Positions 1-61,559 of a stretch of DNA of 61,559 bases are shown here, piece after piece; position 1 is the stretch's first letter, and each line of letters opens with the position of its first letter. Under the pieces are notes generated by a model. That model saw nothing but the letters and a program-made list of their open reading frames with translations. It had not been told where the DNA came from and did not search any database. This stretch comes from an uncultured Erysipelotrichaceae bacterium. GTDB taxonomy: Bacteria > Bacillota_I > Bacilli_A > Erysipelotrichales > Erysipelotrichaceae. Location: contig CASEPS010000006.1 of the NCBI GenBank assembly GCA_949289855.1, positions 1 to 61,559 of the forward strand, given 5' to 3'. A program made the position numbers and the translations under genes.

Positions 1-15
1 AAGCCTAACGCCCGA

Positions 16-48
16 CCTATCCGACACAATGCGCAAGTGCCGGATAGG
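16..48. repeat. 8-bp perfect inverted repeat at left edge
   Basis: CCTATCCG (16-23) and CGGATAGG (41-48) are perfect reverse complements separated by 17 nt. The repeat lies just upstream of a truncated acetyltransferase gene. It could be the end of a mobile element or a stem-loop. No T-tract follows it on the plus strand, so it is a poor terminator in that direction. Confidence 0.4.
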
Positions 49-98
49 AACGGCAAAATTTTTTACACTTCTATTACTTCTTTATCGCACATCAGTAA

Positions 99-374
99 AT
101 GCTCAGGGAATATAAAAAGAAACATGTTCCTGATGGAGAAATACGCTTTTTAGCAGCAAACCCGGATTTGGAGATTCGTGGTATTGGTACAATTCTGCTG
201 AAAGAACTGGAAAGAAGAGAACAGGGAAAAGAAATCTATTTGTTTACCGATGATCAGTGTACTTACCAGTTCTATGAACACAGAGGTTTTGAAAAAGCAG
301 GTGAAGAAGATATTATTCTGGAACTTGGTAACAAAATCCCACTAAAGTGTTTCTTGTACAGAAAAAGAGTATAA
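99..374 (+). pseudogene. GNAT-family acetyltransferase, 5'-truncated remnant
   Basis: The 91-residue reading frame begins inside a GNAT fold. It keeps a motif A region (residues about 14-40, with GIGTILLKELE matching the acetyl-CoA pyrophosphate-binding loop and helix) and the C-terminal part with YQFYEHRGFEKAG, the usual motif B. The N-terminal half found in normal GNATs (about 150-190 residues) is missing, and an in-frame stop lies directly before the ATG at 99. No Shine-Dalgarno sequence is evident. The stop codon (372-374) is 4 bp from the left end of the insertion sequence. I infer a non-functional fragment left by rearrangement; a minimal acetyltransferase is less likely. Confidence 0.65.
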
Positions 375-378
375 AATC

Positions 379-403
379 GGCTATGCCACACCATTAAACT
401 GTT
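379..403 (+). repeat. IS terminal inverted repeat, left
   Basis: This 25-bp end begins GGCTATGCCACACCA and differs from the right end at two positions. It overlaps the final codons of the transposase (FNGVA followed by stop). Confidence 0.85.
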
Positions 404-1463
404 CTGGGATATGGGCTACAGGCTTTGGCGTGAATTCGGGGTCCGTATAGTCTCTATATGCCTCTTGAATGTCGAATTCATTTCGTCTTGTGATAACAGT
501 CTTTTTGGGCATGGCTGCCAGCCACGCCTCTCTGACCTGGAATTGATTCGGACAGGTGTAATTTAAATGCTTTCTTAAAACAAACATGTTGAGATAACCT
601 TGAAGATGACGTGTTGAAATACCACGATACTTTGTCAGTGTTACTTCAAGTTCTGCGTGGATCTGGTTGATTGTATTGATGTTAAGACCATGGATACTGA
701 GATGGGTATCTGATTTGACGACCTCACTTGTACATCCCATTTCTTTAGCCAGACCTTCAATTCCCTGGATGCCATCACTGATGATAAGTGAACCTTCTTT
801 TACAATATTCTTCAGAACCGAACGATACATGTCGATTCTTTCTTTTCCAAAACCAGCTATCTTCAGTACAAGGTGATCTTCATCATCTATAGCACCAATA
901 ATGCAGGAGCTATGCCGGTTTTTGGAATGATTATGATTAGACTTACGTTTCTTTGATGTACGTGGTTTATTATCCTTATTTCCTTTAAAATTGATGGAAA
1001 TGTTCTTGGCATCTATCTGAATCTGATTATTAAGCTTTGTTTCCTGAAGATAACCAAGGGCATCGTAGAGCTTGTGACGCCAGAGAAGAGCAGTATTACG
1101 ATTAATGCCGACTATGGTGGCAGTCTTTCTGGAAGGCAGACCATTTATTTCACACTCAATGAATTTATTCCATTTCTGGATATCAAAATGTGAATAGAGG
1201 GCTGTGGTATCAGTAACCATCGAAAAAGAACGGCCACAGTGCTTACACATGAATTTCTGTGCTCCATTTTTCTGATGACCATTACGCTTATAGTCTTTAG
1301 AACCACAATAAGGGCAGCATTCATCTTTATTCGTCCAGACAGCAATCTGCTGTGACTGTTTATCGGGAATTGTATAGCGCATTGTCACGATAATCTCATA
1401 CAGTTCTTCCAGAAGATCAGGGCTTAAGGCTTTCAAATCATCCAATGTATAGTTTCTTTCCAT
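381..1463 (-). CDS. IS1595-family (ISXO2-like) transposase
   Basis: A 360-residue DDE-type transposase that cuts and joins the ends of its own element. Near the N-terminus there is a zinc ribbon (CPYCGSKDYKRNG...CKHCGRSFS, two CxxC knuckles), then a helix-turn-helix-like region (GLPSRKTATIVGINRNTAL), then the catalytic core with QIDAKN and IISDGIQG supplying likely catalytic aspartates, and a C-terminal segment (STRHLQGYLNMFVLRKHLN) typical of IS1595 enzymes. I chose the ATG at 1463 (MERNYTLDD) because AGGATGG precedes it; an upstream ATG at 1499 would add 12 residues. The frame is intact, so the element may still be active. Confidence 0.88.
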   Translation of the reverse strand: MERNYTLDDLKALSPDLLEELYEIIVTMRYTIPDKQSQQIAVWTNKDECCPYCGSKDYKRNGHQKNGAQKFMCKHCGRSFSMVTDTTALYSHFDIQKWNKFIECEINGLPSRKTATIVGINRNTALLWRHKLYDALGYLQETKLNNQIQIDAKNISINFKGNKDNKPRTSKKRKSNHNHSKNRHSSCIIGAIDDEDHLVLKIAGFGKERIDMYRSVLKNIVKEGSLIISDGIQGIEGLAKEMGCTSEVVKSDTHLSIHGLNINTINQIHAELEVTLTKYRGISTRHLQGYLNMFVLRKHLNYTCPNQFQVREAWLAAMPKKTVITRRNEFDIQEAYRDYTDPEFTPKPVAHIPEQFNGVA

Positions 1464-1508
1464 AGCTGTGTACCATCCTTGCCCATATTTTATCACCATA
1501 CATGCCGT

Positions 1509-1533
1509 AACAGTTTATTGGTGTGGCACAGCC
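1509..1533 (-). repeat. IS terminal inverted repeat, right
   Basis: Reverse complement of the left end with two mismatches (23 of 25). It lies upstream of the transposase start, where it would overlap the transposase promoter. Confidence 0.85.
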
Positions 1534-1559
1534 ATCTTACAAAACAGTGACAAACAGAG

Positions 1560-3995
1560 TTATTTCATCGTTTTTTTGAAAATTATGAAGAGGATAGTGC
1601 AATATAGAAGATATACGGCCAACAGAAACATAATCGGAAAATTTTGCAAACCAACAATTAAAGACAACCGTATCAAATCTGACAGATCGGAAAGCCGTAT
1701 AACCGAATAGTATCTGCTGACAAAAGATGAAACCAATAATAGTGCACCGATCACAAAAATAACAGGAAAGAGTAAATACATTTGATTAGCGTGGTACAGC
1801 TTCCTTAAAAGCTTCCTGTCTGTACCAAGGTTTTTCAACAGTGTAATTCTGTTTCTCTCTTTTTCAAAAAACAGAATTCTACTGCGGTAAATAATCACAG
1901 TTGCAGAAATGCATACCAGTACAGCTATCACCCCCAGTATTGTGCAATGATTCATCATCTGTTTCCATTTCGTTTCCTTATTCAATCTGACATTTTCAAA
2001 GTGAATTGTCTGATTGGTGGTGATAGCAGACATGATTTTGTCGGTTGTTTCATACGACATAGCATCGTTTCCATAAGCAATTACCATATTATACAAAGAA
2101 TTTTCTTTATCAAGAATTCTGTTATAGAAATCTTCAGACACAAGAATCACACTTTTGAAAGACAAACCCTCATTCAAGACTGAATATTTCGAATTATTTT
2201 TTACTTCGGGAATCAGTTGAACTGTTGTTTCAAAAGTCTTTTCATCATAGTACAATTCCACTTCACTGCCATCCTGAACATCAGGATAATATATTGTATC
2301 CTGATTTATGGTTTTCAGACTATCTTCACCAGGAAAAAATAGTGATGGAGTTCCATCTTCCAGATAATTGCTCGTAAAGGCAGACAGATGGCAAAGCACA
2401 ATCTTTCCTTCTTTGAATGCGGAAGGGTCCTGAATATATTGTGAAAAATCATCATAAATTGGAGAATCTTCCGGAAGAGAAATCACTTGGATGTCAATCC
2501 CATTTGGATTATATGTCTGATAGTTATATGCTAACGCATATGTACTATTTTCAAATCCATCATAGCGAAGAAATGCATTCAGTTCTGAACAATACAATAC
2601 TTCTTCAATTCCCCAGCATTCTTCAATTTCTTTGATTTCTTCTTTACCAAGTCCTGGAAACGGAGAACCGCTATACCAGCCATAATCGGCAGGTATTTCG
2701 GATACCTGACTTCGATAATACTTCACATCAAAGCCAATCGAATATAAGCAGAAAAACAAACTCACTGAAGATACAACAACTGTACACCATTGTACAATAT
2801 TGGTTTTTCTGTTTCTCTTATGGACAATGTGTAACAAAGCCTTCTGATCAAATACATCACAAGACTTTCTCTCTCGTATTTTTTGTTGCGGCATTGTTTT
2901 CTGCTGGTCATCAATAATGCCTATTCTGAACAAAATGGAAAGCTGGATTGTCTTTGCAAGGAGAACAACAGGCAATGGAACAACAATAGAAAGGAGATAT
3001 GGTAAAGGTGTTAACCTGAACTTCAAGAGATGATCAAAGAAGAAAAGCAGTACCAGGGAAATGATTGTAGAAATGACAATAGAACACACAGTGATGAAAA
3101 ACCATTGCTTCAATGTTTCTTTGTATTGCAGGGAACGCAATGACTTCCTGTCCATGCCAAGTGCCCTCAATACCCGCATTCTGTATTGTGCCTTGTGATA
3201 GCTGGTAATTTCCACAAAGACAAGAAACAAGATGGAAAAAGCAATCATTCCAATGATTAATCCACCATCCTCTGCCATATTTTCCAGCGAAAATCCTTCC
3301 TGCTCCAGATATGCATAGTCATTGAAGAGAACATCACTATCTTTTGTATCCAACAGATTGCTCAGCTCTTCCATTGCATTTGAATCCGGATAATCGCCAA
3401 TGAAAAACAGATGTGTCTGTTCAACCAGAGAAGAATTGTATGTAAAAGCTCCGCACAGCGGATAGCCATTACTCTTCCAGTTTGTGGTATAACTATCCAA
3501 AATCCCGCAAAGTACATATTCCTTCGTTTCACTTGTTCCATCTTCATGCAGAATGGTAAGTGTTACAGGTGAACCAATCTGATATGGAACATGCAAAAGA
3601 TCCATCAGCGCAAATTCCATGGCAATTTCAGTATCATTTTGTGGATAGTTACCTTCTTTGAATTGTAACTGTTCCAGTTGTTTGAACGAATTATCCACTG
3701 ATCCTATATAGCCATATGCAGTCGTTCCATCATTCGAAAGAACTGTTCCACCAATGTTCATTATCCCATAGGATTGAATAGAAAGATGGTCTTTAAAGCG
3801 TTCTTCAGCCGTTGGGGTGATATCAAATGCCACGCCATTATGAAAACCATAAATTGTACGGCGGACATAGTTTCTGTTTTCCTGCATACTGTCAGTTAAA
3901 AAACAGGAAAAGAAAAGGACAAAACAACAAATGGCAAGAGCTATACCAAATGCCTTTTCACGGAAGCACTTCTCAAGAATTCTGCCTGCTTTCAT
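1560..3995 (-). CDS. ABC transporter permease with two FtsX domains
   Basis: An 811-residue membrane protein with the layout of MacB/LolE-type or peptide-antibiotic exporter permeases. There is an N-terminal membrane helix (about residues 15-35), a large extracytoplasmic domain (to about 240), three helices forming the first FtsX domain, a second anchored half (helix near 400, extracytoplasmic domain to about 670) and three C-terminal helices. Such permeases work with a dimeric ATPase to move peptides, lipids or antibiotics without a classical substrate channel. The start at 3995 is preceded by GAGG at good spacing and overlaps the end of the ATPase gene. The neighbouring two-component system suggests induction by an envelope-active compound. 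Substrate unknown. Confidence 0.85.
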   Translation of the reverse strand: MKAGRILEKCFREKAFGIALAICCFVLFFSCFLTDSMQENRNYVRRTIYGFHNGVAFDITPTAEERFKDHLSIQSYGIMNIGGTVLSNDGTTAYGYIGSVDNSFKQLEQLQFKEGNYPQNDTEIAMEFALMDLLHVPYQIGSPVTLTILHEDGTSETKEYVLCGILDSYTTNWKSNGYPLCGAFTYNSSLVEQTHLFFIGDYPDSNAMEELSNLLDTKDSDVLFNDYAYLEQEGFSLENMAEDGGLIIGMIAFSILFLVFVEITSYHKAQYRMRVLRALGMDRKSLRSLQYKETLKQWFFITVCSIVISTIISLVLLFFFDHLLKFRLTPLPYLLSIVVPLPVVLLAKTIQLSILFRIGIIDDQQKTMPQQKIRERKSCDVFDQKALLHIVHKRNRKTNIVQWCTVVVSSVSLFFCLYSIGFDVKYYRSQVSEIPADYGWYSGSPFPGLGKEEIKEIEECWGIEEVLYCSELNAFLRYDGFENSTYALAYNYQTYNPNGIDIQVISLPEDSPIYDDFSQYIQDPSAFKEGKIVLCHLSAFTSNYLEDGTPSLFFPGEDSLKTINQDTIYYPDVQDGSEVELYYDEKTFETTVQLIPEVKNNSKYSVLNEGLSFKSVILVSEDFYNRILDKENSLYNMVIAYGNDAMSYETTDKIMSAITTNQTIHFENVRLNKETKWKQMMNHCTILGVIAVLVCISATVIIYRSRILFFEKERNRITLLKNLGTDRKLLRKLYHANQMYLLFPVIFVIGALLLVSSFVSRYYSVIRLSDLSDLIRLSLIVGLQNFPIMFLLAVYLLYCTILFIIFKKTMK

Positions 3996-4665
3996 ACCCA
4001 TTCCTCACAAGTCTTCCATCCTCTATCTGCAACATCACATCTGCACTTCTTGCAATATCAAGATCATGTGTCACAAGCAGTATCATCGGTCTGTATAAAT
4101 CCCTGATTCTCAACAGGAAATCCAGCACTGCCTCTCCTGTCTTCTTATCCAGATTACCTGTCGGTTCATCCGCAAAAAGACATGATGGCTTATTCATGAT
4201 TGCCCTGCCAATAGCAGTACGCTGCTGTTGTCCACCGGATAATTCAAACGGAAACCTGTTGGCAATATCTGTAATGGAAAGACTTTCCATCACTGCATCA
4301 CACCACTCCATATCCGGATCCTTTCCATCGAGCACAGCTGGTAACAATATATTTTCTTTCACTGTCAACTCTTCCAAAAGCCGGTAGTCTTGAAATATGA
4401 AGCCTGTATGCCTTCTTCTGTAACGCTCAAGCTGTCTCTGCTTCATTTGGGACAGAGCATACTTTCCATAATAGACTTCTCCCTGATCCGGCATCAGAAT
4501 GCCCGAAAGAAGATAGAGAAATGTACTTTTTCCGGAACCACTTCTGCCAATAATACTGTAAAATGTGCCAGGTTCAAATTGCGCAGTAATACCATTGACC
4601 GCATGGACAGCATTATTGCCAGAACCAAATGTCTTACAAAGATTCTCACAACGAATGGCTTTCAT
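3973..4665 (-). CDS. ABC transporter ATP-binding protein
   Basis: ATPase partner of the FtsX-type permease encoded next to it. The full set of nucleotide-binding motifs is visible (numbering from the upstream ATG at 4674): Walker A GRSGSGKS (about 43-50), signature LSGGQ (145-149), Walker B CLFADEP (165-171) and a switch histidine in LLVTHD. It belongs to the LolD/MacB/BceA class of about 225-230 residues. AGGAGG lies 9 nt before the ATG at 4665, whereas the upstream ATG at 4674 touches the ribosome-binding site, so the shorter form is preferred. Its 3' end overlaps the permease start by 23 bp, indicating translational coupling. Confidence 0.92.
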   Translation of the reverse strand: MKAIRCENLCKTFGSGNNAVHAVNGITAQFEPGTFYSIIGRSGSGKSTFLYLLSGILMPDQGEVYYGKYALSQMKQRQLERYRRRHTGFIFQDYRLLEELTVKENILLPAVLDGKDPDMEWCDAVMESLSITDIANRFPFELSGGQQQRTAIGRAIMNKPSCLFADEPTGNLDKKTGEAVLDFLLRIRDLYRPMILLVTHDLDIARSADVMLQIEDGRLVRNGYESRQNS

Positions 4666-4703
4666 CACGTTCATCCTCCTGTCATCATTCTACAAATACA
4701 ATC

Positions 4704-5810
4704 TTACAAATCTGTGACATCATACATACTGCTGTCCGTTGCCGGAAGAGAAAGTCTGAACAAAACACCTTCCCTGCTATTTTTTACGATAAGACTGCCA
4801 TGATGATCCAGAACAATACGCCTTGCCATATGCAGACCTATGCCATAATGATTATCCTTTGTACTGTAAAACCGTTCAAACAGATGATTCATAGTTTCCT
4901 GATCAATTGACACACCATGAGATAACAAAGAAAAAATAATCTTCCCATTTACTTTTTCTATATTGCAGGAAATATGAGATGCATCTGATTCAACGGCATT
5001 TTCCAAAAGCACCACGATTGCTTCTGTTATCCACACATCATCACACTTCACAAGAAACAATTTATCTGTTCCATGATGCATTATCAGTTTCTGCTTCACA
5101 AGACATAATGGTTCAATTTCACGTATTCCATCCAGTACAAGAAGAGAAAAATCCTGTAACGCATAATGATACCTCACCTTGTTTTCTGAAATCTGACGGT
5201 CTTTTAACAATAATGCAATCAGACGGGAAAGCAGATCCACTTCCCATTTTGCCTGATAGAGAGCAACTGACTCACCTTCTCCTTCCATTTCTTCAAGTGA
5301 AAGCTTTAATCCTGTAACAGGTGTTTTCAACTGGTGATACAAATTTTCTTCAAACCGGGAAACCTTCTTCCTTTCACTTTCAGCATCTTCCAACAGCAAT
5401 TGATTTTTATACGCATGAACTGCAGCTTCTTTTGCAAGTTCTGCAATTTTATTTTTCTCCTGTTTATGTTTCTCAAAAACAACAAAAGAAATTCCAACAT
5501 CCACTGCAGCAAAAAGAAGAACAAATGGCACAATTCTTCTTATAAACCTTGAAGCAAGATGTGCTTCGCCAGAATATCCATAACCGGATTCCACCATTTT
5601 TTCCTGTCCAATATCATAAAATGTATCACTTTGTTCATGCAGAAAAGTATGTACATCACCTGCGTCCGCATTCGTTATACCCGTATAGGAAACAAAGTCA
5701 TATGCATACTGGTTGACGGATGTATAGAAAAGCACACCAGACAAAATGATGTGACAGACAACTAAAACGAGAAGGAAAATCTTCCTGTTATACTTTCTGG
5801 TCACTTCCAT
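4704..5810 (-). CDS. sensor histidine kinase next to ABC exporter
   Basis: A 368-residue membrane kinase. Two membrane helices (about 10-30 and 93-113) bracket an extracytoplasmic loop of about 60 residues. A coiled linker leads to the dimerisation box FEENLYHQLKTP with the phospho-accepting His159, and an HATPase domain follows (N-box LENAVES, G-box YGIGLHMARRIV). It would phosphorylate the adjacent response regulator. The gene overlaps the regulator's 3' end by 10 bp and precedes the ABC genes, the usual arrangement for systems that sense antimicrobial peptides or envelope damage and induce an exporter. The ligand cannot be deduced. Confidence 0.9.
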   Translation of the reverse strand: MEVTRKYNRKIFLLVLVVCHIILSGVLFYTSVNQYAYDFVSYTGITNADAGDVHTFLHEQSDTFYDIGQEKMVESGYGYSGEAHLASRFIRRIVPFVLLFAAVDVGISFVVFEKHKQEKNKIAELAKEAAVHAYKNQLLLEDAESERKKVSRFEENLYHQLKTPVTGLKLSLEEMEGEGESVALYQAKWEVDLLSRLIALLLKDRQISENKVRYHYALQDFSLLVLDGIREIEPLCLVKQKLIMHHGTDKLFLVKCDDVWITEAIVVLLENAVESDASHISCNIEKVNGKIIFSLLSHGVSIDQETMNHLFERFYSTKDNHYGIGLHMARRIVLDHHGSLIVKNSREGVLFRLSLPATDSSMYDVTDL

Positions 5811-6484
5811 CTGTATCCCACCCCACTTACTGTTTCAATTGGACAATCCCTGTTATATTTCATCATCTTTTTTCTCAGGCGACTGATGTATACTGACAAC
5901 GTATTGTTTTCAACAAATGCATCATTTTTATCTGCAAGTGCATCGAGCAAAGTTTCACGAAGCACAAGACATCCTGCATTTGAAAGAAGTTTTTCGATAA
6001 TTGTAAAATCTACATTACTGACAGGTACAGGCTGATTTTGAAAAGAAAAGACATGATTTACAGTATCCAGAACCCAGTCATTTTTAGCATAATACCGGTG
6101 TTTTGTATTACTCAGGGAAGAATACCGCCTGATATGCGCAAGAATCCGTAACTTTAATGCGTGAATAGAAAAAGGTTTTGTCACATAGTCATCTCCTCCT
6201 GCCAATATACCTTTTTCCAGTGAAGCCTCATCATCTTTTACAGTGATAAAAATAATGGGAGCATCAGAGATTTCTCTGATCCTTACACACAGTGAAAAAC
6301 CATCTTCATCTTTCAGATTCACATCCAACAGGCAGAGATCAATTCCTTCATCAATTAAAAGAATAGCTTGATCTGCATCTTCTGCCGCTAACACTTCATA
6401 CTCATCACAAAGCATCCTGTACAGCGAAGACTGAATCACTTCATCATCATCCACAATCAATATTCTTTTCTTCATACGCATCAT
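5801..6484 (-). CDS. OmpR/PhoB-family response regulator
   Basis: A 227-residue regulator with a receiver domain (acidic pocket VDDDE, phospho-acceptor Asp54 in LCLLDVNLKDED, conserved lysine in YVTKPFS) and a C-terminal winged helix (about 130-227, ending YISRLRKKM...VSGVGYRWK). It is the first gene of a kinase-ATPase-permease cluster and probably activates it. No strong Shine-Dalgarno sequence precedes the ATGs at 6484/6481. The upstream 160 bp to the truncated toxin gene is AT-rich and should contain the promoter, but no site is clear enough to call. Confidence 0.92.
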   Translation of the reverse strand: MMRMKKRILIVDDDEVIQSSLYRMLCDEYEVLAAEDADQAILLIDEGIDLCLLDVNLKDEDGFSLCVRIREISDAPIIFITVKDDEASLEKGILAGGDDYVTKPFSIHALKLRILAHIRRYSSLSNTKHRYYAKNDWVLDTVNHVFSFQNQPVPVSNVDFTIIEKLLSNAGCLVLRETLLDALADKNDAFVENNTLSVYISRLRKKMMKYNRDCPIETVSGVGYRWK

Positions 6485-6645
6485 TTACTTTCTAAAAAAA
6501 CAACATTGACTTCCAGCACAATATGCCAACTATACGCCATAATACCAATTCAATTCTAAACTACTTCTGAAGATTTGTTTAGTATATGAAGTTCAGTTTG
6601 AAGTCTGTCTTCATTGTAAAACTCAATGCAAGTGAACTAATGCAA

Positions 6646-6831
6646 TTAAGACAAAATTGTTCCTTTAAATGAAATTGCATTTTTCCATGTAGAATGTTGA
6701 AATAGAAAATCCAGCATCAGGCAAACCCAGAAATCCTTTTCAACAATTGCATCATGAAGTCCTATTTTAGATGCAGTATTATGAAACAGTTCTTTCCGTT
6801 CATCAGATGGAAGTCTTGCAATTTCAATCAT
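6646..6831 (-). pseudogene. AbiEii-type toxin, 3'-truncated (61 residues)
   Basis: The product starts like an AbiEii/nucleotidyltransferase toxin (MIEIARLPSDERKELF, then IVEKDFWVCLMLDFLF). It stops exactly at the nucleotidyltransferase P-loop: the family expects a sequence like SFKGGTSLSK, but this one reads SFKGTILS followed by a stop. The catalytic strand and the rest of the roughly 250-300-residue toxin are missing, and no continuation was found in the 160 bp downstream. The start lies 4 bp after the antitoxin stop, as in intact abiE operons. I infer that the toxin is inactivated. Confidence 0.75.
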
Positions 6832-6835
6832 AGTC

Positions 6836-7444
6836 TTAATCCTCTTTACAAATCTTTTTAATGACTGCGTAAATCCAATGTGTTGCTTCAGTACCTTCTT
6901 CAAAAAGCAATTTCTTTTCCTCTTCATTCAGCCTGCGTGAAAGTACACTTATCGTCTTGTCATCAACATTTTCATTTCCAAGAGTTTTCAGAGCCTGAAT
7001 GACAAGAATTGTCTTTGGTGAAAGACCTGTAATCTCCTTATTAGTCCGGTGTTTGAATTCAATTTTTGTCTTATCCCATTTATACGATTTATACGGTCCA
7101 TCGCTGATATAAGACCACACAGCCGTTACCTGCGTAGACAGGCCCAGCATATTCAAAGCAGTATCACCACAAGGAGCTATCGTCCAATGAAAACATCTTG
7201 CGAGAGCTCTGGCAACAGCTTCAGGATCCGGTGCCAGTTGTTCCTCAAGAAGATAACTGAATTTCGGTTTGTCGTATACTCCACGAATGATGCGACGAAG
7301 AACTCCTTCCTGATTCAGACGATTGATACTCTGCTTGACCGTATTATTGTCCGCAATATCAGCAAAATCCGAATTGACAAAAACCGTTCCCTCTGGAGCA
7401 TTTAAAATCCGCTGACGGATTTGTTCTGTATACCCGTTATTCAT
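6836..7444 (-). CDS. AbiEi/DUF6088-family type IV antitoxin-like regulator
   Basis: A 202-residue protein with an N-terminal winged helix (about 1-60: TVFVNSDFADIADNNTVKQSINRLNQEGVLRRIIRGVY) and the C-terminal domain of AbiEi-like antitoxins (TIAPCGDTALNMLGLSTQ, then IEFKHRTNKEITGLSPKT). Known AbiEi proteins repress their own operon by binding inverted repeats and neutralise AbiEii without forming a stable complex. A perfect 10-bp inverted repeat flanks the -10 box upstream, fitting autorepression. The partner toxin is truncated, so this looks like an orphan antitoxin, kept either as a regulator or because it protects against related incoming AbiE systems. GGAGG precedes the ATG. Confidence 0.8.
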   Translation of the reverse strand: MNNGYTEQIRQRILNAPEGTVFVNSDFADIADNNTVKQSINRLNQEGVLRRIIRGVYDKPKFSYLLEEQLAPDPEAVARALARCFHWTIAPCGDTALNMLGLSTQVTAVWSYISDGPYKSYKWDKTKIEFKHRTNKEITGLSPKTILVIQALKTLGNENVDDKTISVLSRRLNEEEKKLLFEEGTEATHWIYAVIKKICKED

Positions 7445-7456
7445 ATTGGCAGCCTC

Positions 7457-7499
7457 CTTATGTAACTAATATTATATATATTTGGTTACATAAGTGCAA
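7457..7499 (-). promoter_or_regulatory. abiEi promoter with flanking 10-bp inverted-repeat operator
   Basis: On the minus strand, TTGCAC (7499-7494), a 17-bp spacer and TATAAT (7476-7471) form a sigma-A promoter. CTTATGTAAC (7457-7466) and GTTACATAAG (7485-7494) are perfect 10-bp inverted copies. One copy lies between the -35 and -10 boxes and the other between the -10 box and the ribosome-binding site. This is the expected layout for an antitoxin that represses its own promoter. Confidence 0.8.
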
Positions 7500-7511
7500 A
7501 CAACCAAGATA

Positions 7512-7542
7512 AGAAAAAAGACTTCCGCATAAGCAGAAGTCT
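7512..7542 (-). terminator. intrinsic terminator of ppdK
   Basis: Stem AGACTTC/GAAGTCT (7519-7525 and 7536-7542) with a 10-nt loop. On the minus strand it is followed by a T-rich run, 14 bp past the ppdK stop. Confidence 0.8.
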
Positions 7543-7555
7543 CATTGTGTAAAGC

Positions 7556-10207
7556 TTATTTACCCTTTTCCTGATCAAGACGGATAGCAGCCTGTGCAGC
7601 AGCAAGTCTTGCGATCGGAACACGATATGGAGAGCAGCTGACATAGTCAAGACCGAGTCTGTTGAAGAATTCAATAGAAGCAGGGTCACCACCATGCTCA
7701 CCACATACCCCAAGATGAATGTCACTACGTGTTGCACGTCCATCTTCAGCAGCCATCTTGATGAGCTTGCCTACACCAGCCTGATCAACATGAGCGAATG
7801 GATCAGACTCATAGATGTGCTTCTTGTAGTAGTCATCGAGGAACTTGCCAGCATCGTCTCTCGAGAAGCCGAATGTCATCTGTGTGAGGTCGTTTGTACC
7901 GAAGCTGAAGAATTCAGCAGTCTTTGCAATCTCACCAGCCATGAGGGCAGCACGAGGAATTTCGATCATTGTACCAACTTTGTAAGTTGTCTTGGAGTTG
8001 TTTTCCGCAATGACCTTGTCTGCTGTTTCCTTGACAATGTTAGCAACATATTCAAGTTCCTTAGGTTCACCAACAAGTGGAATCATGATTTCCGGAACAA
8101 GGTTCCAGTCAGGATGTTCGTTGTTAACTTTGATTGCAGCTGTGATGATAGCACGTGCCTGCATCACACCAATTTCAGGATATGTAACGTCAAGACGGCA
8201 TCCTCTGTGACCCATCATCGGGTTGAATTCCTTGAGGGAAGCAGCTGCTGCTTCAACATCTTCTACAGTAATGCCAAGGCTTTCTGCTACGTCCTTAGCC
8301 TCTGCTTCAGTCTTTGGCAGGAATTCATGCAGAGGTGGATCGAGAAGACGGATGGTAACAGATCTTCCACCCATTGCCTCAAAGATACCGACGAAGTCTT
8401 CTGTCTGGTATGGTTCAAGTGTATCAAGAGCTGTCTTTCTCTGTTCTTCATTCTGTGCTACACAGAGCATTCTGATAGCCTTGATTCTTTCTGCACTGTT
8501 GAAGAACATATGCTCTGTACGGACAAGACCTACGCCTTCAGCACCGAATTCAACAGCACGTCTTGCATCTTCTGGTGTATCCGCATTTGTTCTGACATGG
8601 AGTGTTCTTCTTTCATCAGCCCACTTCATGAATGTAGCGAAGTTACCGGAAATGGTAGCCGGAACAGTCTTGACTTCACCTCTGTAAACATTACCTGTAG
8701 AACCATCTACAGAAATGACATCATTCTCTGTGAATGTTTCACCATTGACTGTGAATGTCTTGTTTTCTTCATCGACCTTGATGTCACCGCAGCCACTGAC
8801 GCAGCATGCGCCCATACCACGGGCAACGACAGCCGCATGAGATGTCATACCACCGCGGACGGTAACAATAGCCTGGGCAGCAGCCATACCCTTGATATCT
8901 TCAGGAGATGTTTCAAGTCTGACAAGAACAACCTTGCGTCCTTCTGCAGCAGCCTTTTCAGCTTCTTCAGCTGTGAATACGACAGTACCAGCACCTGCGC
9001 CTGGTGCAGCCGCAAGACCAGTAGCGATGATGTCGCCCTTCTTTGCCTTGAGGTCATCCGCATCAAACTGAGGATGGAGCAGGTCATCAAGCTGCTTTGG
9101 TTCAACCATGAGCAGTGCCTGGTCAACAGTAACAAGACCTTCATTGACCATATCTACAGCAACCTTGAGGGCAGCATTAGCAGTTCTCTTACCATTTCTT
9201 GTCTGCAGCATGAAGAGCTTGCCATGTTCAATGGTGAACTCCATGTCCTGCATATCATGATAATGTTTTTCGAGGTTTGTAGAAATTCTGACGAATTCGT
9301 TATAAGCCTCTGGCATTGTCTTTTCGAGTTCAGAAATCGGAGATGGTGTACGGATACCAGCAACGACGTCTTCACCCTGTGCATTCATCAGGAATTCACC
9401 GAACAGTTTCTTTTCACCTGTTGCAGGATTTCTTGTGAAGGCAACACCTGTACCACAGTCATTACCCATGTTACCGAAGACCATTTCCATGACGTTGACG
9501 GCTGTACCCCAGCTGTCAGGAATGTCATTGACCTTTCTGTAGTAAATAGCGCGTTCATTATTCCAGGAACGGAAGACAGCCATGATGGAACGATTCAGCT
9601 GAACACGTGCATCCTGTGGGAAGTCTTCATGGAGATTTTCTTTATAGAAAGCCTTGAAGCGCTTTGTGAGCTCTTCCATATCATCCGCATCAAGATCGAT
9701 ATCGAGCTTGACACCCTTCTTTTCCTTGACTTCGTCAATGATCTTTTCAAACTCTGCCTTGGAAAGACCCATAACAACATCAGAGAACATCTGGATGAAT
9801 CTTCTGTAAGAGTCATACGCGAAACGCTTGTTGTTGGAAGCAGCTTCAACTGCCTTGACTACTTCATCGTTCATACCGAGGTTGAGGATAGTATCCATCA
9901 TACCTGGCATGGAAGCACGTGCACCAGAACGTACAGAAACAAGAAGTGGATTCTCTGTACTGCCAAGCTTCTTGCCTGTTGTTTCCTGCAGCCATTCTAC
10001 ATGTGCATCGATTTCTTCCTGAATTGCATCACTGATCTTTTCGCCATCTGCGTAATACTGCATGCAGGCTTCCGTTGTGATGGTAAAACCCTCTGGTACG
10101 GGTAAATCAAGTGATCTCATCTCGGCGAGGTTTGCGCCCTTGCCACCGAGGAGTTCGCGCATGTTTGCGTTACCCTCCTCAAACTTGTAAACATACTTTT
10201 TAGCCAT
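7556..10207 (-). CDS. ppdK: pyruvate, phosphate dikinase
   Basis: Interconverts pyruvate, ATP and phosphate with phosphoenolpyruvate, AMP and pyrophosphate; in anaerobes it often runs in the glycolytic, ATP-yielding direction. The product is 883 residues, close to the family's roughly 875. An N-terminal ATP-grasp region begins with FEEGNANMRELLGGKGANLAEM. The swivelling phosphohistidine domain has GGMTSHAAVVARG with the catalytic histidine at about 457. The C-terminal PEP-binding barrel ends with FGTNDLTQMTFGFSRDD and GVCGEHGGDP, including the active-site cysteine. The ATG at 10207 has AGGAGG at ideal spacing; an in-frame ATG at 10264 lacks one and lies upstream of the -10 box. Transcribed alone, with its own promoter and terminator and a catabolite-control-like palindrome upstream. 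Confidence 0.97.
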   Translation of the reverse strand: MAKKYVYKFEEGNANMRELLGGKGANLAEMRSLDLPVPEGFTITTEACMQYYADGEKISDAIQEEIDAHVEWLQETTGKKLGSTENPLLVSVRSGARASMPGMMDTILNLGMNDEVVKAVEAASNNKRFAYDSYRRFIQMFSDVVMGLSKAEFEKIIDEVKEKKGVKLDIDLDADDMEELTKRFKAFYKENLHEDFPQDARVQLNRSIMAVFRSWNNERAIYYRKVNDIPDSWGTAVNVMEMVFGNMGNDCGTGVAFTRNPATGEKKLFGEFLMNAQGEDVVAGIRTPSPISELEKTMPEAYNEFVRISTNLEKHYHDMQDMEFTIEHGKLFMLQTRNGKRTANAALKVAVDMVNEGLVTVDQALLMVEPKQLDDLLHPQFDADDLKAKKGDIIATGLAAAPGAGAGTVVFTAEEAEKAAAEGRKVVLVRLETSPEDIKGMAAAQAIVTVRGGMTSHAAVVARGMGACCVSGCGDIKVDEENKTFTVNGETFTENDVISVDGSTGNVYRGEVKTVPATISGNFATFMKWADERRTLHVRTNADTPEDARRAVEFGAEGVGLVRTEHMFFNSAERIKAIRMLCVAQNEEQRKTALDTLEPYQTEDFVGIFEAMGGRSVTIRLLDPPLHEFLPKTEAEAKDVAESLGITVEDVEAAAASLKEFNPMMGHRGCRLDVTYPEIGVMQARAIITAAIKVNNEHPDWNLVPEIMIPLVGEPKELEYVANIVKETADKVIAENNSKTTYKVGTMIEIPRAALMAGEIAKTAEFFSFGTNDLTQMTFGFSRDDAGKFLDDYYKKHIYESDPFAHVDQAGVGKLIKMAAEDGRATRSDIHLGVCGEHGGDPASIEFFNRLGLDYVSCSPYRVPIARLAAAQAAIRLDQEKGK

Positions 10208-10232
10208 ATAGCCTCCTGTGTCTTCTTTTTGT

Positions 10233-10261
10233 ATTATATGCCACTGACATTGTGAAAACAA
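10233..10261 (-). promoter_or_regulatory. ppdK sigma-A promoter
   Basis: Minus strand: TTGTTT (10261-10256), 17-bp spacer, TATAAT (10238-10233), about 26 bp upstream of the ppdK start codon. Confidence 0.7.
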
Positions 10262-10268
10262 CAAAAAA

Positions 10269-10280
10269 GTAAACGTTTAC
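10269..10280. promoter_or_regulatory. cre-like/LacI-family operator upstream of ppdK
   Basis: GTAAACGTTTAC is a perfect 12-bp palindrome with the central CG of LacI/CcpA-type sites. With its flanks it matches the CcpA cre consensus WTGNAANCGNWNNCAW at all but one fixed position. It sits just upstream of the -35 box. Catabolite control of ppdK is an inference. Confidence 0.6.
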
Positions 10281-10315
10281 AATTTGTGAAACAATATGCC
10301 ATTTTCACCACAGTG

Positions 10316-10351
10316 AACAAAAAAGCAGTCAGATATCCGATACTGACTGCT
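10316..10351 (-). terminator. intrinsic terminator of alpha/beta hydrolase gene
   Basis: Perfect 9-bp stem AGCAGTCAG/CTGACTGCT (10324-10332, 10343-10351), followed on the minus strand by a T-rich tract, 8 bp past the stop. Confidence 0.8.
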
Positions 10352-10358
10352 CTCTTAA

Positions 10359-11276
10359 CTAGTTAAAATGCTTTTCGAGGAATGCAAAAATACGTTCGAA
10401 ATAATGCTCTTCCGCATCCCCACGTGTCAACATTTCTCTTTCTCCGCCATAGGCATAATAGTTATCAAACAACATGCTTTCCGGCACAAATTCAGAATAA
10501 ATGCCCTGTACAAACAACATTGGCAGACCCGCCTGTTTCAGCTGTCTTGCTGTGGAAATGTCATTGATGGAGAAATGCAGCTTGTTGCGCACAAGCAGAT
10601 TCAATCCTGGCAGAATATATTTGCCATCCACCTTCATGACACGGCTGATACCAAAGCGCAATACTTCCCTGATTTCAGAGAAACCACCTTCTTCAATAGC
10701 ACAGACAACATTGCCTGGAATATAATCGCCTACCGCATTCATAACAGCGGCTGCCCCGATACTGATACCAAACAAAGCAATCTTTGCCTGACCATCCTGG
10801 TTGACAAGATAATTCACCCAGCTGATGATGTCATAATGCTCTGACCAGCCAAGGGTAGTAAACTGCCCTTCACTCTTGCCACAACCTCTTGAATCTACTG
10901 CCAGCACATTATAGCCGGCATGATCGAGTTCATAGAGATAATCGAGAAGGTTGCGGTCATAACTGCCCGGACCAAAGGCAAGAACAACCCAGTTATGAGA
11001 ATCCGTATGGTTGTTCAAAGTAAGCGCATGGAGTCGAAGTCCATCAAAGGAATCAATCCATGCATCATCAATTGTGCTGTGGTGATACCACTCTGTCTTT
11101 TCACTATCCGTAAAAGTCAGAAATGCAGTTCCACCCCTGCCGGAATACAAAGAAGATTTCTGCAGATCGAATACTTCACGGAATACATATGCACTGACAC
11201 CTGCATATGCGGCTGCAGCAGTTGCAGCAGTCGTTCCTACAAATTTTAAAATTGGATGTTTCTTTTCGCCCATCAT
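10359..11276 (-). CDS. alpha/beta hydrolase, membrane-anchored
   Basis: A 305-residue serine hydrolase of the BAAT/prolyl-oligopeptidase-like group. A hydrophobic N-terminal segment (about 9-30, rich in Ala/Thr) may be an uncleaved anchor. The fold is marked by a VLAFGPGSYDRN oxyanion-loop region, VLAVDSRGCGKSEGQFTTLGW, a nucleophile elbow GISIG and a C-terminal histidine in EEHYFERI. The substrate cannot be predicted; family members cleave acyl esters or peptides. AGGAG lies just before the paired ATGs at 11276/11273, so the longer frame to 11297 is not used. Single-gene unit between valS and ppdK with its own terminator. Confidence 0.85.
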   Translation of the reverse strand: MMGEKKHPILKFVGTTAATAAAAYAGVSAYVFREVFDLQKSSLYSGRGGTAFLTFTDSEKTEWYHHSTIDDAWIDSFDGLRLHALTLNNHTDSHNWVVLAFGPGSYDRNLLDYLYELDHAGYNVLAVDSRGCGKSEGQFTTLGWSEHYDIISWVNYLVNQDGQAKIALFGISIGAAAVMNAVGDYIPGNVVCAIEEGGFSEIREVLRFGISRVMKVDGKYILPGLNLLVRNKLHFSINDISTARQLKQAGLPMLFVQGIYSEFVPESMLFDNYYAYGGEREMLTRGDAEEHYFERIFAFLEKHFN

Positions 11277-11349
11277 TGAGCTCCTTTCATCAATCATTAG
11301 GAAAATTATACCATGGTTTTAACATCTATTTGTGAAGATTGTCTATAGA

Positions 11350-11384
11350 GAGAAGAAAAATGGTCTCATGTCCCCATGAAACCA
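11350..11384 (-). terminator. intrinsic terminator of valS
   Basis: Stem TGGTcTCAT/ATGAaACCA (11361-11369 and 11376-11384, one mismatch), followed on the minus strand by TTTTTCTTC, just past the valS stop. Confidence 0.75.
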
Positions 11385-11391
11385 CATTTCT

Positions 11392-14004
11392 TTATTTCTG
11401 TAATACTGCAATACGGTCAAGAATGACCTGGTACTGGCTTCTGTATGCTTCCTGCTTCTTCTTTTCTGCTTCAACTTTGGCAGCAGGTGCCTTGGCAAGG
11501 AATCCCTTGTTGTTGAGAATATTCTCAGATCTCTTCAGTTCCCCTTCAAGTCTTGCCTTTTCTGCCTGCAGTTTCTTCATCTCTTCTTCCGGATCAGAAA
11601 GTTCAGAAGAAGGAATATACAATGTACCGCCATGGACAGTTTCTACCGTCAGGTCACCATCGAGGGTTTCCTTCCATTCTGTCTTTGCCATACGCAGCAG
11701 CATTGCCGCAAGGTTTTCATTTCTGCTGACCACATTGCCATCCAGGTCTTTGATCATACATGTGAGTGGTGCAGAAGGCTTGAGATCATTTGTCACCTTG
11801 ACCTCACGGATCTTCTGGATGACAGAAATCAGTCTTTCCATACCTTCCATGTCTGTTGTCGCAACACCTCCGATCTTTGATGGCCATGTTTCAAGGTTGA
11901 TGCTTTCCAATGCATGCGGCATGGTGAGGTAGATTTCTTCAGTCACAAACGGCATGAATGGATGCAACAGTCTTACAATGGCATTCAGCATGACAAGCAA
12001 TGTGCTCTCAGCACCCTTTCTGACCTTAGCATCATCGGAATTCAAAGAAGCTTTGGACATTTCTACATACCAGCTGCAGAAGTCATCCCAGACAAAGGAA
12101 TACAGTTCATTGCCAACAAGGGCAAATTCATACTTCTCCATGTTTTCCGTCACATGGTCAATGGTCTCATTGAGCTTGTTGAGAATCCATGCGTCTGCTG
12201 CAGAAAGAGTAGAAAGATCTACATCATCCATGGTCATACCTTCTGGCAGGTTCATAAGCACAAATCTCGATGCATTCCAGATCTTGTTAATGAAGTTCCA
12301 TGCGGCTTCAACTTTGCTGTCGATGTAACGCATATCCTGACCAGGTGTACTGTTTGTTGTCAAGAAGAAACGCAACGCATCTACACCATAGTCATCGATT
12401 ACCTTCATCGGGTCAATACCATTACCAAGTGATTTGGACATCTTTCTGCCCTGTTCATCACGGATAAGACCATGAATCAATACATCTTTGAACGGTCTGT
12501 CCTTGGTAAAGTGACGGGCCTGGAAAGCCATGCGGGCAACCCAGAAGAAGATGATGTCATAACCGGTAACCATCGTACTTGTCGGATAGTAACGCTTATA
12601 GTCCTCTGTATCTTCTGGCCAGCCAAGTGTCGCAAATGGCCAGAGAGCACTGGAGAACCATGTATCGAGAACATCTTCATCCTGTACCCAGTTTTCACTA
12701 TCCACAGGGTCTGTTTCCCCGACATACATCTCACCGGTATTCTTGTTATACCAGGCCGGAATGCGGTGACCCCACCAGAGCTGTCTGGAAATACACCAGT
12801 CTTCAATGTTTTCCAGCCACTGTGTAAATGTCTTTTCAAAGCGCTCCGGATAGAAGTTGATCTTTTCTTCCGGATTGTTCTGGTGTGCCAGAACATCCTC
12901 AGCTAATGGCTTCATTTTGACAAACCACTGCTCAGAAAGATAGGGTTCTACAACACAATGTGTTCTTTCAGAATGACCGACATTGTGAGTGATATCTTCA
13001 ATCTTGATGAGATTGCCTTCTTCTTCAATCTGTGCGACAACTGCATCACGTGCTGCATAGCGGTCCATGCCTTCATACTTTCCACAAAGTGCATTCATCG
13101 TACCATCCGGGTTCATACAGATTGGCTTTTCAAGACCATGTCTTTCCGCAATAGCAAAGTCATTCGGGTCATGGGCTGGTGTACACTTCATGATCGCTGT
13201 ACCAAAGTCCATATCGATGTAGTCATCACCGATGATTGGCAGTTCTTTGCCATTTGCCGGGTTGATGGTATGCATGCCGATGAGGTGCTTCCATCTGTCA
13301 TCGTTTGGATTGACAACGATGCACACATCACCAAACATCGTTTCCGGTCTTGTTGTCGCTACAGAGAATTCCTCTTCATTTTCAACAACCTTGTAACGGA
13401 AGTAATACATCTTGCCAGGATCATCCTGATAATAGACTTCAATATTGGAAAGTGCAGTTCTTGCTTCCGGGTCCCAGTTGATAATACGGTAACCGCGGTA
13501 GATTAACCCTTCATTGTACAACGAAACAAAGACATGGCGGACAGCCTTGTTAAAGCCTTCATCCATCGTAAAGCGCTCTCTTGTATAATCCAGAGAATTA
13601 CCAAGTTTTGCCCACTGCTTGCGGATGGTAGAAGCATATTCTTCCTTCCACTCCCATGCCCTTTCGAGGAACTTCTCACGGCCAATGTCATAGCGGGAAA
13701 TGCCTTCATTCTTCAGACGCTCATCAACCTTTGCCTGGGTGGCAATACCGGCATGGTCCATACCCGGCAGATACAGCATGTCATAGCCACACATTCTCTT
13801 ATAGCGGGCAATGATGTCCTGCAATGTGTTATCCCAGGCATGACCAATGTGCAGAATACCGGTGACATTGGGTGGTGGGATGACAATGGTGAACGGATCT
13901 TTTGACTTGTCTCCTGCTGTAAAATAACCCTCTTTCAACCACTTGTCATAGCGGCCTTCTTCCACTGCCTTGTGATCATACTTTGTCTCAAGGTTCTTTT
14001 CCAT
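11392..14004 (-). CDS. valS: valyl-tRNA synthetase
   Basis: Charges tRNA-Val with valine. The 870-residue class I synthetase has the HIGH-type motif in PPNVTGILHIGHAWDN (near residue 45), an editing insertion (about 180-350), the KMSKS loop in GRKMSKSLGNGIDP (near 520), an anticodon-binding domain (MRYIDSKVEAAWNFINKIWNASRF onwards), and a C-terminal coiled coil (EEEMKKLQAEKARLEGELKRSE), all typical of ValRS. GGAGGAGA precedes the ATG at 14004. Translation could open further upstream, but that region is the T-box leader. The leader makes expression respond to uncharged tRNA-Val. Confidence 0.98.
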   Translation of the reverse strand: MEKNLETKYDHKAVEEGRYDKWLKEGYFTAGDKSKDPFTIVIPPPNVTGILHIGHAWDNTLQDIIARYKRMCGYDMLYLPGMDHAGIATQAKVDERLKNEGISRYDIGREKFLERAWEWKEEYASTIRKQWAKLGNSLDYTRERFTMDEGFNKAVRHVFVSLYNEGLIYRGYRIINWDPEARTALSNIEVYYQDDPGKMYYFRYKVVENEEEFSVATTRPETMFGDVCIVVNPNDDRWKHLIGMHTINPANGKELPIIGDDYIDMDFGTAIMKCTPAHDPNDFAIAERHGLEKPICMNPDGTMNALCGKYEGMDRYAARDAVVAQIEEEGNLIKIEDITHNVGHSERTHCVVEPYLSEQWFVKMKPLAEDVLAHQNNPEEKINFYPERFEKTFTQWLENIEDWCISRQLWWGHRIPAWYNKNTGEMYVGETDPVDSENWVQDEDVLDTWFSSALWPFATLGWPEDTEDYKRYYPTSTMVTGYDIIFFWVARMAFQARHFTKDRPFKDVLIHGLIRDEQGRKMSKSLGNGIDPMKVIDDYGVDALRFFLTTNSTPGQDMRYIDSKVEAAWNFINKIWNASRFVLMNLPEGMTMDDVDLSTLSAADAWILNKLNETIDHVTENMEKYEFALVGNELYSFVWDDFCSWYVEMSKASLNSDDAKVRKGAESTLLVMLNAIVRLLHPFMPFVTEEIYLTMPHALESINLETWPSKIGGVATTDMEGMERLISVIQKIREVKVTNDLKPSAPLTCMIKDLDGNVVSRNENLAAMLLRMAKTEWKETLDGDLTVETVHGGTLYIPSSELSDPEEEMKKLQAEKARLEGELKRSENILNNKGFLAKAPAAKVEAEKKKQEAYRSQYQVILDRIAVLQK

Positions 14005-14028
14005 CTTCTCTCCTCCTTCAAAAATAAA

Positions 14029-14238
14029 AGCGTCCCCATGCAAGGACGCTGAATAAACGTGGTACCACCTTTGCTTACTTCTCAATATGCTTAACGCGCA
14101 CCATACGAAACTGCTTACTGTGACTTTCGGCAGTCTGGCTGCTGGATGACTTCGTGTGTATTCCCGGTTCTGCTTGCACCAACCGCAGACTCTCTAAGCG
14201 CGTTCTGTACACAGTACTCGTTCCATCAATCGCCTTGA
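14029..14238 (-). ncRNA. T-box riboswitch (valine) of valS
   Basis: The leader carries the T-box sequence AAGGTGGTACCACG (14071-14058), then the terminator stem AGCGTCC/GGACGCT with its T-rich tail (14050-14021). Stem I shows the 5' GAGTA and the 3' GAA that form the specifier-loop S-turn, with GTC (14150-14148, a valine codon) directly after GAA, and an AGAGAG element in the upper stem. Uncharged tRNA-Val would pair with GTC and with the T-box bulge and stabilise the antiterminator, allowing valS transcription. Confidence 0.93.
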
Positions 14239-14242
14239 AAAG

Positions 14243-14270
14243 ATTATACCGCACATCTGTTATTTTTCAA
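14243..14270 (-). promoter_or_regulatory. sigma-A promoter of the valS T-box leader
   Basis: Minus strand: TTGAAA (14270-14265), 16-bp spacer, TATAAT (14248-14243). It overlaps the 3' end of the upstream small membrane protein gene. Confidence 0.75.
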
Positions 14271-14520
14271 CTGCCCGGAATTTGTTCAGAAAATACTGCA
14301 GCATATTCCTTCTCGCAATCCATATCGTACATAAGCCGGCAAAGATAAGAACAAGCACAGCGATGAGCAGTCTTACATATGCAGGCAATGCAAACAGTTC
14401 CATAATCTTTGCTGCAATCACGAGCATCCCAGTCATTAAAACAACAGCCACAAAAAACATGGTCAGAAAATACTGTCTCTCCATTTTGATCAGTTGTTTT
14501 GAACGCGGTCTGTTTTCCAT
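14260..14520 (-). CDS. small membrane protein, unknown function
   Basis: An 86-residue product with a basic N-terminus (MENRPRSKQLIKMERQ), two hydrophobic helices (about 17-42 and 47-67) and a basic C-terminus. This suggests a two-span inner-membrane protein with both ends in the cytoplasm. I do not recognise the family. The gene lacks a Shine-Dalgarno sequence. Instead TGGTAAAAT ends exactly 6 nt before the ATG, so the mRNA probably begins at the start codon itself. It is divergent from the SRAP gene 37 bp away, whose promoter has the same design. Confidence 0.7.
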   Translation of the reverse strand: MENRPRSKQLIKMERQYFLTMFFVAVVLMTGMLVIAAKIMELFALPAYVRLLIAVLVLIFAGLCTIWIARRNMLQYFLNKFRAVEK

Positions 14521-14526
14521 GGCGTT

Positions 14527-14535
14527 ATTTTACCA
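14527..14535 (-). promoter_or_regulatory. extended -10 promoter, leaderless start at 14520
   Basis: TGG-TAAAAT on the minus strand (14535-14527) with 6 nt between the hexamer and the ATG. Transcription would start at or within 1 nt of the A of the start codon. Confidence 0.65.
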
Positions 14536-14542
14536 TCGTCCA

Positions 14543-14551
14543 TGCTAAAAT
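14543..14551 (+). promoter_or_regulatory. extended -10 promoter, leaderless start at 14558
   Basis: TGC-TAAAAT (14543-14551), then 6 nt, then ATG at 14558. The predicted transcription start is the A of the start codon. No recognisable -35 box or Shine-Dalgarno sequence. Confidence 0.65.
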
Positions 14552-14557
14552 ACACGT

Positions 14558-15115
14558 ATGTGTGGAAGATATCTCTATTTCGATGGGCATAATCCCATCA
14601 TTGCAAAGTTTATAGATACCGCAAAGGAAAAACTGCCTGAAAAGACATTCGCAAAGATCAGCCTCTTTGAAGTCTTTCCGGATGCATATGTCTTTGCGGG
14701 CATCTATGATGACCACTTTCATTCCCGCATCATGCGCTGGGGTCTTCATATGAACAAGAAGCTTGTCATCAATGCACGCTGTGAAACCATCAGACAATCA
14801 TTATTCTTCAAGGACACCAAGCCATGTGTACTGCTATGTTCTGGCTATTATGAATGGTCAAAACAGCCCAAAGAGAAGTATTACTTCTCCCTTGGAGAAG
14901 AACCGATGTATCTTGCTGGTGTGTACCGTAAAGAAGAAGGAGAATTGCGCTTTGCCATCCTCACCGAAGAAGCAACGGGCAATTGTGCACTCATTCATAA
15001 CCGGCAGCCAGTTGTCCTTTCCAAAGAAAATGCACAGGCATATTGCAAAGAACCTGCATTGCCTGTGCATGACTATTCCATTCATGAAAGACGGATCACA
15101 AAAGAATCAGAATAA
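14558..15115 (+). CDS. SRAP domain protein (abasic-site shield, HMCES/YedK family)
   Basis: A 185-residue SOS-response-associated peptidase-like protein. Family members cap abasic sites in single-stranded DNA by forming a thiazolidine link through Cys2. The product starts MCGR, so Cys2 is exposed after methionine removal. Other conserved elements are MRWGLH, INARCET, GYYEW (glutamate that assists the reaction) and IHNRQPVVL with the conserved histidine. It is somewhat shorter than the usual 200-230 residues. Its stop overlaps the convergent ruvB stop by 9 bp. Expression appears to start from a leaderless promoter. Proximity to ruvAB fits a DNA-damage role, although it lies on the other strand. 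Confidence 0.92.
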
Positions 15116-16111
15116 TGTATCACTATGGGCGATATGAAGATGTTCATACGCCTTTTCTGTTGCGACCCGGCCTCTGCTTGTACGGTTGATAAACCCAATC
15201 TGGATGAGATATGGTTCATACACATCCTCAAGGGTCGTCGCTTCCTCACTGATGGCATTCGCCAAAGACTCAAGACCGACCGGACCACCATTGAAGCGGT
15301 TGATGATTCCCCGCAGATAGCGAAGATCCACTTCATCTAATCCAAGGGAGTCCACATGTAACCGGTCGAGGGCATCCCTGGCAATTTCCTTTGTGATGTT
15401 GCCTTCATTGAACACCTGGGCAAAATCGCGGATTCTCCTCAGCAGTCTGTTAGCAATACGGGGCGTACCCCTTGAACGCCTTGCGACTTCCATGACCGCA
15501 TCTTCATCTATGGTCGAACCAAGCACTTTGGCGGTACGGGTCACAATCTGGGCAAGCTGCTCATTTGTGTAATATTCCAGTTTGGACACAATGCCAAAAC
15601 GGTCACGAAGCGGTGCGGAAAGATCACCCGCTCTGGTCGTAGCCCCAACAAGGGTAAAGGGCGGAAGATCAAGACGCAATGAACGCGCTTCTGCATCCTT
15701 GCCAACCATGACATCGAGGTAGAAGTCTTCCATGGCTGAATAGAGCACTTCTTCTACCGTTCTTGGAAGACGATGAATTTCATCGATGAACAGGATATCA
15801 CCAGGTTCAAGGACCGACAGAATTGCCGCAAGATCCCCTGCTTTTTCTACCGCTGGTCCGGAAACCGTACGGGCATGGGTATGCATTTCACTGGCAAGGA
15901 TATAGGCAAGTGTTGTCTTGCCAAGTCCTGGTGGACCATAGAGAAGCACATGGTCAAGTGACTCATTGCGCTGCTGGGCAGCCTGAATGAAAATGCGCAG
16001 ATTATCCTTGAGATTATCCTGCCCGATATATTCATCCAGGGTTTGTGGACGAATCGATTCTTCCTCTTCATTCTGGTTGCGTTCTGCACGCAGGATTTCA
16101 TTCATTTCCAT
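15107..16111 (-). CDS. ruvB: Holliday junction branch-migration ATPase RuvB
   Basis: Hexameric motor that drives branch migration of Holliday junctions with RuvA. The product is 334 residues from the ATG at 16111; a TTG at 16117 would add two. Walker A GPPGLGKT (about 59-66), Walker [11 protein letters not shown], sensor 1 LVGATTRAG, the arginine-finger region APLRDRFGI and the C-terminal winged helix ([22 protein letters not shown]) are all present. GGAGG from the end of ruvA serves as ribosome-binding site. It is the last gene of obgE-ruvA-ruvB. Confidence 0.97.
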
Positions 16112-16117
16112 AGCCAA

Positions 16118-16705
16118 TTATCCTCCTGCACTGTTCTTCATCAATGCCCGTAAACCAATCCGCAGGTATTCCTGGGTAGAAAGACCTGGTTTCTCCAACA
16201 TCTTATTGACTGCTTTGCCGATTTCAGCCTGCCGGTAGCCAAAGTTCTTCAACCCTTCTGCAGCATCCTGCACAGCTTCTGGCAGATCCTTCTTCTTTTT
16301 CTCTTCTTCTACCGCCACAAGCTTTCCCTTGAGGTCGAGCACAATCTGGCTGGCAGCTTTAGGACCAATGCCCGGCATGGATTTCAGGAATTTTACATCA
16401 TCGCCTTCAATTGCCGCAATGATATGATCATAATCCGCTTTGGCAAGAATACCCATGGCAGTCTTCGGACCAAGTCCCTTGACCGAAATCAGGCGCATGA
16501 ACAACTGCTTTTCACCACCTGTTTCAAAGCCATAGAGCTTCATGTCATTTTCGACAATATGAAGATAGGAAAATACGCGTACCTCGTCACCGGTATGGAC
16601 ACGTTCAGGATGGGGATAGAACACTTCCCACCCAAGTCCATCATGATCAATGACGATGGTATCCTTTGTGACATCCGCCACAACACCCGCAATAAAAGCG
16701 ATCAT
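16118..16705 (-). CDS. ruvA: Holliday junction-binding protein RuvA
   Basis: A 195-residue tetrameric protein that holds the four-way junction for RuvB. The N-terminal OB fold (1-62, MIAFIAGVVADVTKDTIVIDHDGLGWEV), tandem helix-hairpin-helix motifs (LISVKGLGPKTAMGIL and LKSMPGIGPKAASQIV) and the C-terminal RuvB-binding domain (about 150-195) are in the normal order. Start 2 bp after the obgE stop, with AAGGAG inside obgE. Followed immediately by ruvB. Confidence 0.97.
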   Translation of the reverse strand: MIAFIAGVVADVTKDTIVIDHDGLGWEVFYPHPERVHTGDEVRVFSYLHIVENDMKLYGFETGGEKQLFMRLISVKGLGPKTAMGILAKADYDHIIAAIEGDDVKFLKSMPGIGPKAASQIVLDLKGKLVAVEEEKKKKDLPEAVQDAAEGLKNFGYRQAEIGKAVNKMLEKPGLSTQEYLRIGLRALMKNSAGG

Positions 16706-16707
16706 GA

Positions 16708-17991
16708 TTACTCCTTATAGCCAAGGATATAACTGCCGACAAGCACCTGATCACCCGTTCTTGCTCCGGCATCATACAATGCTTTTTCCAGTCCCATCTC
16801 ATTGACAATTTCTGTAAACTTCTCAGCATCTTCCATGTTATCAAGATCCATTTCCGAGGCAATACGGTCGATCTTTTCAGAAACGACTTTCCATCTGTGC
16901 TGTGCTTCCTTGACAATGAAGAAGTCCGGACGCTTTGGCTTGTACTTATAGACAACTGTCTCTTCCTGTACTTCCTTGTTTTCTGCTTCCACTGCCTTGG
17001 CTTCCTTGATAAGGGCACTTGCCGCATAGAGCACTTCCTTAAGACCACTATGGGTCAGAGAACTGATTTCATAAACCCGGAGGTCAGGATATTTTGCTTT
17101 GAATTCCACCAGATATTCCCCGGCATATTCATCATCCATCTTGCTTGCCACAACAAGCTGTGGCTTGTTGAGAAGCTCGGGATCATATTTGCCTAGTTCC
17201 CGGTTGATGATTTCATAATCCTCAATCGGATCACCCTGTTCACCAGACATATCCACCATATGAATCAGCACACGGCATCTTCTGATATGCCTTAAAAACT
17301 CATGACCAAGGCCTCTGCCATCACCTGCTCCTTCGATAAGACCCGGCATATCCGCAATGACAAAACTGTTTTCATCATCGAGGTCTACCACACCGATGTT
17401 TGGATCGATGGTCGTAAACTGGTAGGCCGCAATTTCCGGTTTGGCATTTGTGACAACGGAAAGGAAAGTGGACTTGCCAACGGATGGAAAACCGATGACA
17501 CCACAATCCGCAAGGAGTCTCAGTTCAAGCTGAATATCCAGGCTTTCACCCACTTCACCAGGCTGGGCATATTCAGGGGCATCATTGCGCGCTGTCGCAA
17601 AATGGTAATTGCCAAGACCTCCCTTGCCACCATGGGCGATGAGCACCTTCTGTCCTGGCTCCGTCAGATCCGCTAACAGGTCACCATTTGCGGCATTGCG
17701 GATCATTGTACCAAGTGGAACCGGGACAATGACATCATCACCGCTCTTGCCATGCATTTTCTTGATGAGGCCAGGTGCACCATTACCGGCTTTGATGGTA
17801 CGTGTAAAACGGAGTTTGGTCAGTGTTGTTTCATTGGTGTCCACTTTGAAATAAATGTCGCCACCATTGCCACCATCACCACCAAATGGTCCGCCATTTG
17901 GATAAAACTTTTCATGTCTCCAGGCAACGCAGCCTCTGCCGCCATCACCTGCCTTGACATGGAGTCTGATCAGATCAATAAAATCACTCAT
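16708..17991 (-). CDS. obgE: Obg-family GTPase (ribosome assembly/stress)
   Basis: A 427-residue Obg protein that associates with the 50S subunit and responds to GTP/ppGpp. Domain order: glycine-rich Obg fold (1-158, with GGDGGNGGDIYF), GTPase domain (G1 GFPSVGKS near 167, G3 DMPGLIEGA, G4-like ASKMD) and the C-terminal OCT domain (about 345-427) of Gram-positive homologues. GGAGGTGA precedes the ATG. It lies directly downstream of the rplU-prp-rpmA terminator. The rplU-rpmA-obg gene order is widely conserved. First gene of the obgE-ruvAB unit. Confidence 0.97.
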   Translation of the reverse strand: MSDFIDLIRLHVKAGDGGRGCVAWRHEKFYPNGGPFGGDGGNGGDIYFKVDTNETTLTKLRFTRTIKAGNGAPGLIKKMHGKSGDDVIVPVPLGTMIRNAANGDLLADLTEPGQKVLIAHGGKGGLGNYHFATARNDAPEYAQPGEVGESLDIQLELRLLADCGVIGFPSVGKSTFLSVVTNAKPEIAAYQFTTIDPNIGVVDLDDENSFVIADMPGLIEGAGDGRGLGHEFLRHIRRCRVLIHMVDMSGEQGDPIEDYEIINRELGKYDPELLNKPQLVVASKMDDEYAGEYLVEFKAKYPDLRVYEISSLTHSGLKEVLYAASALIKEAKAVEAENKEVQEETVVYKYKPKRPDFFIVKEAQHRWKVVSEKIDRIASEMDLDNMEDAEKFTEIVNEMGLEKALYDAGARTGDQVLVGSYILGYKE

Positions 17992-18008
17992 TGTCTCACC
18001 TCCGCTTT

Positions 18009-18038
18009 AAAAAAGCTCCTGACAACACTGCCAGGAGC
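18009..18038 (-). terminator. terminator after rpmA
   Basis: Stem GCTCCTG/CAGGAGC (18015-18021, 18032-18038), followed on the minus strand by TTTTTT. It lies between rpmA and obgE, so obgE is fed by read-through or a nearby promoter. Confidence 0.85.
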
Positions 18039-18056
18039 ACATCTTTTCATTCAGAC

Positions 18057-18344
18057 TTAAGCTTCTTCCGGATAAACAGAAACCTGTTTCTTATCCTTGC
18101 CAAGACGTTCGTATCTGACAATACCAGAAGCTGTCGCAAACAGTGTGTCATCACCACCGCGCATGACATTCTTGCCAGGGAAGATTCTTGTGCCTCTCTG
18201 ACGATAAATGATAGAACCTGCGTTTGTGAACTGACCATCTGCCTTCTTTGCGCCAAGGCGTCTGCCGGCAGAATCACGGCCGTTCTTTGTGGAAGATACA
18301 CCCTTCTTGCTGGCGAAGAACTGAATATCTAATGTGAACTTCAT
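18057..18344 (-). CDS. rpmA: 50S ribosomal protein L27 with cleavable N-terminus
   Basis: A 95-residue L27 with the Firmicute-specific N-terminal extension [11 protein letters not shown] before SKKGVSS. The extension is removed by the Prp protease after FFA, so that the mature tail can reach the peptidyl transferase centre. The conserved core [17 protein letters not shown] follows. Start has GGAGGTG. The gene sits directly after prp in the standard rplU-prp-rpmA order. Confidence 0.97.
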
Positions 18345-18349
18345 GGTTT

Positions 18350-18658
18350 CTACACCTCCATTTTTACTTTGATAAAAACCGGATCGGATTCTTCTACAGT
18401 TTTGAGCTGGATAAGACCCGTGCGCATCACAAGTTCAGTGCGCTCATCGGGATCATCGATACTTATCTCTATCCGGTTATCCAGAACTGTGCAACGAGCA
18501 GAAGATAGTAATACATCTGCCGCATTGAGAAGACCGAATGTAATGCCGCTGACTGCTGCACAGACAAGATCCTTACCCTTCACATCATACCCGGCATGAC
18601 CAGATACAGTAAGAGAAGAAATTTTGTCATCCACAACAGTGACACGGACTGTGATCAT
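18350..18658 (-). CDS. prp: Prp cysteine protease, processes L27
   Basis: A 102-residue ribosomal-processing cysteine protease (YsxB family). The catalytic dyad is visible as histidine in [11 protein letters not shown] (about 20) and cysteine in DLVCAAVSG (about 33). It cleaves the N-terminal extension of L27, whose gene follows 5 bp downstream. The gene starts 2 bp after rplU. Confidence 0.93.
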
Positions 18659-18660
18659 GA

Positions 18661-18972
18661 TTAACCCTCGATTGCTTCAACAGTCAGCTTTGTATATGGC
18701 TGACGGTGACCCTGACGACGGCGGGTAGAACCCTTCTTGGACTTATACTTGAAGATTCTGATCTTCTTGCCCTTGCCCTGCTTTTCAACCTTGCAGGTGA
18801 CCTTTGCACCATCAACATATGGTGTGCCGATCTTTGTTGTGTCACCACCGAGCATGCATACCTTGTCGAAGACTACTTCTTCGCCTGCTTCTACATCGAG
18901 CTTTTCAACGTAGATTGCCATGCCGGTTTCGACCTTCAGCTGCTTTCCGCCTGTTTCGATAACTGCGTACAT
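18661..18972 (-). CDS. rplU: 50S ribosomal protein L21
   Basis: A 103-residue L21 ([18 protein letters not shown] at the N-terminus, [25 protein letters not shown] at the C-terminus). It binds 23S rRNA in the large subunit. First gene of rplU-prp-rpmA. AGGAGGTG precedes the ATG. The 100-nt leader upstream is probably the L21 autoregulatory leader. Confidence 0.98.
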
Positions 18973-19074
18973 TTCTTACACCTCCTGACACTTATCATAA
19001 GACGCGCCATTAAGGGGACATTTGTCTTAACCCTTTTCTGAGCGGTTACAGACCTCATCAAGAGGGCTGATAAC
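18973..19074 (-). ncRNA. putative ribosomal protein L21 leader
   Basis: A GC-rich, hairpin-prone 5' leader of about 100 nt lies between a strong promoter and rplU. Position and size match the known Firmicute L21 leader, thought to mediate autoregulation. I recognised it from context rather than by a covariance match. Confidence 0.6.
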
Positions 19075-19080
19075 AGTGGT

Positions 19081-19108
19081 ATTTTACCATAAGAGAATTG
19101 TCCGTCAA
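19081..19108 (-). promoter_or_regulatory. rplU promoter
   Basis: Minus strand: TTGACG (19108-19103), 16-bp spacer ending in TGG, TAAAAT (19086-19081). Confidence 0.75.
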
Positions 19109-19115
19109 TCTTTTC

Positions 19116-19346
19116 TTACAACAATCTCGCAATCTTTTTGCCGTACTTCTTTCTTTCCTTCTCACTGCAGTTGGACATACGTGTAAAAAGGTCAAAGATT
19201 TTCAATTTGCGGGAAGTCTTCATCGTCTCATCGAGTTCCACTTCCACAACAATCGGATTCACGGCATCCATGAATTCCTTCGTGCTCATTTCATGACTTC
19301 CATCAATGATGGACAATAACTGTTCAGCAAGCTGACTCTTGGCCAT
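19116..19346 (-). CDS. small protein of unknown function downstream of thiI
   Basis: A 76-residue, charged, probably cytoplasmic protein (MAKSQLAEQLLSIIDG... ending SEKERKKYGKKIARLL). It has no membrane segment or recognised motif. It starts 9 bp after the thiI stop with AGGAGG at good spacing, so it is co-transcribed with ezrA-nifS-thiI. The clear ribosome-binding site and operon position argue that it is real. Confidence 0.7.
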   Translation of the reverse strand: MAKSQLAEQLLSIIDGSHEMSTKEFMDAVNPIVVEVELDETMKTSRKLKIFDLFTRMSNCSEKERKKYGKKIARLL

Positions 19347-19355
19347 AACTCCTCC

Positions 19356-20543
19356 TTACAGGAAATCTTCCTGCTCTTTTTCTTCCTTAACAATAACAGT
19401 TTCTTCCATCTTCAGGCAATCATCAAGCATCTTTTCCCAGTCAAACTGTGATTCAAAATGCTCTGCCTTTTCAATAGAAGGCTTTGTGACCGGATTCTTT
19501 GGATCAAAGATCGTACAACAGTCTTCATAAGGAAGAATAGACGTCTCATACGTACCAATCTTTCTTGCCAGGTCAATAATCTCCACCTTGTCATAGCAGA
19601 CAAGCGGTCTGATGACCGGCATATGCACGACATCATTGATGCAGACCATCGATTCAAGGGTCTGGCTGGCAACCTGACCAATGCTTTCACCCGTCGCAAG
19701 AACCAGGCACTTGTTATCCTTCGCCACCTTTTCCGCAAGGCGGAACATCATTCTGCGCATCAATGTGACCGCATAAGGGTCACCTGCTGTCTTATAGATG
19801 GCAAGCTGCAGTTCTGTAAAGTTCAACAGATGCACCTTCATCTGTCCCTGGTAGACAGAAACCTGTTTTGCAAGTTCCAGCACTTTGCCCTTTGCGGCTT
19901 CACTTGTATATGGTGGAGAAGCAAAATGCACTGCTTCTACCTCAATGCCGCGCTTCATGATTTCATATGCCGCAACCGGAGAATCAATACCACCAGACAA
20001 CATGAGTAATGCCTTGCCATTAATGCCTGTTGGATAACCACCAGCACCCTTGATCTTGTCACTTGTGATATAGGCACCATCACGCTGAACTTCAACGCGG
20101 ATCATGAGTTCCGGATTATGCACATCAACCTTGAGATCCGTATTTCTGAGAATTACCCCGGCTACAGCCCTGTTGATTTCATCTGAAATCATCGGGAATG
20201 TCTTGTCATGACGCTTTGTGACCATCTTGAATGTCTTTTTCTCTGTGGTCTTCGCTATTTCAAGACACGCATTCTGGATGGCTTCAATTGTTGGATCCAC
20301 CTTCTCTGTAAAAGAGAAAGAAGAAATACCAAATACCTTTTCCAGACGTTCTTTGATGATAGCAGGATCTTCATCATGAAGATGAATATAAATACGGTCA
20401 TGTGTCCGACGATATTCAAGATCCTTGAAATCGCTGAACATATTGCGGATGTTGCGTTCAAGCCGTCTGATAAAGTCCTTGCGGTTTTTTCCCTTTGTGC
20501 TCAATTCTCCATACCGGATGAGCACTGTATCATATTTCACCAT
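19356..20543 (-). CDS. thiI: tRNA 4-thiouridine synthase ThiI
   Basis: A 395-residue sulfurtransferase that makes 4-thiouridine at tRNA position 8 and, in many bacteria, supplies sulfur for thiamine. Domains: N-terminal ferredoxin-like fold, THUMP domain (about 60-165) and PP-loop ATPase with SGGIDS at 183-188. It ends without the rhodanese domain of enterobacterial ThiI, as in Bacillus; catalytic cysteines are probably those in DDVVHMPV... and EDCCTIFDP. The gene follows a cysteine desulfurase and overlaps it by 14 bp, matching the Bacillus NifZ-ThiI partnership. GGAG lies before the start. Confidence 0.96.
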   Translation of the reverse strand: MVKYDTVLIRYGELSTKGKNRKDFIRRLERNIRNMFSDFKDLEYRRTHDRIYIHLHDEDPAIIKERLEKVFGISSFSFTEKVDPTIEAIQNACLEIAKTTEKKTFKMVTKRHDKTFPMISDEINRAVAGVILRNTDLKVDVHNPELMIRVEVQRDGAYITSDKIKGAGGYPTGINGKALLMLSGGIDSPVAAYEIMKRGIEVEAVHFASPPYTSEAAKGKVLELAKQVSVYQGQMKVHLLNFTELQLAIYKTAGDPYAVTLMRRMMFRLAEKVAKDNKCLVLATGESIGQVASQTLESMVCINDVVHMPVIRPLVCYDKVEIIDLARKIGTYETSILPYEDCCTIFDPKNPVTKPSIEKAEHFESQFDWEKMLDDCLKMEETVIVKEEKEQEDFL

Positions 20544-21672
20544 ATTGTTGTGTGATCTCCTTTAATGCTTTGATAAAGAGGTCAATTTCCTCACTTGTAT
20601 TATGATAAGACAAAGAGACGCGGATACAGCTCGAAGCCCTTCTTTCACTGAAACCCATCGCCTTGAGAACATAACTTGGATTATCAGAATGCGAATCACA
20701 TGTACTGCGGGCTGAAACCATAAATCCATACCGGTTCAATGCATTCTGCATCACTTCACTGGGAATCGGTTCATAGGAGAAATTAACAGTGGACACAATG
20801 CCATCTTCCGGACTATTGATCTCTATGCCATCAATTGTCTTCAGTCCCTTGAGAAGCTGTTGTTTCAATGCATACACATAATCGTGGTACTTTTTCCCAT
20901 TGTCGAGGGCGATGCGCAATGTCTTGGCAAACACAAGATCGCTGAGGGCATTTGCCGTACCACCACGCAGACCAAATTCCTGTTCGCCACCATTAATAAG
21001 AGGAACAAACGGAACATGTCTTTTCTTCACAAGAATGCCGCTGCCCTTGAGCCCTTCCAGCTTATGGGCACTGATGGACGCAAGATCAATATTGTCCATG
21101 TGAATTGCAACCTTGCCAACTGCCTGGGTCATGTCCACATGCATATATGCATGGGTGTGTTTTTTGACATATGCAGCAATCTCATCAATCGAATTGATCG
21201 CACCGGTTTCGTTGTTGACATACATGATGGAAACAAGTGCCGTATCTTCCCTGATGGCAGCGATGACATCTTCCACATGAACCGTACCATCTTCATGAAT
21301 GGGTACAAATGTCACCTGTTTATGAAAGATATCTTCCATCTGATGACAGGCATTCATGATGGAGGAATGTTCCACATTCGTTGTCACAATATGGTTTTTT
21401 CCATTGGCTGCAAAGGTGACACCTTTGATGGCTGCGCTGTTGGATTCACTGGAACCTGAAGTGAAAATCACCTCATCCGCTTTTACACCCAAAAGCCCGG
21501 CAATTGCACTCCGGGCTTTTTCGAGCATGCGGCTGACTTCTACACCTTCATCATACAGCGATTCACTGTTGGCATAATACTTCTCAAGCAAAGATTCATA
21601 TGTCTTCAATACATCCGGGTGAACCGCCATGGTGCTGGCATTGTCAAAATAAATCCTACGCACCTTTCGCAT
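20530..21672 (-). CDS. cysteine desulfurase, NifS/NifZ type
   Basis: A 380-residue PLP enzyme of aminotransferase class V that takes sulfur from cysteine as a persulfide. FDNASTMAVHP opens the protein, the PLP lysine is in SAHKLEGLKGSG (near residue 200), and the persulfide cysteine is in ARSTCDSHSDN (near 325). The adjacent thiI makes tRNA thiolation the likely destination of the sulfur. The start overlaps the ezrA 3' end by 17 bp. Confidence 0.93.
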   Translation of the reverse strand: MRKVRRIYFDNASTMAVHPDVLKTYESLLEKYYANSESLYDEGVEVSRMLEKARSAIAGLLGVKADEVIFTSGSSESNSAAIKGVTFAANGKNHIVTTNVEHSSIMNACHQMEDIFHKQVTFVPIHEDGTVHVEDVIAAIREDTALVSIMYVNNETGAINSIDEIAAYVKKHTHAYMHVDMTQAVGKVAIHMDNIDLASISAHKLEGLKGSGILVKKRHVPFVPLINGGEQEFGLRGGTANALSDLVFAKTLRIALDNGKKYHDYVYALKQQLLKGLKTIDGIEINSPEDGIVSTVNFSYEPIPSEVMQNALNRYGFMVSARSTCDSHSDNPSYVLKAMGFSERRASSCIRVSLSYHNTSEEIDLFIKALKEITQQYGEI

Positions 21673-23383
21673 TCTCCCTGATCATATTCTCATAGTTGCC
21701 CGGGTGAATCTTCTCAATGGTCGCAATCGCCATTGTCAGTGCCTGTGTATATTCACCATTACGGAACGCAAGTTCTGCACGGGTCAGTTCAGAATCAATG
21801 TCACCATATGTGGAACGGTAACGGTTGCCAAAGACAATGGTATTTTCGACCATTACCACCGTACCAACAACATTATTGACATCATTATACAGACGATAAA
21901 TGAAATCCAGTGCTTCCTGCAGGGTGTTATTGACAACCTGGATGTTGAGCGGAATCTGTTTCATCTCATTGACGAGTGTATCAATATAACCATCCGCCTT
22001 TGTCATATCACTTTCATACTGGGCAGAGATATTCGGCAGCTTGTATCTTCTGATCTTTACCCGGATCTGGTTCATGATGATCTGCAGTTTGACAACCTGT
22101 TTCTTTGCCCTGTCCTCATCACCGCTGGCAACTTCAATCTTCTGCTTCATGTTCTGCAAGGAAGTCGCAATAGAGCTGATTTCATCACTCAGTTCCTTCA
22201 AAGAAACAAGCACAGTACTAGCCGGAATGGTATGGTTATTGACATTTTCCATCACCCTTGGCTTTTCTGCCTGGAGTCTTCTGAGTTCCTCTTCCCGGCG
22301 GGCAATGTCGGCGTCCATGCCTTCAAGACCAAATCTCACGGATGTGGACGCATAATGTTCTTTGACATAGGCAAGGCTTTCTTCCACAGAAACAAAGTTC
22401 TTTTCTGTCTCCTCAGCAAGTTCAGCAAGTGAAGTACCGGATTCACCTTCCGCAAGAACAGCTTCATCGAGCTGGTTGATGCGTTCCTTATAAGCATCCA
22501 GGTGTTTGCGGATACCATCCATCTTTCCTGCCTTGAGGCTCTTGAGGTCATCCTTTAAAGCAACTGTCAAAGCAGAAAGGTTCTTTTCAATTTCCAGATG
22601 TCCAAGGTAAGTACCTTCATTGCGCACACGAGTATAATCTTTATGCAGATTCTCAGCAAGGCGTGGGATCACGCCACGTGCATCCTGCAGAAGTGGTGGC
22701 ATCTTTTCGACAATGGCATCAATCTCAACAAGAGAAGCTTTGATATTCTCCAGTTCTTTGTTTGCCTTGTCATAATCAGAAGAGAACATCCACTCTTCGA
22801 AAGTGGAAAACATCTGTTCTGTAGAACTGATCTTCTCTTCCAGGAAATCCCAGCAATACGCAAGATCCTGGGCATGTACCTCAGCTTCGCTCTTGAGGGC
22901 CCGGAACGTGTTCTTGTAGGAAGTTGCCGTCTTGCGCTGGCTTGTTTCCTTGGCAAGAATGAGATCGAGCATATCATTGAGTGTGACCGCACTTGCCTTT
23001 GCCTCATTGATCAGATCATCCAGCTGGTCCATGATCGCATCAGCCTTGCGCAGCTTGCCTGCTTCAATATAGTCTTCTGTATCCGCAAGCATCTGGGCAA
23101 TCGAGGAAATGTTGGCTTCGCATTTATCGAACACTTCCCTTGCGTCACGTACTTTCTTTGTTGTTTCCCCATCAACTTTGCCAATGGTCGTCGCCTTGTT
23201 CATCTTGAACTGCAACGGAATATTCTTCACCTCATTATAGCGTTCTTCGAACTCCGAAAGTTCCTTGCGGAAACCGCGTGCCTTTACTTTAACAAAAATC
23301 AGCCATCCTATTAAAACGAAAACAAGAACTATCATCGCCAGAATTACCCACACATTAGAAATAATGTTCAGAATCTGATCCAT
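21656..23383 (-). CDS. ezrA: septation ring regulator EzrA
   Basis: A 575-residue division protein of low-GC Gram-positives. An N-terminal membrane helix (about 6-28, VWVILAMIVLVFVLIGWLIF) is followed by a long, spectrin-like, coiled-coil cytoplasmic domain with repeated heptads. EzrA binds FtsZ, limits Z-ring number and links it to wall synthesis. Start at 23383 (MDQILNI) has GGAGG 7 nt upstream. It heads the ezrA-nifS-thiI unit, the same neighbourhood as in Bacillus and its relatives. Confidence 0.92.
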   Translation of the reverse strand: MDQILNIISNVWVILAMIVLVFVLIGWLIFVKVKARGFRKELSEFEERYNEVKNIPLQFKMNKATTIGKVDGETTKKVRDAREVFDKCEANISSIAQMLADTEDYIEAGKLRKADAIMDQLDDLINEAKASAVTLNDMLDLILAKETSQRKTATSYKNTFRALKSEAEVHAQDLAYCWDFLEEKISSTEQMFSTFEEWMFSSDYDKANKELENIKASLVEIDAIVEKMPPLLQDARGVIPRLAENLHKDYTRVRNEGTYLGHLEIEKNLSALTVALKDDLKSLKAGKMDGIRKHLDAYKERINQLDEAVLAEGESGTSLAELAEETEKNFVSVEESLAYVKEHYASTSVRFGLEGMDADIARREEELRRLQAEKPRVMENVNNHTIPASTVLVSLKELSDEISSIATSLQNMKQKIEVASGDEDRAKKQVVKLQIIMNQIRVKIRRYKLPNISAQYESDMTKADGYIDTLVNEMKQIPLNIQVVNNTLQEALDFIYRLYNDVNNVVGTVVMVENTIVFGNRYRSTYGDIDSELTRAELAFRNGEYTQALTMAIATIEKIHPGNYENMIRENAKGA

Positions 23384-23449
23384 TGTTATTCCTCCCATCA
23401 CTTGATTATCTTAACATAAAACATACGTGTTTTTTCATCCAATCGTGTA

Positions 23450-23483
23450 TCAGGCGAAAAAGAAAACCGCACCGAAGTGCGGT
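23450..23483 (-). terminator. terminator of rpsD
   Basis: Stem ACCGCAC/GTGCGGT (23466-23472 and 23477-23483) with a TTCG tetraloop on the minus strand, followed by TTTTCTTTTTC. Confidence 0.9.
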
Positions 23484-23494
23484 CATCCTTCCTG

Positions 23495-24097
23495 TTATCT
23501 GTTGTAGTATTCGACAACGAGTGCTTCGTTGATTTCCTGGTTGAGTTCGGATCTTTCCGGAAGGCGAACAAATGTTCCCTTCTTGTTTTCCTTATCAACT
23601 TCTACAAATGCAGGGTTAGCGATATTGCTTTCGAGTGCTTCAGCAATACACTTCATGTTTCTTGCATTTTCACGAACAGAAATCACATCACCAGGGTTAA
23701 CCATTGCGGAAGGAATGTCGAGCTTCTTTCCGTTGACTTCGATATGACCATGGTTGACGAGCTGTCTTGCTGCCTTACGAGTTCTAGCAAAACCCATGCG
23801 GTAAACAACATTGTCAAGTCTTCTTTCAAGAAGAATCAGGAAGTTAGGACCTGCCATGCCGCCCATACGGGAAGCCTTCTGGAAAAGGTTAGCGAACTGA
23901 CGTTCGTTGAGACCGTACATGTTACGGATTCTCTGCTTTTCGCGAAGCTGCAGACCATAGTTGCTGAGCTTGATGCGCTTTGTAGGACCATGCTGTCCAG
24001 GCGCATATGTTCTCTTTTTGAGTTCTTCGCCGGTTTCAAGAATAGAGAAGCTGAGGCGTCTTGCCTTCTTCCATACCGGACCTGTGTAACGTGCCAT
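23495..24097 (-). CDS. rpsD: 30S ribosomal protein S4
   Basis: A 200-residue S4 ([26 protein letters not shown] at the N-terminus, S4 RNA-binding domain from about residue 90: [41 protein letters not shown]). It nucleates 30S assembly. This is the stand-alone Firmicute rpsD rather than the alpha-operon copy. AGGAGG precedes the ATG at 24097; the longer frame runs back through the leader. Own promoter, leader and terminator. Confidence 0.98.
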
Positions 24098-24112
24098 GTT
24101 TTGTTTCCTCCT

Positions 24113-24266
24113 TATACTGGCCGAGAAACAACAACAGGTGCAGATCATCATTGCCGGGTGTTATCATAAGCCCTTTCACCTTCCGCAGCCGGTTACTTGT
24201 GACGCATCAATCGATGTTCATAACGCCTTGGACATGACTCTGCATGCTGCTATCATTTAACACCCG
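24113..24266 (-). ncRNA. putative S4 autoregulatory leader of rpsD
   Basis: A 9-bp perfect long-range pairing, CGGGTGTTA (24266-24258) with TAACACCCG (24163-24155), encloses about 95 nt containing further GC-rich hairpins. It lies between a strong promoter and rpsD. S4-binding leaders that repress rpsD are known in Bacillus; identity here is inferred from position and structure. Confidence 0.65.
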
Positions 24267-24269
24267 ATA

Positions 24270-24298
24270 ATATTACCATTGCCACATATCCATGTCAA
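24270..24298 (-). promoter_or_regulatory. rpsD promoter
   Basis: Minus strand: perfect TTGACA (24298-24293), 17-bp spacer ending TGG, TAATAT (24275-24270). Confidence 0.85.
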
Positions 24299-24320
24299 CG
24301 ATAATATGCAGAAACAAAGC

Positions 24321-25004
24321 TTATTCATAGCCAAATGTGCTGTAATCAATGATCCATGAATCCAGTTGTGAGAAATCATCCTGGTTTGGTTCCCACATGT
24401 CTTCCCCATCCATGATCTGTACGGCCAGTGACTTCTCTTCAGAATAACCAATCGAAGGAATCTTTTCCTCAATCATGGCCACAATCCGTTTTGCATATTC
24501 CTTATCCGCCGCCTGGTATTCTTCTTCGCTCATTGTATATAAGGCAAAGTTATCGGTTACCCCTCTTTCAGACAACACCTGTGTAAAGACCGCCTGGAAG
24601 TCCTCTGGTGTAAAGTTAGTCATGATATCAATGGGCTGTACTTTGACCTCTATTGCATAGTTGCCGCTTTCCAGCTGTGTTGCCGCACCAACCGTATAGG
24701 AACTATGGCTGTAGATTTCCGCATACATATCACGGATGGAGGCTTCAATTTCTTCATCCGGATATTCAATGGACGCAATGCCATCCATGAAAAACTGCAC
24801 CTCTACATCAAGACCATCCTGGTATTGCTGGTGGGCTTCATCTTCGCTGATGCCGGCAATTTCAAGAAAGTTATCATTGATTTCATCTTTATAGGTCAAA
24901 TCAAGATAACCCTGTACATAGGCCGAAAATCTTTCCGCATCACTCATGCCGCCACATCCGGCAAGGGCAAGGACAAATACAGCAGGAAGTATCTTTTTTT
25001 TCAT
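24321..25004 (-). CDS. lipoprotein of unknown function (DUF5105-like)
   Basis: A 227-residue secreted lipoprotein. A lysine-rich start (MKKKILPAVFVLALAGCGG) leads to a lipobox with Cys17 as the lipidation site. The mature part is acidic and helix-rich (SDAERFSAYVQGYLDLTYKDE, EEYQAADKEYAKRIVAMIEEKIPSIGYSEEKSLAVQIMDGEDMWEPNQDD), resembling small Firmicute lipoproteins often grouped as DUF5105; that assignment is tentative. AGGGGG is best spaced for the ATG at 25004. It is the last gene behind GH1 and MupG, 51 bp after MupG, so it may be co-transcribed, but it need not be functionally linked. Confidence 0.85.
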   Translation of the reverse strand: MKKKILPAVFVLALAGCGGMSDAERFSAYVQGYLDLTYKDEINDNFLEIAGISEDEAHQQYQDGLDVEVQFFMDGIASIEYPDEEIEASIRDMYAEIYSHSSYTVGAATQLESGNYAIEVKVQPIDIMTNFTPEDFQAVFTQVLSERGVTDNFALYTMSEEEYQAADKEYAKRIVAMIEEKIPSIGYSEEKSLAVQIMDGEDMWEPNQDDFSQLDSWIIDYSTFGYE

Positions 25005-25028
25005 CTTCATCCCCCTATATGCAATATC

Positions 25029-25047
25029 TGCGGGTGAGAAACCCGCA
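25029..25047. other. 7-bp intercistronic hairpin
   Basis: TGCGGGT/ACCCGCA with a 5-nt loop between the MupG and lipoprotein genes. No T-tract follows on either strand, so it may be an mRNA processing or stability element rather than a terminator. Confidence 0.45.
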
Positions 25048-25055
25048 GAAATCAC

Positions 25056-26147
25056 TTATTTCTCAATAAAACCAAACAGGAATCTTGGCTTGATCCAGTC
25101 AAGAAGAATATGTTCTTCCTCTGGGATTCTGCCCACAAGATTGTACTGGGCGGAAAGTTCCATATCCTTGAGAACAATCCACACCTCACCACGATAATGT
25201 TCAAGGTTATCATTAACGATAACAACATCACCACGATGTGCCATCTTGTCAGCACGCTGTCTGACCGGAATTGGCTTGCCCTTGAAGACAACACGTGGAG
25301 AAGAACTTCTCACGATGAGATCATTGCAGTCATCACGGGAAGAGTGCTTGTCCCAGAGAACAATTTCCTTTTCAAGATCTGTAATATCCTTTTCAAATTC
25401 CACTTTGACATTGATCTTGGAAAGATCAGTCTTGGCAAGAGCTTCAAGTTCTTCATCATCCGCAAAGCAGTTGCCGATCAGGATATCCTGGCAGAGATTC
25501 ATCGCATTGAGATGTCTTGCCTGCAGATCAATTGGAAGGCCTCTGTGCATTTCAATGGTTGGAAGACCATCAAATACAGGCCAAGGACCGAATGTATTCT
25601 TTGCATTGCTGGACACAAAGCTTGCTACGCGAAGTCCTGTCTTCTTATAAGCAGATGTCAGCTCGATGTATCTGTCAAGGCCCATACCTGTATGGCGCTG
25701 TGGGAAGAAGTTGGAGCACATGCACATGTTTTCTTCTTCAGCACCGCATCTGACAAGATTTGGAATATCAATGGTACCAGACGCATTGTATTCAATCTTG
25801 ATGCCATATGGATTATGGGTGATGGCAATATCTTCTGTTTCACCAAAGTGACCATCCAGTCTGATGATATCAAGGCCAATCTCCTTAAATACGCTGAGAT
25901 CATATGGTGTAGCACCGAGGCGTTCAAATACCTCCGGGTTTGTATCTGCACTGATGATCATACCTGCTTCATGGCATACAGAGCAGAGCTCACTGAAGTT
26001 TTTGACCACTTCATCCTTGTCTTCTGTGACGCTCAGGAAACATGTAAATACTCTTTTGAAGCCGAGTTTTCCTGCCTTGCGGATATATTCATATGTTTTT
26101 TCTTTTGTTGTATGTTCCGGATAAACGGAAATGCCTAACTGTTTCAT
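25056..26147 (-). CDS. MupG-family (DUF871) 6-phospho-N-acetylmuramidase homologue
   Basis: A 363-residue TIM-barrel protein with a C-terminal cyclophilin-like domain. MupG cleaves MurNAc-6-phosphate-GlcNAc, the product of PTS uptake of a wall disaccharide. Matching features are MKQLGISVYPEHTT at the start, a barrel with RVFTCFLS, DTNPEVF, LDIIRLDGHFG, EYNASGT and NFFPQRHTGM, and the C-terminal KPIPVRQRADKMAHRGDVVIVND region. Aspartate residues in the DTNPEV and RLDG loops are candidate catalytic acids. The gene lies 7 bp after a GH1 6-phospho-beta-glucosidase, which supports a role in phosphodisaccharide breakdown. The exact substrate is not shown by the sequence. Confidence 0.88.
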   Translation of the reverse strand: MKQLGISVYPEHTTKEKTYEYIRKAGKLGFKRVFTCFLSVTEDKDEVVKNFSELCSVCHEAGMIISADTNPEVFERLGATPYDLSVFKEIGLDIIRLDGHFGETEDIAITHNPYGIKIEYNASGTIDIPNLVRCGAEEENMCMCSNFFPQRHTGMGLDRYIELTSAYKKTGLRVASFVSSNAKNTFGPWPVFDGLPTIEMHRGLPIDLQARHLNAMNLCQDILIGNCFADDEELEALAKTDLSKINVKVEFEKDITDLEKEIVLWDKHSSRDDCNDLIVRSSSPRVVFKGKPIPVRQRADKMAHRGDVVIVNDNLEHYRGEVWIVLKDMELSAQYNLVGRIPEEEHILLDWIKPRFLFGFIEK

Positions 26148-26154
26148 CTTTACC

Positions 26155-27654
<1,500 letters not shown>

Positions 27655-27681
27655 TCATATAGTCCATTTGTCCACTGCCAT

Positions 27682-27786
27682 TCACAAAAGAAAAGCCATC
27701 AGAAAACAGATGGCAATAAAACTACCACAAAAGTGGCATGACAAGTCTGACGTGTAAATGCGTTGCACGAAAAATGAACCATACAT
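27682..27786 (-). CDS. possible 34-residue leader peptide upstream of GH1
   Basis: A 34-codon frame (MYGSFFVQRIYTSDL..., ending in a hydrophobic stretch) begins with a strong ribosome-binding site, AAGGAG 5 nt before ATG, about 13 nt downstream of a sigma-A -10 box. Its last third overlaps an intrinsic terminator hairpin and its stop lies in the T-tract. Translation would cover or expose the hairpin, a layout used by transcription attenuators. It could also be chance, since no family is recognised. Confidence 0.4.
   Translation of the reverse strand: MYGSFFVQRIYTSDLSCHFCGSFIAICFLMAFLL
27687..27714 (-). terminator. attenuator-like terminator in GH1 leader
   Basis: Stem GCCATC/GATGGC (27695-27700, 27709-27714), followed on the minus strand by TTTTCTTTTG, 51 bp before the GH1 start and downstream of its promoter. 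Because a separate terminator already ends fakA, this one most likely regulates GH1. Confidence 0.65.
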
Positions 27787-27799
27787 TCTCCTTGTTATC

Positions 27800-27828
27800 A
27801 TCATAAAGCAGATCATGGGCAACGTCAA
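27800..27828 (-). promoter_or_regulatory. promoter of the GH1-MupG unit
   Basis: Minus strand: TTGACG (27828-27823), 17-bp spacer, TATGAT (27805-27800). Confidence 0.7.
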
Positions 27829-27867
27829 TGAAGGAAGCGTAACACGGCATAATATTCCATGTGCGCA

Positions 27868-27896
27868 AAAAGAAAGAAAGGACGGTTGTCCTTTCT
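27868..27896 (-). terminator. terminator of the murG-fakA operon
   Basis: Perfect 9-bp stem AGAAAGGAC/GTCCTTTCT (27875-27883, 27888-27896), T-rich tail on the minus strand, 8 bp past fakA. Confidence 0.85.
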
Positions 27897-27903
27897 CACA
27901 TCG

Positions 27904-29511
27904 TTATTCTACGCCAATGATGAAGCAATATACCGGTTGACCACCATCTTCGACATCTACATCGACATCATAGTGGGCGGTGATATATTCTGCCACTTTC
28001 TGGCATTCTTCTTCTGTCGCATCCTCACCGCGGATCAATGTGACAATCTCCGCATTGCTGTCGCACATCTCATCCACAAGTGCACATGCTGCCTTGACCT
28101 TGTCAGGATTTGTCAGGCGGATATCCTTGTCAAAGATACCCATGTAATCACCAGCATGAATAGCAAGATCATTGAATGTTGTATCCTTGATCGCATAGGT
28201 GACCTGACCTGTCTTGACATTGGCAACAGCTTCCTTCATCGCTTCGGTATTTTCTTCTACCGCAGCATCCGGATTGAAGGAAATACATGCGCTGAGACCC
28301 TGCGGAATGCTCTTTGTTTCAAGCACGATGATGTCCTTGTCTTTTGTCACCGCAGCTGCCTGGTTGGCTGCCATGATGATGTTGGAGTTATTTGGCAATA
28401 CATAGATATGTTTTGCATTGATCTGTCTGATAGCGCTGCAGATATCCTCTGTGGAAGGATTCATTGTCTGACCACCGCTTACCACAACATCAGCACGGTA
28501 TTCGGTGAACAGCTTGCGCAGTCCATCACCTGCCGCAACGGTAATAATGCCATATTCCTTTTCTTCTTTTGGTGCTTCTTCTTCAATGATAGAAGGAGAA
28601 AGTTCACCCTTAAAGTTTTCAATCTGCACTTTTTCAAACTCACCATAACGCTCCGCAAGTGTCAGTACACGACCTGGTGTAATGGTATTGATATGCAGTT
28701 TGACAACATCTTCATTGACAACAAGTGTGATGTTGTTGCCGATCTTTTCAAGGGCATTGTAGAACTCTTCTTTGCGGAAGAAGTTTCTGTTGCCAGCAGG
28801 TATGCGCATGATGAATTCTGTCGCATAACCGGAAGCCTTCTCATTCTTTTCCGCTTCAAGCTTTTCCTTTTCACCCAATGGCTGAATTGGTGCACCTTCA
28901 AGATAAGCCCTGAAGCCATCGAAGATAACGCAAAGACCACTGCCACCGGAGTCTACTACATGTGCTTCTTTGAGCACCGGCAGCAAATCTGGCGTTCTGT
29001 CAAGGGAATCCTTTGCTTCCTTGCAGAGAATATCCACATATTCATTCAATGTAGCATCCGGGTGATCCTTGACATAGAAATCCGCCATTTCACTTGCTTC
29101 GCGGATGACGGTCAGGATTGTTCCTTCAACCGGTCTCATGACGGCTTTGTAAGCCATCTGGGCACCTTTGAACATCGCCTCAGAGAATTCCGCAACACTC
29201 ACCTGGTCCTTGTCCTTGACTGCCTTTGAGAAGCCACGGAAAATCTGGGAAAGGATGACACCGGAATTACCACGGGCACCCATGAGAAGTCCTCTGCTGA
29301 AAGTTTTGGCAACAACCGACAAAACATCACTGCCGCTCTTTCTGACTTCGTTGATACCATTTGTAAATGTCAGGGACATATTTGTACCGGTATCACCATC
29401 CGGTACCGGGAAGACGTTCTTTGCATCGACTTCCTTCTTCTGGTTGTTCAGATTGTTACATCCGCTTTCCAGCATTTCTTTCAGTAATTTGCCATTGATC
29501 ATTTCCATCAT
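27904..29511 (-). CDS. fakA: fatty acid kinase catalytic subunit FakA (DAK2 domain, YloV)
   Basis: A 535-residue protein with an N-terminal DhaK-L/DAK2 ATP-binding domain (VFPVPDGDTGTNMSLTF, the DGDTG metal site near residue 40; LLMGARGNSGVILSQIFRGF) and the long C-terminal FakA domain. FakA phosphorylates exogenous fatty acids held by a DegV-type FakB partner, which is not seen in this window. It follows an Asp23/Gls24-like gene, the conserved yloU-yloV order. Several in-frame start codons follow GGAGG; the ATG at 29511 has the best spacing. Last gene of the operon, with a terminator. Confidence 0.92.
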   Translation of the reverse strand: MMEMINGKLLKEMLESGCNNLNNQKKEVDAKNVFPVPDGDTGTNMSLTFTNGINEVRKSGSDVLSVVAKTFSRGLLMGARGNSGVILSQIFRGFSKAVKDKDQVSVAEFSEAMFKGAQMAYKAVMRPVEGTILTVIREASEMADFYVKDHPDATLNEYVDILCKEAKDSLDRTPDLLPVLKEAHVVDSGGSGLCVIFDGFRAYLEGAPIQPLGEKEKLEAEKNEKASGYATEFIMRIPAGNRNFFRKEEFYNALEKIGNNITLVVNEDVVKLHINTITPGRVLTLAERYGEFEKVQIENFKGELSPSIIEEEAPKEEKEYGIITVAAGDGLRKLFTEYRADVVVSGGQTMNPSTEDICSAIRQINAKHIYVLPNNSNIIMAANQAAAVTKDKDIIVLETKSIPQGLSACISFNPDAAVEENTEAMKEAVANVKTGQVTYAIKDTTFNDLAIHAGDYMGIFDKDIRLTNPDKVKAACALVDEMCDSNAEIVTLIRGEDATEEECQKVAEYITAHYDVDVDVEDGGQPVYCFIIGVE

Positions 29512-29523
29512 CATCAACCTCCG

Positions 29524-29883
29524 TCAACCAATCACGCGAACACCCTGCACAAAGACATTCACGGATGCAATATGAACGGACAATGTGTTCTCCAACGTAT
29601 ATTTGACTTTCTTCTGTGCTTCTCTTACCGCTTCAGAAATCTTGACGCCAAAACTGACAATAATATACAGGTCAACTTCAAGACCCTTCTCTGTCTTTTT
29701 GACGACAACGCCTCTGGCATAGTTTTCCTTCTTGAGAAGTTCAGCCCAGCCATCGCGCAAAACCTGTCTGCTGGCCATGCCGACTACACCATAGCTCTCA
29801 GTGATAACACCACCGGCCAGAGATGCCACTGCATCTTCTGATACCAGGATACTGCCGTAGTTCGTCTTCTTTTCTACTGTCAT
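29524..29883 (-). CDS. Asp23/Gls24-family envelope stress protein (YloU)
   Basis: A 119-residue protein of the Asp23/Gls24 family (SILVSEDAVASLAGGVITESYGVVGMASRQ, then GLEVDLYIIVSFGVKISEAVREAQKKVKYTLENTLSVHIASVNVFVQGVRV). Members are abundant membrane-associated proteins linked to alkaline and envelope stress. This lineage is nearly always encoded directly before fakA/yloV, suggesting a functional link with fatty-acid metabolism. GGAG precedes the ATG. Confidence 0.92.
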   Translation of the reverse strand: MTVEKKTNYGSILVSEDAVASLAGGVITESYGVVGMASRQVLRDGWAELLKKENYARGVVVKKTEKGLEVDLYIIVSFGVKISEAVREAQKKVKYTLENTLSVHIASVNVFVQGVRVIG

Positions 29884-29941
29884 GGGTTAACTCCTTTAAC
29901 ATGTTAATATTACAACAATTTCATGAATTTTTCGATAAATC

Positions 29942-30976
29942 TTATGATTCCGCAGGAATGACAAGGGAACCCGTCGCATAATAGCCTGCTTCATAATGGA
30001 CAAGGAAGTCTCCATCCCTGACCTCATTTCCCTTTTCATCGATCGGAATGGCGATCTTGTTGCCTGCACTATCCAGGGCATCATTGCCCGCAGCATCGCT
30101 GTAATAGTGCTTTACCACCTTCTCACCATTTTCATTGAGTATATAGTTGCCCGACGCATCCGTCCAGTATTCCTCTTCAACGATATTCCATGGACAGGTC
30201 TGGGAACTGACCTTCCCTTCGCTTTCCAGACTAAACAGACACTTGCTCTTATCTGCCTGCAAAGCATATACCTCATTGTAGCTGTTGATATTCTGCATCG
30301 TATAATAACCGCCAATGAAGTAGCCCCCTGTCCTCATCAGCACAAGAATTGCCTCGGGATCATAGGACAAAGGATATTCCCTGATTTCCGCAATATCTTC
30401 GATCACTTCCTGGTCAACGTTCTGAAATGCGGACACAAGCTTTGCAAGCTTTTGTTCATCCTCAAAACCGGTAATGAGCGGTATCATCGCAACAAGATCA
30501 AGATATGCACTCTCTAAGGCAATGACACTGCCATCCTTCAATACCACTTCCGGCTTATCAATATAGCGGTACCCGATCATTTCGCTTTCTGTCACCGCAA
30601 TAGAAACCGTCTGGTCATCATTCATCGTAACTTCTGCTGTTTCGATCAGCGGATTGCTTTCAAGCCTGTTTCTCACAAGAGAAGGAATGGTGAGATAGAA
30701 GCGGTCATTTTCACTGATTGCGGCGGTATCAAGAATATATTGTTCGCTGAGAAAATGCGAACCTGTGATGCGTATCGCCTGGATATGGCTGATGGGCAAA
30801 ACAAAATAGACAATTACCACACAGAGCACTGCAACAAGTACGGCCCTGATGGCGATGCGGTTCTGGTGCGAGCGGAACAGCTTTTCATCCATTCTGCGCC
30901 GGCGGTTATCCAATATCCGCTCCACATGGTCATAAGAGATTTCTTCAAGATTTTCGGTCTCAAATTCGTTATCCAT
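29942..30976 (-). CDS. divIB: cell division protein DivIB/FtsQ
   Basis: A 344-residue bitopic protein with a cytoplasmic N-terminus of about 45 residues rich in acidic and basic residues (DHVERILDNRRRRMDEKLFRSHQ), one membrane helix (AIRAVLVAVLCVVIVYFVLPI), a POTRA domain (IQAIRITGSHFLSEQYILDTAAI) and a beta domain. It joins FtsL/DivIC and links the divisome to septal wall synthesis. The C-terminal tail is unusually long and repeats short Asp/Asn-Gly rich segments (WTDASGNYILNENGEKVV, SDAAGNDALDSAGNKIAI). The murB stop and divIB start overlap as TGATG. Confidence 0.9.
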   Translation of the reverse strand: MDNEFETENLEEISYDHVERILDNRRRRMDEKLFRSHQNRIAIRAVLVAVLCVVIVYFVLPISHIQAIRITGSHFLSEQYILDTAAISENDRFYLTIPSLVRNRLESNPLIETAEVTMNDDQTVSIAVTESEMIGYRYIDKPEVVLKDGSVIALESAYLDLVAMIPLITGFEDEQKLAKLVSAFQNVDQEVIEDIAEIREYPLSYDPEAILVLMRTGGYFIGGYYTMQNINSYNEVYALQADKSKCLFSLESEGKVSSQTCPWNIVEEEYWTDASGNYILNENGEKVVKHYYSDAAGNDALDSAGNKIAIPIDEKGNEVRDGDFLVHYEAGYYATGSLVIPAES

Positions 30977-31872
30977 CACCAGTTGAATTTCTCCATCTCC
31001 GTTTCAAGTCTGATGCCATATTTTTCAAAAACCTTGTCCTGAATTTCTTCAACAAGCTTCATATAATCTGCCGCATCCGCATTGCCGACATTCAAAATAA
31101 AGTTACAATGCTTTTCAGAAACGCGGGCACCACCAACTTGTCTGCCACGGTAACCGATACCATCGATCAATGCCCAGGCATTCTCATTTTCCGGATTGCG
31201 GAACACCGAACCACAGCTTGGTTTGTCGAGTGGCTGGGAAGCCATGCGGCGCTCCCGCCTGTTTTCCATCAGAGCTGAGATATCTTCCGGATTCGCCCTG
31301 GTGAGTTTCATCACTGCCGCAAGGATAATCCAGTCCGTATGTTTCTGGAAGAAACTTGTCCGATAGGAAAATGCACATTCATCAACCGATATCCATTCCA
31401 CCTTGCGGTCATGGTATACACATACCTCTTCGACAATATCCTTCATTGAAGAACGATAGGCACCAGCATTCATAAACAATGCACCACCTAAAGTACCAGG
31501 AATGCCTGAAGCAAATTCAAGACCAGACAAGCCGTTTTTCATCGCCTCAATGGATAAAGCAATAATCGAACAGCCAGCCTCCGCCACCATCCGGGTACCA
31601 TCCACATAGGAATCGTTGAAATAGCGGTCAAGTTTGATGACAGCACCTTCATAATCCCTGTCCGAACAGAGCAGGTCACTGCCTTTACCAACAAACTTGT
31701 ACGGAATGTTATTTGTTTCCAATATACCAATCACACTATCGAGAGCAATGATATCCTTTGGATAGACTGTATATCTGACTTTTCCGCCAATCCGCAATGT
31801 TGTCAGGTCTTTAAATGATCTGTCTGTTTCCACTGGCGCAAAAGCCATCAATTGCTGCAAAACTTCATTCAT
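30976..31872 (-). CDS. murB: UDP-N-acetylenolpyruvoylglucosamine reductase
   Basis: FAD enzyme that reduces UDP-GlcNAc-enolpyruvate to UDP-MurNAc. 298 residues of the short type II class. FAD-binding motif KFVGKGSDLLCSD and GIPGTLGGALFMNAGAY, YRTSFFQ (type II signature region), and the active-site serine in CGSVFRNPE. The ATG at 31872 forms an ATGA overlap with the murG stop and has AGGAG 8 nt upstream. Operon murG-murB-divIB. Confidence 0.97.
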   Translation of the reverse strand: MNEVLQQLMAFAPVETDRSFKDLTTLRIGGKVRYTVYPKDIIALDSVIGILETNNIPYKFVGKGSDLLCSDRDYEGAVIKLDRYFNDSYVDGTRMVAEAGCSIIALSIEAMKNGLSGLEFASGIPGTLGGALFMNAGAYRSSMKDIVEEVCVYHDRKVEWISVDECAFSYRTSFFQKHTDWIILAAVMKLTRANPEDISALMENRRERRMASQPLDKPSCGSVFRNPENENAWALIDGIGYRGRQVGGARVSEKHCNFILNVGNADAADYMKLVEEIQDKVFEKYGIRLETEMEKFNW

Positions 31873-32945
31873 GCACATAACTCCTCAATCCATTGTATCA
31901 TCGCATATGCCGCATCTGCCCGGCCGGTCTTCTTTGCGTTTTCACGCATCATCGCAAGTCTTTCAGGATCATTCATCAGACTGTTGACCGTATCAGAAAG
32001 CCCTTGTGCCGTCAGATCTTTTTCTTCAATCATCACTGCCGCCCCTTCATCCACAAGTGCTTTGGCATTGTAATATTGGTGATTGTTGGCAACATGGGGG
32101 CTCGGTATCACAACCGCAGCTGTTCCAATTGCTGTCAGTTCGGCAAGGGTTGTCGCACCCGCTCTGACGATGGCTAGCGCACATCCCTTGAGCATCTGCT
32201 TGCCATCCACAAATGGCACGATACGTATATTTTCATCACTCTTATACGTATATGTATAATCATTCGCCTTGCCCGCAGCAATCAGAACCTGATAGTTCTC
32301 ATCAAACAATGAGCAGGCTTCATCAATCACCTTTGAAACGGTTTCTGAACCAAGTGACCCCATCATGCATACTGCAAATGGTTTTGATGGATCAATGCCA
32401 TACGACGTTGCAACAGATGGATCATAGACCACTTCACTGGCAAGGGTAGCTTCCGGGTTTCCTGTCAAACGCATGCGGTCTTTATCTTCCGCCATCTGTT
32501 CCATGTTGTTTTCATAGCTGATGGCTATTGCATCTGCCATGCGGGCCAGATACCTGTTCGCCTTGCCGGCATAGGAATTCTGTTCATGCAGCATGATATG
32601 AATACCCATCTTCTTTGCTGCACGCACAACCGGTACACTGATATAATTGCCAAAGGCAACAACAATATCCGGTTTCTCCTTCTTCAAAACAGACTTTGCA
32701 TACCGCTCAGCTTCCATAAGGGAAACAAGCGATTTTATCTTGGCCATGATGCCGCTTGTCATACCGGACATCTTTGCCCCATAAAAACGATAACCGTGTT
32801 CGGGAATCATTTCTGCTTCCATGCGGTTGCTGGAACCCCAGAACACAATTTCCCAGTCACTTTTCTCTTTGCGGATAATTTCCGCAAGAGCAAGGGCTGG
32901 ATATATATGACCGCCGGTACCACCGGTTGCGATCAGTACTTTCAT
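31869..32945 (-). CDS. murG: MurG, lipid II-forming GlcNAc transferase
   Basis: Transfers GlcNAc to lipid I on the inner face of the membrane. The product is 358 residues, a GT28 fold: N-terminal ATGGTGGHIYPALALAE glycine loop, membrane-facing hydrophobic patch, HEQNSYAGKANRYLA, and C-terminal UDP-GlcNAc site (GSLGSETVSKV, VRAGATTLAELTAIGTAAVVIPSPHVANNHQYYNA). GGAGG 7 nt before the ATG at 32945 fixes the start. First gene of the murG-murB-divIB-asp23-fakA run; TGATAGAAT about 50 bp upstream is a possible extended -10 box. Confidence 0.97.
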   Translation of the reverse strand: MKVLIATGGTGGHIYPALALAEIIRKEKSDWEIVFWGSSNRMEAEMIPEHGYRFYGAKMSGMTSGIMAKIKSLVSLMEAERYAKSVLKKEKPDIVVAFGNYISVPVVRAAKKMGIHIMLHEQNSYAGKANRYLARMADAIAISYENNMEQMAEDKDRMRLTGNPEATLASEVVYDPSVATSYGIDPSKPFAVCMMGSLGSETVSKVIDEACSLFDENYQVLIAAGKANDYTYTYKSDENIRIVPFVDGKQMLKGCALAIVRAGATTLAELTAIGTAAVVIPSPHVANNHQYYNAKALVDEGAAVMIEEKDLTAQGLSDTVNSLMNDPERLAMMRENAKKTGRADAAYAMIQWIEELCA

Positions 32946-33027
32946 AAAACTGCCTCCAGATATATGCACAACTGTACATATATTGTAAATTCTATCACAT
33001 AGAGATTTTACAAAAAAGCGTGATATG

Positions 33028-33059
33028 CAAAAAGCAGACCGCATTTTACTGCGATCTGC
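33028..33059 (-). terminator. terminator of lon-engB
   Basis: Stem GCAGAcCGCA/TGCGaTCTGC (33034-33043, 33050-33059), TTTTT on the minus strand. The engB stop follows directly upstream. Confidence 0.85.
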
Positions 33060-33065
33060 CCTGTT

Positions 33066-33647
33066 TTATGCGATTTGTTCATCAATTTTTGCCCAGATAT
33101 CATCCATTCCCGTCTTCTTTAGAGAAGAACATGGAACGATGACATGCTCAGGCAGTTCAAGAACTGACGCAATCTTTCTGCGGTTGAGAACGAGCTCAGA
33201 ACGGGTCAGTTTGTCGGTCTTTGTCATTGCCACAATGATGGCAAGATGACTTGCTTTGGCATAATCCACCATGGCAATATCATCCTCATTTGGCACCCTT
33301 CTTCCATCTGCTACAAGCACCATCGCCCTGAGCTGTTTGCGCAGGCGGAAGTATGGATCGATAATCCGGCTGAACTCACGGGCACTGCCCTGGTTGTTTT
33401 TGGCATACCCATAACCTGGCGCATCGGTGAAGATCACCCTGCCATCGATTTCAAAGAAGTTCAGCAGCCTTGTCTTACCTGGTGTCTTGCCAGAATAGGC
33501 AAGGTTTTTGCGGTTGACCAGACTGTTGATCAGAGAACTTTTGCCGGCATTGGAACGGCCCGCAAAGATGATTTCCGGAAGTGTGCCCTCCGGCCACTGG
33601 GAAGGCTGCACACCAGAAATCAGAAACTTCGCTTCATGGTACTGCAT
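33066..33647 (-). CDS. engB: ribosome-biogenesis GTPase EngB/YsxC
   Basis: A 193-residue GTPase needed for late 50S assembly. G1 FAGRSNAGKSSLI, G3 FTDAPGYGYA, G4 MTKTDK and G5 CSSLK are visible. The ATG at 33647 lies 1 bp after the lon stop; a TTG at 33659 would overlap lon. lon followed by ysxC is the order in Bacillus too. Ends at a strong terminator. Confidence 0.96.
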   Translation of the reverse strand: MQYHEAKFLISGVQPSQWPEGTLPEIIFAGRSNAGKSSLINSLVNRKNLAYSGKTPGKTRLLNFFEIDGRVIFTDAPGYGYAKNNQGSAREFSRIIDPYFRLRKQLRAMVLVADGRRVPNEDDIAMVDYAKASHLAIIVAMTKTDKLTRSELVLNRRKIASVLELPEHVIVPCSSLKKTGMDDIWAKIDEQIA

Positions 33648-33648
33648 A

Positions 33649-35976
33649 TCAGCGTACAAGTGCTTCCTTGAGCACCTGAGACATGTTTTCTACCGGTACA
33701 AACGTGATGCTTTCCCTTACTGCTTCTGGAATATCATCCAGGTCGCGCAGATTGCTCTTCGGGATGAGGATTTTGCGGATACCTACACGGTTTGCTGCAA
33801 GGCTCTTTTCACGAAGTCCGCCAATCGGAAGCACATTGCCACGCAATGTCACTTCACCCGTCATAGCAAGATCAGAATGAACAGGATGAGAAGACAATGC
33901 ACTGACAATCGCTGTTGTCATTGTCACACCGGCACTTGGGCCATCCTTTGGTACGGCACCTTCTGGTACATGGATATGAATATCGTGGGTATCGAAGAAC
34001 TTTGGATCGATCTTCAATTCCTTTGCATGTGCCTTGATGTAGTCAAGGGCAATTTCTGCACTTTCCTTCATCACATCACCAAGCTTACCCGTCATCACAA
34101 GACGTCCCTTGCCTTCAAAGTAATTGACTTCGACGGAAAGAACATCTCCACCAAAGGAAGTATAGGCAAGACCCGTAACAACACCGATCTGGTCCTTCTT
34201 TTCCTTTGTGCCATATTCAAACATTTCCTTGCCAAGCCACTGGTTGATGAGCTTCTTTGTGATGGTGACACTCTTCTTGCCATCATTGAGAATAGCAAGA
34301 ACCGTCTTACGGCAGAGTGAAGCAATCACTCTCTCCAGCTGTCTGACACCTGCTTCACGGGTGTAATGGCGGATGAGATAGAGAATCTCATTGTCCTTGA
34401 GCTTGAACTGTCCAGCCTTGAGACCATTGAGATTCATCTGCTTTTCAATCAGATGTTCATTAGCAATATGTACCTTGTCAATTTCTGTATAGGAAGGCAG
34501 TTCAATGATTTCCAGTCTGTCGCGTAACGGTGCCGGAATGTTTTCCAGGTAGTTGGCAGTCGCCACAAACATGACCTTGGAAAGATCATATGGTTCTTCA
34601 AGGTAGTGGTCAGAGAACTGGCTGTTCTGTTCCGGGTCGAGCACTTCAAGAAGTGCATCACTCGGATCACCTTTGTAATCGGACCCCATCTTGTCAATTT
34701 CATCGATGAGGAAGACCGGATTGACTACCCCTGCCTTCTTCATGCCCTGAATGACACGGCCTGGCAATGAACCAAGATATGTTCTACGGTGACCTCTGAT
34801 CTCCGCTTCATCCTTGACACCACCGAGGGACATCTTGACAAACTTTCTGTCAAGAGATCTTGCGATAGATCTTGCAAGAGATGTCTTACCAACACCAGGG
34901 GGACCGACAAGGCAGAGAATCGGGCTGTTCAATGAACCTGTCATCTGCTTGACAGCAAGGTATTCCATAACCCTGTCCTTGACCTTTTCAAGACCATAGT
35001 GGTCTTCATCAAGAACGGCTTTTACCGCCTTGAGATCTTCGTTATCTTCTGTTTCCTGGTACCACGGTACTTTCAAAAGCCAGTCGAGGTAGTTGCGCTC
35101 AACAGAAGCTTCACCACTGCCTGGTGGCAGCATTTCATATCTTTTGAGCTCTTCCAGAGCCTTCTCTTTGACATGTTCCGGATATGGATTGTTTTTGATC
35201 ATTTCGCGCAGATCATTTGTATCATCCGCAACCCCTGGCACATCACCGAGTTCTTCTTTGATCGCCTTGAGTTTCTCGCGCAGATAATATTCTTTCTGAC
35301 CATCATCGATGCGCTCTTTGACCTTATCGTTGATCGCCGCTTCAATGCGGTTGAGCTGACGCTGTTTCTCAAGCTCTTCAATGATCATATACAGACGCTC
35401 ATTGACATTGACCGTATCGAGGAGCTTCTGTCTTGTGTCCTGATCAAGCATGAAATACTGGCCAAACTGATCTGTCAGGGTAATTGCACTGACCCCGTTA
35501 GAAAGCTGGGAAATGATGTCCTGTGGGAAGGCACTGGAAAGGTTGGAGACCTTTTCAAACTCACGCATGATGCGCTTGACAAGGCCCATTTCTTCCAGGG
35601 AATCTCCTTCAATTTCATCGAGCGGTTCCACTTCCGCCATCATCATCTTGTCACTTGTTGTCACATTGACAAGACGTGCCCGCTTCATGCCGGTAAATGT
35701 TACCCGCATGAAACCTTCCTTGCGGCGTACGATCTTGATTTTGGCAAGGGTACCAGTACGGTAGAGATTTTCTACCCTCGGCTCCTCTTCCATAATATCT
35801 TTCTGGCAGACAAGCCATACCATATTGCCATAGTTTGTGGAAGCTTCATTGACCGCATTAATCGAAATTGGACGACCCACTTCAATCATCACATCCTGTC
35901 CCGGGAAGACGATAATTCCACGGGTGCAAACAGCTGGTAATGTTACGGTTACGCCTGTAGCTTTCTTTTCACTCAT
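33649..35976 (-). CDS. lon: ATP-dependent protease Lon
   Basis: A 775-residue LonA. N-terminal substrate-binding LON domain (1-200), coiled-coil region, AAA+ module (Walker A GPPGVGKTSLA near 350, Walker B VFLIDEIDKM), and a C-terminal serine-lysine protease domain (PEGAVPKDGPSAGVTM with the catalytic serine; the lysine in GLREKSLAANR). It degrades misfolded and regulatory proteins. AGGAGGTG precedes the ATG. Downstream of tig and upstream of engB; tig has its own terminator, so lon is probably transcribed separately. Confidence 0.98.
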   Translation of the reverse strand: MSEKKATGVTVTLPAVCTRGIIVFPGQDVMIEVGRPISINAVNEASTNYGNMVWLVCQKDIMEEEPRVENLYRTGTLAKIKIVRRKEGFMRVTFTGMKRARLVNVTTSDKMMMAEVEPLDEIEGDSLEEMGLVKRIMREFEKVSNLSSAFPQDIISQLSNGVSAITLTDQFGQYFMLDQDTRQKLLDTVNVNERLYMIIEELEKQRQLNRIEAAINDKVKERIDDGQKEYYLREKLKAIKEELGDVPGVADDTNDLREMIKNNPYPEHVKEKALEELKRYEMLPPGSGEASVERNYLDWLLKVPWYQETEDNEDLKAVKAVLDEDHYGLEKVKDRVMEYLAVKQMTGSLNSPILCLVGPPGVGKTSLARSIARSLDRKFVKMSLGGVKDEAEIRGHRRTYLGSLPGRVIQGMKKAGVVNPVFLIDEIDKMGSDYKGDPSDALLEVLDPEQNSQFSDHYLEEPYDLSKVMFVATANYLENIPAPLRDRLEIIELPSYTEIDKVHIANEHLIEKQMNLNGLKAGQFKLKDNEILYLIRHYTREAGVRQLERVIASLCRKTVLAILNDGKKSVTITKKLINQWLGKEMFEYGTKEKKDQIGVVTGLAYTSFGGDVLSVEVNYFEGKGRLVMTGKLGDVMKESAEIALDYIKAHAKELKIDPKFFDTHDIHIHVPEGAVPKDGPSAGVTMTTAIVSALSSHPVHSDLAMTGEVTLRGNVLPIGGLREKSLAANRVGIRKILIPKSNLRDLDDIPEAVRESITFVPVENMSQVLKEALVR

Positions 35977-36009
35977 CGAAACACCTCCTTCTCAAAGTGA
36001 TTTCTTTGT

Positions 36010-36038
36010 CTAAAATAAGGCGCCTGTGAAGCGCCTTA
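36010..36038 (-). terminator. terminator of tig
   Basis: Stem TAAGGCGC/GCGCCTTA (36016-36023, 36031-36038) with a 7-nt loop, TTATTTTA on the minus strand. Confidence 0.85.
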
Positions 36039-36059
36039 TGGTATTCGTGTTAATCCTGT

Positions 36060-37331
36060 TTACTTCGCAGCGTTTTCCTTGACGAAGTCGTAAGCCTTGG
36101 AGTTACGGACATCCATCTTCAGCATATCAGCGCTGACGGCATTCTTGACATCTTCAACCTTCATGCCATACTGCTCAGCAAGGTTGTTGAATTCCTTTTC
36201 CACATCTTCATCTGTGACTTCGATGTTTTCAAGTTCCGCAATCTTGCTCAGAGCCATTCTTGCCTTGATGTTGTTCAGTGCATCAGCTCTCAGATCTTCC
36301 TTGAGATCTTCTGGCTTCTTGCCCATCATCTGCAGATAGCTTGTCAGGCTCATGTTGTACTGGGAAAGCTGGTTCTGCAGCTGCTGGATCTGACCCATGA
36401 CTTCATCATCGACCATAACATCCGGAATGTCCGCTTCAACACATTCTGTCAGCTTGCTCATGAGAGCATTGTCCGCAGCATTTTCAGCTTCCTGACGGCG
36501 GGAATTCTCAATACGGTCATGCAGGAACTTCTTGAGATCATCAACTGTTTCAACATCCTTGATACTGACATCGCTCACAAAGTCATCATCAACTTCAGGA
36601 AGTACCTTCTTTCTGACTTCGTTGACCTTGACCTTGAAGACAACATCCTTACCAGCAAGATCCTCTGCATGGTACTCTTCAGGGAATGTGAGGTTGAGTT
36701 CCTTTTCTTCTCCTGCCTTTGCACCGATCAGCTGATCTTCGAAGCCAGGAATGAAGGAATGGGAACCAAGGGTGAGGTTATAGCCTTCAGCCTTGCCGCC
36801 ATCAAATGCGACACCATCCTTGAAACCTTCATAGTCGATGTTGACGATGTTGCCTTCTTCGGCAGCACCATCAACTGTTTCTTCATCTGCATATCTTTCA
36901 CGCATGGTGTCAATTTCCTTATTGACATCTTCGTCTGTCACTTCTTCAAACTTCACTTCATAAGGAAGGCCCTTGTAATCCTTCACATTGACTTCCGGAT
37001 AGACAGCAAATGTGAAGACGAGCTCAGCATGATCGCCATCCATTGTACGGATATCGAGTTCTGGACGGGAAATCGGAACAAGGTTCTTCTCATCCATTGC
37101 TTCGCGCATCCATGTATTGGCATTGTCATCAATCGCCTGCAGATAACGCTCTTCTGCTCTTACTCTCTTTTCAAGCAGCTGCTTAGGTGCGCATCCCTTA
37201 CGGAAGCCATCAATTGTGACATTCTTTGCAATCTTATTGAATGCCTTATTTACAGCCTTAGTCCATTTTTCACCATCAACAGTGACAACCAGGTCACCCA
37301 TGGATTTTTCTTTCAGTGTCCATTCTGACAT
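36060..37331 (-). CDS. tig: trigger factor
   Basis: A 423-residue ribosome-associated chaperone. N-terminal ribosome-binding domain with the signature GFRKGCAPKQLLEKR (near 43-57), a PPIase domain (about 150-240: EGNIVNIDYEGFKDGVAFDGGKAEGYNLTLGSHSFIPGFEDQLIGAKAGEE) and a helical C-terminal cradle. It is the first chaperone met by nascent chains. AGGAG precedes the start. The upstream region has two candidate promoters and CIRCE-like half-sites, suggesting heat-shock (HrcA) control, which is unusual for tig. Confidence 0.97.
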   Translation of the reverse strand: MSEWTLKEKSMGDLVVTVDGEKWTKAVNKAFNKIAKNVTIDGFRKGCAPKQLLEKRVRAEERYLQAIDDNANTWMREAMDEKNLVPISRPELDIRTMDGDHAELVFTFAVYPEVNVKDYKGLPYEVKFEEVTDEDVNKEIDTMRERYADEETVDGAAEEGNIVNIDYEGFKDGVAFDGGKAEGYNLTLGSHSFIPGFEDQLIGAKAGEEKELNLTFPEEYHAEDLAGKDVVFKVKVNEVRKKVLPEVDDDFVSDVSIKDVETVDDLKKFLHDRIENSRRQEAENAADNALMSKLTECVEADIPDVMVDDEVMGQIQQLQNQLSQYNMSLTSYLQMMGKKPEDLKEDLRADALNNIKARMALSKIAELENIEVTDEDVEKEFNNLAEQYGMKVEDVKNAVSADMLKMDVRNSKAYDFVKENAAK

Positions 37332-37365
37332 AATCTGTTACTCCTTCTTTTCAAATTGCCTGCTC

Positions 37366-37374
37366 ATTATAGCA
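37366..37374 (-). promoter_or_regulatory. proximal extended -10 promoter of tig
   Basis: TGC-TATAAT on the minus strand (37374-37366), 35 bp before the tig start. No clear -35 box. Confidence 0.6.
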
Positions 37375-37442
37375 AAGAACAACCATTTGGGCTATTATTT
37401 TATCTCCACATGGTTTATTCACAGGCACTTTTGCAAGAGGAG

Positions 37443-37513
37443 TTAGCACTCATCTTGTGTGCCTGCCAGAATATTACATCAGAGAATTAGCAGAGTCAAT
37501 ATCTGAGTGCTAA
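37443..37513 (-). promoter_or_regulatory. distal tig promoter bracketed by CIRCE-like half-sites
   Basis: Minus strand: TTGACT (37499-37494), 17-bp spacer, TAATAT (37476-37471). Perfect CIRCE half-sites flank it: TTAGCACTC upstream (37513-37505) and GAGTGCTAA downstream (37451-37443). The upstream half is followed after exactly 9 bp by CTCTGCTAA (37495-37487), giving a 15-of-18 match to the full CIRCE operator TTAGCACTC-N9-GAGTGCTAA over the -35 box. HrcA binding is inferred. Confidence 0.6.
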
Positions 37514-38202
37514 TTCTTTTGGCCATTCTGCAATAATTCTTCAAGTTCTGCTTTTGTCCTGTCATCCTCCATGAGATCGCATAACTGCATGGCAATCATC
37601 TTTGCCACATCCAGCGCTTCCTCTTCCTCATACACCAATGGCAGAAACATATACAGCTCATGCACAAGCAGCGTATGTGACATCTCCGTATAATCCGGAT
37701 GATGCACAAACCACGCTTTTAATAGTGCAGAAGCTTTGAGATACACCGGCTGTTTTGCGACCGGGATGATATCCGCTGAACAGAATGTATATTCCACACC
37801 ATTTTTCACAAAGACAAACTCTTCATCAATGTCCTGCATGGCAAGTGATTCAATCATCAGCGCTGCCGCCTCAGGCTGCGGATCTTTGGCAAGCCAGTCC
37901 GCAATTTCATCAATACAGCCGCGCAGGTTTCTTTGTGAAAGTTCAGCTGAAGCAGCCAGCTGTGACTGTGGCTTTCCCTTTAACATATGCAAGAGCTCAC
38001 CAAAAGAACGCTCTCCCCTTTCATGACGCATAGAAAGCTGGTAGCGCACTTCCTTTTCATACTGTTTCAGCTTTTCTTCCACATCCATGGGAATATAAGG
38101 CATATTGAGTTCCTTCTTCAGAAGAAACGAAGCTTCTTCCGCTTCTCCTTTTTCCAATAAGCCAACGATTTCATCGAGAATTTCCTTGTAATAATTTTCC
38201 AT
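37510..38202 (-). CDS. conserved-looking protein of unknown function (DUF3196-like?)
   Basis: A 230-residue, acidic, mostly helical, leucine-rich cytoplasmic protein (MENYYKEILDEIVGLLEKGEAEEASFLLKKELNMPYIP). It is composed of paired helices suggestive of TPR-like repeats, with a central VFVKNGVEYTFCSADIIPV strand segment. It resembles short helical DUF3196-type proteins, but I cannot confirm this. The ATG at 38202 has no Shine-Dalgarno sequence; TGGTAAAGT ends 7 nt upstream, predicting a leaderless mRNA. It lies between tRNA-Arg and tig. Its stop overlaps the CIRCE-like site of tig. Confidence 0.8.
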   Translation of the reverse strand: MENYYKEILDEIVGLLEKGEAEEASFLLKKELNMPYIPMDVEEKLKQYEKEVRYQLSMRHERGERSFGELLHMLKGKPQSQLAASAELSQRNLRGCIDEIADWLAKDPQPEAAALMIESLAMQDIDEEFVFVKNGVEYTFCSADIIPVAKQPVYLKASALLKAWFVHHPDYTEMSHTLLVHELYMFLPLVYEEEEALDVAKMIAMQLCDLMEDDRTKAELEELLQNGQKN

Positions 38203-38209
38203 ATCCGAT

Positions 38210-38218
38210 ACTTTACCA
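38210..38218 (-). promoter_or_regulatory. extended -10 promoter, leaderless start at 38202
   Basis: TGG-TAAAGT on the minus strand (38218-38210), 7 nt before ATG; no Shine-Dalgarno sequence. Confidence 0.6.
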
Positions 38219-38220
38219 CA

Positions 38221-38256
38221 GCAAAACAAAATAAGCACCCTGTATTCACAGAGTGC
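38221..38256 (-). terminator. terminator of tRNA-Arg
   Basis: Stem GCAC-c-CTGT/ACAG-a-GTGC (38235-38256), followed on the minus strand by TTATTTTGTTTT. It lies 4 bp past the tRNA and just upstream of the next gene's -10 box. Confidence 0.8.
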
Positions 38257-38260
38257 GTTA

Positions 38261-38337
38261 TGGCGTCCTCGAAGAGATTCGAACTCTTGACCACACGCTT
38301 AGAAGGCGTGAGCTCTATCCAGCTGAGCTACGAGGAC
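38261..38337 (-). tRNA. tRNA-Arg (anticodon UCU)
   Basis: A 77-nt cloverleaf with encoded CCA: acceptor stem GTCCTCG/CGAGGAC, D arm TAGCTCAGCTGGATAGAGC, anticodon stem CACGC/GCGTG with loop CTTCTAA (anticodon TCT), T arm AAGAG TTCGAAT CTCTT. It reads AGA codons. Confidence 0.98.
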
Positions 38338-38346
38338 AGCACGAGA

Positions 38347-38355
38347 ATATTACCA
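38347..38355 (-). promoter_or_regulatory. extended -10 promoter of tRNA-Arg
   Basis: TGG-TAATAT on the minus strand (38355-38347), about 9 nt before the tRNA 5' end. Confidence 0.6.
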
Positions 38356-38384
38356 AAGACTTAAACAAATGGCAATACCCAATT

Positions 38385-38864
38385 TTAAAAAAATCCATTT
38401 TTGGGAATCCGCATGAGCTGTGCATCTACTCTGCCCCCATCAAACGTCAATAACATATAACTTGCCGGACTGCCATCGCGGTTATGCCATGCCGAACCCG
38501 GGTTCAGCAGACGGACACCATCAATCGTGCCGTCAAATGGCACATGGGTATGACCAAAGCAGGCAATGTCACATCCCTTTGCCTTTGCACGAGAAGCAAG
38601 CATTTCCAATTTACCCATGAAGAAATCACGGTGCCCATGGGTCACATATACCTGGTGTTCACCGATGGAGATGACAAGGTTCTGCGGAAACTCACCATAC
38701 CTGTCATTGTTTCCACAAACTGCCGCAAATCCGCCAAGCATATATTTTGGCAGTTCGCTATCCCCACAATGCAGGAAATAGTCATAATCCGAATATTTCT
38801 CCCTGACAAATTCAAGCGGTGCCTTCAGGGAATGATTGTCACTGATTAATACAACTCTCTTCAT
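38385..38864 (-). CDS. YfcE/MJ0936-family metallophosphodiesterase
   Basis: A 159-residue calcineurin-like phosphoesterase. Metal-binding motifs in order: ISDNH (about 7-11; the family usually has DxH, here D-N-H), HCGDSE, GNND, THGHRDFF and FGHTHVP. Such enzymes hydrolyse phosphodiesters in vitro; physiological substrates are mostly unknown. The start at 38864 is chosen at MKRVVLISDNH. There is no Shine-Dalgarno sequence, and a -10 box TATCAT ends 10 nt upstream, predicting a 5' leader of only about 4 nt. Confidence 0.9.
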   Translation of the reverse strand: MKRVVLISDNHSLKAPLEFVREKYSDYDYFLHCGDSELPKYMLGGFAAVCGNNDRYGEFPQNLVISIGEHQVYVTHGHRDFFMGKLEMLASRAKAKGCDIACFGHTHVPFDGTIDGVRLLNPGSAWHNRDGSPASYMLLTFDGGRVDAQLMRIPKNGFF

Positions 38865-38874
38865 GTTCAATACA

Positions 38875-38903
38875 ATGATAGCGGAATAAATGGACACTTG
38901 CAA
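38875..38903 (-). promoter_or_regulatory. promoter of the YfcE-like gene
   Basis: Minus strand: TTGCAA (38903-38898), 17-bp spacer, TATCAT (38880-38875). The -35 box is the centre of the palindrome at 38891-38910. Confidence 0.6.
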
Positions 38904-38910
38904 TTGTCCA
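38891..38910. promoter_or_regulatory. 20-bp palindrome between divergent genes
   Basis: TGGACA-N8-TGTCCA with a TTGCAA centre lies between the YfcE-like gene and a divergent small membrane protein, covering the -35 region of the former. It is a likely repressor site for an unknown regulator. Confidence 0.5.
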
Positions 38911-38912
38911 CT

Positions 38913-38940
38913 TTGCAACAAAAGCAATTCGGGGTAAGAT
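38913..38940 (+). promoter_or_regulatory. promoter of small membrane protein gene
   Basis: TTGCAA (38913-38918), 16-bp spacer, TAAGAT (38935-38940), 18 bp before the ATG at 38958. Confidence 0.55.
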
Positions 38941-38957
38941 TAAAGCGGAGAAAAACT

Positions 38958-39281
38958 ATGGATTTTACAGTACATACAGCAGGCATGTGGATACTTGGCA
39001 TAACCGCAATCATAACGGTTCTCTTTATCGCCATCACGATGTCACGCCTCTATACACTTGCAAGAACGATCAGCACAACAAACAAAACTGTCACCGCCCT
39101 GCAATCCAACCGTGCTGCACTACATGAAAAGAATGCAGCCTTCCAGGATGCGGTGAAAAAGCCAATCCACAAAGCTGCCACAATCTTCAAGACGATTTCT
39201 GTGGCAATGGCAATCCGCACTGCCATCCACATGATGCAGCATATTGCTGAAAAGACATTCACAAGACACCACGAAGACTAA
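38958..39281 (+). CDS. small membrane protein, unknown function
   Basis: A 107-residue product with one N-terminal membrane helix (about 8-30, AGMWILGITAIITVLFIAITM) followed by a basic, helical, possibly coiled-coil cytoplasmic or periplasmic tail (SRLYTLARTISTTNKTVTALQSN... ending in a His/Lys-rich segment). I do not recognise the family. The ATG at 38958 has GGAG 7 nt upstream. Convergent with uvrC and followed by a strong bidirectional terminator. Confidence 0.75.
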   Translation: MDFTVHTAGMWILGITAIITVLFIAITMSRLYTLARTISTTNKTVTALQSNRAALHEKNAAFQDAVKKPIHKAATIFKTISVAMAIRTAIHMMQHIAEKTFTRHHED

Positions 39282-39312
39282 AACCCGGGCAATCCCCGGG
39301 TTTCATTTTTCT
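39281..39312. terminator. bidirectional terminator between small membrane protein gene and uvrC
   Basis: AAACCCGGG/CCCGGGTTT (39281-39289, 39295-39303), a perfect 9-bp stem with a 5-nt loop. TTTCATTTTTC follows on the plus strand. Confidence 0.85.
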
Positions 39313-41081
39313 TCATGCAATGCATCATAGACGCGCTGTGCCACATCCATTGGCACATATTGGGCAATGGCAGAAACATCCGCTTCCTTTAAAGCACCAA
39401 ATGTTCCAAACTTCTGTAACAATAACCGCTTGCGCTTTGGACCAATGCCTTCAATTTCATCGAGGATTGATCTTGTCTGTGCCTTGGCACGCAGCTTGCG
39501 GTGGTAGGTAATGGCAACCCTGTGCACTTCATCCTGCATACGCGTTAACAGAAAGAACAGGGAAGAATCCTTTTCGATATCAATCGTTGTGCCATCTGTA
39601 TCCATCAGGGCACTTGTATTATGGCGGTCATCTTTGACAAGGCCCATCAATCTTATTTTGTCTGAAAGATCGAGGGCATCGAGGATTTCCTTAGCGGCAT
39701 TGATCTGGGTGAGACCACCATCCACAAGTATGCCATCCGGCAGTCTTTCAGCATTCTTCACAAGACGGAAATACCTTCTGTAAATGACTTCCTTCATCGA
39801 ATCCACATCGCTGTTGGCTGTATGGAGACGATAGAGGCGGTATGACTTTCTGTCCGGCTCACCATCTTCATAAACCACACAAGACGCGACCGTAAACTGA
39901 CCAGCTGTATGCGAGTTATCAAATAACTCCACCCTGTTCATCTTACAACCGGCAATGCGGTTCAATTCCTGTACAGCCGCTTCTCTTTCCGTATCCTGTT
40001 TCTCCACTGTCTGGAATTTGAGATCAAGCTGCTTATGGGCATTATCCGTGCACATGGTGATGAGCTTTCGCCTGTACCCCTTCTGGGCACGCACAACATT
40101 GGCCTGAATAATTTCTGATAACTCTTCCGCTTCTTCTTCCTCCAGATCCATCGGTACCGCAATTATCCTTGCGGAAGGATGATCATGGTAGTATTGCACA
40201 AGGAAGGAAACAAACTCATCCTTTGCATCGCCATATAATGGCTGCAGGCGGAATTCCTTGTTGAGGACCGTACCGCGTCTGACAAGGAAGCCGGCAATGG
40301 CAATATAACCTTTGTCCGCATACCAGGAAAAGGCATCGAGGTTGCCCTTTGTGTCATTTTCGATGAGCTGCTGGTCTTTTGTGACAGTTGTCACACTGTC
40401 AATCATTTCCTTAAAAGCAGCTGCTTTTTCAAATTCCAGGTTTTCACTGGCTTCAAGCATCTTCTCCTTCAGGGATTTCAATATCTTATCCGCATCACCA
40501 TTCATGAAGCGGACAATCTCATCGCTCATCGTACGATACACTTCTTTATCCACCGGATACTGGCATGGTCCAAGGCACTGTCCCATGTGGTAATACAGAC
40601 ATACCTTGTCACCAAGGTGGGTACACCTGCGGAATGGATAAATCGACTGCAGCAGCTTCTGGGTCATACGTGCCGCATGGACATCGGGAAAAGGCCCAAA
40701 GTACCTCGCTTTGCGGTCTTTTTTCATATCCCTTGCCACAAGCAGCCTTGGGTAGTCTTCATTTGTCAGTTTGATGTAAGGATATGTCGAATCATCCATG
40801 AACTGGATGTTGTACTTTGGCCGGTATTTCTTGATCAGATTGATTTCCAATACAAGAGATTCTTTTTCATTGCTTGTCACAATGAAATCAAAATCCTCAA
40901 TCTCAGAAACGAGTTTTGTCGTCTTGAAATCATGCGCACCGGTAAAATACTGGTTCACCCGGTTATGGAGATCCTTTGCCTTGCCAACATAGATAATTTC
41001 CCCCTGTTTGTTTTTCATCTGGTAAGAACCAGGTGAATGAGGAATATTTACAAGTTTGGCTTTCATATATTCTTTGTTCAT
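39303..41081 (-). CDS. uvrC: excinuclease ABC subunit C
   Basis: Makes both incisions in nucleotide excision repair. A 592-residue protein with the N-terminal GIY-YIG nuclease (PGSYQMKNKQGEIIYVGKAKDLHNRVNQYF, 17-46), a cysteine-containing CLGPCQYP segment (near 170), a UvrB-binding UVR motif (about 200-235), an RNase H-like endonuclease domain (RVELFDNSHTAGQ, LVDGGLTQI, LMGLVKDDRHNT) and C-terminal helix-hairpin-helix motifs (LDEIEGIGPKRKRLLLQKFG). The gene begins 1 bp after mutS2 and ends at a terminator. Operon cvpA-mutS2-uvrC. Confidence 0.97.
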   Translation of the reverse strand: MNKEYMKAKLVNIPHSPGSYQMKNKQGEIIYVGKAKDLHNRVNQYFTGAHDFKTTKLVSEIEDFDFIVTSNEKESLVLEINLIKKYRPKYNIQFMDDSTYPYIKLTNEDYPRLLVARDMKKDRKARYFGPFPDVHAARMTQKLLQSIYPFRRCTHLGDKVCLYYHMGQCLGPCQYPVDKEVYRTMSDEIVRFMNGDADKILKSLKEKMLEASENLEFEKAAAFKEMIDSVTTVTKDQQLIENDTKGNLDAFSWYADKGYIAIAGFLVRRGTVLNKEFRLQPLYGDAKDEFVSFLVQYYHDHPSARIIAVPMDLEEEEAEELSEIIQANVVRAQKGYRRKLITMCTDNAHKQLDLKFQTVEKQDTEREAAVQELNRIAGCKMNRVELFDNSHTAGQFTVASCVVYEDGEPDRKSYRLYRLHTANSDVDSMKEVIYRRYFRLVKNAERLPDGILVDGGLTQINAAKEILDALDLSDKIRLMGLVKDDRHNTSALMDTDGTTIDIEKDSSLFFLLTRMQDEVHRVAITYHRKLRAKAQTRSILDEIEGIGPKRKRLLLQKFGTFGALKEADVSAIAQYVPMDVAQRVYDALHEEK

Positions 41082-41082
41082 G

Positions 41083-43392
41083 TTACTTCATCGTTACTAC
41101 AGTCGCCCCGGTTCCTCCTTCTGATGGAGCACCAAGACGGAATTCTTTCACCGCACGATCCATCGCAAGACGCTTATGGACAGCTTTGCGCAAAGCGCCA
41201 GACCCATCCCCATGGATGATGCGGCAGGACTTGAGTCCATGTACCTTGACTTCATCGAGGTAGGCATCGAGTTTTTCAAGAGCTTCATCCACATGCAGGC
41301 CGATAAGGTTGACCTCTGTTGACATCGAAGAAAAGATGTTCAAGCGGGGCATGGAAATGGTAGAAGTCTCCACATGTTTTGGAATGATGTGGGTACTTGG
41401 GCGGATCTGGTTCTTCTTTACCTTCACCTCCCTGCCATTGAGCAAAACCGTAATATCCTTTTTCTCCATGCGGATGATTTCACATACCTGACCACTGGAG
41501 CGCAGTTCCACCGCATCATGAAGATGATACTCGGCACCAGCAACTACCTCCTCTTCCTGTTTCTTTGCTTCCAGGGCATTGAGGTTTTTCCGGTAGAAAA
41601 GAGCTTCATGATATTTTGTGGATTGCTGGCGCAATTCTTTCAATATCGCATCGGCTTTTCCCTTTGTCTCTTCAACATAAGCAGCTGCTTCTTCTTCAGC
41701 TTTGGCACGGATGACATCTTTATCATGCGCAAGCCGCTTTTCTTCTGTTTCCAGCTTCTTCTTTAAAGCCTTGTTTTCTTCGATGAGCTCTTCCAGCTTC
41801 TTTTCACGCAGCACTGCATCATTGAGCTGTTTCTCCAGCTTTTCAATCAGTTCATCTTCCTGTGTCTTGGCCTGAGACTTCAGAAAGCGCGCATATTTGA
41901 CTATTCCACGTGGAAGACCATACTTCTCCGCGATCTCAAAGGCATTGGACTGTCCGGTAAGACCTTCCATATACCGGTAGGTAGGTGAAAGCTTTTCATG
42001 GTCGAATTGCACGCTGGCAAGCAGAATATCACTATGCCGTTTACCATAGGCTTTCAAACGGTTGTAGTGGGTTGTTGCGACAGTCATGCATTTCTTTTCC
42101 CGCAGGTCATTGAGAATGGCAATCGCCAGAGATTCACCTTCCTGTGGATCCGTACCAGAACCAACTTCATCGAGAAGCACAAGTGACTGGCTGTCTGCTT
42201 CACGGCATATCTCCGCCTGTTTGACCATATGCGAAGAAAAGTTTGACAGAGAAGCGACAACGCTCTGCTCATCTCCGATATCCGCAAATACGCGGTCAAA
42301 GAACGGGATGTGGGCTTCTTCACATGTGACGGGCATACCGCAATATGTCATGAGGACAAAAAGACCGATGACTTTCATCGATACGGTTTTGCCACCGGTA
42401 TTCGGACCGGTTATTAACAATAACCTTTTCGGAGAAACAATGCGGTAATCGTTAGCGACAACCACCTTTGGATCAATCAGAGGATGGCGGGCTTTGGTGA
42501 TAGAAAGACTCATATCTTCACTGAGCTCTGCCACCACGCCATCATGTGCCTTGCCCCAGGAGGCTTTGGCAAACAAAGCATCCAGGATTGCAAGTGTTTC
42601 AAGATTTGCCAGTTCTTCATCTGCCACCTGTCCAACCGCTGCGGAACAGTCTTCAAGAATCTTATGAATTTCTTCTCTTTCTTCATGAAACAGGTTTTCT
42701 TTACGGTTGTTGAGAGGCACAAAAGAAGCAGGTTCGACATAACTTGCCTGTCCGCTGCCACTATCGCCATAGACAATACCGCCAAAGGCATTCTTTTCCG
42801 CTGCCTTGACGAGCACCACTGCCCTGCCACCACGGGTTGTGACAATGGAATCCACGACCGATCCGGCATTCGCAGCCACAAATTTTCTGGCAGCTTCATT
42901 GATTTCATGTTCAATGCGGCGCATCTCTATGCGGATTGAACGCAATGCAGAAGACGCATTATCCTTTACTTCCCCATATTCATTGATGCAGGCAGAAAGC
43001 TTATGCAATACATGGTCATGTTCAGAAAGGGAAGAAAAGAGATCTTTCAATGTATCAAGGGTAAGATCAGTAAGACTGTGCCAATAGGAAAGCACACCTT
43101 TTACGCCTTCAATAAACCGCATTTCCGAAAGCAGTTCCTGTTCGGTGAGCACCCTGCCTTTCTTTGCTTCCAATAGAAGTGAAGAAATGTCAGAAATACC
43201 ACCAAATAGGATGGTGTCATAATGAATCACACAGGCAAGCGCTTCCCTGATGCGCGCATTTTCAAGACGGATGACAAGCGGGTCATAACTGACTTTTGTA
43301 TTGGCGATCATCCTTTCCCCCAGGGAAAATGCACAATACTGCTTTATCTGTTCCCGGATGACATCGAGTTCCAGACTGTTTTCAAGTGCCAT
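41083..43392 (-). CDS. mutS2: MutS2, endonuclease/ribosome-rescue ATPase
   Basis: A 769-residue MutS2: helical clamp and core region, ATPase domain with Walker A LITGPNTGGKTVSMK (near 330-340) and Walker B LVLLDEVGSGTDPQEG, a long coiled coil (about 515-600), a KOW-like segment and a C-terminal Smr nuclease domain (IGLHVDEALEKLDAYLDEV...CRIIHGDGSGALRKAV). MutS2 lacks the mismatch-recognition domain; it suppresses recombination or splits collided ribosomes. ATG at 43392; a TTG at 43398 overlaps the cvpA stop. Confidence 0.96.
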   Translation of the reverse strand: MALENSLELDVIREQIKQYCAFSLGERMIANTKVSYDPLVIRLENARIREALACVIHYDTILFGGISDISSLLLEAKKGRVLTEQELLSEMRFIEGVKGVLSYWHSLTDLTLDTLKDLFSSLSEHDHVLHKLSACINEYGEVKDNASSALRSIRIEMRRIEHEINEAARKFVAANAGSVVDSIVTTRGGRAVVLVKAAEKNAFGGIVYGDSGSGQASYVEPASFVPLNNRKENLFHEEREEIHKILEDCSAAVGQVADEELANLETLAILDALFAKASWGKAHDGVVAELSEDMSLSITKARHPLIDPKVVVANDYRIVSPKRLLLITGPNTGGKTVSMKVIGLFVLMTYCGMPVTCEEAHIPFFDRVFADIGDEQSVVASLSNFSSHMVKQAEICREADSQSLVLLDEVGSGTDPQEGESLAIAILNDLREKKCMTVATTHYNRLKAYGKRHSDILLASVQFDHEKLSPTYRYMEGLTGQSNAFEIAEKYGLPRGIVKYARFLKSQAKTQEDELIEKLEKQLNDAVLREKKLEELIEENKALKKKLETEEKRLAHDKDVIRAKAEEEAAAYVEETKGKADAILKELRQQSTKYHEALFYRKNLNALEAKKQEEEVVAGAEYHLHDAVELRSSGQVCEIIRMEKKDITVLLNGREVKVKKNQIRPSTHIIPKHVETSTISMPRLNIFSSMSTEVNLIGLHVDEALEKLDAYLDEVKVHGLKSCRIIHGDGSGALRKAVHKRLAMDRAVKEFRLGAPSEGGTGATVVTMK

Positions 43393-43394
43393 AC

Positions 43395-44081
43395 TCAACC
43401 CACCGCCTCAACTGTAGGAAGAGGTGCAGCCTCATCGATATGTTCTGTGTCATAGCCATGGTCTTCGAGCCACCCACGGATTGCTTCACGGGAATCATCC
43501 TGCAGTTCCCCGGCATTTTCAAACAGTTCACCAAATGCCTCACTATCAAGGAATGGGGCTATATATTCATCCGAAACAGCAGAAGAAATATCGCGCACTG
43601 TACCTAACAATGAGTGGTCGATGGCATCATTGCCATTGGTAAAGATCGGAAGTGACAGGAAAACCGTCAGGATGAGTGTCCATACAACTGCCACAACAAG
43701 CTGGAACACACCACCAAGAATGCCTGAAAGCATATGAATGCCGGGAATTTCCTGAATACCCCTTGCAATATATTCAAGCAGGGCAATAACCACCTTCAAA
43801 AGGATGAACACGAGCAGAAACAGGAATACTTCATTGGCAAACTGGTAGACAGCACCAGCCATTGCCGTATCCTGCATCGGTGTCCATTCCCGTGGCCAGA
43901 GATGTGCAAAATCGCTGAATACCGGGGCGATTGTCCAGGCCAGCCATACCGCTGCAATGGTTCCCACAAGGTCGATGAGGGCACGTACAATGCCCTTGCG
44001 GTAACCAAGGAAAAACATCAGAATATAAAACCCCAGCAGAATAATGCTGATAAGTGGAAAAAAACTTTCAGATATCGTCAT
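43395..44081 (-). CDS. CvpA-family membrane protein
   Basis: A 228-residue protein with four predicted membrane helices in the N-terminal two-thirds (about 7-27, 30-52, 82-105, 118-145) and an acidic C-terminal tail. The core has the family-typical YRKGIVRALIDLVGTIAAVWLAW. CvpA homologues in Firmicutes (YshB) commonly sit beside mutS2. GGAGG is 9 nt before the ATG at 44081. First gene of the cvpA-mutS2-uvrC unit; GGTATAAT about 28 bp upstream is its probable -10 box. Confidence 0.88.
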   Translation of the reverse strand: MTISESFFPLISIILLGFYILMFFLGYRKGIVRALIDLVGTIAAVWLAWTIAPVFSDFAHLWPREWTPMQDTAMAGAVYQFANEVFLFLLVFILLKVVIALLEYIARGIQEIPGIHMLSGILGGVFQLVVAVVWTLILTVFLSLPIFTNGNDAIDHSLLGTVRDISSAVSDEYIAPFLDSEAFGELFENAGELQDDSREAIRGWLEDHGYDTEHIDEAAPLPTVEAVG

Positions 44082-44133
44082 ATCCGTATAACCTCCGTTC
44101 ATTGCATTTCATTATACCGTAAACTGTCCAATT

Positions 44134-44142
44134 TGCTAAAAT
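44134..44142 (+). promoter_or_regulatory. extended -10 promoter, leaderless start at 44149
   Basis: TGC-TAAAAT (44134-44142), then 6 nt, then ATG. The predicted transcription start is the A of the start codon. Same 9-mer as upstream of 14558 and 48138. Confidence 0.65.
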
Positions 44143-44148
44143 AGACGC

Positions 44149-44994
44149 ATGACACAAAATACGATTACATTAAAACTGACGAATGAGCAGGAAACAATGT
44201 TCTATACAACATATAAGGAAAATGAATCCAAAACACCTCCGTATGCCAAATGGCAGCTCAAAGTGGAAAACTGCACCATCACCTGTTATGCGTCCGGCAA
44301 GACGGTATTCCAGGGAAAGGATGCAGGTATTTATGCTTCCCCATTTATGCAGCAGGAAAACAATATTCCCGAAGCAGGCAGTGATGAAGTGGGTACCGGT
44401 GACTATTTTGGCCCGGTTGTTGTAGCAGCTGCCATCATTGATGAACACACAATCGAAAAAGCTAAAGAACTCAATACAAGGGACTCCAAGGCACTGAGCG
44501 ATGCGGATATCCGCAAAATTGCCCCTTCCCTCATCCGCCTTCTTCCCCACACCATCCTCATCCTTTCTCCGGAGAAATATAACAAAGTACATGAGACAAA
44601 CAACATCAATGCCATCAAGGCAAAGATGCATAACCAGGCATATATCAACCTGGCACATAAATATGGTCTGCCTTCTTTCTGCATGGTTGACCAGTTTACC
44701 CCAGAAGCTTCTTATTACCGCTATCTCAAAGGGGAAAAAGAAGTCATCCGCAACCTGCATTTTGAGACAAAGGCTGAAGACCATTATCTTTCTGTTGGTG
44801 CCGCAAGCATCATTGCCCGCTATGCTTTTCTTGTGGAATGGGACAAGATGGAAGAACAATATGGCATGACGCTGCATAAAGGCGCTGGTAAACCAGCAGA
44901 TAACAGTGCCAGGGCATTTGTAGAGCGCTATGGCTTTGACAAATTAAAGGAAGTGGCAAAACTCCACTTCCGCAATACAGAAAAATTACTTTAG
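44149..44994 (+). CDS. rnhC: ribonuclease HIII
   Basis: Degrades the RNA strand of RNA-DNA hybrids. A 281-residue protein: N-terminal TBP-like substrate-binding domain (1-70) and RNase H catalytic domain with EAGSDEVGTGDYFGP (Asp79-Glu80), further acidic residues in LNTRDSKALSD and MVDQFTP, and GAASIIARYAFL. No Shine-Dalgarno sequence precedes the ATG and the -10 box ends 6 nt upstream, so the mRNA is predicted to be leaderless. Divergent from cvpA; its stop overlaps the convergent dCMP deaminase stop by 9 bp. Confidence 0.95.
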   Translation: MTQNTITLKLTNEQETMFYTTYKENESKTPPYAKWQLKVENCTITCYASGKTVFQGKDAGIYASPFMQQENNIPEAGSDEVGTGDYFGPVVVAAAIIDEHTIEKAKELNTRDSKALSDADIRKIAPSLIRLLPHTILILSPEKYNKVHETNNINAIKAKMHNQAYINLAHKYGLPSFCMVDQFTPEASYYRYLKGEKEVIRNLHFETKAEDHYLSVGAASIIARYAFLVEWDKMEEQYGMTLHKGAGKPADNSARAFVERYGFDKLKEVAKLHFRNTEKLL

Positions 44995-45483
44995 TTCAGG
45001 ATTGTCATGCTTTTCCACTGTCAGTGAAACCGTATGGGCAAGCTGTACCATTTCCACCCCTGCCGCCTGTAACATCTTCTTGGAGGCAATGGTTGTTTCG
45101 GTATTCTGATACTTGTCGGATTCATAGACAATTCTGCGGATCCCTGACTGGATGATGGCTTTTGCACATTCATTGCATGGAAACAGGGAAACATAAATCG
45201 TACATCCCGATACCGGCCACTTGGAATTGAGAATGGCATTGAGTTCCGCATGGACAACATAAGCATATTTGCTGTCGAGCACTTCTCCTTCTCTTTCCCA
45301 TGGAAATACATCATCTGAGCAGCCTTTTGGCATGCCATTGTAGCCAACAGACACAACCCGGTGATTTTCATCCACAATAGCTGCCCCTACCTGGGTGTTG
45401 GGATCTTTTGAGCGAAGTGCAGACAAATGCGCAAGACCCATAAAATATTCATCCCAGCTTAAGACATTCTCTCGTTTACTCAT
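44986..45483 (-). CDS. deoxycytidylate (dCMP) deaminase
   Basis: Converts dCMP to dUMP for thymidylate synthesis. A 165-residue zinc deaminase with HAE (His78-Ala-Glu80) and PCNEC (Cys103, Cys106) zinc/catalytic motifs; NTQVGAAIVDENHRVVSVGYNGMPKG is typical of ComEB/dCMP deaminases. GGAGG 5 nt before the ATG at 45483. Overlaps the rhomboid gene by 8 bp; last gene of an operon that begins at 48138. Confidence 0.95.
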   Translation of the reverse strand: MSKRENVLSWDEYFMGLAHLSALRSKDPNTQVGAAIVDENHRVVSVGYNGMPKGCSDDVFPWEREGEVLDSKYAYVVHAELNAILNSKWPVSGCTIYVSLFPCNECAKAIIQSGIRRIVYESDKYQNTETTIASKKMLQAAGVEMVQLAHTVSLTVEKHDNPELK

Positions 45484-46285
45484 ATGTACCTCCTGTGTAC
45501 ATTTCCAGAACATCTGTACCATATACTGCATCGAGTTTCTTTGCAAGATGTTCACTATACCCATCTAATCCAATTTTCTGGTATGTCTCAAGAAGATTGA
45601 TGTCCGTTCCAAGGTAAACCGGGGTATTCCCCATATCACTACGCGTATAGGCAAGTGTACCAGTCGCAATCATGAAGAGCACGCCGGCAATTGCCCAATG
45701 TTTTTTCTTTGCTGCATCAAACTCTGGCACAAAGATGGATGAAACGATAAGCCCGAACAGAAAACCGCCAAGGTGCGCTGTCCAGGAAATGCCCGGCATG
45801 AAGTTGATGAGCACGTTGATCGCAACGGTACGCAATATACTGTTCATCATCGATGGATCTCTGTATAACTGCCTGGACCAGATATAGTGCAGATACCAGG
45901 CAAACAGACCATAAATACCTGCGGACATACCCACGGCTACTGATGTGTTATCACCGATAAAAACAAAGAGTGATCCACCAAATACCGAAACAAGGAAAAC
46001 AACAAGAAACCGCAAAGAGCCACTCATTGTTTCAAGAATGATACCAAGGGAGAGAAGTGAGAGACAGTTTGCCAGCAAGTGACCAATGGAACCATGCACA
46101 AGCAGCACTGTCATCATTCGCCACCACTCCCCGGCAAGGATAAATGGCTTGTAATAGGCACCCATAAAGATAGCCTGTTCAGCTGTATTGGTTAATGGCA
46201 GAAACAACCACATGATGATCATCACAATACATGTGATGCCAATCAATGCAAATGTGACTACCGGCAGCTTAGCTGTACGCTTCAT
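45476..46285 (-). CDS. rhomboid intramembrane serine protease
   Basis: A 269-residue membrane protease. About seven helices; catalytic serine in VGMSAGIYG (Ser121) and histidine in WTAHLGG (His171), plus the conserved HGSIGHLLAN on the second helix. A C-terminal soluble tail of about 60 residues extends beyond the last helix. Related to GluP of Bacillus. GGAG lies 7 nt before the ATG at 46285, inside rluD, which it overlaps by 17 bp. Confidence 0.93.
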   Translation of the reverse strand: MKRTAKLPVVTFALIGITCIVMIIMWLFLPLTNTAEQAIFMGAYYKPFILAGEWWRMMTVLLVHGSIGHLLANCLSLLSLGIILETMSGSLRFLVVFLVSVFGGSLFVFIGDNTSVAVGMSAGIYGLFAWYLHYIWSRQLYRDPSMMNSILRTVAINVLINFMPGISWTAHLGGFLFGLIVSSIFVPEFDAAKKKHWAIAGVLFMIATGTLAYTRSDMGNTPVYLGTDINLLETYQKIGLDGYSEHLAKKLDAVYGTDVLEMYTGGTYE

Positions 46286-47189
46286 CCTGTTTCTCCAATA
46301 TATCCAGCAGTTCATTGAAGTAGTCAGGAAGCGGTGCTTCAAAGACCATTGTTTCATGGGTCCTTGGATGGACAAGTGTCAGCCGGTACGCATGGAGTAC
46401 CTGTCCCTGTGTATCCATCAGTTTGCACTTTCTGCCATATTTTTCATCACCCATGACCGGATGACCACAATACTTCATATGCACACGGATCTGGTGTGTT
46501 CTGCCTGTTTCCAGGGAACATTCAATATAAGTCGCATCATGGAATCTCTTTAATACCTTGAAATGGGTACGGGCAGGTTTGCTGTTGACTTCGGTCACAG
46601 CCATCTTCTGCCGGTCACGGCGGTCTCTTCCAATCGGCGCATCAACGACAGCCGCATCACTTTCCAATACACCGTTCACAATGGCACGGTATTCCCTGTG
46701 ACATGTCTTATCTGAAAGCTGATGGGCAATCTCACGATGTGCATCATCGTTTTTACAGACAACAAGACAACCGGTCGTGTCCTTATCAATGCGGTGCACA
46801 ATACCGGGTCGTATCACGCCATTAATACCGGAAAGGTCTTTGCAATGGTAGAGCAGTGCATTGACCAGTGTTCCACTGTAAATACCAGGAGACGGATGAA
46901 CGATCATCCCCTTTGGTTTATTGATGACAATGATGTCATGGTCTTCATACAGAATATCTAATGGAATATTCTCAGCTTCCACCTTCAGTTCCTCATTTTC
47001 AGGCACATCTGCCTCAATGGCATCACCCATGGATACCTTGAAACTGCTTTTGACTGCCTTCCCATTTACTTTGACAAGACCATCATCACACATCTGCTGT
47101 ACACGTGTACGGGACAGTTCACTGACCTCACTGAGATAGCGGTCAATGCGGAGTGGACTGTCATTATCCGCAATATAGTTCTCTATCAT
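46269..47189 (-). CDS. RluD-family 23S rRNA pseudouridine synthase
   Basis: A 306-residue pseudouridine synthase: N-terminal S4 RNA-binding domain (RIDRYLSEVSELSRTRVQQMCDDGLVKVNGKAVK) and a catalytic domain with HRIDKDTTG (catalytic Asp135), and the C-terminal GRTHQIRVHMKYCGHPVMGDEKYG. It modifies uridines in large-subunit rRNA; the precise position is not deducible. ATGA overlap with lspA. The lspA-rluD pairing is conserved in Firmicutes. Confidence 0.95.
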   Translation of the reverse strand: MIENYIADNDSPLRIDRYLSEVSELSRTRVQQMCDDGLVKVNGKAVKSSFKVSMGDAIEADVPENEELKVEAENIPLDILYEDHDIIVINKPKGMIVHPSPGIYSGTLVNALLYHCKDLSGINGVIRPGIVHRIDKDTTGCLVVCKNDDAHREIAHQLSDKTCHREYRAIVNGVLESDAAVVDAPIGRDRRDRQKMAVTEVNSKPARTHFKVLKRFHDATYIECSLETGRTHQIRVHMKYCGHPVMGDEKYGRKCKLMDTQGQVLHAYRLTLVHPRTHETMVFEAPLPDYFNELLDILEKQDEAYS

Positions 47190-47632
47190 TTCTGTTCCTC
47201 CTCAAGAAATGCTGAAAGCAGTAATAGTCCAACACCTACACAAAGGGCGATGTCCGCAATATTGAATACTGGAAAGTCATAGCCAAAGATGTAAAAATGC
47301 AGGAAGTCACGCACATATTGCAGAAACAGGCGGTCAATCATATTACCTGCTGCACCACCTGCCATCAAAGCAACAGCCACAAGCGTAAGACCCTTTGGCT
47401 TTTTCGTGATGATATACCAGAGCATTACACCTACCGCCACAGCAGAAATGAGTGTCAATACACCTGTCATGTCACTGAACAATGACCATGCCGCACCGGT
47501 ATTTTTGACATACGTCAGATAAAAGAAATCACGGATGATTTCTACATCCTGTAAAGCTGTGACATTCTGGATAAGAAGTTTGCTGAGCTGGTCAGCAATG
47601 ACCACAACAGCAGCTATAACAATTCCCATCAT
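47186..47632 (-). CDS. lspA: lipoprotein signal peptidase (SPase II)
   Basis: Cleaves signal peptides of prolipoproteins in the membrane. A 148-residue protein with four helices; the catalytic aspartates are in GNMIDR (Asp100) and FNIADI (Asp127), and the N-terminal DQLSK and central KNTGAAWS are conserved. ATGA overlap with the upstream gene. Would process the lipoprotein encoded at 24.3-25.0 kb. Confidence 0.97.
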   Translation of the reverse strand: MMGIVIAAVVVIADQLSKLLIQNVTALQDVEIIRDFFYLTYVKNTGAAWSLFSDMTGVLTLISAVAVGVMLWYIITKKPKGLTLVAVALMAGGAAGNMIDRLFLQYVRDFLHFYIFGYDFPVFNIADIALCVGVGLLLLSAFLEEEQK

Positions 47633-48138
47633 TTCCGTATCACCTCTTTGAAGATTGCAAATGTTTCCAGTTCATATGGTTCATAGCGCATTCTGTTCTT
47701 CTCATAGGCATGATCAAAATCCGCAGTACTGTAATCCTGTTCCAGCCTTTCCTTCAGCTTTGCCTTCAGCGTTAAACTGTCCACATGGGAAAACATCCCT
47801 TCCCGTACATAGTCTACTGTTCCATCTTCTTCAAGAAGAACAACTTCAAAACCATAGTCCTCATTTCCATCCAGTGAATGAATCAGAACCTCATCTGCTT
47901 CTTTCATGCAAAACGGAATATCACTGCACTCAAAACAGTCTTCAATAGAAACAAGAAACAGGTCCAATATACCTTTCTGTACAAACTGGACGACCACATC
48001 ATTCTTCTTTGCGGCCTTCCTCTCTCCTTTGGACCATAACCTGTCTTTGATCATAAACAGAAACGTATTGTCTCTGAAATCAAGCCAGATGCCATCCGCA
48101 TCTGCTTCTGTTTTTTCACCAATTCTGTAAATACTCAT
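47629..48138 (-). CDS. unknown protein, first gene of the lspA operon
   Basis: A 169-residue, acidic, soluble protein (MSIYRIGEKTEADADGIWLDFRDNTFLFMIKDRLWSKGERKAAKK), with beta-rich N- and middle parts and a helical C-terminus. No family recognised. It is translationally coupled to lspA by an ATGA overlap. The ATG has no Shine-Dalgarno sequence; TGCTAAAAT ends 9 nt upstream, so the 5' leader would be about 3 nt. Confidence 0.8.
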   Translation of the reverse strand: MSIYRIGEKTEADADGIWLDFRDNTFLFMIKDRLWSKGERKAAKKNDVVVQFVQKGILDLFLVSIEDCFECSDIPFCMKEADEVLIHSLDGNEDYGFEVVLLEEDGTVDYVREGMFSHVDSLTLKAKLKERLEQDYSTADFDHAYEKNRMRYEPYELETFAIFKEVIRK

Positions 48139-48147
48139 AACACAGGC

Positions 48148-48156
48148 ATTTTAGCA
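48148..48156 (-). promoter_or_regulatory. extended -10 promoter of the lspA-rluD operon
   Basis: TGC-TAAAAT on the minus strand (48156-48148), 9 nt before ATG at 48138; near-leaderless. Confidence 0.6.
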
Positions 48157-48171
48157 TACTAAGGACAAAAC

Positions 48172-48187
48172 AAGTAGACTTCCACTT
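48172..48187 (-). terminator. weak terminator after the RHH gene
   Basis: Short stem AAGTAG/CCACTT (one G-U pair) with a tetraloop, followed on the minus strand by GTTTTG. Confidence 0.4.
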
Positions 48188-48219
48188 TTGAATTGATGCA
48201 GCAGACAATAGCCAGAGTA

Positions 48220-48441
48220 TCAGTCTTTGCTTTCCAATGGTAATCCAGAAGCCTTTTCGATTGTTTCTTCCATAGCTTTTCTGATAACTTCAGATTGAGA
48301 GACGCCAAGCTTTTTGCAGGCTTCTTTGAATGCAAGAACAAAATCCGTCTTGTACGAAACAGAAACCTGTTTCATGTTTTGTTTCTGCCACTCTGCCATG
48401 TACTTAGCCTGATTGAATTCTCCACTTGTTTTTTTAGGCAT
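48220..48441 (-). CDS. small ribbon-helix-helix DNA-binding protein
   Basis: A 73-residue basic protein. After a polar N-terminus (MPKKTSGEFNQAKYMAEWQKQ) comes a ribbon-helix-helix unit: strand KQVSVSYK, helix FVLAFKEACKKLG, turn VSQSE, helix VIRKAMEETIEKA. Proteins of this type are antitoxins or regulators of plasmids and integrative elements. Its ATG overlaps the end of a 56-residue membrane protein gene, with TGGAGG 9 nt upstream. It is the last gene of a small locus with a structured leader. DNA-binding role is inferred. Confidence 0.75.
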   Translation of the reverse strand: MPKKTSGEFNQAKYMAEWQKQNMKQVSVSYKTDFVLAFKEACKKLGVSQSEVIRKAMEETIEKASGLPLESKD

Positions 48442-48604
48442 TTTTATTAAACCTCCAATTCATGAATGAGAAGATAATGAACAATACCGCAAAGAACAGA
48501 ATCAGATAATCGATCATCTGAAGATCTGTCAAAGACATTGTGGTGATTGTGGCAATCGTAGAAGCGACTGCAGAAAAGAAAATGTTTCTATTTGTGTTCC
48601 TCAT
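48434..48604 (-). CDS. 56-residue two-helix membrane protein overlapping the RHH gene
   Basis: A 56-codon frame starting MRNTNRNIFFSAVAST, with two hydrophobic segments (about 8-24 and 33-48: YLILFFAVLFIIFSF) and a basic tail WRFNKNA. The stop lies inside the RHH gene (8-bp overlap). No Shine-Dalgarno sequence is seen; the start follows a strong hairpin. Size and topology resemble small hydrophobic toxins or holin-like peptides, but no family is recognised. Translation is uncertain. Confidence 0.5.
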   Translation of the reverse strand: MRNTNRNIFFSAVASTIATITTMSLTDLQMIDYLILFFAVLFIIFSFMNWRFNKNA

Positions 48605-48746
48605 GGTCTATAACGTGGGTGAAAGAGGTGGGAGTTTTCACTCCCTGTCCTCTACTTATTTGTTCCGGTTATTCCACTTATGTATTGCGTAGCAAGCACT
48701 GAACACAAAGCAGATTAACTGGAACTCTTTTATTATTCACCCACAT
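48605..48746 (-). ncRNA. structured leader RNA (or MITE-like repeat) upstream of small membrane/RHH genes
   Basis: Nested complementary segments on the minus strand: GTGGGTGA..AAGAG (48744 downward) with CTCTT..TCACCCAC (48625-48613); inside it GTTCCaGTTA with TAACcGGAAC; inside that CTT-TGTGT with ATACA-AAG; and a separate hairpin AGAGG..GGGAGT-GAAA-ACTCCC..CCTCT with a GNRA loop (48654-48628). The last hairpin and the outer helix compete for the same CCTCTT segment. This could be a regulatory leader, or the ends of a 130-bp palindromic element. Confidence 0.5.
48678..48746 (-). CDS. possible 22-residue leader peptide
   Basis: A 22-codon frame (MWVNNKRVPVNLLCVQCLLRNT) with a very strong Shine-Dalgarno sequence, AGGGAGG 7 nt before ATG, and a good promoter 25 bp upstream. 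Its first codons form the 5' arm of the outer helix of the structured leader, so ribosomes on it would change RNA folding. No homologue is known to me. Confidence 0.4.
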   Translation of the reverse strand: MWVNNKRVPVNLLCVQCLLRNT

Positions 48747-48771
48747 CTTAGCACCTCCCTTTTCTCACATA

Positions 48772-48800
48772 ATTATACTGTTCACTGTCCTAATCAACAA
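48772..48800 (-). promoter_or_regulatory. promoter of the structured-leader locus
   Basis: Minus strand: TTGTTG (48800-48795), 17-bp spacer, TATAAT (48777-48772). Confidence 0.65.
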
Positions 48801-48889
48801 ACAACACAGCGTACTACTGCAGCAACTCCAATCTTCCTTCAAGACATAACTGAGAACCGGAAGAAAAAGCACTTCTGTATCAGGAAATA

Positions 48890-49139
48890 TGACACTTCAA
48901 ACAGGCTATTGATTATCAGAAAAAGTATGATGATATTAAAACTGTTTCTCAGGAAGTATAGATTGAAAGACTTCAAGGACCATGTAAAGATAATCTTGAC
49001 AGGGTAGGAATCAATGAAGACAATGTGGGTGAAAAAGTAAGTGAGTATTCTGTGAAGTTTTATTTTTCGAACAGTTATGATGAAGTAGAAGCAGAATATT
49101 ACGGCTTACATTGGAAGGATGAATATGTGCAGGTTAAGT
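48890..49139 (+). pseudogene. decayed coding remnant
   Basis: Plus strand reads as protein-like sequence (HFKQAIDYQKKYDDIK, then after an in-frame TAG IERLQGPCKDNLDRVGINED, then SYDEVEAEYYGLHWKDEYVQVK and stop). It has no usable ATG at its beginning and contains a TAG at about 48958. The composition is lysine/glutamate-rich and unlike the flanking noncoding DNA. I infer the 3' end of a lost gene. The 90 bp before it (48800-48890) shows nothing I can name. Confidence 0.45.
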
Positions 49140-49298
49140 GAAATTCCAGAAGAAATAGAGGAAGCGTTCCGGTTGTCTAAACCATATGTAGAATTCGTTG
49201 GAAATAAACATTATGCACGAATTAGAGAGGACGCGCCTCAAAATGTGCAAGAAGCATACAAAAAGTTTCATGATTTTTATTGGAGTCTTGAACAGTAA
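49125..49298 (+). CDS. 57-residue hypothetical protein
   Basis: A short frame (MCRLSEIPEEIEEAFRLSKPYVE...ending FHDFYWSLEQ) that overlaps the 3' end of the decayed remnant, with GGAAGGA 6 nt before ATG and a clean terminator 26 bp after the stop. These signals suggest a transcribed unit. It may be the surviving last gene of a decayed accessory operon. Function unknown. Confidence 0.5.
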   Translation: MCRLSEIPEEIEEAFRLSKPYVEFVGNKHYARIREDAPQNVQEAYKKFHDFYWSLEQ

Positions 49299-49323
49299 CT
49301 AATATGACAAAATTTGTGATTTA

Positions 49324-49345
49324 AGCACCTTCGTGGTGCTTTTTG
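49324..49345 (+). terminator. terminator on plus strand
   Basis: Stem AGCACC/GGTGCT with TTCGT loop, followed by TTTTTG. Confidence 0.8.
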
Positions 49346-49352
49346 TTTCTAA

Positions 49353-49384
49353 AAGAAAAAAGAGACTTCTTTCTGAAATCTCTT
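49353..49384 (-). terminator. terminator of TSCPD gene
   Basis: 10-bp stem AAGAGACTTC/GAAATCTCTT (49360-49369, 49375-49384; one G-U pair), followed on the minus strand by TTTTTCTTTT. Overlaps the stop codon. Confidence 0.8.
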
Positions 49385-49634
49385 ATCCCTGATATGCCTT
49401 TAGCGCTTTTGCAATCTGATCTGGGCAGGATGTTGGCTTCATACCACAATGAATGCCTTCCAGTCTTTCGATGACTTCATCAATCTTCTGTCCTTTGCAC
49501 AAAGAGCAGATACCTTTGAGGTTTCCATTACAACCACCAATTACCTGCATGGAATCAATCGTATTATCATCATTGATCTCAAAGATCATCTGTCTTGAGC
49601 ATACCCCACTTGGTGTATATTCATAATGTTTCAT
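49383..49634 (-). CDS. TSCPD-domain protein (TIGR03905-like)
   Basis: An 83-residue small protein with five cysteines (GVCSRQ, GGCNGN, ICSLC, IHCGM, TSCPDQIAKAL). The terminal TSCPD resembles the C-terminal domain of class II ribonucleotide reductases, and stand-alone versions are common in anaerobic Firmicutes; function is not established, though metal binding is plausible. GAGGAGG precedes the ATG at 49634. Divergent from a DEAD-box helicase gene. Confidence 0.85.
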   Translation of the reverse strand: MKHYEYTPSGVCSRQMIFEINDDNTIDSMQVIGGCNGNLKGICSLCKGQKIDEVIERLEGIHCGMKPTSCPDQIAKALKAYQG

Positions 49635-49715
49635 TATGCTGTCCTCCTCATCACCCGCATATCCTACCACAGGCTGATGGTAATGGTAAAGAAAAATGAC
49701 TTTGTTCACTTTTTG

Positions 49716-49724
49716 TGGTACTCT
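49716..49724 (+). promoter_or_regulatory. extended -10-like promoter, leaderless start at 49732
   Basis: TGG-TACTCT (49716-49724), 7 nt before ATG; no Shine-Dalgarno sequence. The hexamer is weaker than in the other leaderless candidates. Confidence 0.45.
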
Positions 49725-49731
49725 TGTTCGC

Positions 49732-50817
49732 ATGGAAATCAGAGAATTCAAAGAACCATTGCAGAAAGCATTGGCAAAAATGCATATTGAAACATTGTCA
49801 GAAGTACAGCAGTGCATACCAGATATATTGGAAGGAAAAGACATCCTGGTACAGGCACCTACCGGTTCTGGCAAGACACTGGCTTACCTTCTGCCTGTGC
49901 TTGAACAGTTGGAACCACAAGGCAAAGGAAAACATTTTCCAAAGGCACTAGTGCTTGTCCCGACAAGAGAACTTGCCTTACAGACAGCAGATACTGCGAG
50001 ACTTCTTCTTTCTACCCAGGAAGGCATTCGTACAGCTGTATTGACAGGAGGTGTGGATATCAAAATACAGATCCATTCCTTTTCCAAAGGTGCAGATATT
50101 GTTATTGCTACACCAGCAAGACTGCTGGACCATCTTCGCAGGCACACCTTCAAACCAAAACAGTGTACGATTTTGATACTGGATGAAGCGGATGTCATGT
50201 TATCGATGGGTTTCAAAGAAGATGTACTGGAAGTATGCAACGCCCTTCCTGCCCATCAGACTTTGTTATTTTCAGCGACTTACCCAAAAGAAATAGAGCT
50301 GCTCGTGGAAGAACTCTCACTGATGGATGCTGAGAGGTTTGTGGTTAAAAAGTCTGAGATGCTTGAACAGAAAACAACCTTCCGTTTCTTTGAAGTAAAT
50401 AAGGAGAGGAAGAACAAAGTCTTGTTGTCCCTGCTCAACAAAAGCAGAAAGAAGACACTTATCTTTGTCAATACAAGAAATGGTGTCAATGCCCTTACAG
50501 CATATCTAGAGCAGAAAGGGTATGCGGTTGCCGGATTGCATAGTGAAGTTGAACCAAAAATGAGAAAGACAATTATGCGTGAGTTCCGTAATGGAAAGCT
50601 GGACATCCTTGTTGCGACCGATGTTGCTTCCCGTGGCATTGATATCATCGACCTTGACTGCATCCTCTATGATTTACCTGCTGCTGATGAAGACATCATC
50701 CATCGTACCGGCCGTACCTCACGTGCCAATACCATTGGTACCTGCTATTTGTTCTTCACAGAAAGAGAAAAGAGAAGAAAAGCACATATTGAACAATTGC
50801 TGGATATGAAAAAATGA
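49732..50817 (+). CDS. DEAD-box RNA helicase
   Basis: A 361-residue minimal DEAD-box protein: Q-motif region (FKEPLQKALAKMHIETLSEVQQ), Walker A APTGSGKT (42-49), PTRELALQ, ATPARLLDH, DEAD (151-154), FSATYP, then the second RecA fold with NTRNG, ATDVASRGIDI and HRTGRTSR. No C-terminal RNA-binding extension is present, so specificity is unclear; roles in ribosome assembly or RNA decay are typical. The ATG at 49732 is chosen because the helicase Q-region starts there; it has no Shine-Dalgarno sequence and a -10-like box 7 nt upstream. Confidence 0.93.
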   Translation: MEIREFKEPLQKALAKMHIETLSEVQQCIPDILEGKDILVQAPTGSGKTLAYLLPVLEQLEPQGKGKHFPKALVLVPTRELALQTADTARLLLSTQEGIRTAVLTGGVDIKIQIHSFSKGADIVIATPARLLDHLRRHTFKPKQCTILILDEADVMLSMGFKEDVLEVCNALPAHQTLLFSATYPKEIELLVEELSLMDAERFVVKKSEMLEQKTTFRFFEVNKERKNKVLLSLLNKSRKKTLIFVNTRNGVNALTAYLEQKGYAVAGLHSEVEPKMRKTIMREFRNGKLDILVATDVASRGIDIIDLDCILYDLPAADEDIIHRTGRTSRANTIGTCYLFFTEREKRRKAHIEQLLDMKK

Positions 50818-50840
50818 CTCTGCGTATTTGCAGGGTCATT
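50813..50840. terminator. bidirectional terminator (helicase / rubrerythrin)
   Basis: AATGAC-t-CTGC/GCAG-g-GTCATT with T-tracts on both strands, between convergent genes. Confidence 0.85.
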
Positions 50841-50850
50841 TTGCTGTTTC

Positions 50851-51393
50851 TCAATAGTTTTCCTTCTTGACTTCGAAGTAAGCACGTGGATGTGCACATA
50901 CCGGGCAGACTTCAGGAGCTTCCTTGGAAACAACTGTATATCCGCAATTGCGGCACTGCCATGTTACTTCATCCTTCTTGACGAATACTTCACCATTCTT
51001 GAGGTTTTCAAGAAGCTTGTTGTAACGTGTTTCATGTTCTGCTTCAACCGCAGCGACACCTCTGAACTGACGGGCAATTTCTGTGAAACCTTCTTCATCA
51101 GCTACTTCAGCGAATTCCTTGTACATTTCTGTCCATTCATAGTTTTCGCCTTCTGCAGCCTGTACGAGGTTGTCAGCTGTGTCATGGATTGCGCCACCCT
51201 GCAACAGCTTGAACCACATCTTTGCATGTTCTTTTTCGTTCAGTGCAGTTTCCTGGAAAATAGCCGCAATCTGTTCATAACCTTCCTTCTTTGCCTTGGA
51301 AGCAAAATAGTCATACTTGTTGCGAGCCTGGCTTTCACCTGCAAATGCTGTCTGCAGATTAGCCTCTGTCTTAGTTCCTTTAAGATCTTTCAT
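50851..51393 (-). CDS. rubrerythrin
   Basis: A 180-residue peroxide-reducing di-iron protein of anaerobes. A four-helix ferritin-like domain ([60 protein letters not shown]) supplies the Glu/His ligands and a C-terminal rubredoxin domain has CRNCGY and CPVCAHP. It protects against hydrogen peroxide. Start at [13 protein letters not shown] (51393); AAGGAG lies about 12 nt upstream. Monocistronic. Confidence 0.97.
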
Positions 51394-51446
51394 AATTACT
51401 AAATCTCTCCTTCTTGTCCATATCATACACCATCAATTTTGGTGAT

Positions 51447-53306
51447 TCAAATACATTGACCACATTCTGTCAGCTTATAGCTTCCATTGTCAAGATCAAT
51501 TTCGACCACAGTACCATCTTCATAAACCGCTTTTTGCTTTGTGCCTGTTTTATTCAGCAAGGCAAAGTCTGTCATCCGGCAATACGCAACACGTTCATGC
51601 AGTTTCTGTACGATATGACAGCGGGCTATGTCATTTTCGATATCTGTTTTCTCTTTTTCAAAAGCACCATCCACATTTGGATACGCACCTTCTCTGACAA
51701 GATATGGAATACCACCATTCAAGAGTGCATATAACATGTTGTCCCGATTTTGTGTTTTGTCCATGATCCATGGCACAACCATGCAGTCATGATAGACAAG
51801 GGAAAACAGTGGTACCGGAATACCTGGTAATGGTGAACCTGGTGGTAACATCTGTTCTTCATATGGGGCATAGTGGCAAAGAACAAGATCGCTGAGTGCC
51901 CAGTCAGATACTTCTTCAGAGCTTGGAATGATGCCTTGTGATGTAAGCCAGGCAAAACAACGTCTTCTATATTCATAGCAGTCTTTACGTGACATGCGAT
52001 GGTAAGGATTGAAGCACTCATCTCCTTCATTGCATGTAAACACATCAAGATATGCCCCATCCAGTCTGATACCAGCATTTTGTATCATGGTATAGTTGCG
52101 TCTTACATAGTCTCGCGCAAGGCTTGCACAGAGGTAAGACTGTTCTCCCCCTGCCCAGATGGCCTGTCGAAAGATTTCTCCATCTTCCAGCATGATGGCA
52201 TTTGATGCATCAAAGGATGGTGCACGTTTGTAATAATCACGATACTGGTCATGAATACCAAACAGTCCGCCTGTTTCATGCATCACCTCTTCTAATGCCT
52301 TCATACCTTCCCAGCCACCAGCTTCTTTGCAGGCAGGATAATAATCCGGGTGGCAGTTATCGTAGCCTGGTTCTGCCCATCCATCGAGATGGAGGTACAT
52401 CTTTGTTGCCCCTAGTGCGTGCAGCTGACGGATTTCTTCTGCCCTCTTTGCAAATGAAACCGCAGCTTCATTGTTTTCTGGATGTTCTGCATCATAGAAA
52501 CGCGATTCCTTCTGAACAACTGCCTTGATGCCAAAATGCACAAGCGCACTGCCCACAAGGTCATTCACCTTTGGATTGCGCAAAGCCTTTTCTTTGAGGG
52601 TGACAAGCTTCCCCTCCTGGCTTACGAACTGGCGATAGACCTCACTCAAAGAAACAATGTCCGCATTCTCCTGGAAGGTATAGCGGATGATGCGCCTGTA
52701 GCCCATTTTACCAAGACTGGTTGTCAGCCATTGGGAAAGCGAAGTATTGCCGCAAGTTGGATGGATTGCCTTTACACCAGCATCCCATGGAGTAAGGGAA
52801 ATGGCAATATACCCTGCCTTGACTTTGATCTGGGCAAACCATGGCATATAGCAGCCTGCGGTAAGAAACATGCCATCAAAAGGAAGTGGCTTCAGTTCAT
52901 TTTCCCATCCATTGGGAATACAGAGTCCCTGCCGCAAAGGAATAAGCGAACAGCCATCTTCTTTGAAGATGAATGGTGCTGGCCAGTTCACCTTACGGAT
53001 CATTTTGGATTCTGTTAATGGTATCCATTCAAAGTAAACATCTTCACTTGTTGTATCAATGGATATGATTGTTGCAAAGGAAGACCCATCCTGCCATGTA
53101 TAACATGTACGCACTCCCTTTGCCGTACCTGTTTCAAACACTTCTGCTTTGATGGAAGCCGCATCAGAAAAGGAAACGGTCCCATCTTTTGTTTCGACCA
53201 TTCCATCTCCATCTGCTTCCCAGCGCACACCATGGTGGATGATGGAAAGAAGCCTGCCTGTATCTGTTGTTTCAACACTGGTGTCTTTGACAATAATCTT
53301 ATGCAT
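51447..53306 (-). CDS. large putative glycoside hydrolase (TIM barrel, unassigned family)
   Basis: A 619-residue cytoplasmic protein without signal peptide. An N-terminal beta-rich domain (1-240) is followed by what looks like a (beta/alpha)8 barrel: KMYLHLDGWAEPGYDNCHPDYYP, GLFGIHDQYRDYYKRAP, GIRLDGAYLDVFTCNEGDECFNPYHRM, GIIPSSEEVSDWAL, then a small C-terminal beta domain. Asp in GAYLDVF and Glu in SSEEVSDW are candidate catalytic residues, reminiscent of GH101/GH129-like alpha-N-acetylgalactosaminidases and DUF5696-type proteins. I cannot assign the family firmly. AAGGAC precedes the ATG at 53306. It lies directly after a two-component system but behind a terminator. Confidence 0.7.
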   Translation of the reverse strand: MHKIIVKDTSVETTDTGRLLSIIHHGVRWEADGDGMVETKDGTVSFSDAASIKAEVFETGTAKGVRTCYTWQDGSSFATIISIDTTSEDVYFEWIPLTESKMIRKVNWPAPFIFKEDGCSLIPLRQGLCIPNGWENELKPLPFDGMFLTAGCYMPWFAQIKVKAGYIAISLTPWDAGVKAIHPTCGNTSLSQWLTTSLGKMGYRRIIRYTFQENADIVSLSEVYRQFVSQEGKLVTLKEKALRNPKVNDLVGSALVHFGIKAVVQKESRFYDAEHPENNEAAVSFAKRAEEIRQLHALGATKMYLHLDGWAEPGYDNCHPDYYPACKEAGGWEGMKALEEVMHETGGLFGIHDQYRDYYKRAPSFDASNAIMLEDGEIFRQAIWAGGEQSYLCASLARDYVRRNYTMIQNAGIRLDGAYLDVFTCNEGDECFNPYHRMSRKDCYEYRRRCFAWLTSQGIIPSSEEVSDWALSDLVLCHYAPYEEQMLPPGSPLPGIPVPLFSLVYHDCMVVPWIMDKTQNRDNMLYALLNGGIPYLVREGAYPNVDGAFEKEKTDIENDIARCHIVQKLHERVAYCRMTDFALLNKTGTKQKAVYEDGTVVEIDLDNGSYKLTECGQCI

Positions 53307-53320
53307 ATTCGTCCTTTCAA

Positions 53321-53344
53321 AAAAGAAGCAGGAGTGCATCCTGC
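53321..53344 (-). terminator. terminator of the VanRS-like two-component operon
   Basis: Stem GCAGG/CCTGC (53328-53332, 53340-53344), followed on the minus strand by TTCTTTTTTG. Confidence 0.75.
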
Positions 53345-53345
53345 C

Positions 53346-54770
53346 TCATGACTTCAACACTGGCATGATAAACCAGAATTTACTGCCTTCGCCAACTTTG
53401 GACTGCACACCATATTGCAGATGATGCAGGTCGAGTATTTCTCTTGCGATGGCAAGGCCAATACCGGAACCCTGGGTTGTGCGGACATGTTTCTTATCCA
53501 CTTTATAATATCTGTCCCAGATATCATTCAGCTTATCTTCTGGAATACCTTCCCCAAAGTCCTGTACTTCAATTTTTACATTTTTGTCCGAGACAATCTC
53601 ACGGATGATGATATGTCTGCTGTTACCGGAATAGTTGATGGCATTGATCACAAAGTTATTGAATACCTGTTCAATGCGCTTGCGGTCTCCATTGACTGTC
53701 ACATGGTCACCAAGATGCACATCAATATCAAAGTTGTCCTGGTAGTGGTAGACATCATATTTGCGCATTTCGGTCTCAATCATTTCCGTAATATCAAATG
53801 GTGCTTCATTGAGGGTAATCTTGTTTTCCTGCATACGGGAAAGATCGAGAAGATCATTGACGAGGTTGTTAAGCCGCTTTGATTCATCGATGATGACCTG
53901 CAGGTTTTCATCTGTCTTTTCCCCTGGCAGATCCCGCATCATTTCTCCATATCCGGTAATCATGGTCAGTGGGGTACGCAGATCATGGGAAACATTAGAC
54001 AAAAGGTCACGCTTTGCCTTATCCGCCTTCTGAATATCTGCTGCAGCTTCACTGAGGGTGGTATTGAGTTCTTCCGCCTCACGGTACCGGTTGGACTTTG
54101 GATCAATCTGGTATGTACCCTTTGGCAATGACTTGGCAGCTTCATTGATTCTCGATAATGGAGAAGCAATACCCCGGTAGATCATAAAGGTCAGAAAGCA
54201 GACCGATATCAGGATAATACCGGAGATGTACATGAGCTGTACAGTTAATGTACGGGTTGTTGCGCTGAGCGGTGAGATGTTGCTTGAGACAAGGATGACC
54301 GCATTACCGGCATTTCCCTGCACGATACGCGTATAGTAAATGGTTTTGAGTGGTTCAGAACCATCCAGGGCATCATAGCTGTTCTCATTGATCATCATGT
54401 AGGACTTGTTACGGCTCAGACGCGCAAAACCGATCATTTCATTGATGGCTTCATTGCCAAGGTCACTGAATGCCGTACAGCTCTGGTTCTGAATGGTCAC
54501 CGGGGCAGAGTCATAACGGATCATGACACAGGCATCATTCTGCATCATGGTCAGAAACAATACATCATCGAGTTTTTCCGAGTCGATTGCTCGCGCAATG
54601 TCATTTCCGATATTGCGGACAGATTGAACCTTCGACCTCTGGTACATCGGTTCAAGAAGAACCACCTGAAACAGAAACAGAAGACCGATGAGACCTGCCG
54701 CAAATACAAACAGATACTTACCGATCTTCCATCTGATACTAGTTTTCTTTTTCAAAGCGGTAACCGACAC
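53346..54770 (-). CDS. sensor histidine kinase (VanS/PhoR-like)
   Basis: A 474-residue kinase with a first membrane helix (about 15-40), an extracytoplasmic domain (40-175) and a second helix (about 178-198). A HAMP segment (199-255), dimerisation box LLSNVSHDLRTPLTMITGYGEMM with His262, and an HATPase domain (NNFVINAINYS, DFGEGIPEDKLNDIWDRYYKVDK, GSGIGLAIAREI) follow. It is coupled to the preceding response regulator gene by a 32-bp overlap. The signal is unknown. Confidence 0.93.
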   Translation of the reverse strand: MSVTALKKKTSIRWKIGKYLFVFAAGLIGLLFLFQVVLLEPMYQRSKVQSVRNIGNDIARAIDSEKLDDVLFLTMMQNDACVMIRYDSAPVTIQNQSCTAFSDLGNEAINEMIGFARLSRNKSYMMINENSYDALDGSEPLKTIYYTRIVQGNAGNAVILVSSNISPLSATTRTLTVQLMYISGIILISVCFLTFMIYRGIASPLSRINEAAKSLPKGTYQIDPKSNRYREAEELNTTLSEAAADIQKADKAKRDLLSNVSHDLRTPLTMITGYGEMMRDLPGEKTDENLQVIIDESKRLNNLVNDLLDLSRMQENKITLNEAPFDITEMIETEMRKYDVYHYQDNFDIDVHLGDHVTVNGDRKRIEQVFNNFVINAINYSGNSRHIIIREIVSDKNVKIEVQDFGEGIPEDKLNDIWDRYYKVDKKHVRTTQGSGIGLAIAREILDLHHLQYGVQSKVGEGSKFWFIMPVLKS

Positions 54771-55416
54771 CTCTCAGCGTTACGATATATTTTGCGTAAT
54801 CGCCAAGATTCTTTCTGAGCAGTTTGATATGTGTATCCAGTGTTCTGTCATCACCGAAGAAATCATATCCCCACACATTCTGCAATAACTGTTCACGCGT
54901 CAAAGCAATACCAGCATTTCTGGCAAGATATGCGAGCAGCTCATATTCCTTTGGAGAAAGCTGTACACGCTCACCATTGATGGTGACCGTACGGGCTGAG
55001 AAATTGATTTCCATATCCTTGACCCGCATGATATCCCCACTGTTTTCTGAAGCATTGACACGTTTGAGAATGGCATGAATTCTCATCATGAGTTCCTTGC
55101 TGGAAAATGGTTTGACAACATAGTCATCTACACCGATATCAAAACCATGTATTCTGTCATATTCTTCACCAAGGGCAGAAAGCATGATAAATGGCATGTC
55201 AGGTTTTACTTTTTTGATTTCCTTGACTGCTGAAAAGCCATCCAGATTCGGCATCATGATGTCCATCACACAAAGATCAAAATTGTCCTTTGTACATTTC
55301 TCCACCGCTTCAAGACCATCACATGCCTCATCTGTTTCAAAACCTTCATAATGGGCATATTTACAGATCATGTTGCGAATCTTCTCTTCATCATCCGTTA
55401 TCAGGATTCTGGTCAT
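54739..55416 (-). CDS. OmpR-family response regulator
   Basis: A 225-residue regulator. Receiver domain with ITDDEEK, phospho-acceptor Asp52 in LCVMDIMMPNLDG, VKPFSSKELMMRI; winged-helix DNA-binding domain (about 127-225, ending YIVTLRGVGYRFEKEN). GAGGTGG precedes the start. Operon with the histidine kinase; no target gene is obvious, although the glycosidase downstream is a candidate. Confidence 0.94.
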   Translation of the reverse strand: MTRILITDDEEKIRNMICKYAHYEGFETDEACDGLEAVEKCTKDNFDLCVMDIMMPNLDGFSAVKEIKKVKPDMPFIMLSALGEEYDRIHGFDIGVDDYVVKPFSSKELMMRIHAILKRVNASENSGDIMRVKDMEINFSARTVTINGERVQLSPKEYELLAYLARNAGIALTREQLLQNVWGYDFFGDDRTLDTHIKLLRKNLGDYAKYIVTLRGVGYRFEKEN

Positions 55417-55479
55417 GATACCACCTCATTTCTAACCAATACAATCGTATGGAATGAATGTGAATGCTGTGTGAATAAA

Positions 55480-56319
55480 TTACAACTTTTCAATGACATC
55501 CGCAGCCGGATCAAGTGCTGTAACTTTGAGCTCTTCAATCGTACCTGCATCGCTCATCTTTGCAATGCGGCCATCAAGCGGTACACGGGCAAGTAAATCA
55601 AGTCCATATTTCTCTGCTGTTTCCTGTACATGGGATTCACCAAAGACATAGATCTTTTCGCCGCAGTTCGGGCATTCCACATAACTCATGTTTTCCACAA
55701 TACCAAGCACCTTGATATCCATTGCCTTTGCCATATTGATGGCCTTGTCAACAACCATACCGACAAGTTCCTGTGGGGTTGTGACGACAACAATGCCATC
55801 AAGCGGAAGTGACTGGAATGCAGTCAGTGGTACATCACTTGTTCCTGGAGGCATATCAACAAACATATAGTCGACATTGTCCCAGAATACATCGGTATAG
55901 AACTGCTTGAGGATGTTGGCAACCATCGGTCCTCTCCAGATGACCGGTGTATCATCGCTGTCCAACAGCATATTTGTGGACATGACCTGCATACCTCTTT
56001 CGGTAACTGCAGGATAAATCACTGTACCATCCCCGGCAGCCTTTTCATGAATACCAAATGCCTTGGCCTGGCTTGGGCCGGTAATATCACCATCCAGTAC
56101 AGCTGCGCGATACCCACGGCGCTGCATTTCACTGGCAAGAAGAGATGTGATAAAGCTCTTGCCTACACCACCCTTACCAGAGACAATACCGATCATATGA
56201 CGGATTGTGCTGCGTGGGTTTGCTTCAATTTTGAAGGAAGCCTGACCTCTGGAACTGCAATTGGCAGAACAGCTCTCACAGTTATGATTACAGGTTTCCG
56301 GATTCTGATTTTCACTCAT
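55480..56319 (-). CDS. mrp: Mrp/NBP35-family iron-sulfur carrier ATPase
   Basis: A 279-residue P-loop protein that transfers Fe-S clusters to apoproteins. N-terminal cysteine-rich segment (CNHNCESCSANC, 10-21) as in NBP35/anaerobe Mrp proteins, deviant Walker A SGKGGVGKS (47-55), DGDITGPSQAKAF, VDMPPGTSD, and the cluster-bridging CxxC in YVECPNCGEKI (near 225). AAGGAG precedes the ATG. Divergent from purA. Confidence 0.95.
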   Translation of the reverse strand: MSENQNPETCNHNCESCSANCSSRGQASFKIEANPRSTIRHMIGIVSGKGGVGKSFITSLLASEMQRRGYRAAVLDGDITGPSQAKAFGIHEKAAGDGTVIYPAVTERGMQVMSTNMLLDSDDTPVIWRGPMVANILKQFYTDVFWDNVDYMFVDMPPGTSDVPLTAFQSLPLDGIVVVTTPQELVGMVVDKAINMAKAMDIKVLGIVENMSYVECPNCGEKIYVFGESHVQETAEKYGLDLLARVPLDGRIAKMSDAGTIEELKVTALDPAADVIEKL

Positions 56320-56388
56320 GCGTAACTCTCCTTCTATTCAATACGGTTTCAATCATAGCAGATTCAATCATTTTTGCACGCACATTGA

Positions 56389-57753
<1,365 letters not shown>

Positions 57754-57760
57754 ACAGCAG

Positions 57761-57795
57761 AAAGGCAAAGCGATCAACGCTCTGCCTTTTTTCTT
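57761..57795 (+). terminator. purA terminator, inside the ogt 3' end
   Basis: Stem AAAGGCAaAGCG/CGCTcTGCCTTT (57761-57772, 57778-57789), followed by TTTTTTC. It overlaps the last codons of the convergent ogt gene. Confidence 0.85.
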
Positions 57796-58280
57796 TCCAA
57801 ATCCAACAGTTTCAACTTTCGCTCTATGCCACCGGCATAACCTGTCAGACTGCCATCACTGCCAACAACCCTGTGACAGGGAATGATAATCGATATCGGA
57901 TTATGCCCAACAGCACCACCAACTGCCTGGGCTGACATACGTGACAGTCCCCTCTGTTTTGCAATCTGCTCAGCAATTTCTCCATAGGTCATCATCTGCC
58001 CATAAGGAATGGTACAAAGGATGTTCCATACTTCTTTCTGAAAGTTTGTCCCCTTTGGATGAAGGGGGAGAACAACATCCGGCTCATAACCAGAAAAATA
58101 CAAATCCAGCCATTTCTTTGCAAGAGAAAGTACAGGAACTTCCACTTCTTCAAAGTCTTCCTTCACTATTGTTCGTGCATAGTATTTCTGTCCATCAAAC
58201 CATACCCCTGTCAGTCCCACATCATCGGCAGAAAGAAGGATTCTGCCAAGTGGTGATGGATAATATGTGACATACTGCAT
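57774..58280 (-). CDS. ogt: methylated-DNA--protein-cysteine methyltransferase
   Basis: Suicide repair protein that takes the methyl group from O6-methylguanine. 168 residues with the acceptor cysteine in IIIPCHRVVGSDG (Cys135), TFQ-like KGTNFQKEVWNILCTIPYG and the arginine-finger helix SRMSAQAVGGAVGHNP. It forms a repair cluster with the DNA glycosylase gene upstream; the GNAT gene lies between them. The last codons double as the purA terminator. Confidence 0.95.
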   Translation of the reverse strand: MQYVTYYPSPLGRILLSADDVGLTGVWFDGQKYYARTIVKEDFEEVEVPVLSLAKKWLDLYFSGYEPDVVLPLHPKGTNFQKEVWNILCTIPYGQMMTYGEIAEQIAKQRGLSRMSAQAVGGAVGHNPISIIIPCHRVVGSDGSLTGYAGGIERKLKLLDLERKKAER

Positions 58281-58284
58281 AGGC

Positions 58285-58725
58285 TTATCTTTTCATATAT
58301 AAAATCGGATACGGATTACCCTGTTCATCGAGTTCCGTTCTCTTAAAAACGGTAAAACCCATATATTCATAGAACCCCTTTGCAGAAGGATTCTGTTCAT
58401 TGACAGATAACTGTGTTACACCATAGTTCTCTATACCATATGTCAACAGCTTTCTGCCAAGTCCCTTTCCTCTTTCTGCATTATGAATAAACAGCATTTC
58501 CAGCATACCATCCGCAATGCCCATAAAAGCTACCGGTATACCATCTTCCTTCTCTGCAATCACAAGATGAGGAATGCCTCTTAAAGCTTCTGGAACATAT
58601 TCCCTGATCTTCAGGATTTCCTCTTCACTAAGAAAGTGATGCGTTGCCCGCACGGCACTTTCCCAAACAACAAGCAATTCCTCTACAAGTTCGTCTGTTC
58701 TTTCATTTACTTCAACAATTTTCAT
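58285..58725 (-). CDS. GNAT-family N-acetyltransferase
   Basis: A 146-residue acetyltransferase. VWESAVRATHHFLSEEEI (N-terminal helices), HLVIAEKEDGIPVAFMGI, LEMLFIHNAERGKGLGRKLLTYGI (acetyl-CoA loop RGKGLG) and NPSAKGFYEYMGFTVFKR. It resembles YjaB-type acetyltransferases. Substrate unknown. GAGG precedes the ATG at 58725, which overlaps the glycosylase stop by 4 bp. Confidence 0.9.
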   Translation of the reverse strand: MKIVEVNERTDELVEELLVVWESAVRATHHFLSEEEILKIREYVPEALRGIPHLVIAEKEDGIPVAFMGIADGMLEMLFIHNAERGKGLGRKLLTYGIENYGVTQLSVNEQNPSAKGFYEYMGFTVFKRTELDEQGNPYPILYMKR

Positions 58726-59381
58726 TTTGTACTCCTCTTTGTTTCTTTCTTCTTTATTGCATAATCCTTCATGCCAGGTATTGCCCCACCTGCTACAGCC
58801 CATAAGTACAATGAAGCAACCGAGCCATAGGGACTATAACGCCTTCTGTACTTTTCAAATAATGGACGGGTAATCTTACGATGGTGGTATACCATACGAA
58901 GTCCTCGTTGTATGGCAAGGTCATCATAGCTCAGAATATCTGGTCTTTGTAAAGAGAACAACAGGATCATCTCTGCTGTCCAGACACCGATACCCTTTAA
59001 GGAAGAAAGTGCTTTGATAGCAGCCGCATCATCCATATGCTTCACTTTCTCTATATCAAATGCACTACATTGTACCTTTTGGGCAAAGTCCAGCATATAC
59101 TCTGCTTTGCGATACGTAATCCCACAGGATTGTAATGCGTCCTTTCCTGCCTGTACTATCGTATCCGCAGTCACCTCACCAAGCATGTCGCATATCCGTT
59201 TCCAGATCGTAGCCTGGGCACGGGTAGAAATCTGCTGACCGGCAATATGATGGATGACCGCCGAAAACAAATCATCATCCACTTTCCGTTCGATCATACC
59301 GATGGCATCAATGATTTCACTGAGTGTGTCATCCTTTGCCTTGAGATATGCGATTTCTTTTTCACCATATTGAAATATCAT
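58722..59381 (-). CDS. DNA-3-methyladenine glycosylase (AlkA/HhH-GPD family)
   Basis: Removes alkylated bases from DNA. A 219-residue HhH-GPD protein with IAGQQISTRAQATIW, helix-hairpin-helix LKGIGVWTAEMILLF (about 128-142) and the catalytic aspartate in RPDILSYDDLAIQRG (Asp154 in the DD pair). It lacks an N-terminal extra domain, so it resembles the short AlkA class. There is no strong Shine-Dalgarno sequence; TGG-CATAAT ends 11 nt upstream, so its 5' leader is probably very short. Confidence 0.92.
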   Translation of the reverse strand: MIFQYGEKEIAYLKAKDDTLSEIIDAIGMIERKVDDDLFSAVIHHIAGQQISTRAQATIWKRICDMLGEVTADTIVQAGKDALQSCGITYRKAEYMLDFAQKVQCSAFDIEKVKHMDDAAAIKALSSLKGIGVWTAEMILLFSLQRPDILSYDDLAIQRGLRMVYHHRKITRPLFEKYRRRYSPYGSVASLYLWAVAGGAIPGMKDYAIKKKETKRSTK

Positions 59382-59388
59382 ACGACTC

Positions 59389-59610
59389 TCATATTATGCC
59401 AAGATTCTGTAACAATACAATCCAGAGAAACAAAGTCAAAATCGAAACAACCGTACTCATGCCACAACTTCTCCCGCAAGCGTTCCATCTGACCCCATAG
59501 ACTCACTCATCGTATAGGCATTTGCAGCAACTGGTGTAGCAGAGACAATGAACGAAAGGAAAACTTCGAAAGAACTGAACGATAATACTTTCGCAAGAAC
59601 CAGTGCTGTG
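59389..59610 (-). pseudogene. AEC-family permease, C-terminal remnant with frameshift
   Basis: Reading the minus strand gives VLAKVLSFSSFEVFLSFIV, then SATPVAANAYTMSESMGSDG and TLAGEVVA, then a one-base frameshift into STVVSILTLFLWIVLLQNLGII and stop. This is the hallmark end of auxin-efflux-carrier-type permeases (PVA..Y.MA...G.D..LA...V..ST..SI.TL..W). The rest of the roughly 300-residue protein is missing. Confidence 0.65.
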
Positions 59611-59718
59611 GAGTGTGGTTTTCATGAAAACAGCAGATTTGTCAGCTGCTTTAAAAACAGGACTGGTATGTCACCTTCACAATTCCGAAGAGAAAAACGA
59701 AGTCATACAGATTTATGA
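59548..59718 (+). pseudogene. AraC-family regulator, C-terminal remnant
   Basis: A 56-codon frame whose last 40 residues match the second helix-turn-helix of AraC proteins: SAVECGFHENSRFVSCFKNRTGMSPSQFRREKR. The sensor domain and first HTH are absent. It meets the AEC remnant on the opposite strand near 59600, so a deletion probably joined the two fragments. The frame ends 26 bp before the MATE gene. Confidence 0.7.
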
Positions 59719-59727
59719 GAACGCTCA

Positions 59728-59736
59728 TGGTATAAT
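59728..59736 (+). promoter_or_regulatory. extended -10 promoter of MATE gene, nearly leaderless
   Basis: TGG-TATAAT (59728-59736), 8 nt before ATG at 59745; no Shine-Dalgarno sequence. Confidence 0.65.
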
Positions 59737-59744
59737 GCGCGGGT

Positions 59745-61145
59745 ATGCAGAAAAGAAAAGATTGGATTTACAAGTGGATTGGCACAAAGGACTTTTACAG
59801 CAAAGTCCTTTATATTGCTGTGCCATTAATCATCCAGCAGATCATCACAAGTTTTGTCAACATGCTGGACAACATCATGGTCGGACAGACCGGCACCCTG
59901 CCTATGAGTGCTGTTTCTATTTCCAACCAGATCATCAATATCTTTAACCTTGCCGTATTTGGTTCCGTTGCGGCAGCCAGTATCTTCGGTGCCCAGTTTT
60001 ATGGAAAGGAAGACTATAAGGGTGTTAAAAACTGTCTGCGATTCAAACTGGTAACAGAAGGACTGATTGCGATCCTTTTTATGGCTGGATTGTTCTTCTT
60101 TGGTGAAAACCTTGTCTCTTTGTTTCTCAATCCGGAAACAAATACACCAGAAAACATCACCGCTACCATGCAATATGCATTGAGCTACATCAATATTATG
60201 ATCATTGGTTTCCCGGCATTTGCCCTTTCCCAGTGCATATCTTCTTCGATGAGAGAAGCTGGGGAAACCCGCATTCCCATGGTTGCCAGCATCATTGCCG
60301 TAGCAGTCAACTTCTGTGGTAACTCCATCCTCATCTTCGGTCTCTTTGGCTTCCCTGCCCTTGGCGCAACCGGTGCAGCCATTGCGACAGTCATCTCCCG
60401 TTTTGCCGAACTTGCGTTTATCCTGTTTGGGGCAAAACGCAATATGGACAAGTTCCCTTTCTTCCATAAAGTACTCGAAGACTTCAAAATCCCTGGCAGT
60501 CTTGCAAAAGACATCATCATCAAAGGCATGCCACTTGTGGCTAATGAAATCCTCTGGTCTGCCGGTGTAGCAGCCATAGCCCAGTGTTATTCCGTAAGAG
60601 GCATTGATGCGGTTGCTTCCTACAACATTACAACAACCATCGAAAACCTGTTCTTTGTCTTCAACATTGCCATCGGTGACTGTATTTCCATCATGGTTGG
60701 TCAATTGCTTGGTGCAGGTAAAACCGAAGAAGCAATCGAAACAGACAGAAGGCTCATTGTCTTCAGTTTCCTTGTCAGTATTGTTTTAGGTACAATTCTC
60801 TTCTTCACTGCCCCACTATTCCCAATGCTCTACAACACCAGTGAAGCCGTCAGAGCTGATGCTGCAGGTATGTTAAGAGTCTATGGTCTGACCCTTTGGA
60901 TTTCAGCGCTCTATAACTCCGGTTACTTCACCATGCGCTGTGGTGGAAAGACTGTCATCACCTTCCTGTTTGATTCCGTCGGTACCATTGCAGTATCTTT
61001 CCCGATTGCCTTTGTCCTTGCCCACTTTACCGGCATGAACATCATATCCATGTATATCGTGTTACATCTCATTGATCTCTACAAAGTCATATTGGGACTC
61101 TGCCTGGTACATAAACGGGTATGGGTCAATGACCTGGTAGCCTAG
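59745..61145 (+). CDS. MATE-family multidrug/toxin exporter
   Basis: A 466-residue, 12-helix antiporter of the NorM/DinF superfamily. N-terminal cytoplasmic segment, then FYSKVLYIAVPLIIQQIITSFVNMLDNIMVGQTGTLPMSAVSI, the internal repeat QCISSSMREAGETRIPM and GIDAVASYNITTTIENLFFVFNIAIGDCISIMVGQLLGAGKTEEA, both typical. It exchanges Na+ or H+ for organic cations. Own nearly leaderless promoter and a terminator; adjacent to the scar of AraC and AEC remnants. Confidence 0.93.
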   Translation: MQKRKDWIYKWIGTKDFYSKVLYIAVPLIIQQIITSFVNMLDNIMVGQTGTLPMSAVSISNQIINIFNLAVFGSVAAASIFGAQFYGKEDYKGVKNCLRFKLVTEGLIAILFMAGLFFFGENLVSLFLNPETNTPENITATMQYALSYINIMIIGFPAFALSQCISSSMREAGETRIPMVASIIAVAVNFCGNSILIFGLFGFPALGATGAAIATVISRFAELAFILFGAKRNMDKFPFFHKVLEDFKIPGSLAKDIIIKGMPLVANEILWSAGVAAIAQCYSVRGIDAVASYNITTTIENLFFVFNIAIGDCISIMVGQLLGAGKTEEAIETDRRLIVFSFLVSIVLGTILFFTAPLFPMLYNTSEAVRADAAGMLRVYGLTLWISALYNSGYFTMRCGGKTVITFLFDSVGTIAVSFPIAFVLAHFTGMNIISMYIVLHLIDLYKVILGLCLVHKRVWVNDLVA

Positions 61146-61192
61146 CCAAATTGCCACACAACCAGATGAACAATGTTAATCAACACAAAATG

Positions 61193-61221
61193 AGGACGAC
61201 AGTACCAGCATCGTCCTTTTG
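61193..61221 (+). terminator. terminator of MATE gene
   Basis: Stem AGGACGA/TCGTCCT (61193-61199, 61211-61217), followed by TTTTG. Confidence 0.8.
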
Positions 61222-61288
61222 TCATCTTCATGTTATATACCTCATATAATCAGGGAAAATGCAGAACCTGCACTTCCCATGCATGAAC

Positions 61289-61559
61289 TTATTTGTTCAT
61301 CTCTTTGCGGATTTCTGTAATCTCTTCAGGTGAAATATCAATAATTTCCTGAATTTCCGCATCAGTATCTCCACGTTTGATCATCCTGTGCACGATTTCC
61401 ATAGTTCGCTGCTCTTGTCCTTGTTCCCTGCCTTGGACAATACCTTCTTCCCTGCCTTGCGCCAAGGCTGCCTGCTCATATGGCGCTACATACTGGTCGA
61501 AATATCTTTTCAATGTCTCTGTCATGTATTTTACTCCTTCCTCTGTTTCCTTGTATTGC
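61289..61559 (-). CDS. Rpn-family nuclease/transposase-like protein, 3' part (runs off window)
   Basis: The C-terminal 90 residues of an Rpn/PDDEXK-type putative transposase: YKETEEGVKYMTETLKRYFDQYV, then the repetitive linker ALAQGREEGIVQGREQGQEQ, then a small helical tail. The frame stays open to the right edge, so the ATG at 61525 (preceded by GGAAGGAG) is probably internal. Rpn proteins promote RecA-independent recombination and are often multicopy. The catalytic domain would be outside the window. Confidence 0.7.
   Translation of the reverse strand, partial: QYKETEEGVKYMTETLKRYFDQYVAPYEQAALAQGREEGIVQGREQGQEQRTMEIVHRMIKRGDTDAEIQEIIDISPEEITEIRKEMNK

What the first reader, a model, noticed from the sequence alone, without database searches (positions are those of the whole stretch)
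48605..48800. Structured leader or palindromic element upstream of a tiny membrane protein and RHH gene
A good promoter and very strong ribosome-binding site lead into a 22-codon frame whose 5' end pairs with sequence just before the next gene. Three nested helices plus a competing GNRA-capped hairpin span about 130 nt. The competition over CCTCTT resembles an attenuator or translational switch. Alternatively the outer repeats (CTA..GTGGGTGAA at both ends) are the termini of a MITE.
Basis: seen in the sequence. Interest (0 to 1): 0.66.

Follow-up and report, generated by a model that had tools for sequence, protein, structure and literature searches.

The report
Decayed phage toxin gene with antisense RNA
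The folded stretch looks like a stranded, partly broken copy of a small phage-borne cassette in which a tiny membrane peptide (a likely toxin) is overlapped end to end by an opposing RNA gene (its likely antidote), a layout that also explains a Listeria small RNA (rli48) for which we found no assigned function.

Summary
The structure is real (minus-strand fold z -6.7) and single copy, so it is not a MITE. The 22-codon frame is not the conserved one. In the nearest relative (G004) and 21 other divergent cassettes the same stretch encodes a 26-47 aa transmembrane peptide (ORF1). It is followed by a hairpin, usually a second tiny membrane protein (ORF2), and the RHH gene, mostly at prophage edges. 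The window's ORF1 carries a 1-nt frameshift. In most other cassettes the opposite strand holds an RNA gene: an extended -10 promoter just past the hairpin and an intrinsic terminator inside the first codons of ORF1. The mRNA also pairs its Shine-Dalgarno/start region with the stretch after the hairpin. Rfam's Listeria sRNA rli48 gives sub-threshold, full-length matches on exactly this antisense strand in three cassettes, one of them the window. The complement of rli48 encodes an ORF1 peptide beside attP/int in Listeria phages. Best reading: a candidate type I toxin-antitoxin cassette with a DNA-binding third gene. The window copy sits in a roughly 1.15-kb island, with ORF1 broken and the operator gone, so it is probably decayed. 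Toxicity and neutralisation are untested.

The parts
48140..49382 (.). Island of about 1.15 kb between the 169-aa gene and the TSCPD gene that holds the cassette plus a decayed stretch
   Evidence: Most relatives with both genes have them about 30-110 bp apart
48772..48777 (-). -10 element (TATAAT) of the sense promoter; weak -35; palindromic operator of the relatives is absent here
   Evidence: Sequence; promoter comparison
48752..48759 (-). Shine-Dalgarno sequence GGGAGGTG of ORF1
   Evidence: Sequence
48656..48744 (-). Remnant of ORF1 (membrane peptide, likely toxin): GTG start 48744-48742, conserved frame from 48736 to TAA 48658-48656, with a 1-nt frameshift in between
   Evidence: Alignment with G004, IIKEFQLICFVFSACYAIHKWNNRNK versus IIKIFQLIYYVFSACYAIYKWNHREDK
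48678..48746 (-).
   Evidence: ATG frame stops after 4 codons in G004
48736..48747 (-). 5' side of outer helix (start region of ORF1)
   Evidence: Fold; swap test
48612..48623 (-). 3' side of outer helix, just past the terminal hairpin
   Evidence: Fold; swap test
48662..48725 (-). Central helix inside ORF1; on the plus strand it is the hairpin of the antisense terminator
   Evidence: Fold; terminator scan
48624..48653 (-). GAAA-capped terminal hairpin after the ORF1 stop
   Evidence: Fold
48609..48614 (+). Candidate antisense -10 (TATAAC), weak in the window
   Evidence: Antisense promoter scan: window score no better than chance (p 0.28), strong in most relatives
48620..48737 (+). Predicted antisense RNA gene (rli48-like), ending in the U-tract TTTTATTATT 48728-48737
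   Evidence: Terminator scan; full-length sub-threshold rli48 match at 48602-48756 +
48434..48604 (-). ORF2, 56-aa membrane protein
   Evidence: Relative in G004, E 6.5e-7; no family at its cut-off
48220..48441 (-). Third gene, 73-aa RHH (Arc/CopG-like) protein
   Evidence: RHH_3 20.3 bits versus cut-off 21.6; Arc-like PHROG E 7e-5

Best explanation
It is a decayed copy of a prophage cassette of Firmicutes that works like a type I toxin-antitoxin locus. Sense strand: an operator-controlled promoter drives an mRNA for a 26-47 aa membrane peptide (ORF1, likely toxin), then usually ORF2 (a second tiny membrane protein) and a small DNA-binding gene (RHH here, phrog_2277 in other phages). The 5' end of the mRNA folds back: the SD/start region pairs with the stretch just past a hairpin at the ORF1 stop, which should keep ORF1 untranslated. 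Antisense strand: an extended -10 promoter just past that hairpin fires an RNA of about 110-130 nt through ORF1, ending at a terminator built into ORF1's first codons. It should bind the mRNA and silence the peptide. The third gene probably represses the sense promoter at the palindrome between -35 and -10. Shown here by computation: gene order, structures, antisense promoter and terminator signals, palindromes, breakage of ORF1. From the literature: rli48 and rli98 are both expressed in Listeria. Inferred: toxicity, antisense neutralisation, autoregulation. In the window, ORF1 is frameshifted, the operator is lost and the antisense promoter is weak, so the toxin part is probably dead while ORF2 and RHH remain open.
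For: Fold z -6.65; mean fold z -4.1 over 22 divergent cassettes; cognate outer-helix energy -16.3 versus -13.6 +/- 0.55 swapped, 0 of 20,000 permutations; antisense promoter score 11.0 versus 9.0 in shuffles and 8.7 on the sense strand, 17 of 23 at p < 0.05; antisense terminator at ORF1 +13 to +30 in 20 of 23; palindromic operators in most cassettes; prophage-edge location; rli48 full-length on the antisense strand in three cassettes and the only match in this genome; complement of rli48 encodes an ORF1 in Listeria phages beside attP/int, with ORF2 and a third gene; Listeria, Streptococcus and Clostridiaceae loci, not used to form the idea, show the antisense promoter (p 0.000, 0.006, 0.002, 0.054) and folds z -3.6 to -5.5; rli98 and rli48 are a reported antisense pair (PMC4179725), both induced intracellularly (PMC6786865); ORF1 broken with ORF2 and RHH kept in the window, L022, L055, L035 and L038.
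Against: No toxicity or neutralisation data. rli48 matches are far below the gathering score (20-28 versus 100 bits). Antisense promoter is not above chance in 6 of 23 cassettes, the window and G004 among them. The scoring of promoters and terminators was designed after looking at the sequences; only four loci are held out, two of them close relatives. The third gene is not part of classical type I systems.
Confidence: 0.72

Rival explanations
1. Cis-acting leader (attenuator or translational switch) that controls ORF2 and RHH through translation of a leader peptide.
For: Strong nested structure in front of ORF2; SD/start pairing; ORF1 precedes ORF2 in one predicted mRNA.
Against: No U-run after the sense hairpin; the 22-codon peptide is not conserved; the leader idea does not explain the antisense promoter and terminator or rli48.
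Confidence: 0.1
2. Protein (type II-like) toxin-antitoxin pair of ORF2 and RHH, with the leader only a regulator.
For: RHH proteins are common type II antitoxins; ORF2 and RHH stay open where ORF1 is broken.
Against: RHH also occurs without ORF2; the third gene is replaced by an unrelated family in Listeria phages, so a specific ORF2-RHH contact is unlikely; antisense gene unexplained.
Confidence: 0.08
3. The antisense RNA is the functional product (for example a trans-acting phage sRNA) and ORF1 is incidental.
For: rli48 was described as an sRNA; ORF1 is lost in several loci.
Against: ORF1 is intact with SD and hydrophobic segment in 22 divergent cassettes; window versus G004 differences lean to third codon positions (3, 3, 7).
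Confidence: 0.07
4. Termini of a MITE.
For: Inverted repeats of 16 nt.
Against: Single copy in the genome; the repeats are the start-sequestering helix, whose two sides match each other better than those of other loci.
Confidence: 0.01

Closest known systems
Listeria sRNA rli48 (RF01479) and its antisense partner rli98
   Same: Antisense gene over a 33-aa membrane ORF1, hairpin after the stop, ORF2 and a small third gene, phage location beside attP/int
   Different: Third gene is phrog_2277 instead of RHH; ORF1 intact; sequence similarity to the window far below the Rfam cut-off
yonT/SR6 with yoyJ of B. subtilis prophage SPbeta (type I toxin-antitoxin)
   Same: Prophage; small toxin and a second, weaker toxin gene on one mRNA; antisense RNA overlapping the toxin gene (PMC5848175, abstract)
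   Different: SR6 overlaps the 3' end of yonT and the 5' end of yoyJ, whereas here the RNA is nested in ORF1; no RHH-type third gene described in that abstract
C. difficile prophage type I toxin-antitoxin modules (for example CD2907.1-RCd9)
   Different: No ORF2 or DNA-binding gene found by term search in that review; no sequence relation tested beyond family libraries
hok/sok fold-back inhibition
   Same: Fold-back of the toxin mRNA that hides the start site (own knowledge)
   Different: No sequence relation found; different gene order (own knowledge)

Membership tests
Type I toxin-antitoxin system | Small hydrophobic peptide gene with ribosome-binding site | tested here: met
   26-47 aa, hydrophobic segment, good SD in 22 cassettes; in the window itself the frame is broken
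Type I toxin-antitoxin system | Antisense RNA gene overlapping the toxin gene | tested here: met
   By sequence signals only: promoter and terminator above chance in most cassettes; weak promoter in the window. Expression of rli48 and rli98 is from the literature
Type I toxin-antitoxin system | Toxin mRNA start region hidden by structure | tested here: met
   Swap test 0 of 20,000; this feature is common, not obligatory
Type I toxin-antitoxin system | Toxicity of the peptide and its relief by the RNA | not testable with these tools
   Needs expression experiments
rli48 (RF01479) | Score over the Rfam gathering cut-off (100 bits) | tested here: not met
   20.5 bits window, 27.2 L014, 28.5 L044
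MITE | Several copies in the genome | tested here: not met
   One match in G000
Transcription attenuator | Sense-strand terminator hairpin with U-run | tested here: not met
   Hairpin followed by ACCUCUUUCACC
RHH (Arc/CopG) regulators | Profile match for the third gene | tested here: inconclusive
   RHH_3 20.3 bits, just under the cut-off of 21.6; Arc-like PHROG E 7e-5

The most novel reading that the evidence does not exclude
A widespread family of prophage addiction or immunity cassettes in which an antisense antitoxin gene is nested in the toxin gene, and an exchangeable DNA-binding protein (RHH or phrog_2277) represses the toxin promoter. That would be a two-layer (RNA plus protein) antitoxin system, with rli48/rli98 of Listeria as its first expressed example.
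Probability: 0.45. Interest if true: 0.75.

Novelty: new variant of a known kind. Interest (0 to 1): 0.62.

Why it matters
It proposes a function for the Rfam sRNA family rli48 (with rli98), for which we found no assigned role, and joins it to unannotated phage cassettes in Erysipelotrichales, Listeria, Streptococcus and Clostridia. The peptides are very short and match no Pfam, NCBIfam or PHROG family convincingly, so the family is easily missed. The prediction can be tested directly in laboratory strains, and it bears on how temperate phages keep themselves and on what expressed phage sRNAs do.

Tried and rejected
MITE. Attenuator (no sense U-tract). 22-codon leader peptide (not conserved). 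Known families: ORF1 and ORF2 match nothing at cut-off in Pfam or NCBIfam and nothing convincing in PHROGs or PADLOC. Window DNA in plasmids and RHH protein in phage and plasmid records: no match. The first genome-contig scan with the single RHH protein found nothing; the alignment did. RHH family outside the order: none in sampled class and phylum genomes. RHH versus phrog_2277 profile comparison: no real similarity (hhalign probability 3%). MAFFT-based pair counting of window versus G004 is limited by misaligned hairpins (38 of 54 pairs kept, 4 changed on both sides), so the swap test was used instead.

Full report
Observation. The features lie on the minus strand. The promoter, strong SD, 22-codon frame, outer helix, central helix and GAAA hairpin are all present. 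The 176-nt segment folds at -63 kcal/mol against -36.3 +/- 4.0 for shuffles (z -6.65); the plus strand folds at z -5.8. The element occurs once in the 2.33-Mb genome. Rfam finds nothing over its cut-offs here.

Relatives. Protein searches with the RHH gene found relatives in 26 of 315 genomes of the order, in 23 viral contigs and in 12 named genome records, mostly Solobacterium, Bulleidia and other Erysipelotrichales. Samples of the class and phylum gave hits in the same order only. The nearest relative, G004, has the same arrangement. There the stretch encodes a 30-aa membrane peptide (MDDIIKIFQLIYYVFSACYAIYKWNHREDK) starting at the GTG inside ATGTGG. The window has the same peptide frame with one base fewer just after the start, so the reading is broken; the 22-codon frame is what the ATG then reads. 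Twenty-one further cassettes have an intact ORF1 of 26-47 aa with a good SD, a hairpin over or after its stop, a second tiny membrane protein in most, and the RHH gene. In viral contigs the cassette lies beside a tyrosine or serine integrase or beyond the endolysin; in bacterial genomes it is often near tRNA genes.

Structure. Segments from the ORF1 SD to about 60 nt past its stop have a mean z of -4.1 over the 22 cassettes, and most fold as the same three-way junction. The energy of pairing between SD/start region and post-hairpin stretch is -16.3 kcal/mol for true partners and -13.6 +/- 0.55 when partners are swapped between loci (0 of 20,000 permutations). It stays so without the window and without a near-duplicate, and the ORF1 interior of the same loci gives only -8.6. 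Because swapped partners keep the common SD and anti-SD letters, this is evidence for co-evolution of the two sides.

Antisense gene. Reading the opposite strand, I noticed TGN-TATAAT just past the hairpin in most cassettes. A simple score gives 11.0 on the antisense strand, 9.0 in shuffles and 8.7 on the sense strand; 17 of 23 have p < 0.05. A hairpin plus U-tract on the antisense strand ends at ORF1 +13 to +30 in 20 of 23; it consists of the central helix and the A-rich first codons of ORF1. Most sense promoters carry a palindrome of the form CATAnTAnnnnTAnTATG between -35 and -10, perfect over 18 bases or more in L040, L041, L042, L061 and L072. The window lacks it, and its antisense -10 (TATAAC) is no better than chance.

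rli48. A permissive Rfam scan put the Listeria sRNA rli48 full length (1-149/149) on the antisense strand of the window element, L014 and L044. In the whole genome the window element is the only match up to E 10 (E 0.41). The E-values alone are not significant; what counts is the full-length placement on exactly the predicted gene in three loci. The Rfam consensus, reverse-complemented, reads GTG AAA GAT GTT ... = MKDVLEEIKTVLEIVTLAVALITLRKRDKNKDK. It matches 16 Listeria phage records. There the order is ORF1, hairpin, ORF2 of 46 aa, a 69-aa gene of phrog_2277, with attP and integrase on the other side. Related arrangements lie in S. suis phage Javan565 (no ORF2 seen) and on a Clostridiaceae plasmid. 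These loci were not used to form the hypothesis. Their antisense promoter p-values are 0.000, 0.006, 0.002 and 0.054, and their folds z -3.6 to -5.5; two of the four are close relatives of each other. The literature held lists rli98 and rli48 as an antisense pair (PMC4179725), reports both as induced during intracellular growth (PMC6786865), and describes rli48 as often gained and lost (PMC5689173). I found no statement there that they are a toxin-antitoxin pair.

The window copy. In most relatives with both genes, the TSCPD gene and the 169-aa gene are about 30-110 bp apart; in the window they are 1.24 kb apart. The cassette and a decayed stretch fill the gap. Three other relatives hold unrelated genes at this junction, so it is a variable site. 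No integrase was seen among the frames next to it. With ORF1 frameshifted, the operator gone and the antisense promoter weak, this copy has probably lost its toxin function; ORF2 and RHH are open. ORF1 is also broken in L022 (frameshift at a run of A), L055 (stop codon), L035 (no start) and L038 (promoter and SD lost).

Mechanism and limits. The type I reading explains the antisense gene, the hidden start site, the prophage location and the loss of ORF1. Toxicity, neutralisation and repression by the third gene are inferences. The role of ORF2 is open; a second weak toxin as in yonT/yoyJ (PMC5848175) or an immunity factor are both possible. A sequencing error in the window assembly cannot be excluded, though the missing base is not in a homopolymer.

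Noticed in passing
window 14039-14239 (-): T-box leader over the Rfam cut-off (104.8 bits).
   Followed up: no
window 48780-49320 (+): Decayed stretch beside the cassette with a frame fragment ending at 49140 and a 59-aa frame (49119-49298) without family match.
   Followed up: partly
L094, L096, L099 (TSCPD to 169-aa gene junction): Other relatives hold different genes at the same junction (a zinc-ribbon-like protein; a thioredoxin-like lipoprotein), so the site is variable.
   Followed up: partly
L117 (Listeria phage B025) 3107-3711: The record annotates gp29, gp30 and gp31 on the strand opposite to the cassette genes, so gp31 covers the rli48 strand; probably wrong-strand annotation.
   Followed up: no
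L121 (Listeria phage FHC15313-PLM26) 567-1803: Anti-CRISPR genes AcrIIA1-3 lie directly beside the cassette.
   Followed up: no
L016 2144-2270 (-): DUF3800-I RNA motif (RF02969, 78 bits) next to the cassette; a DUF3800 gene also neighbours it in Listeria phage LP-030-2.
   Followed up: no
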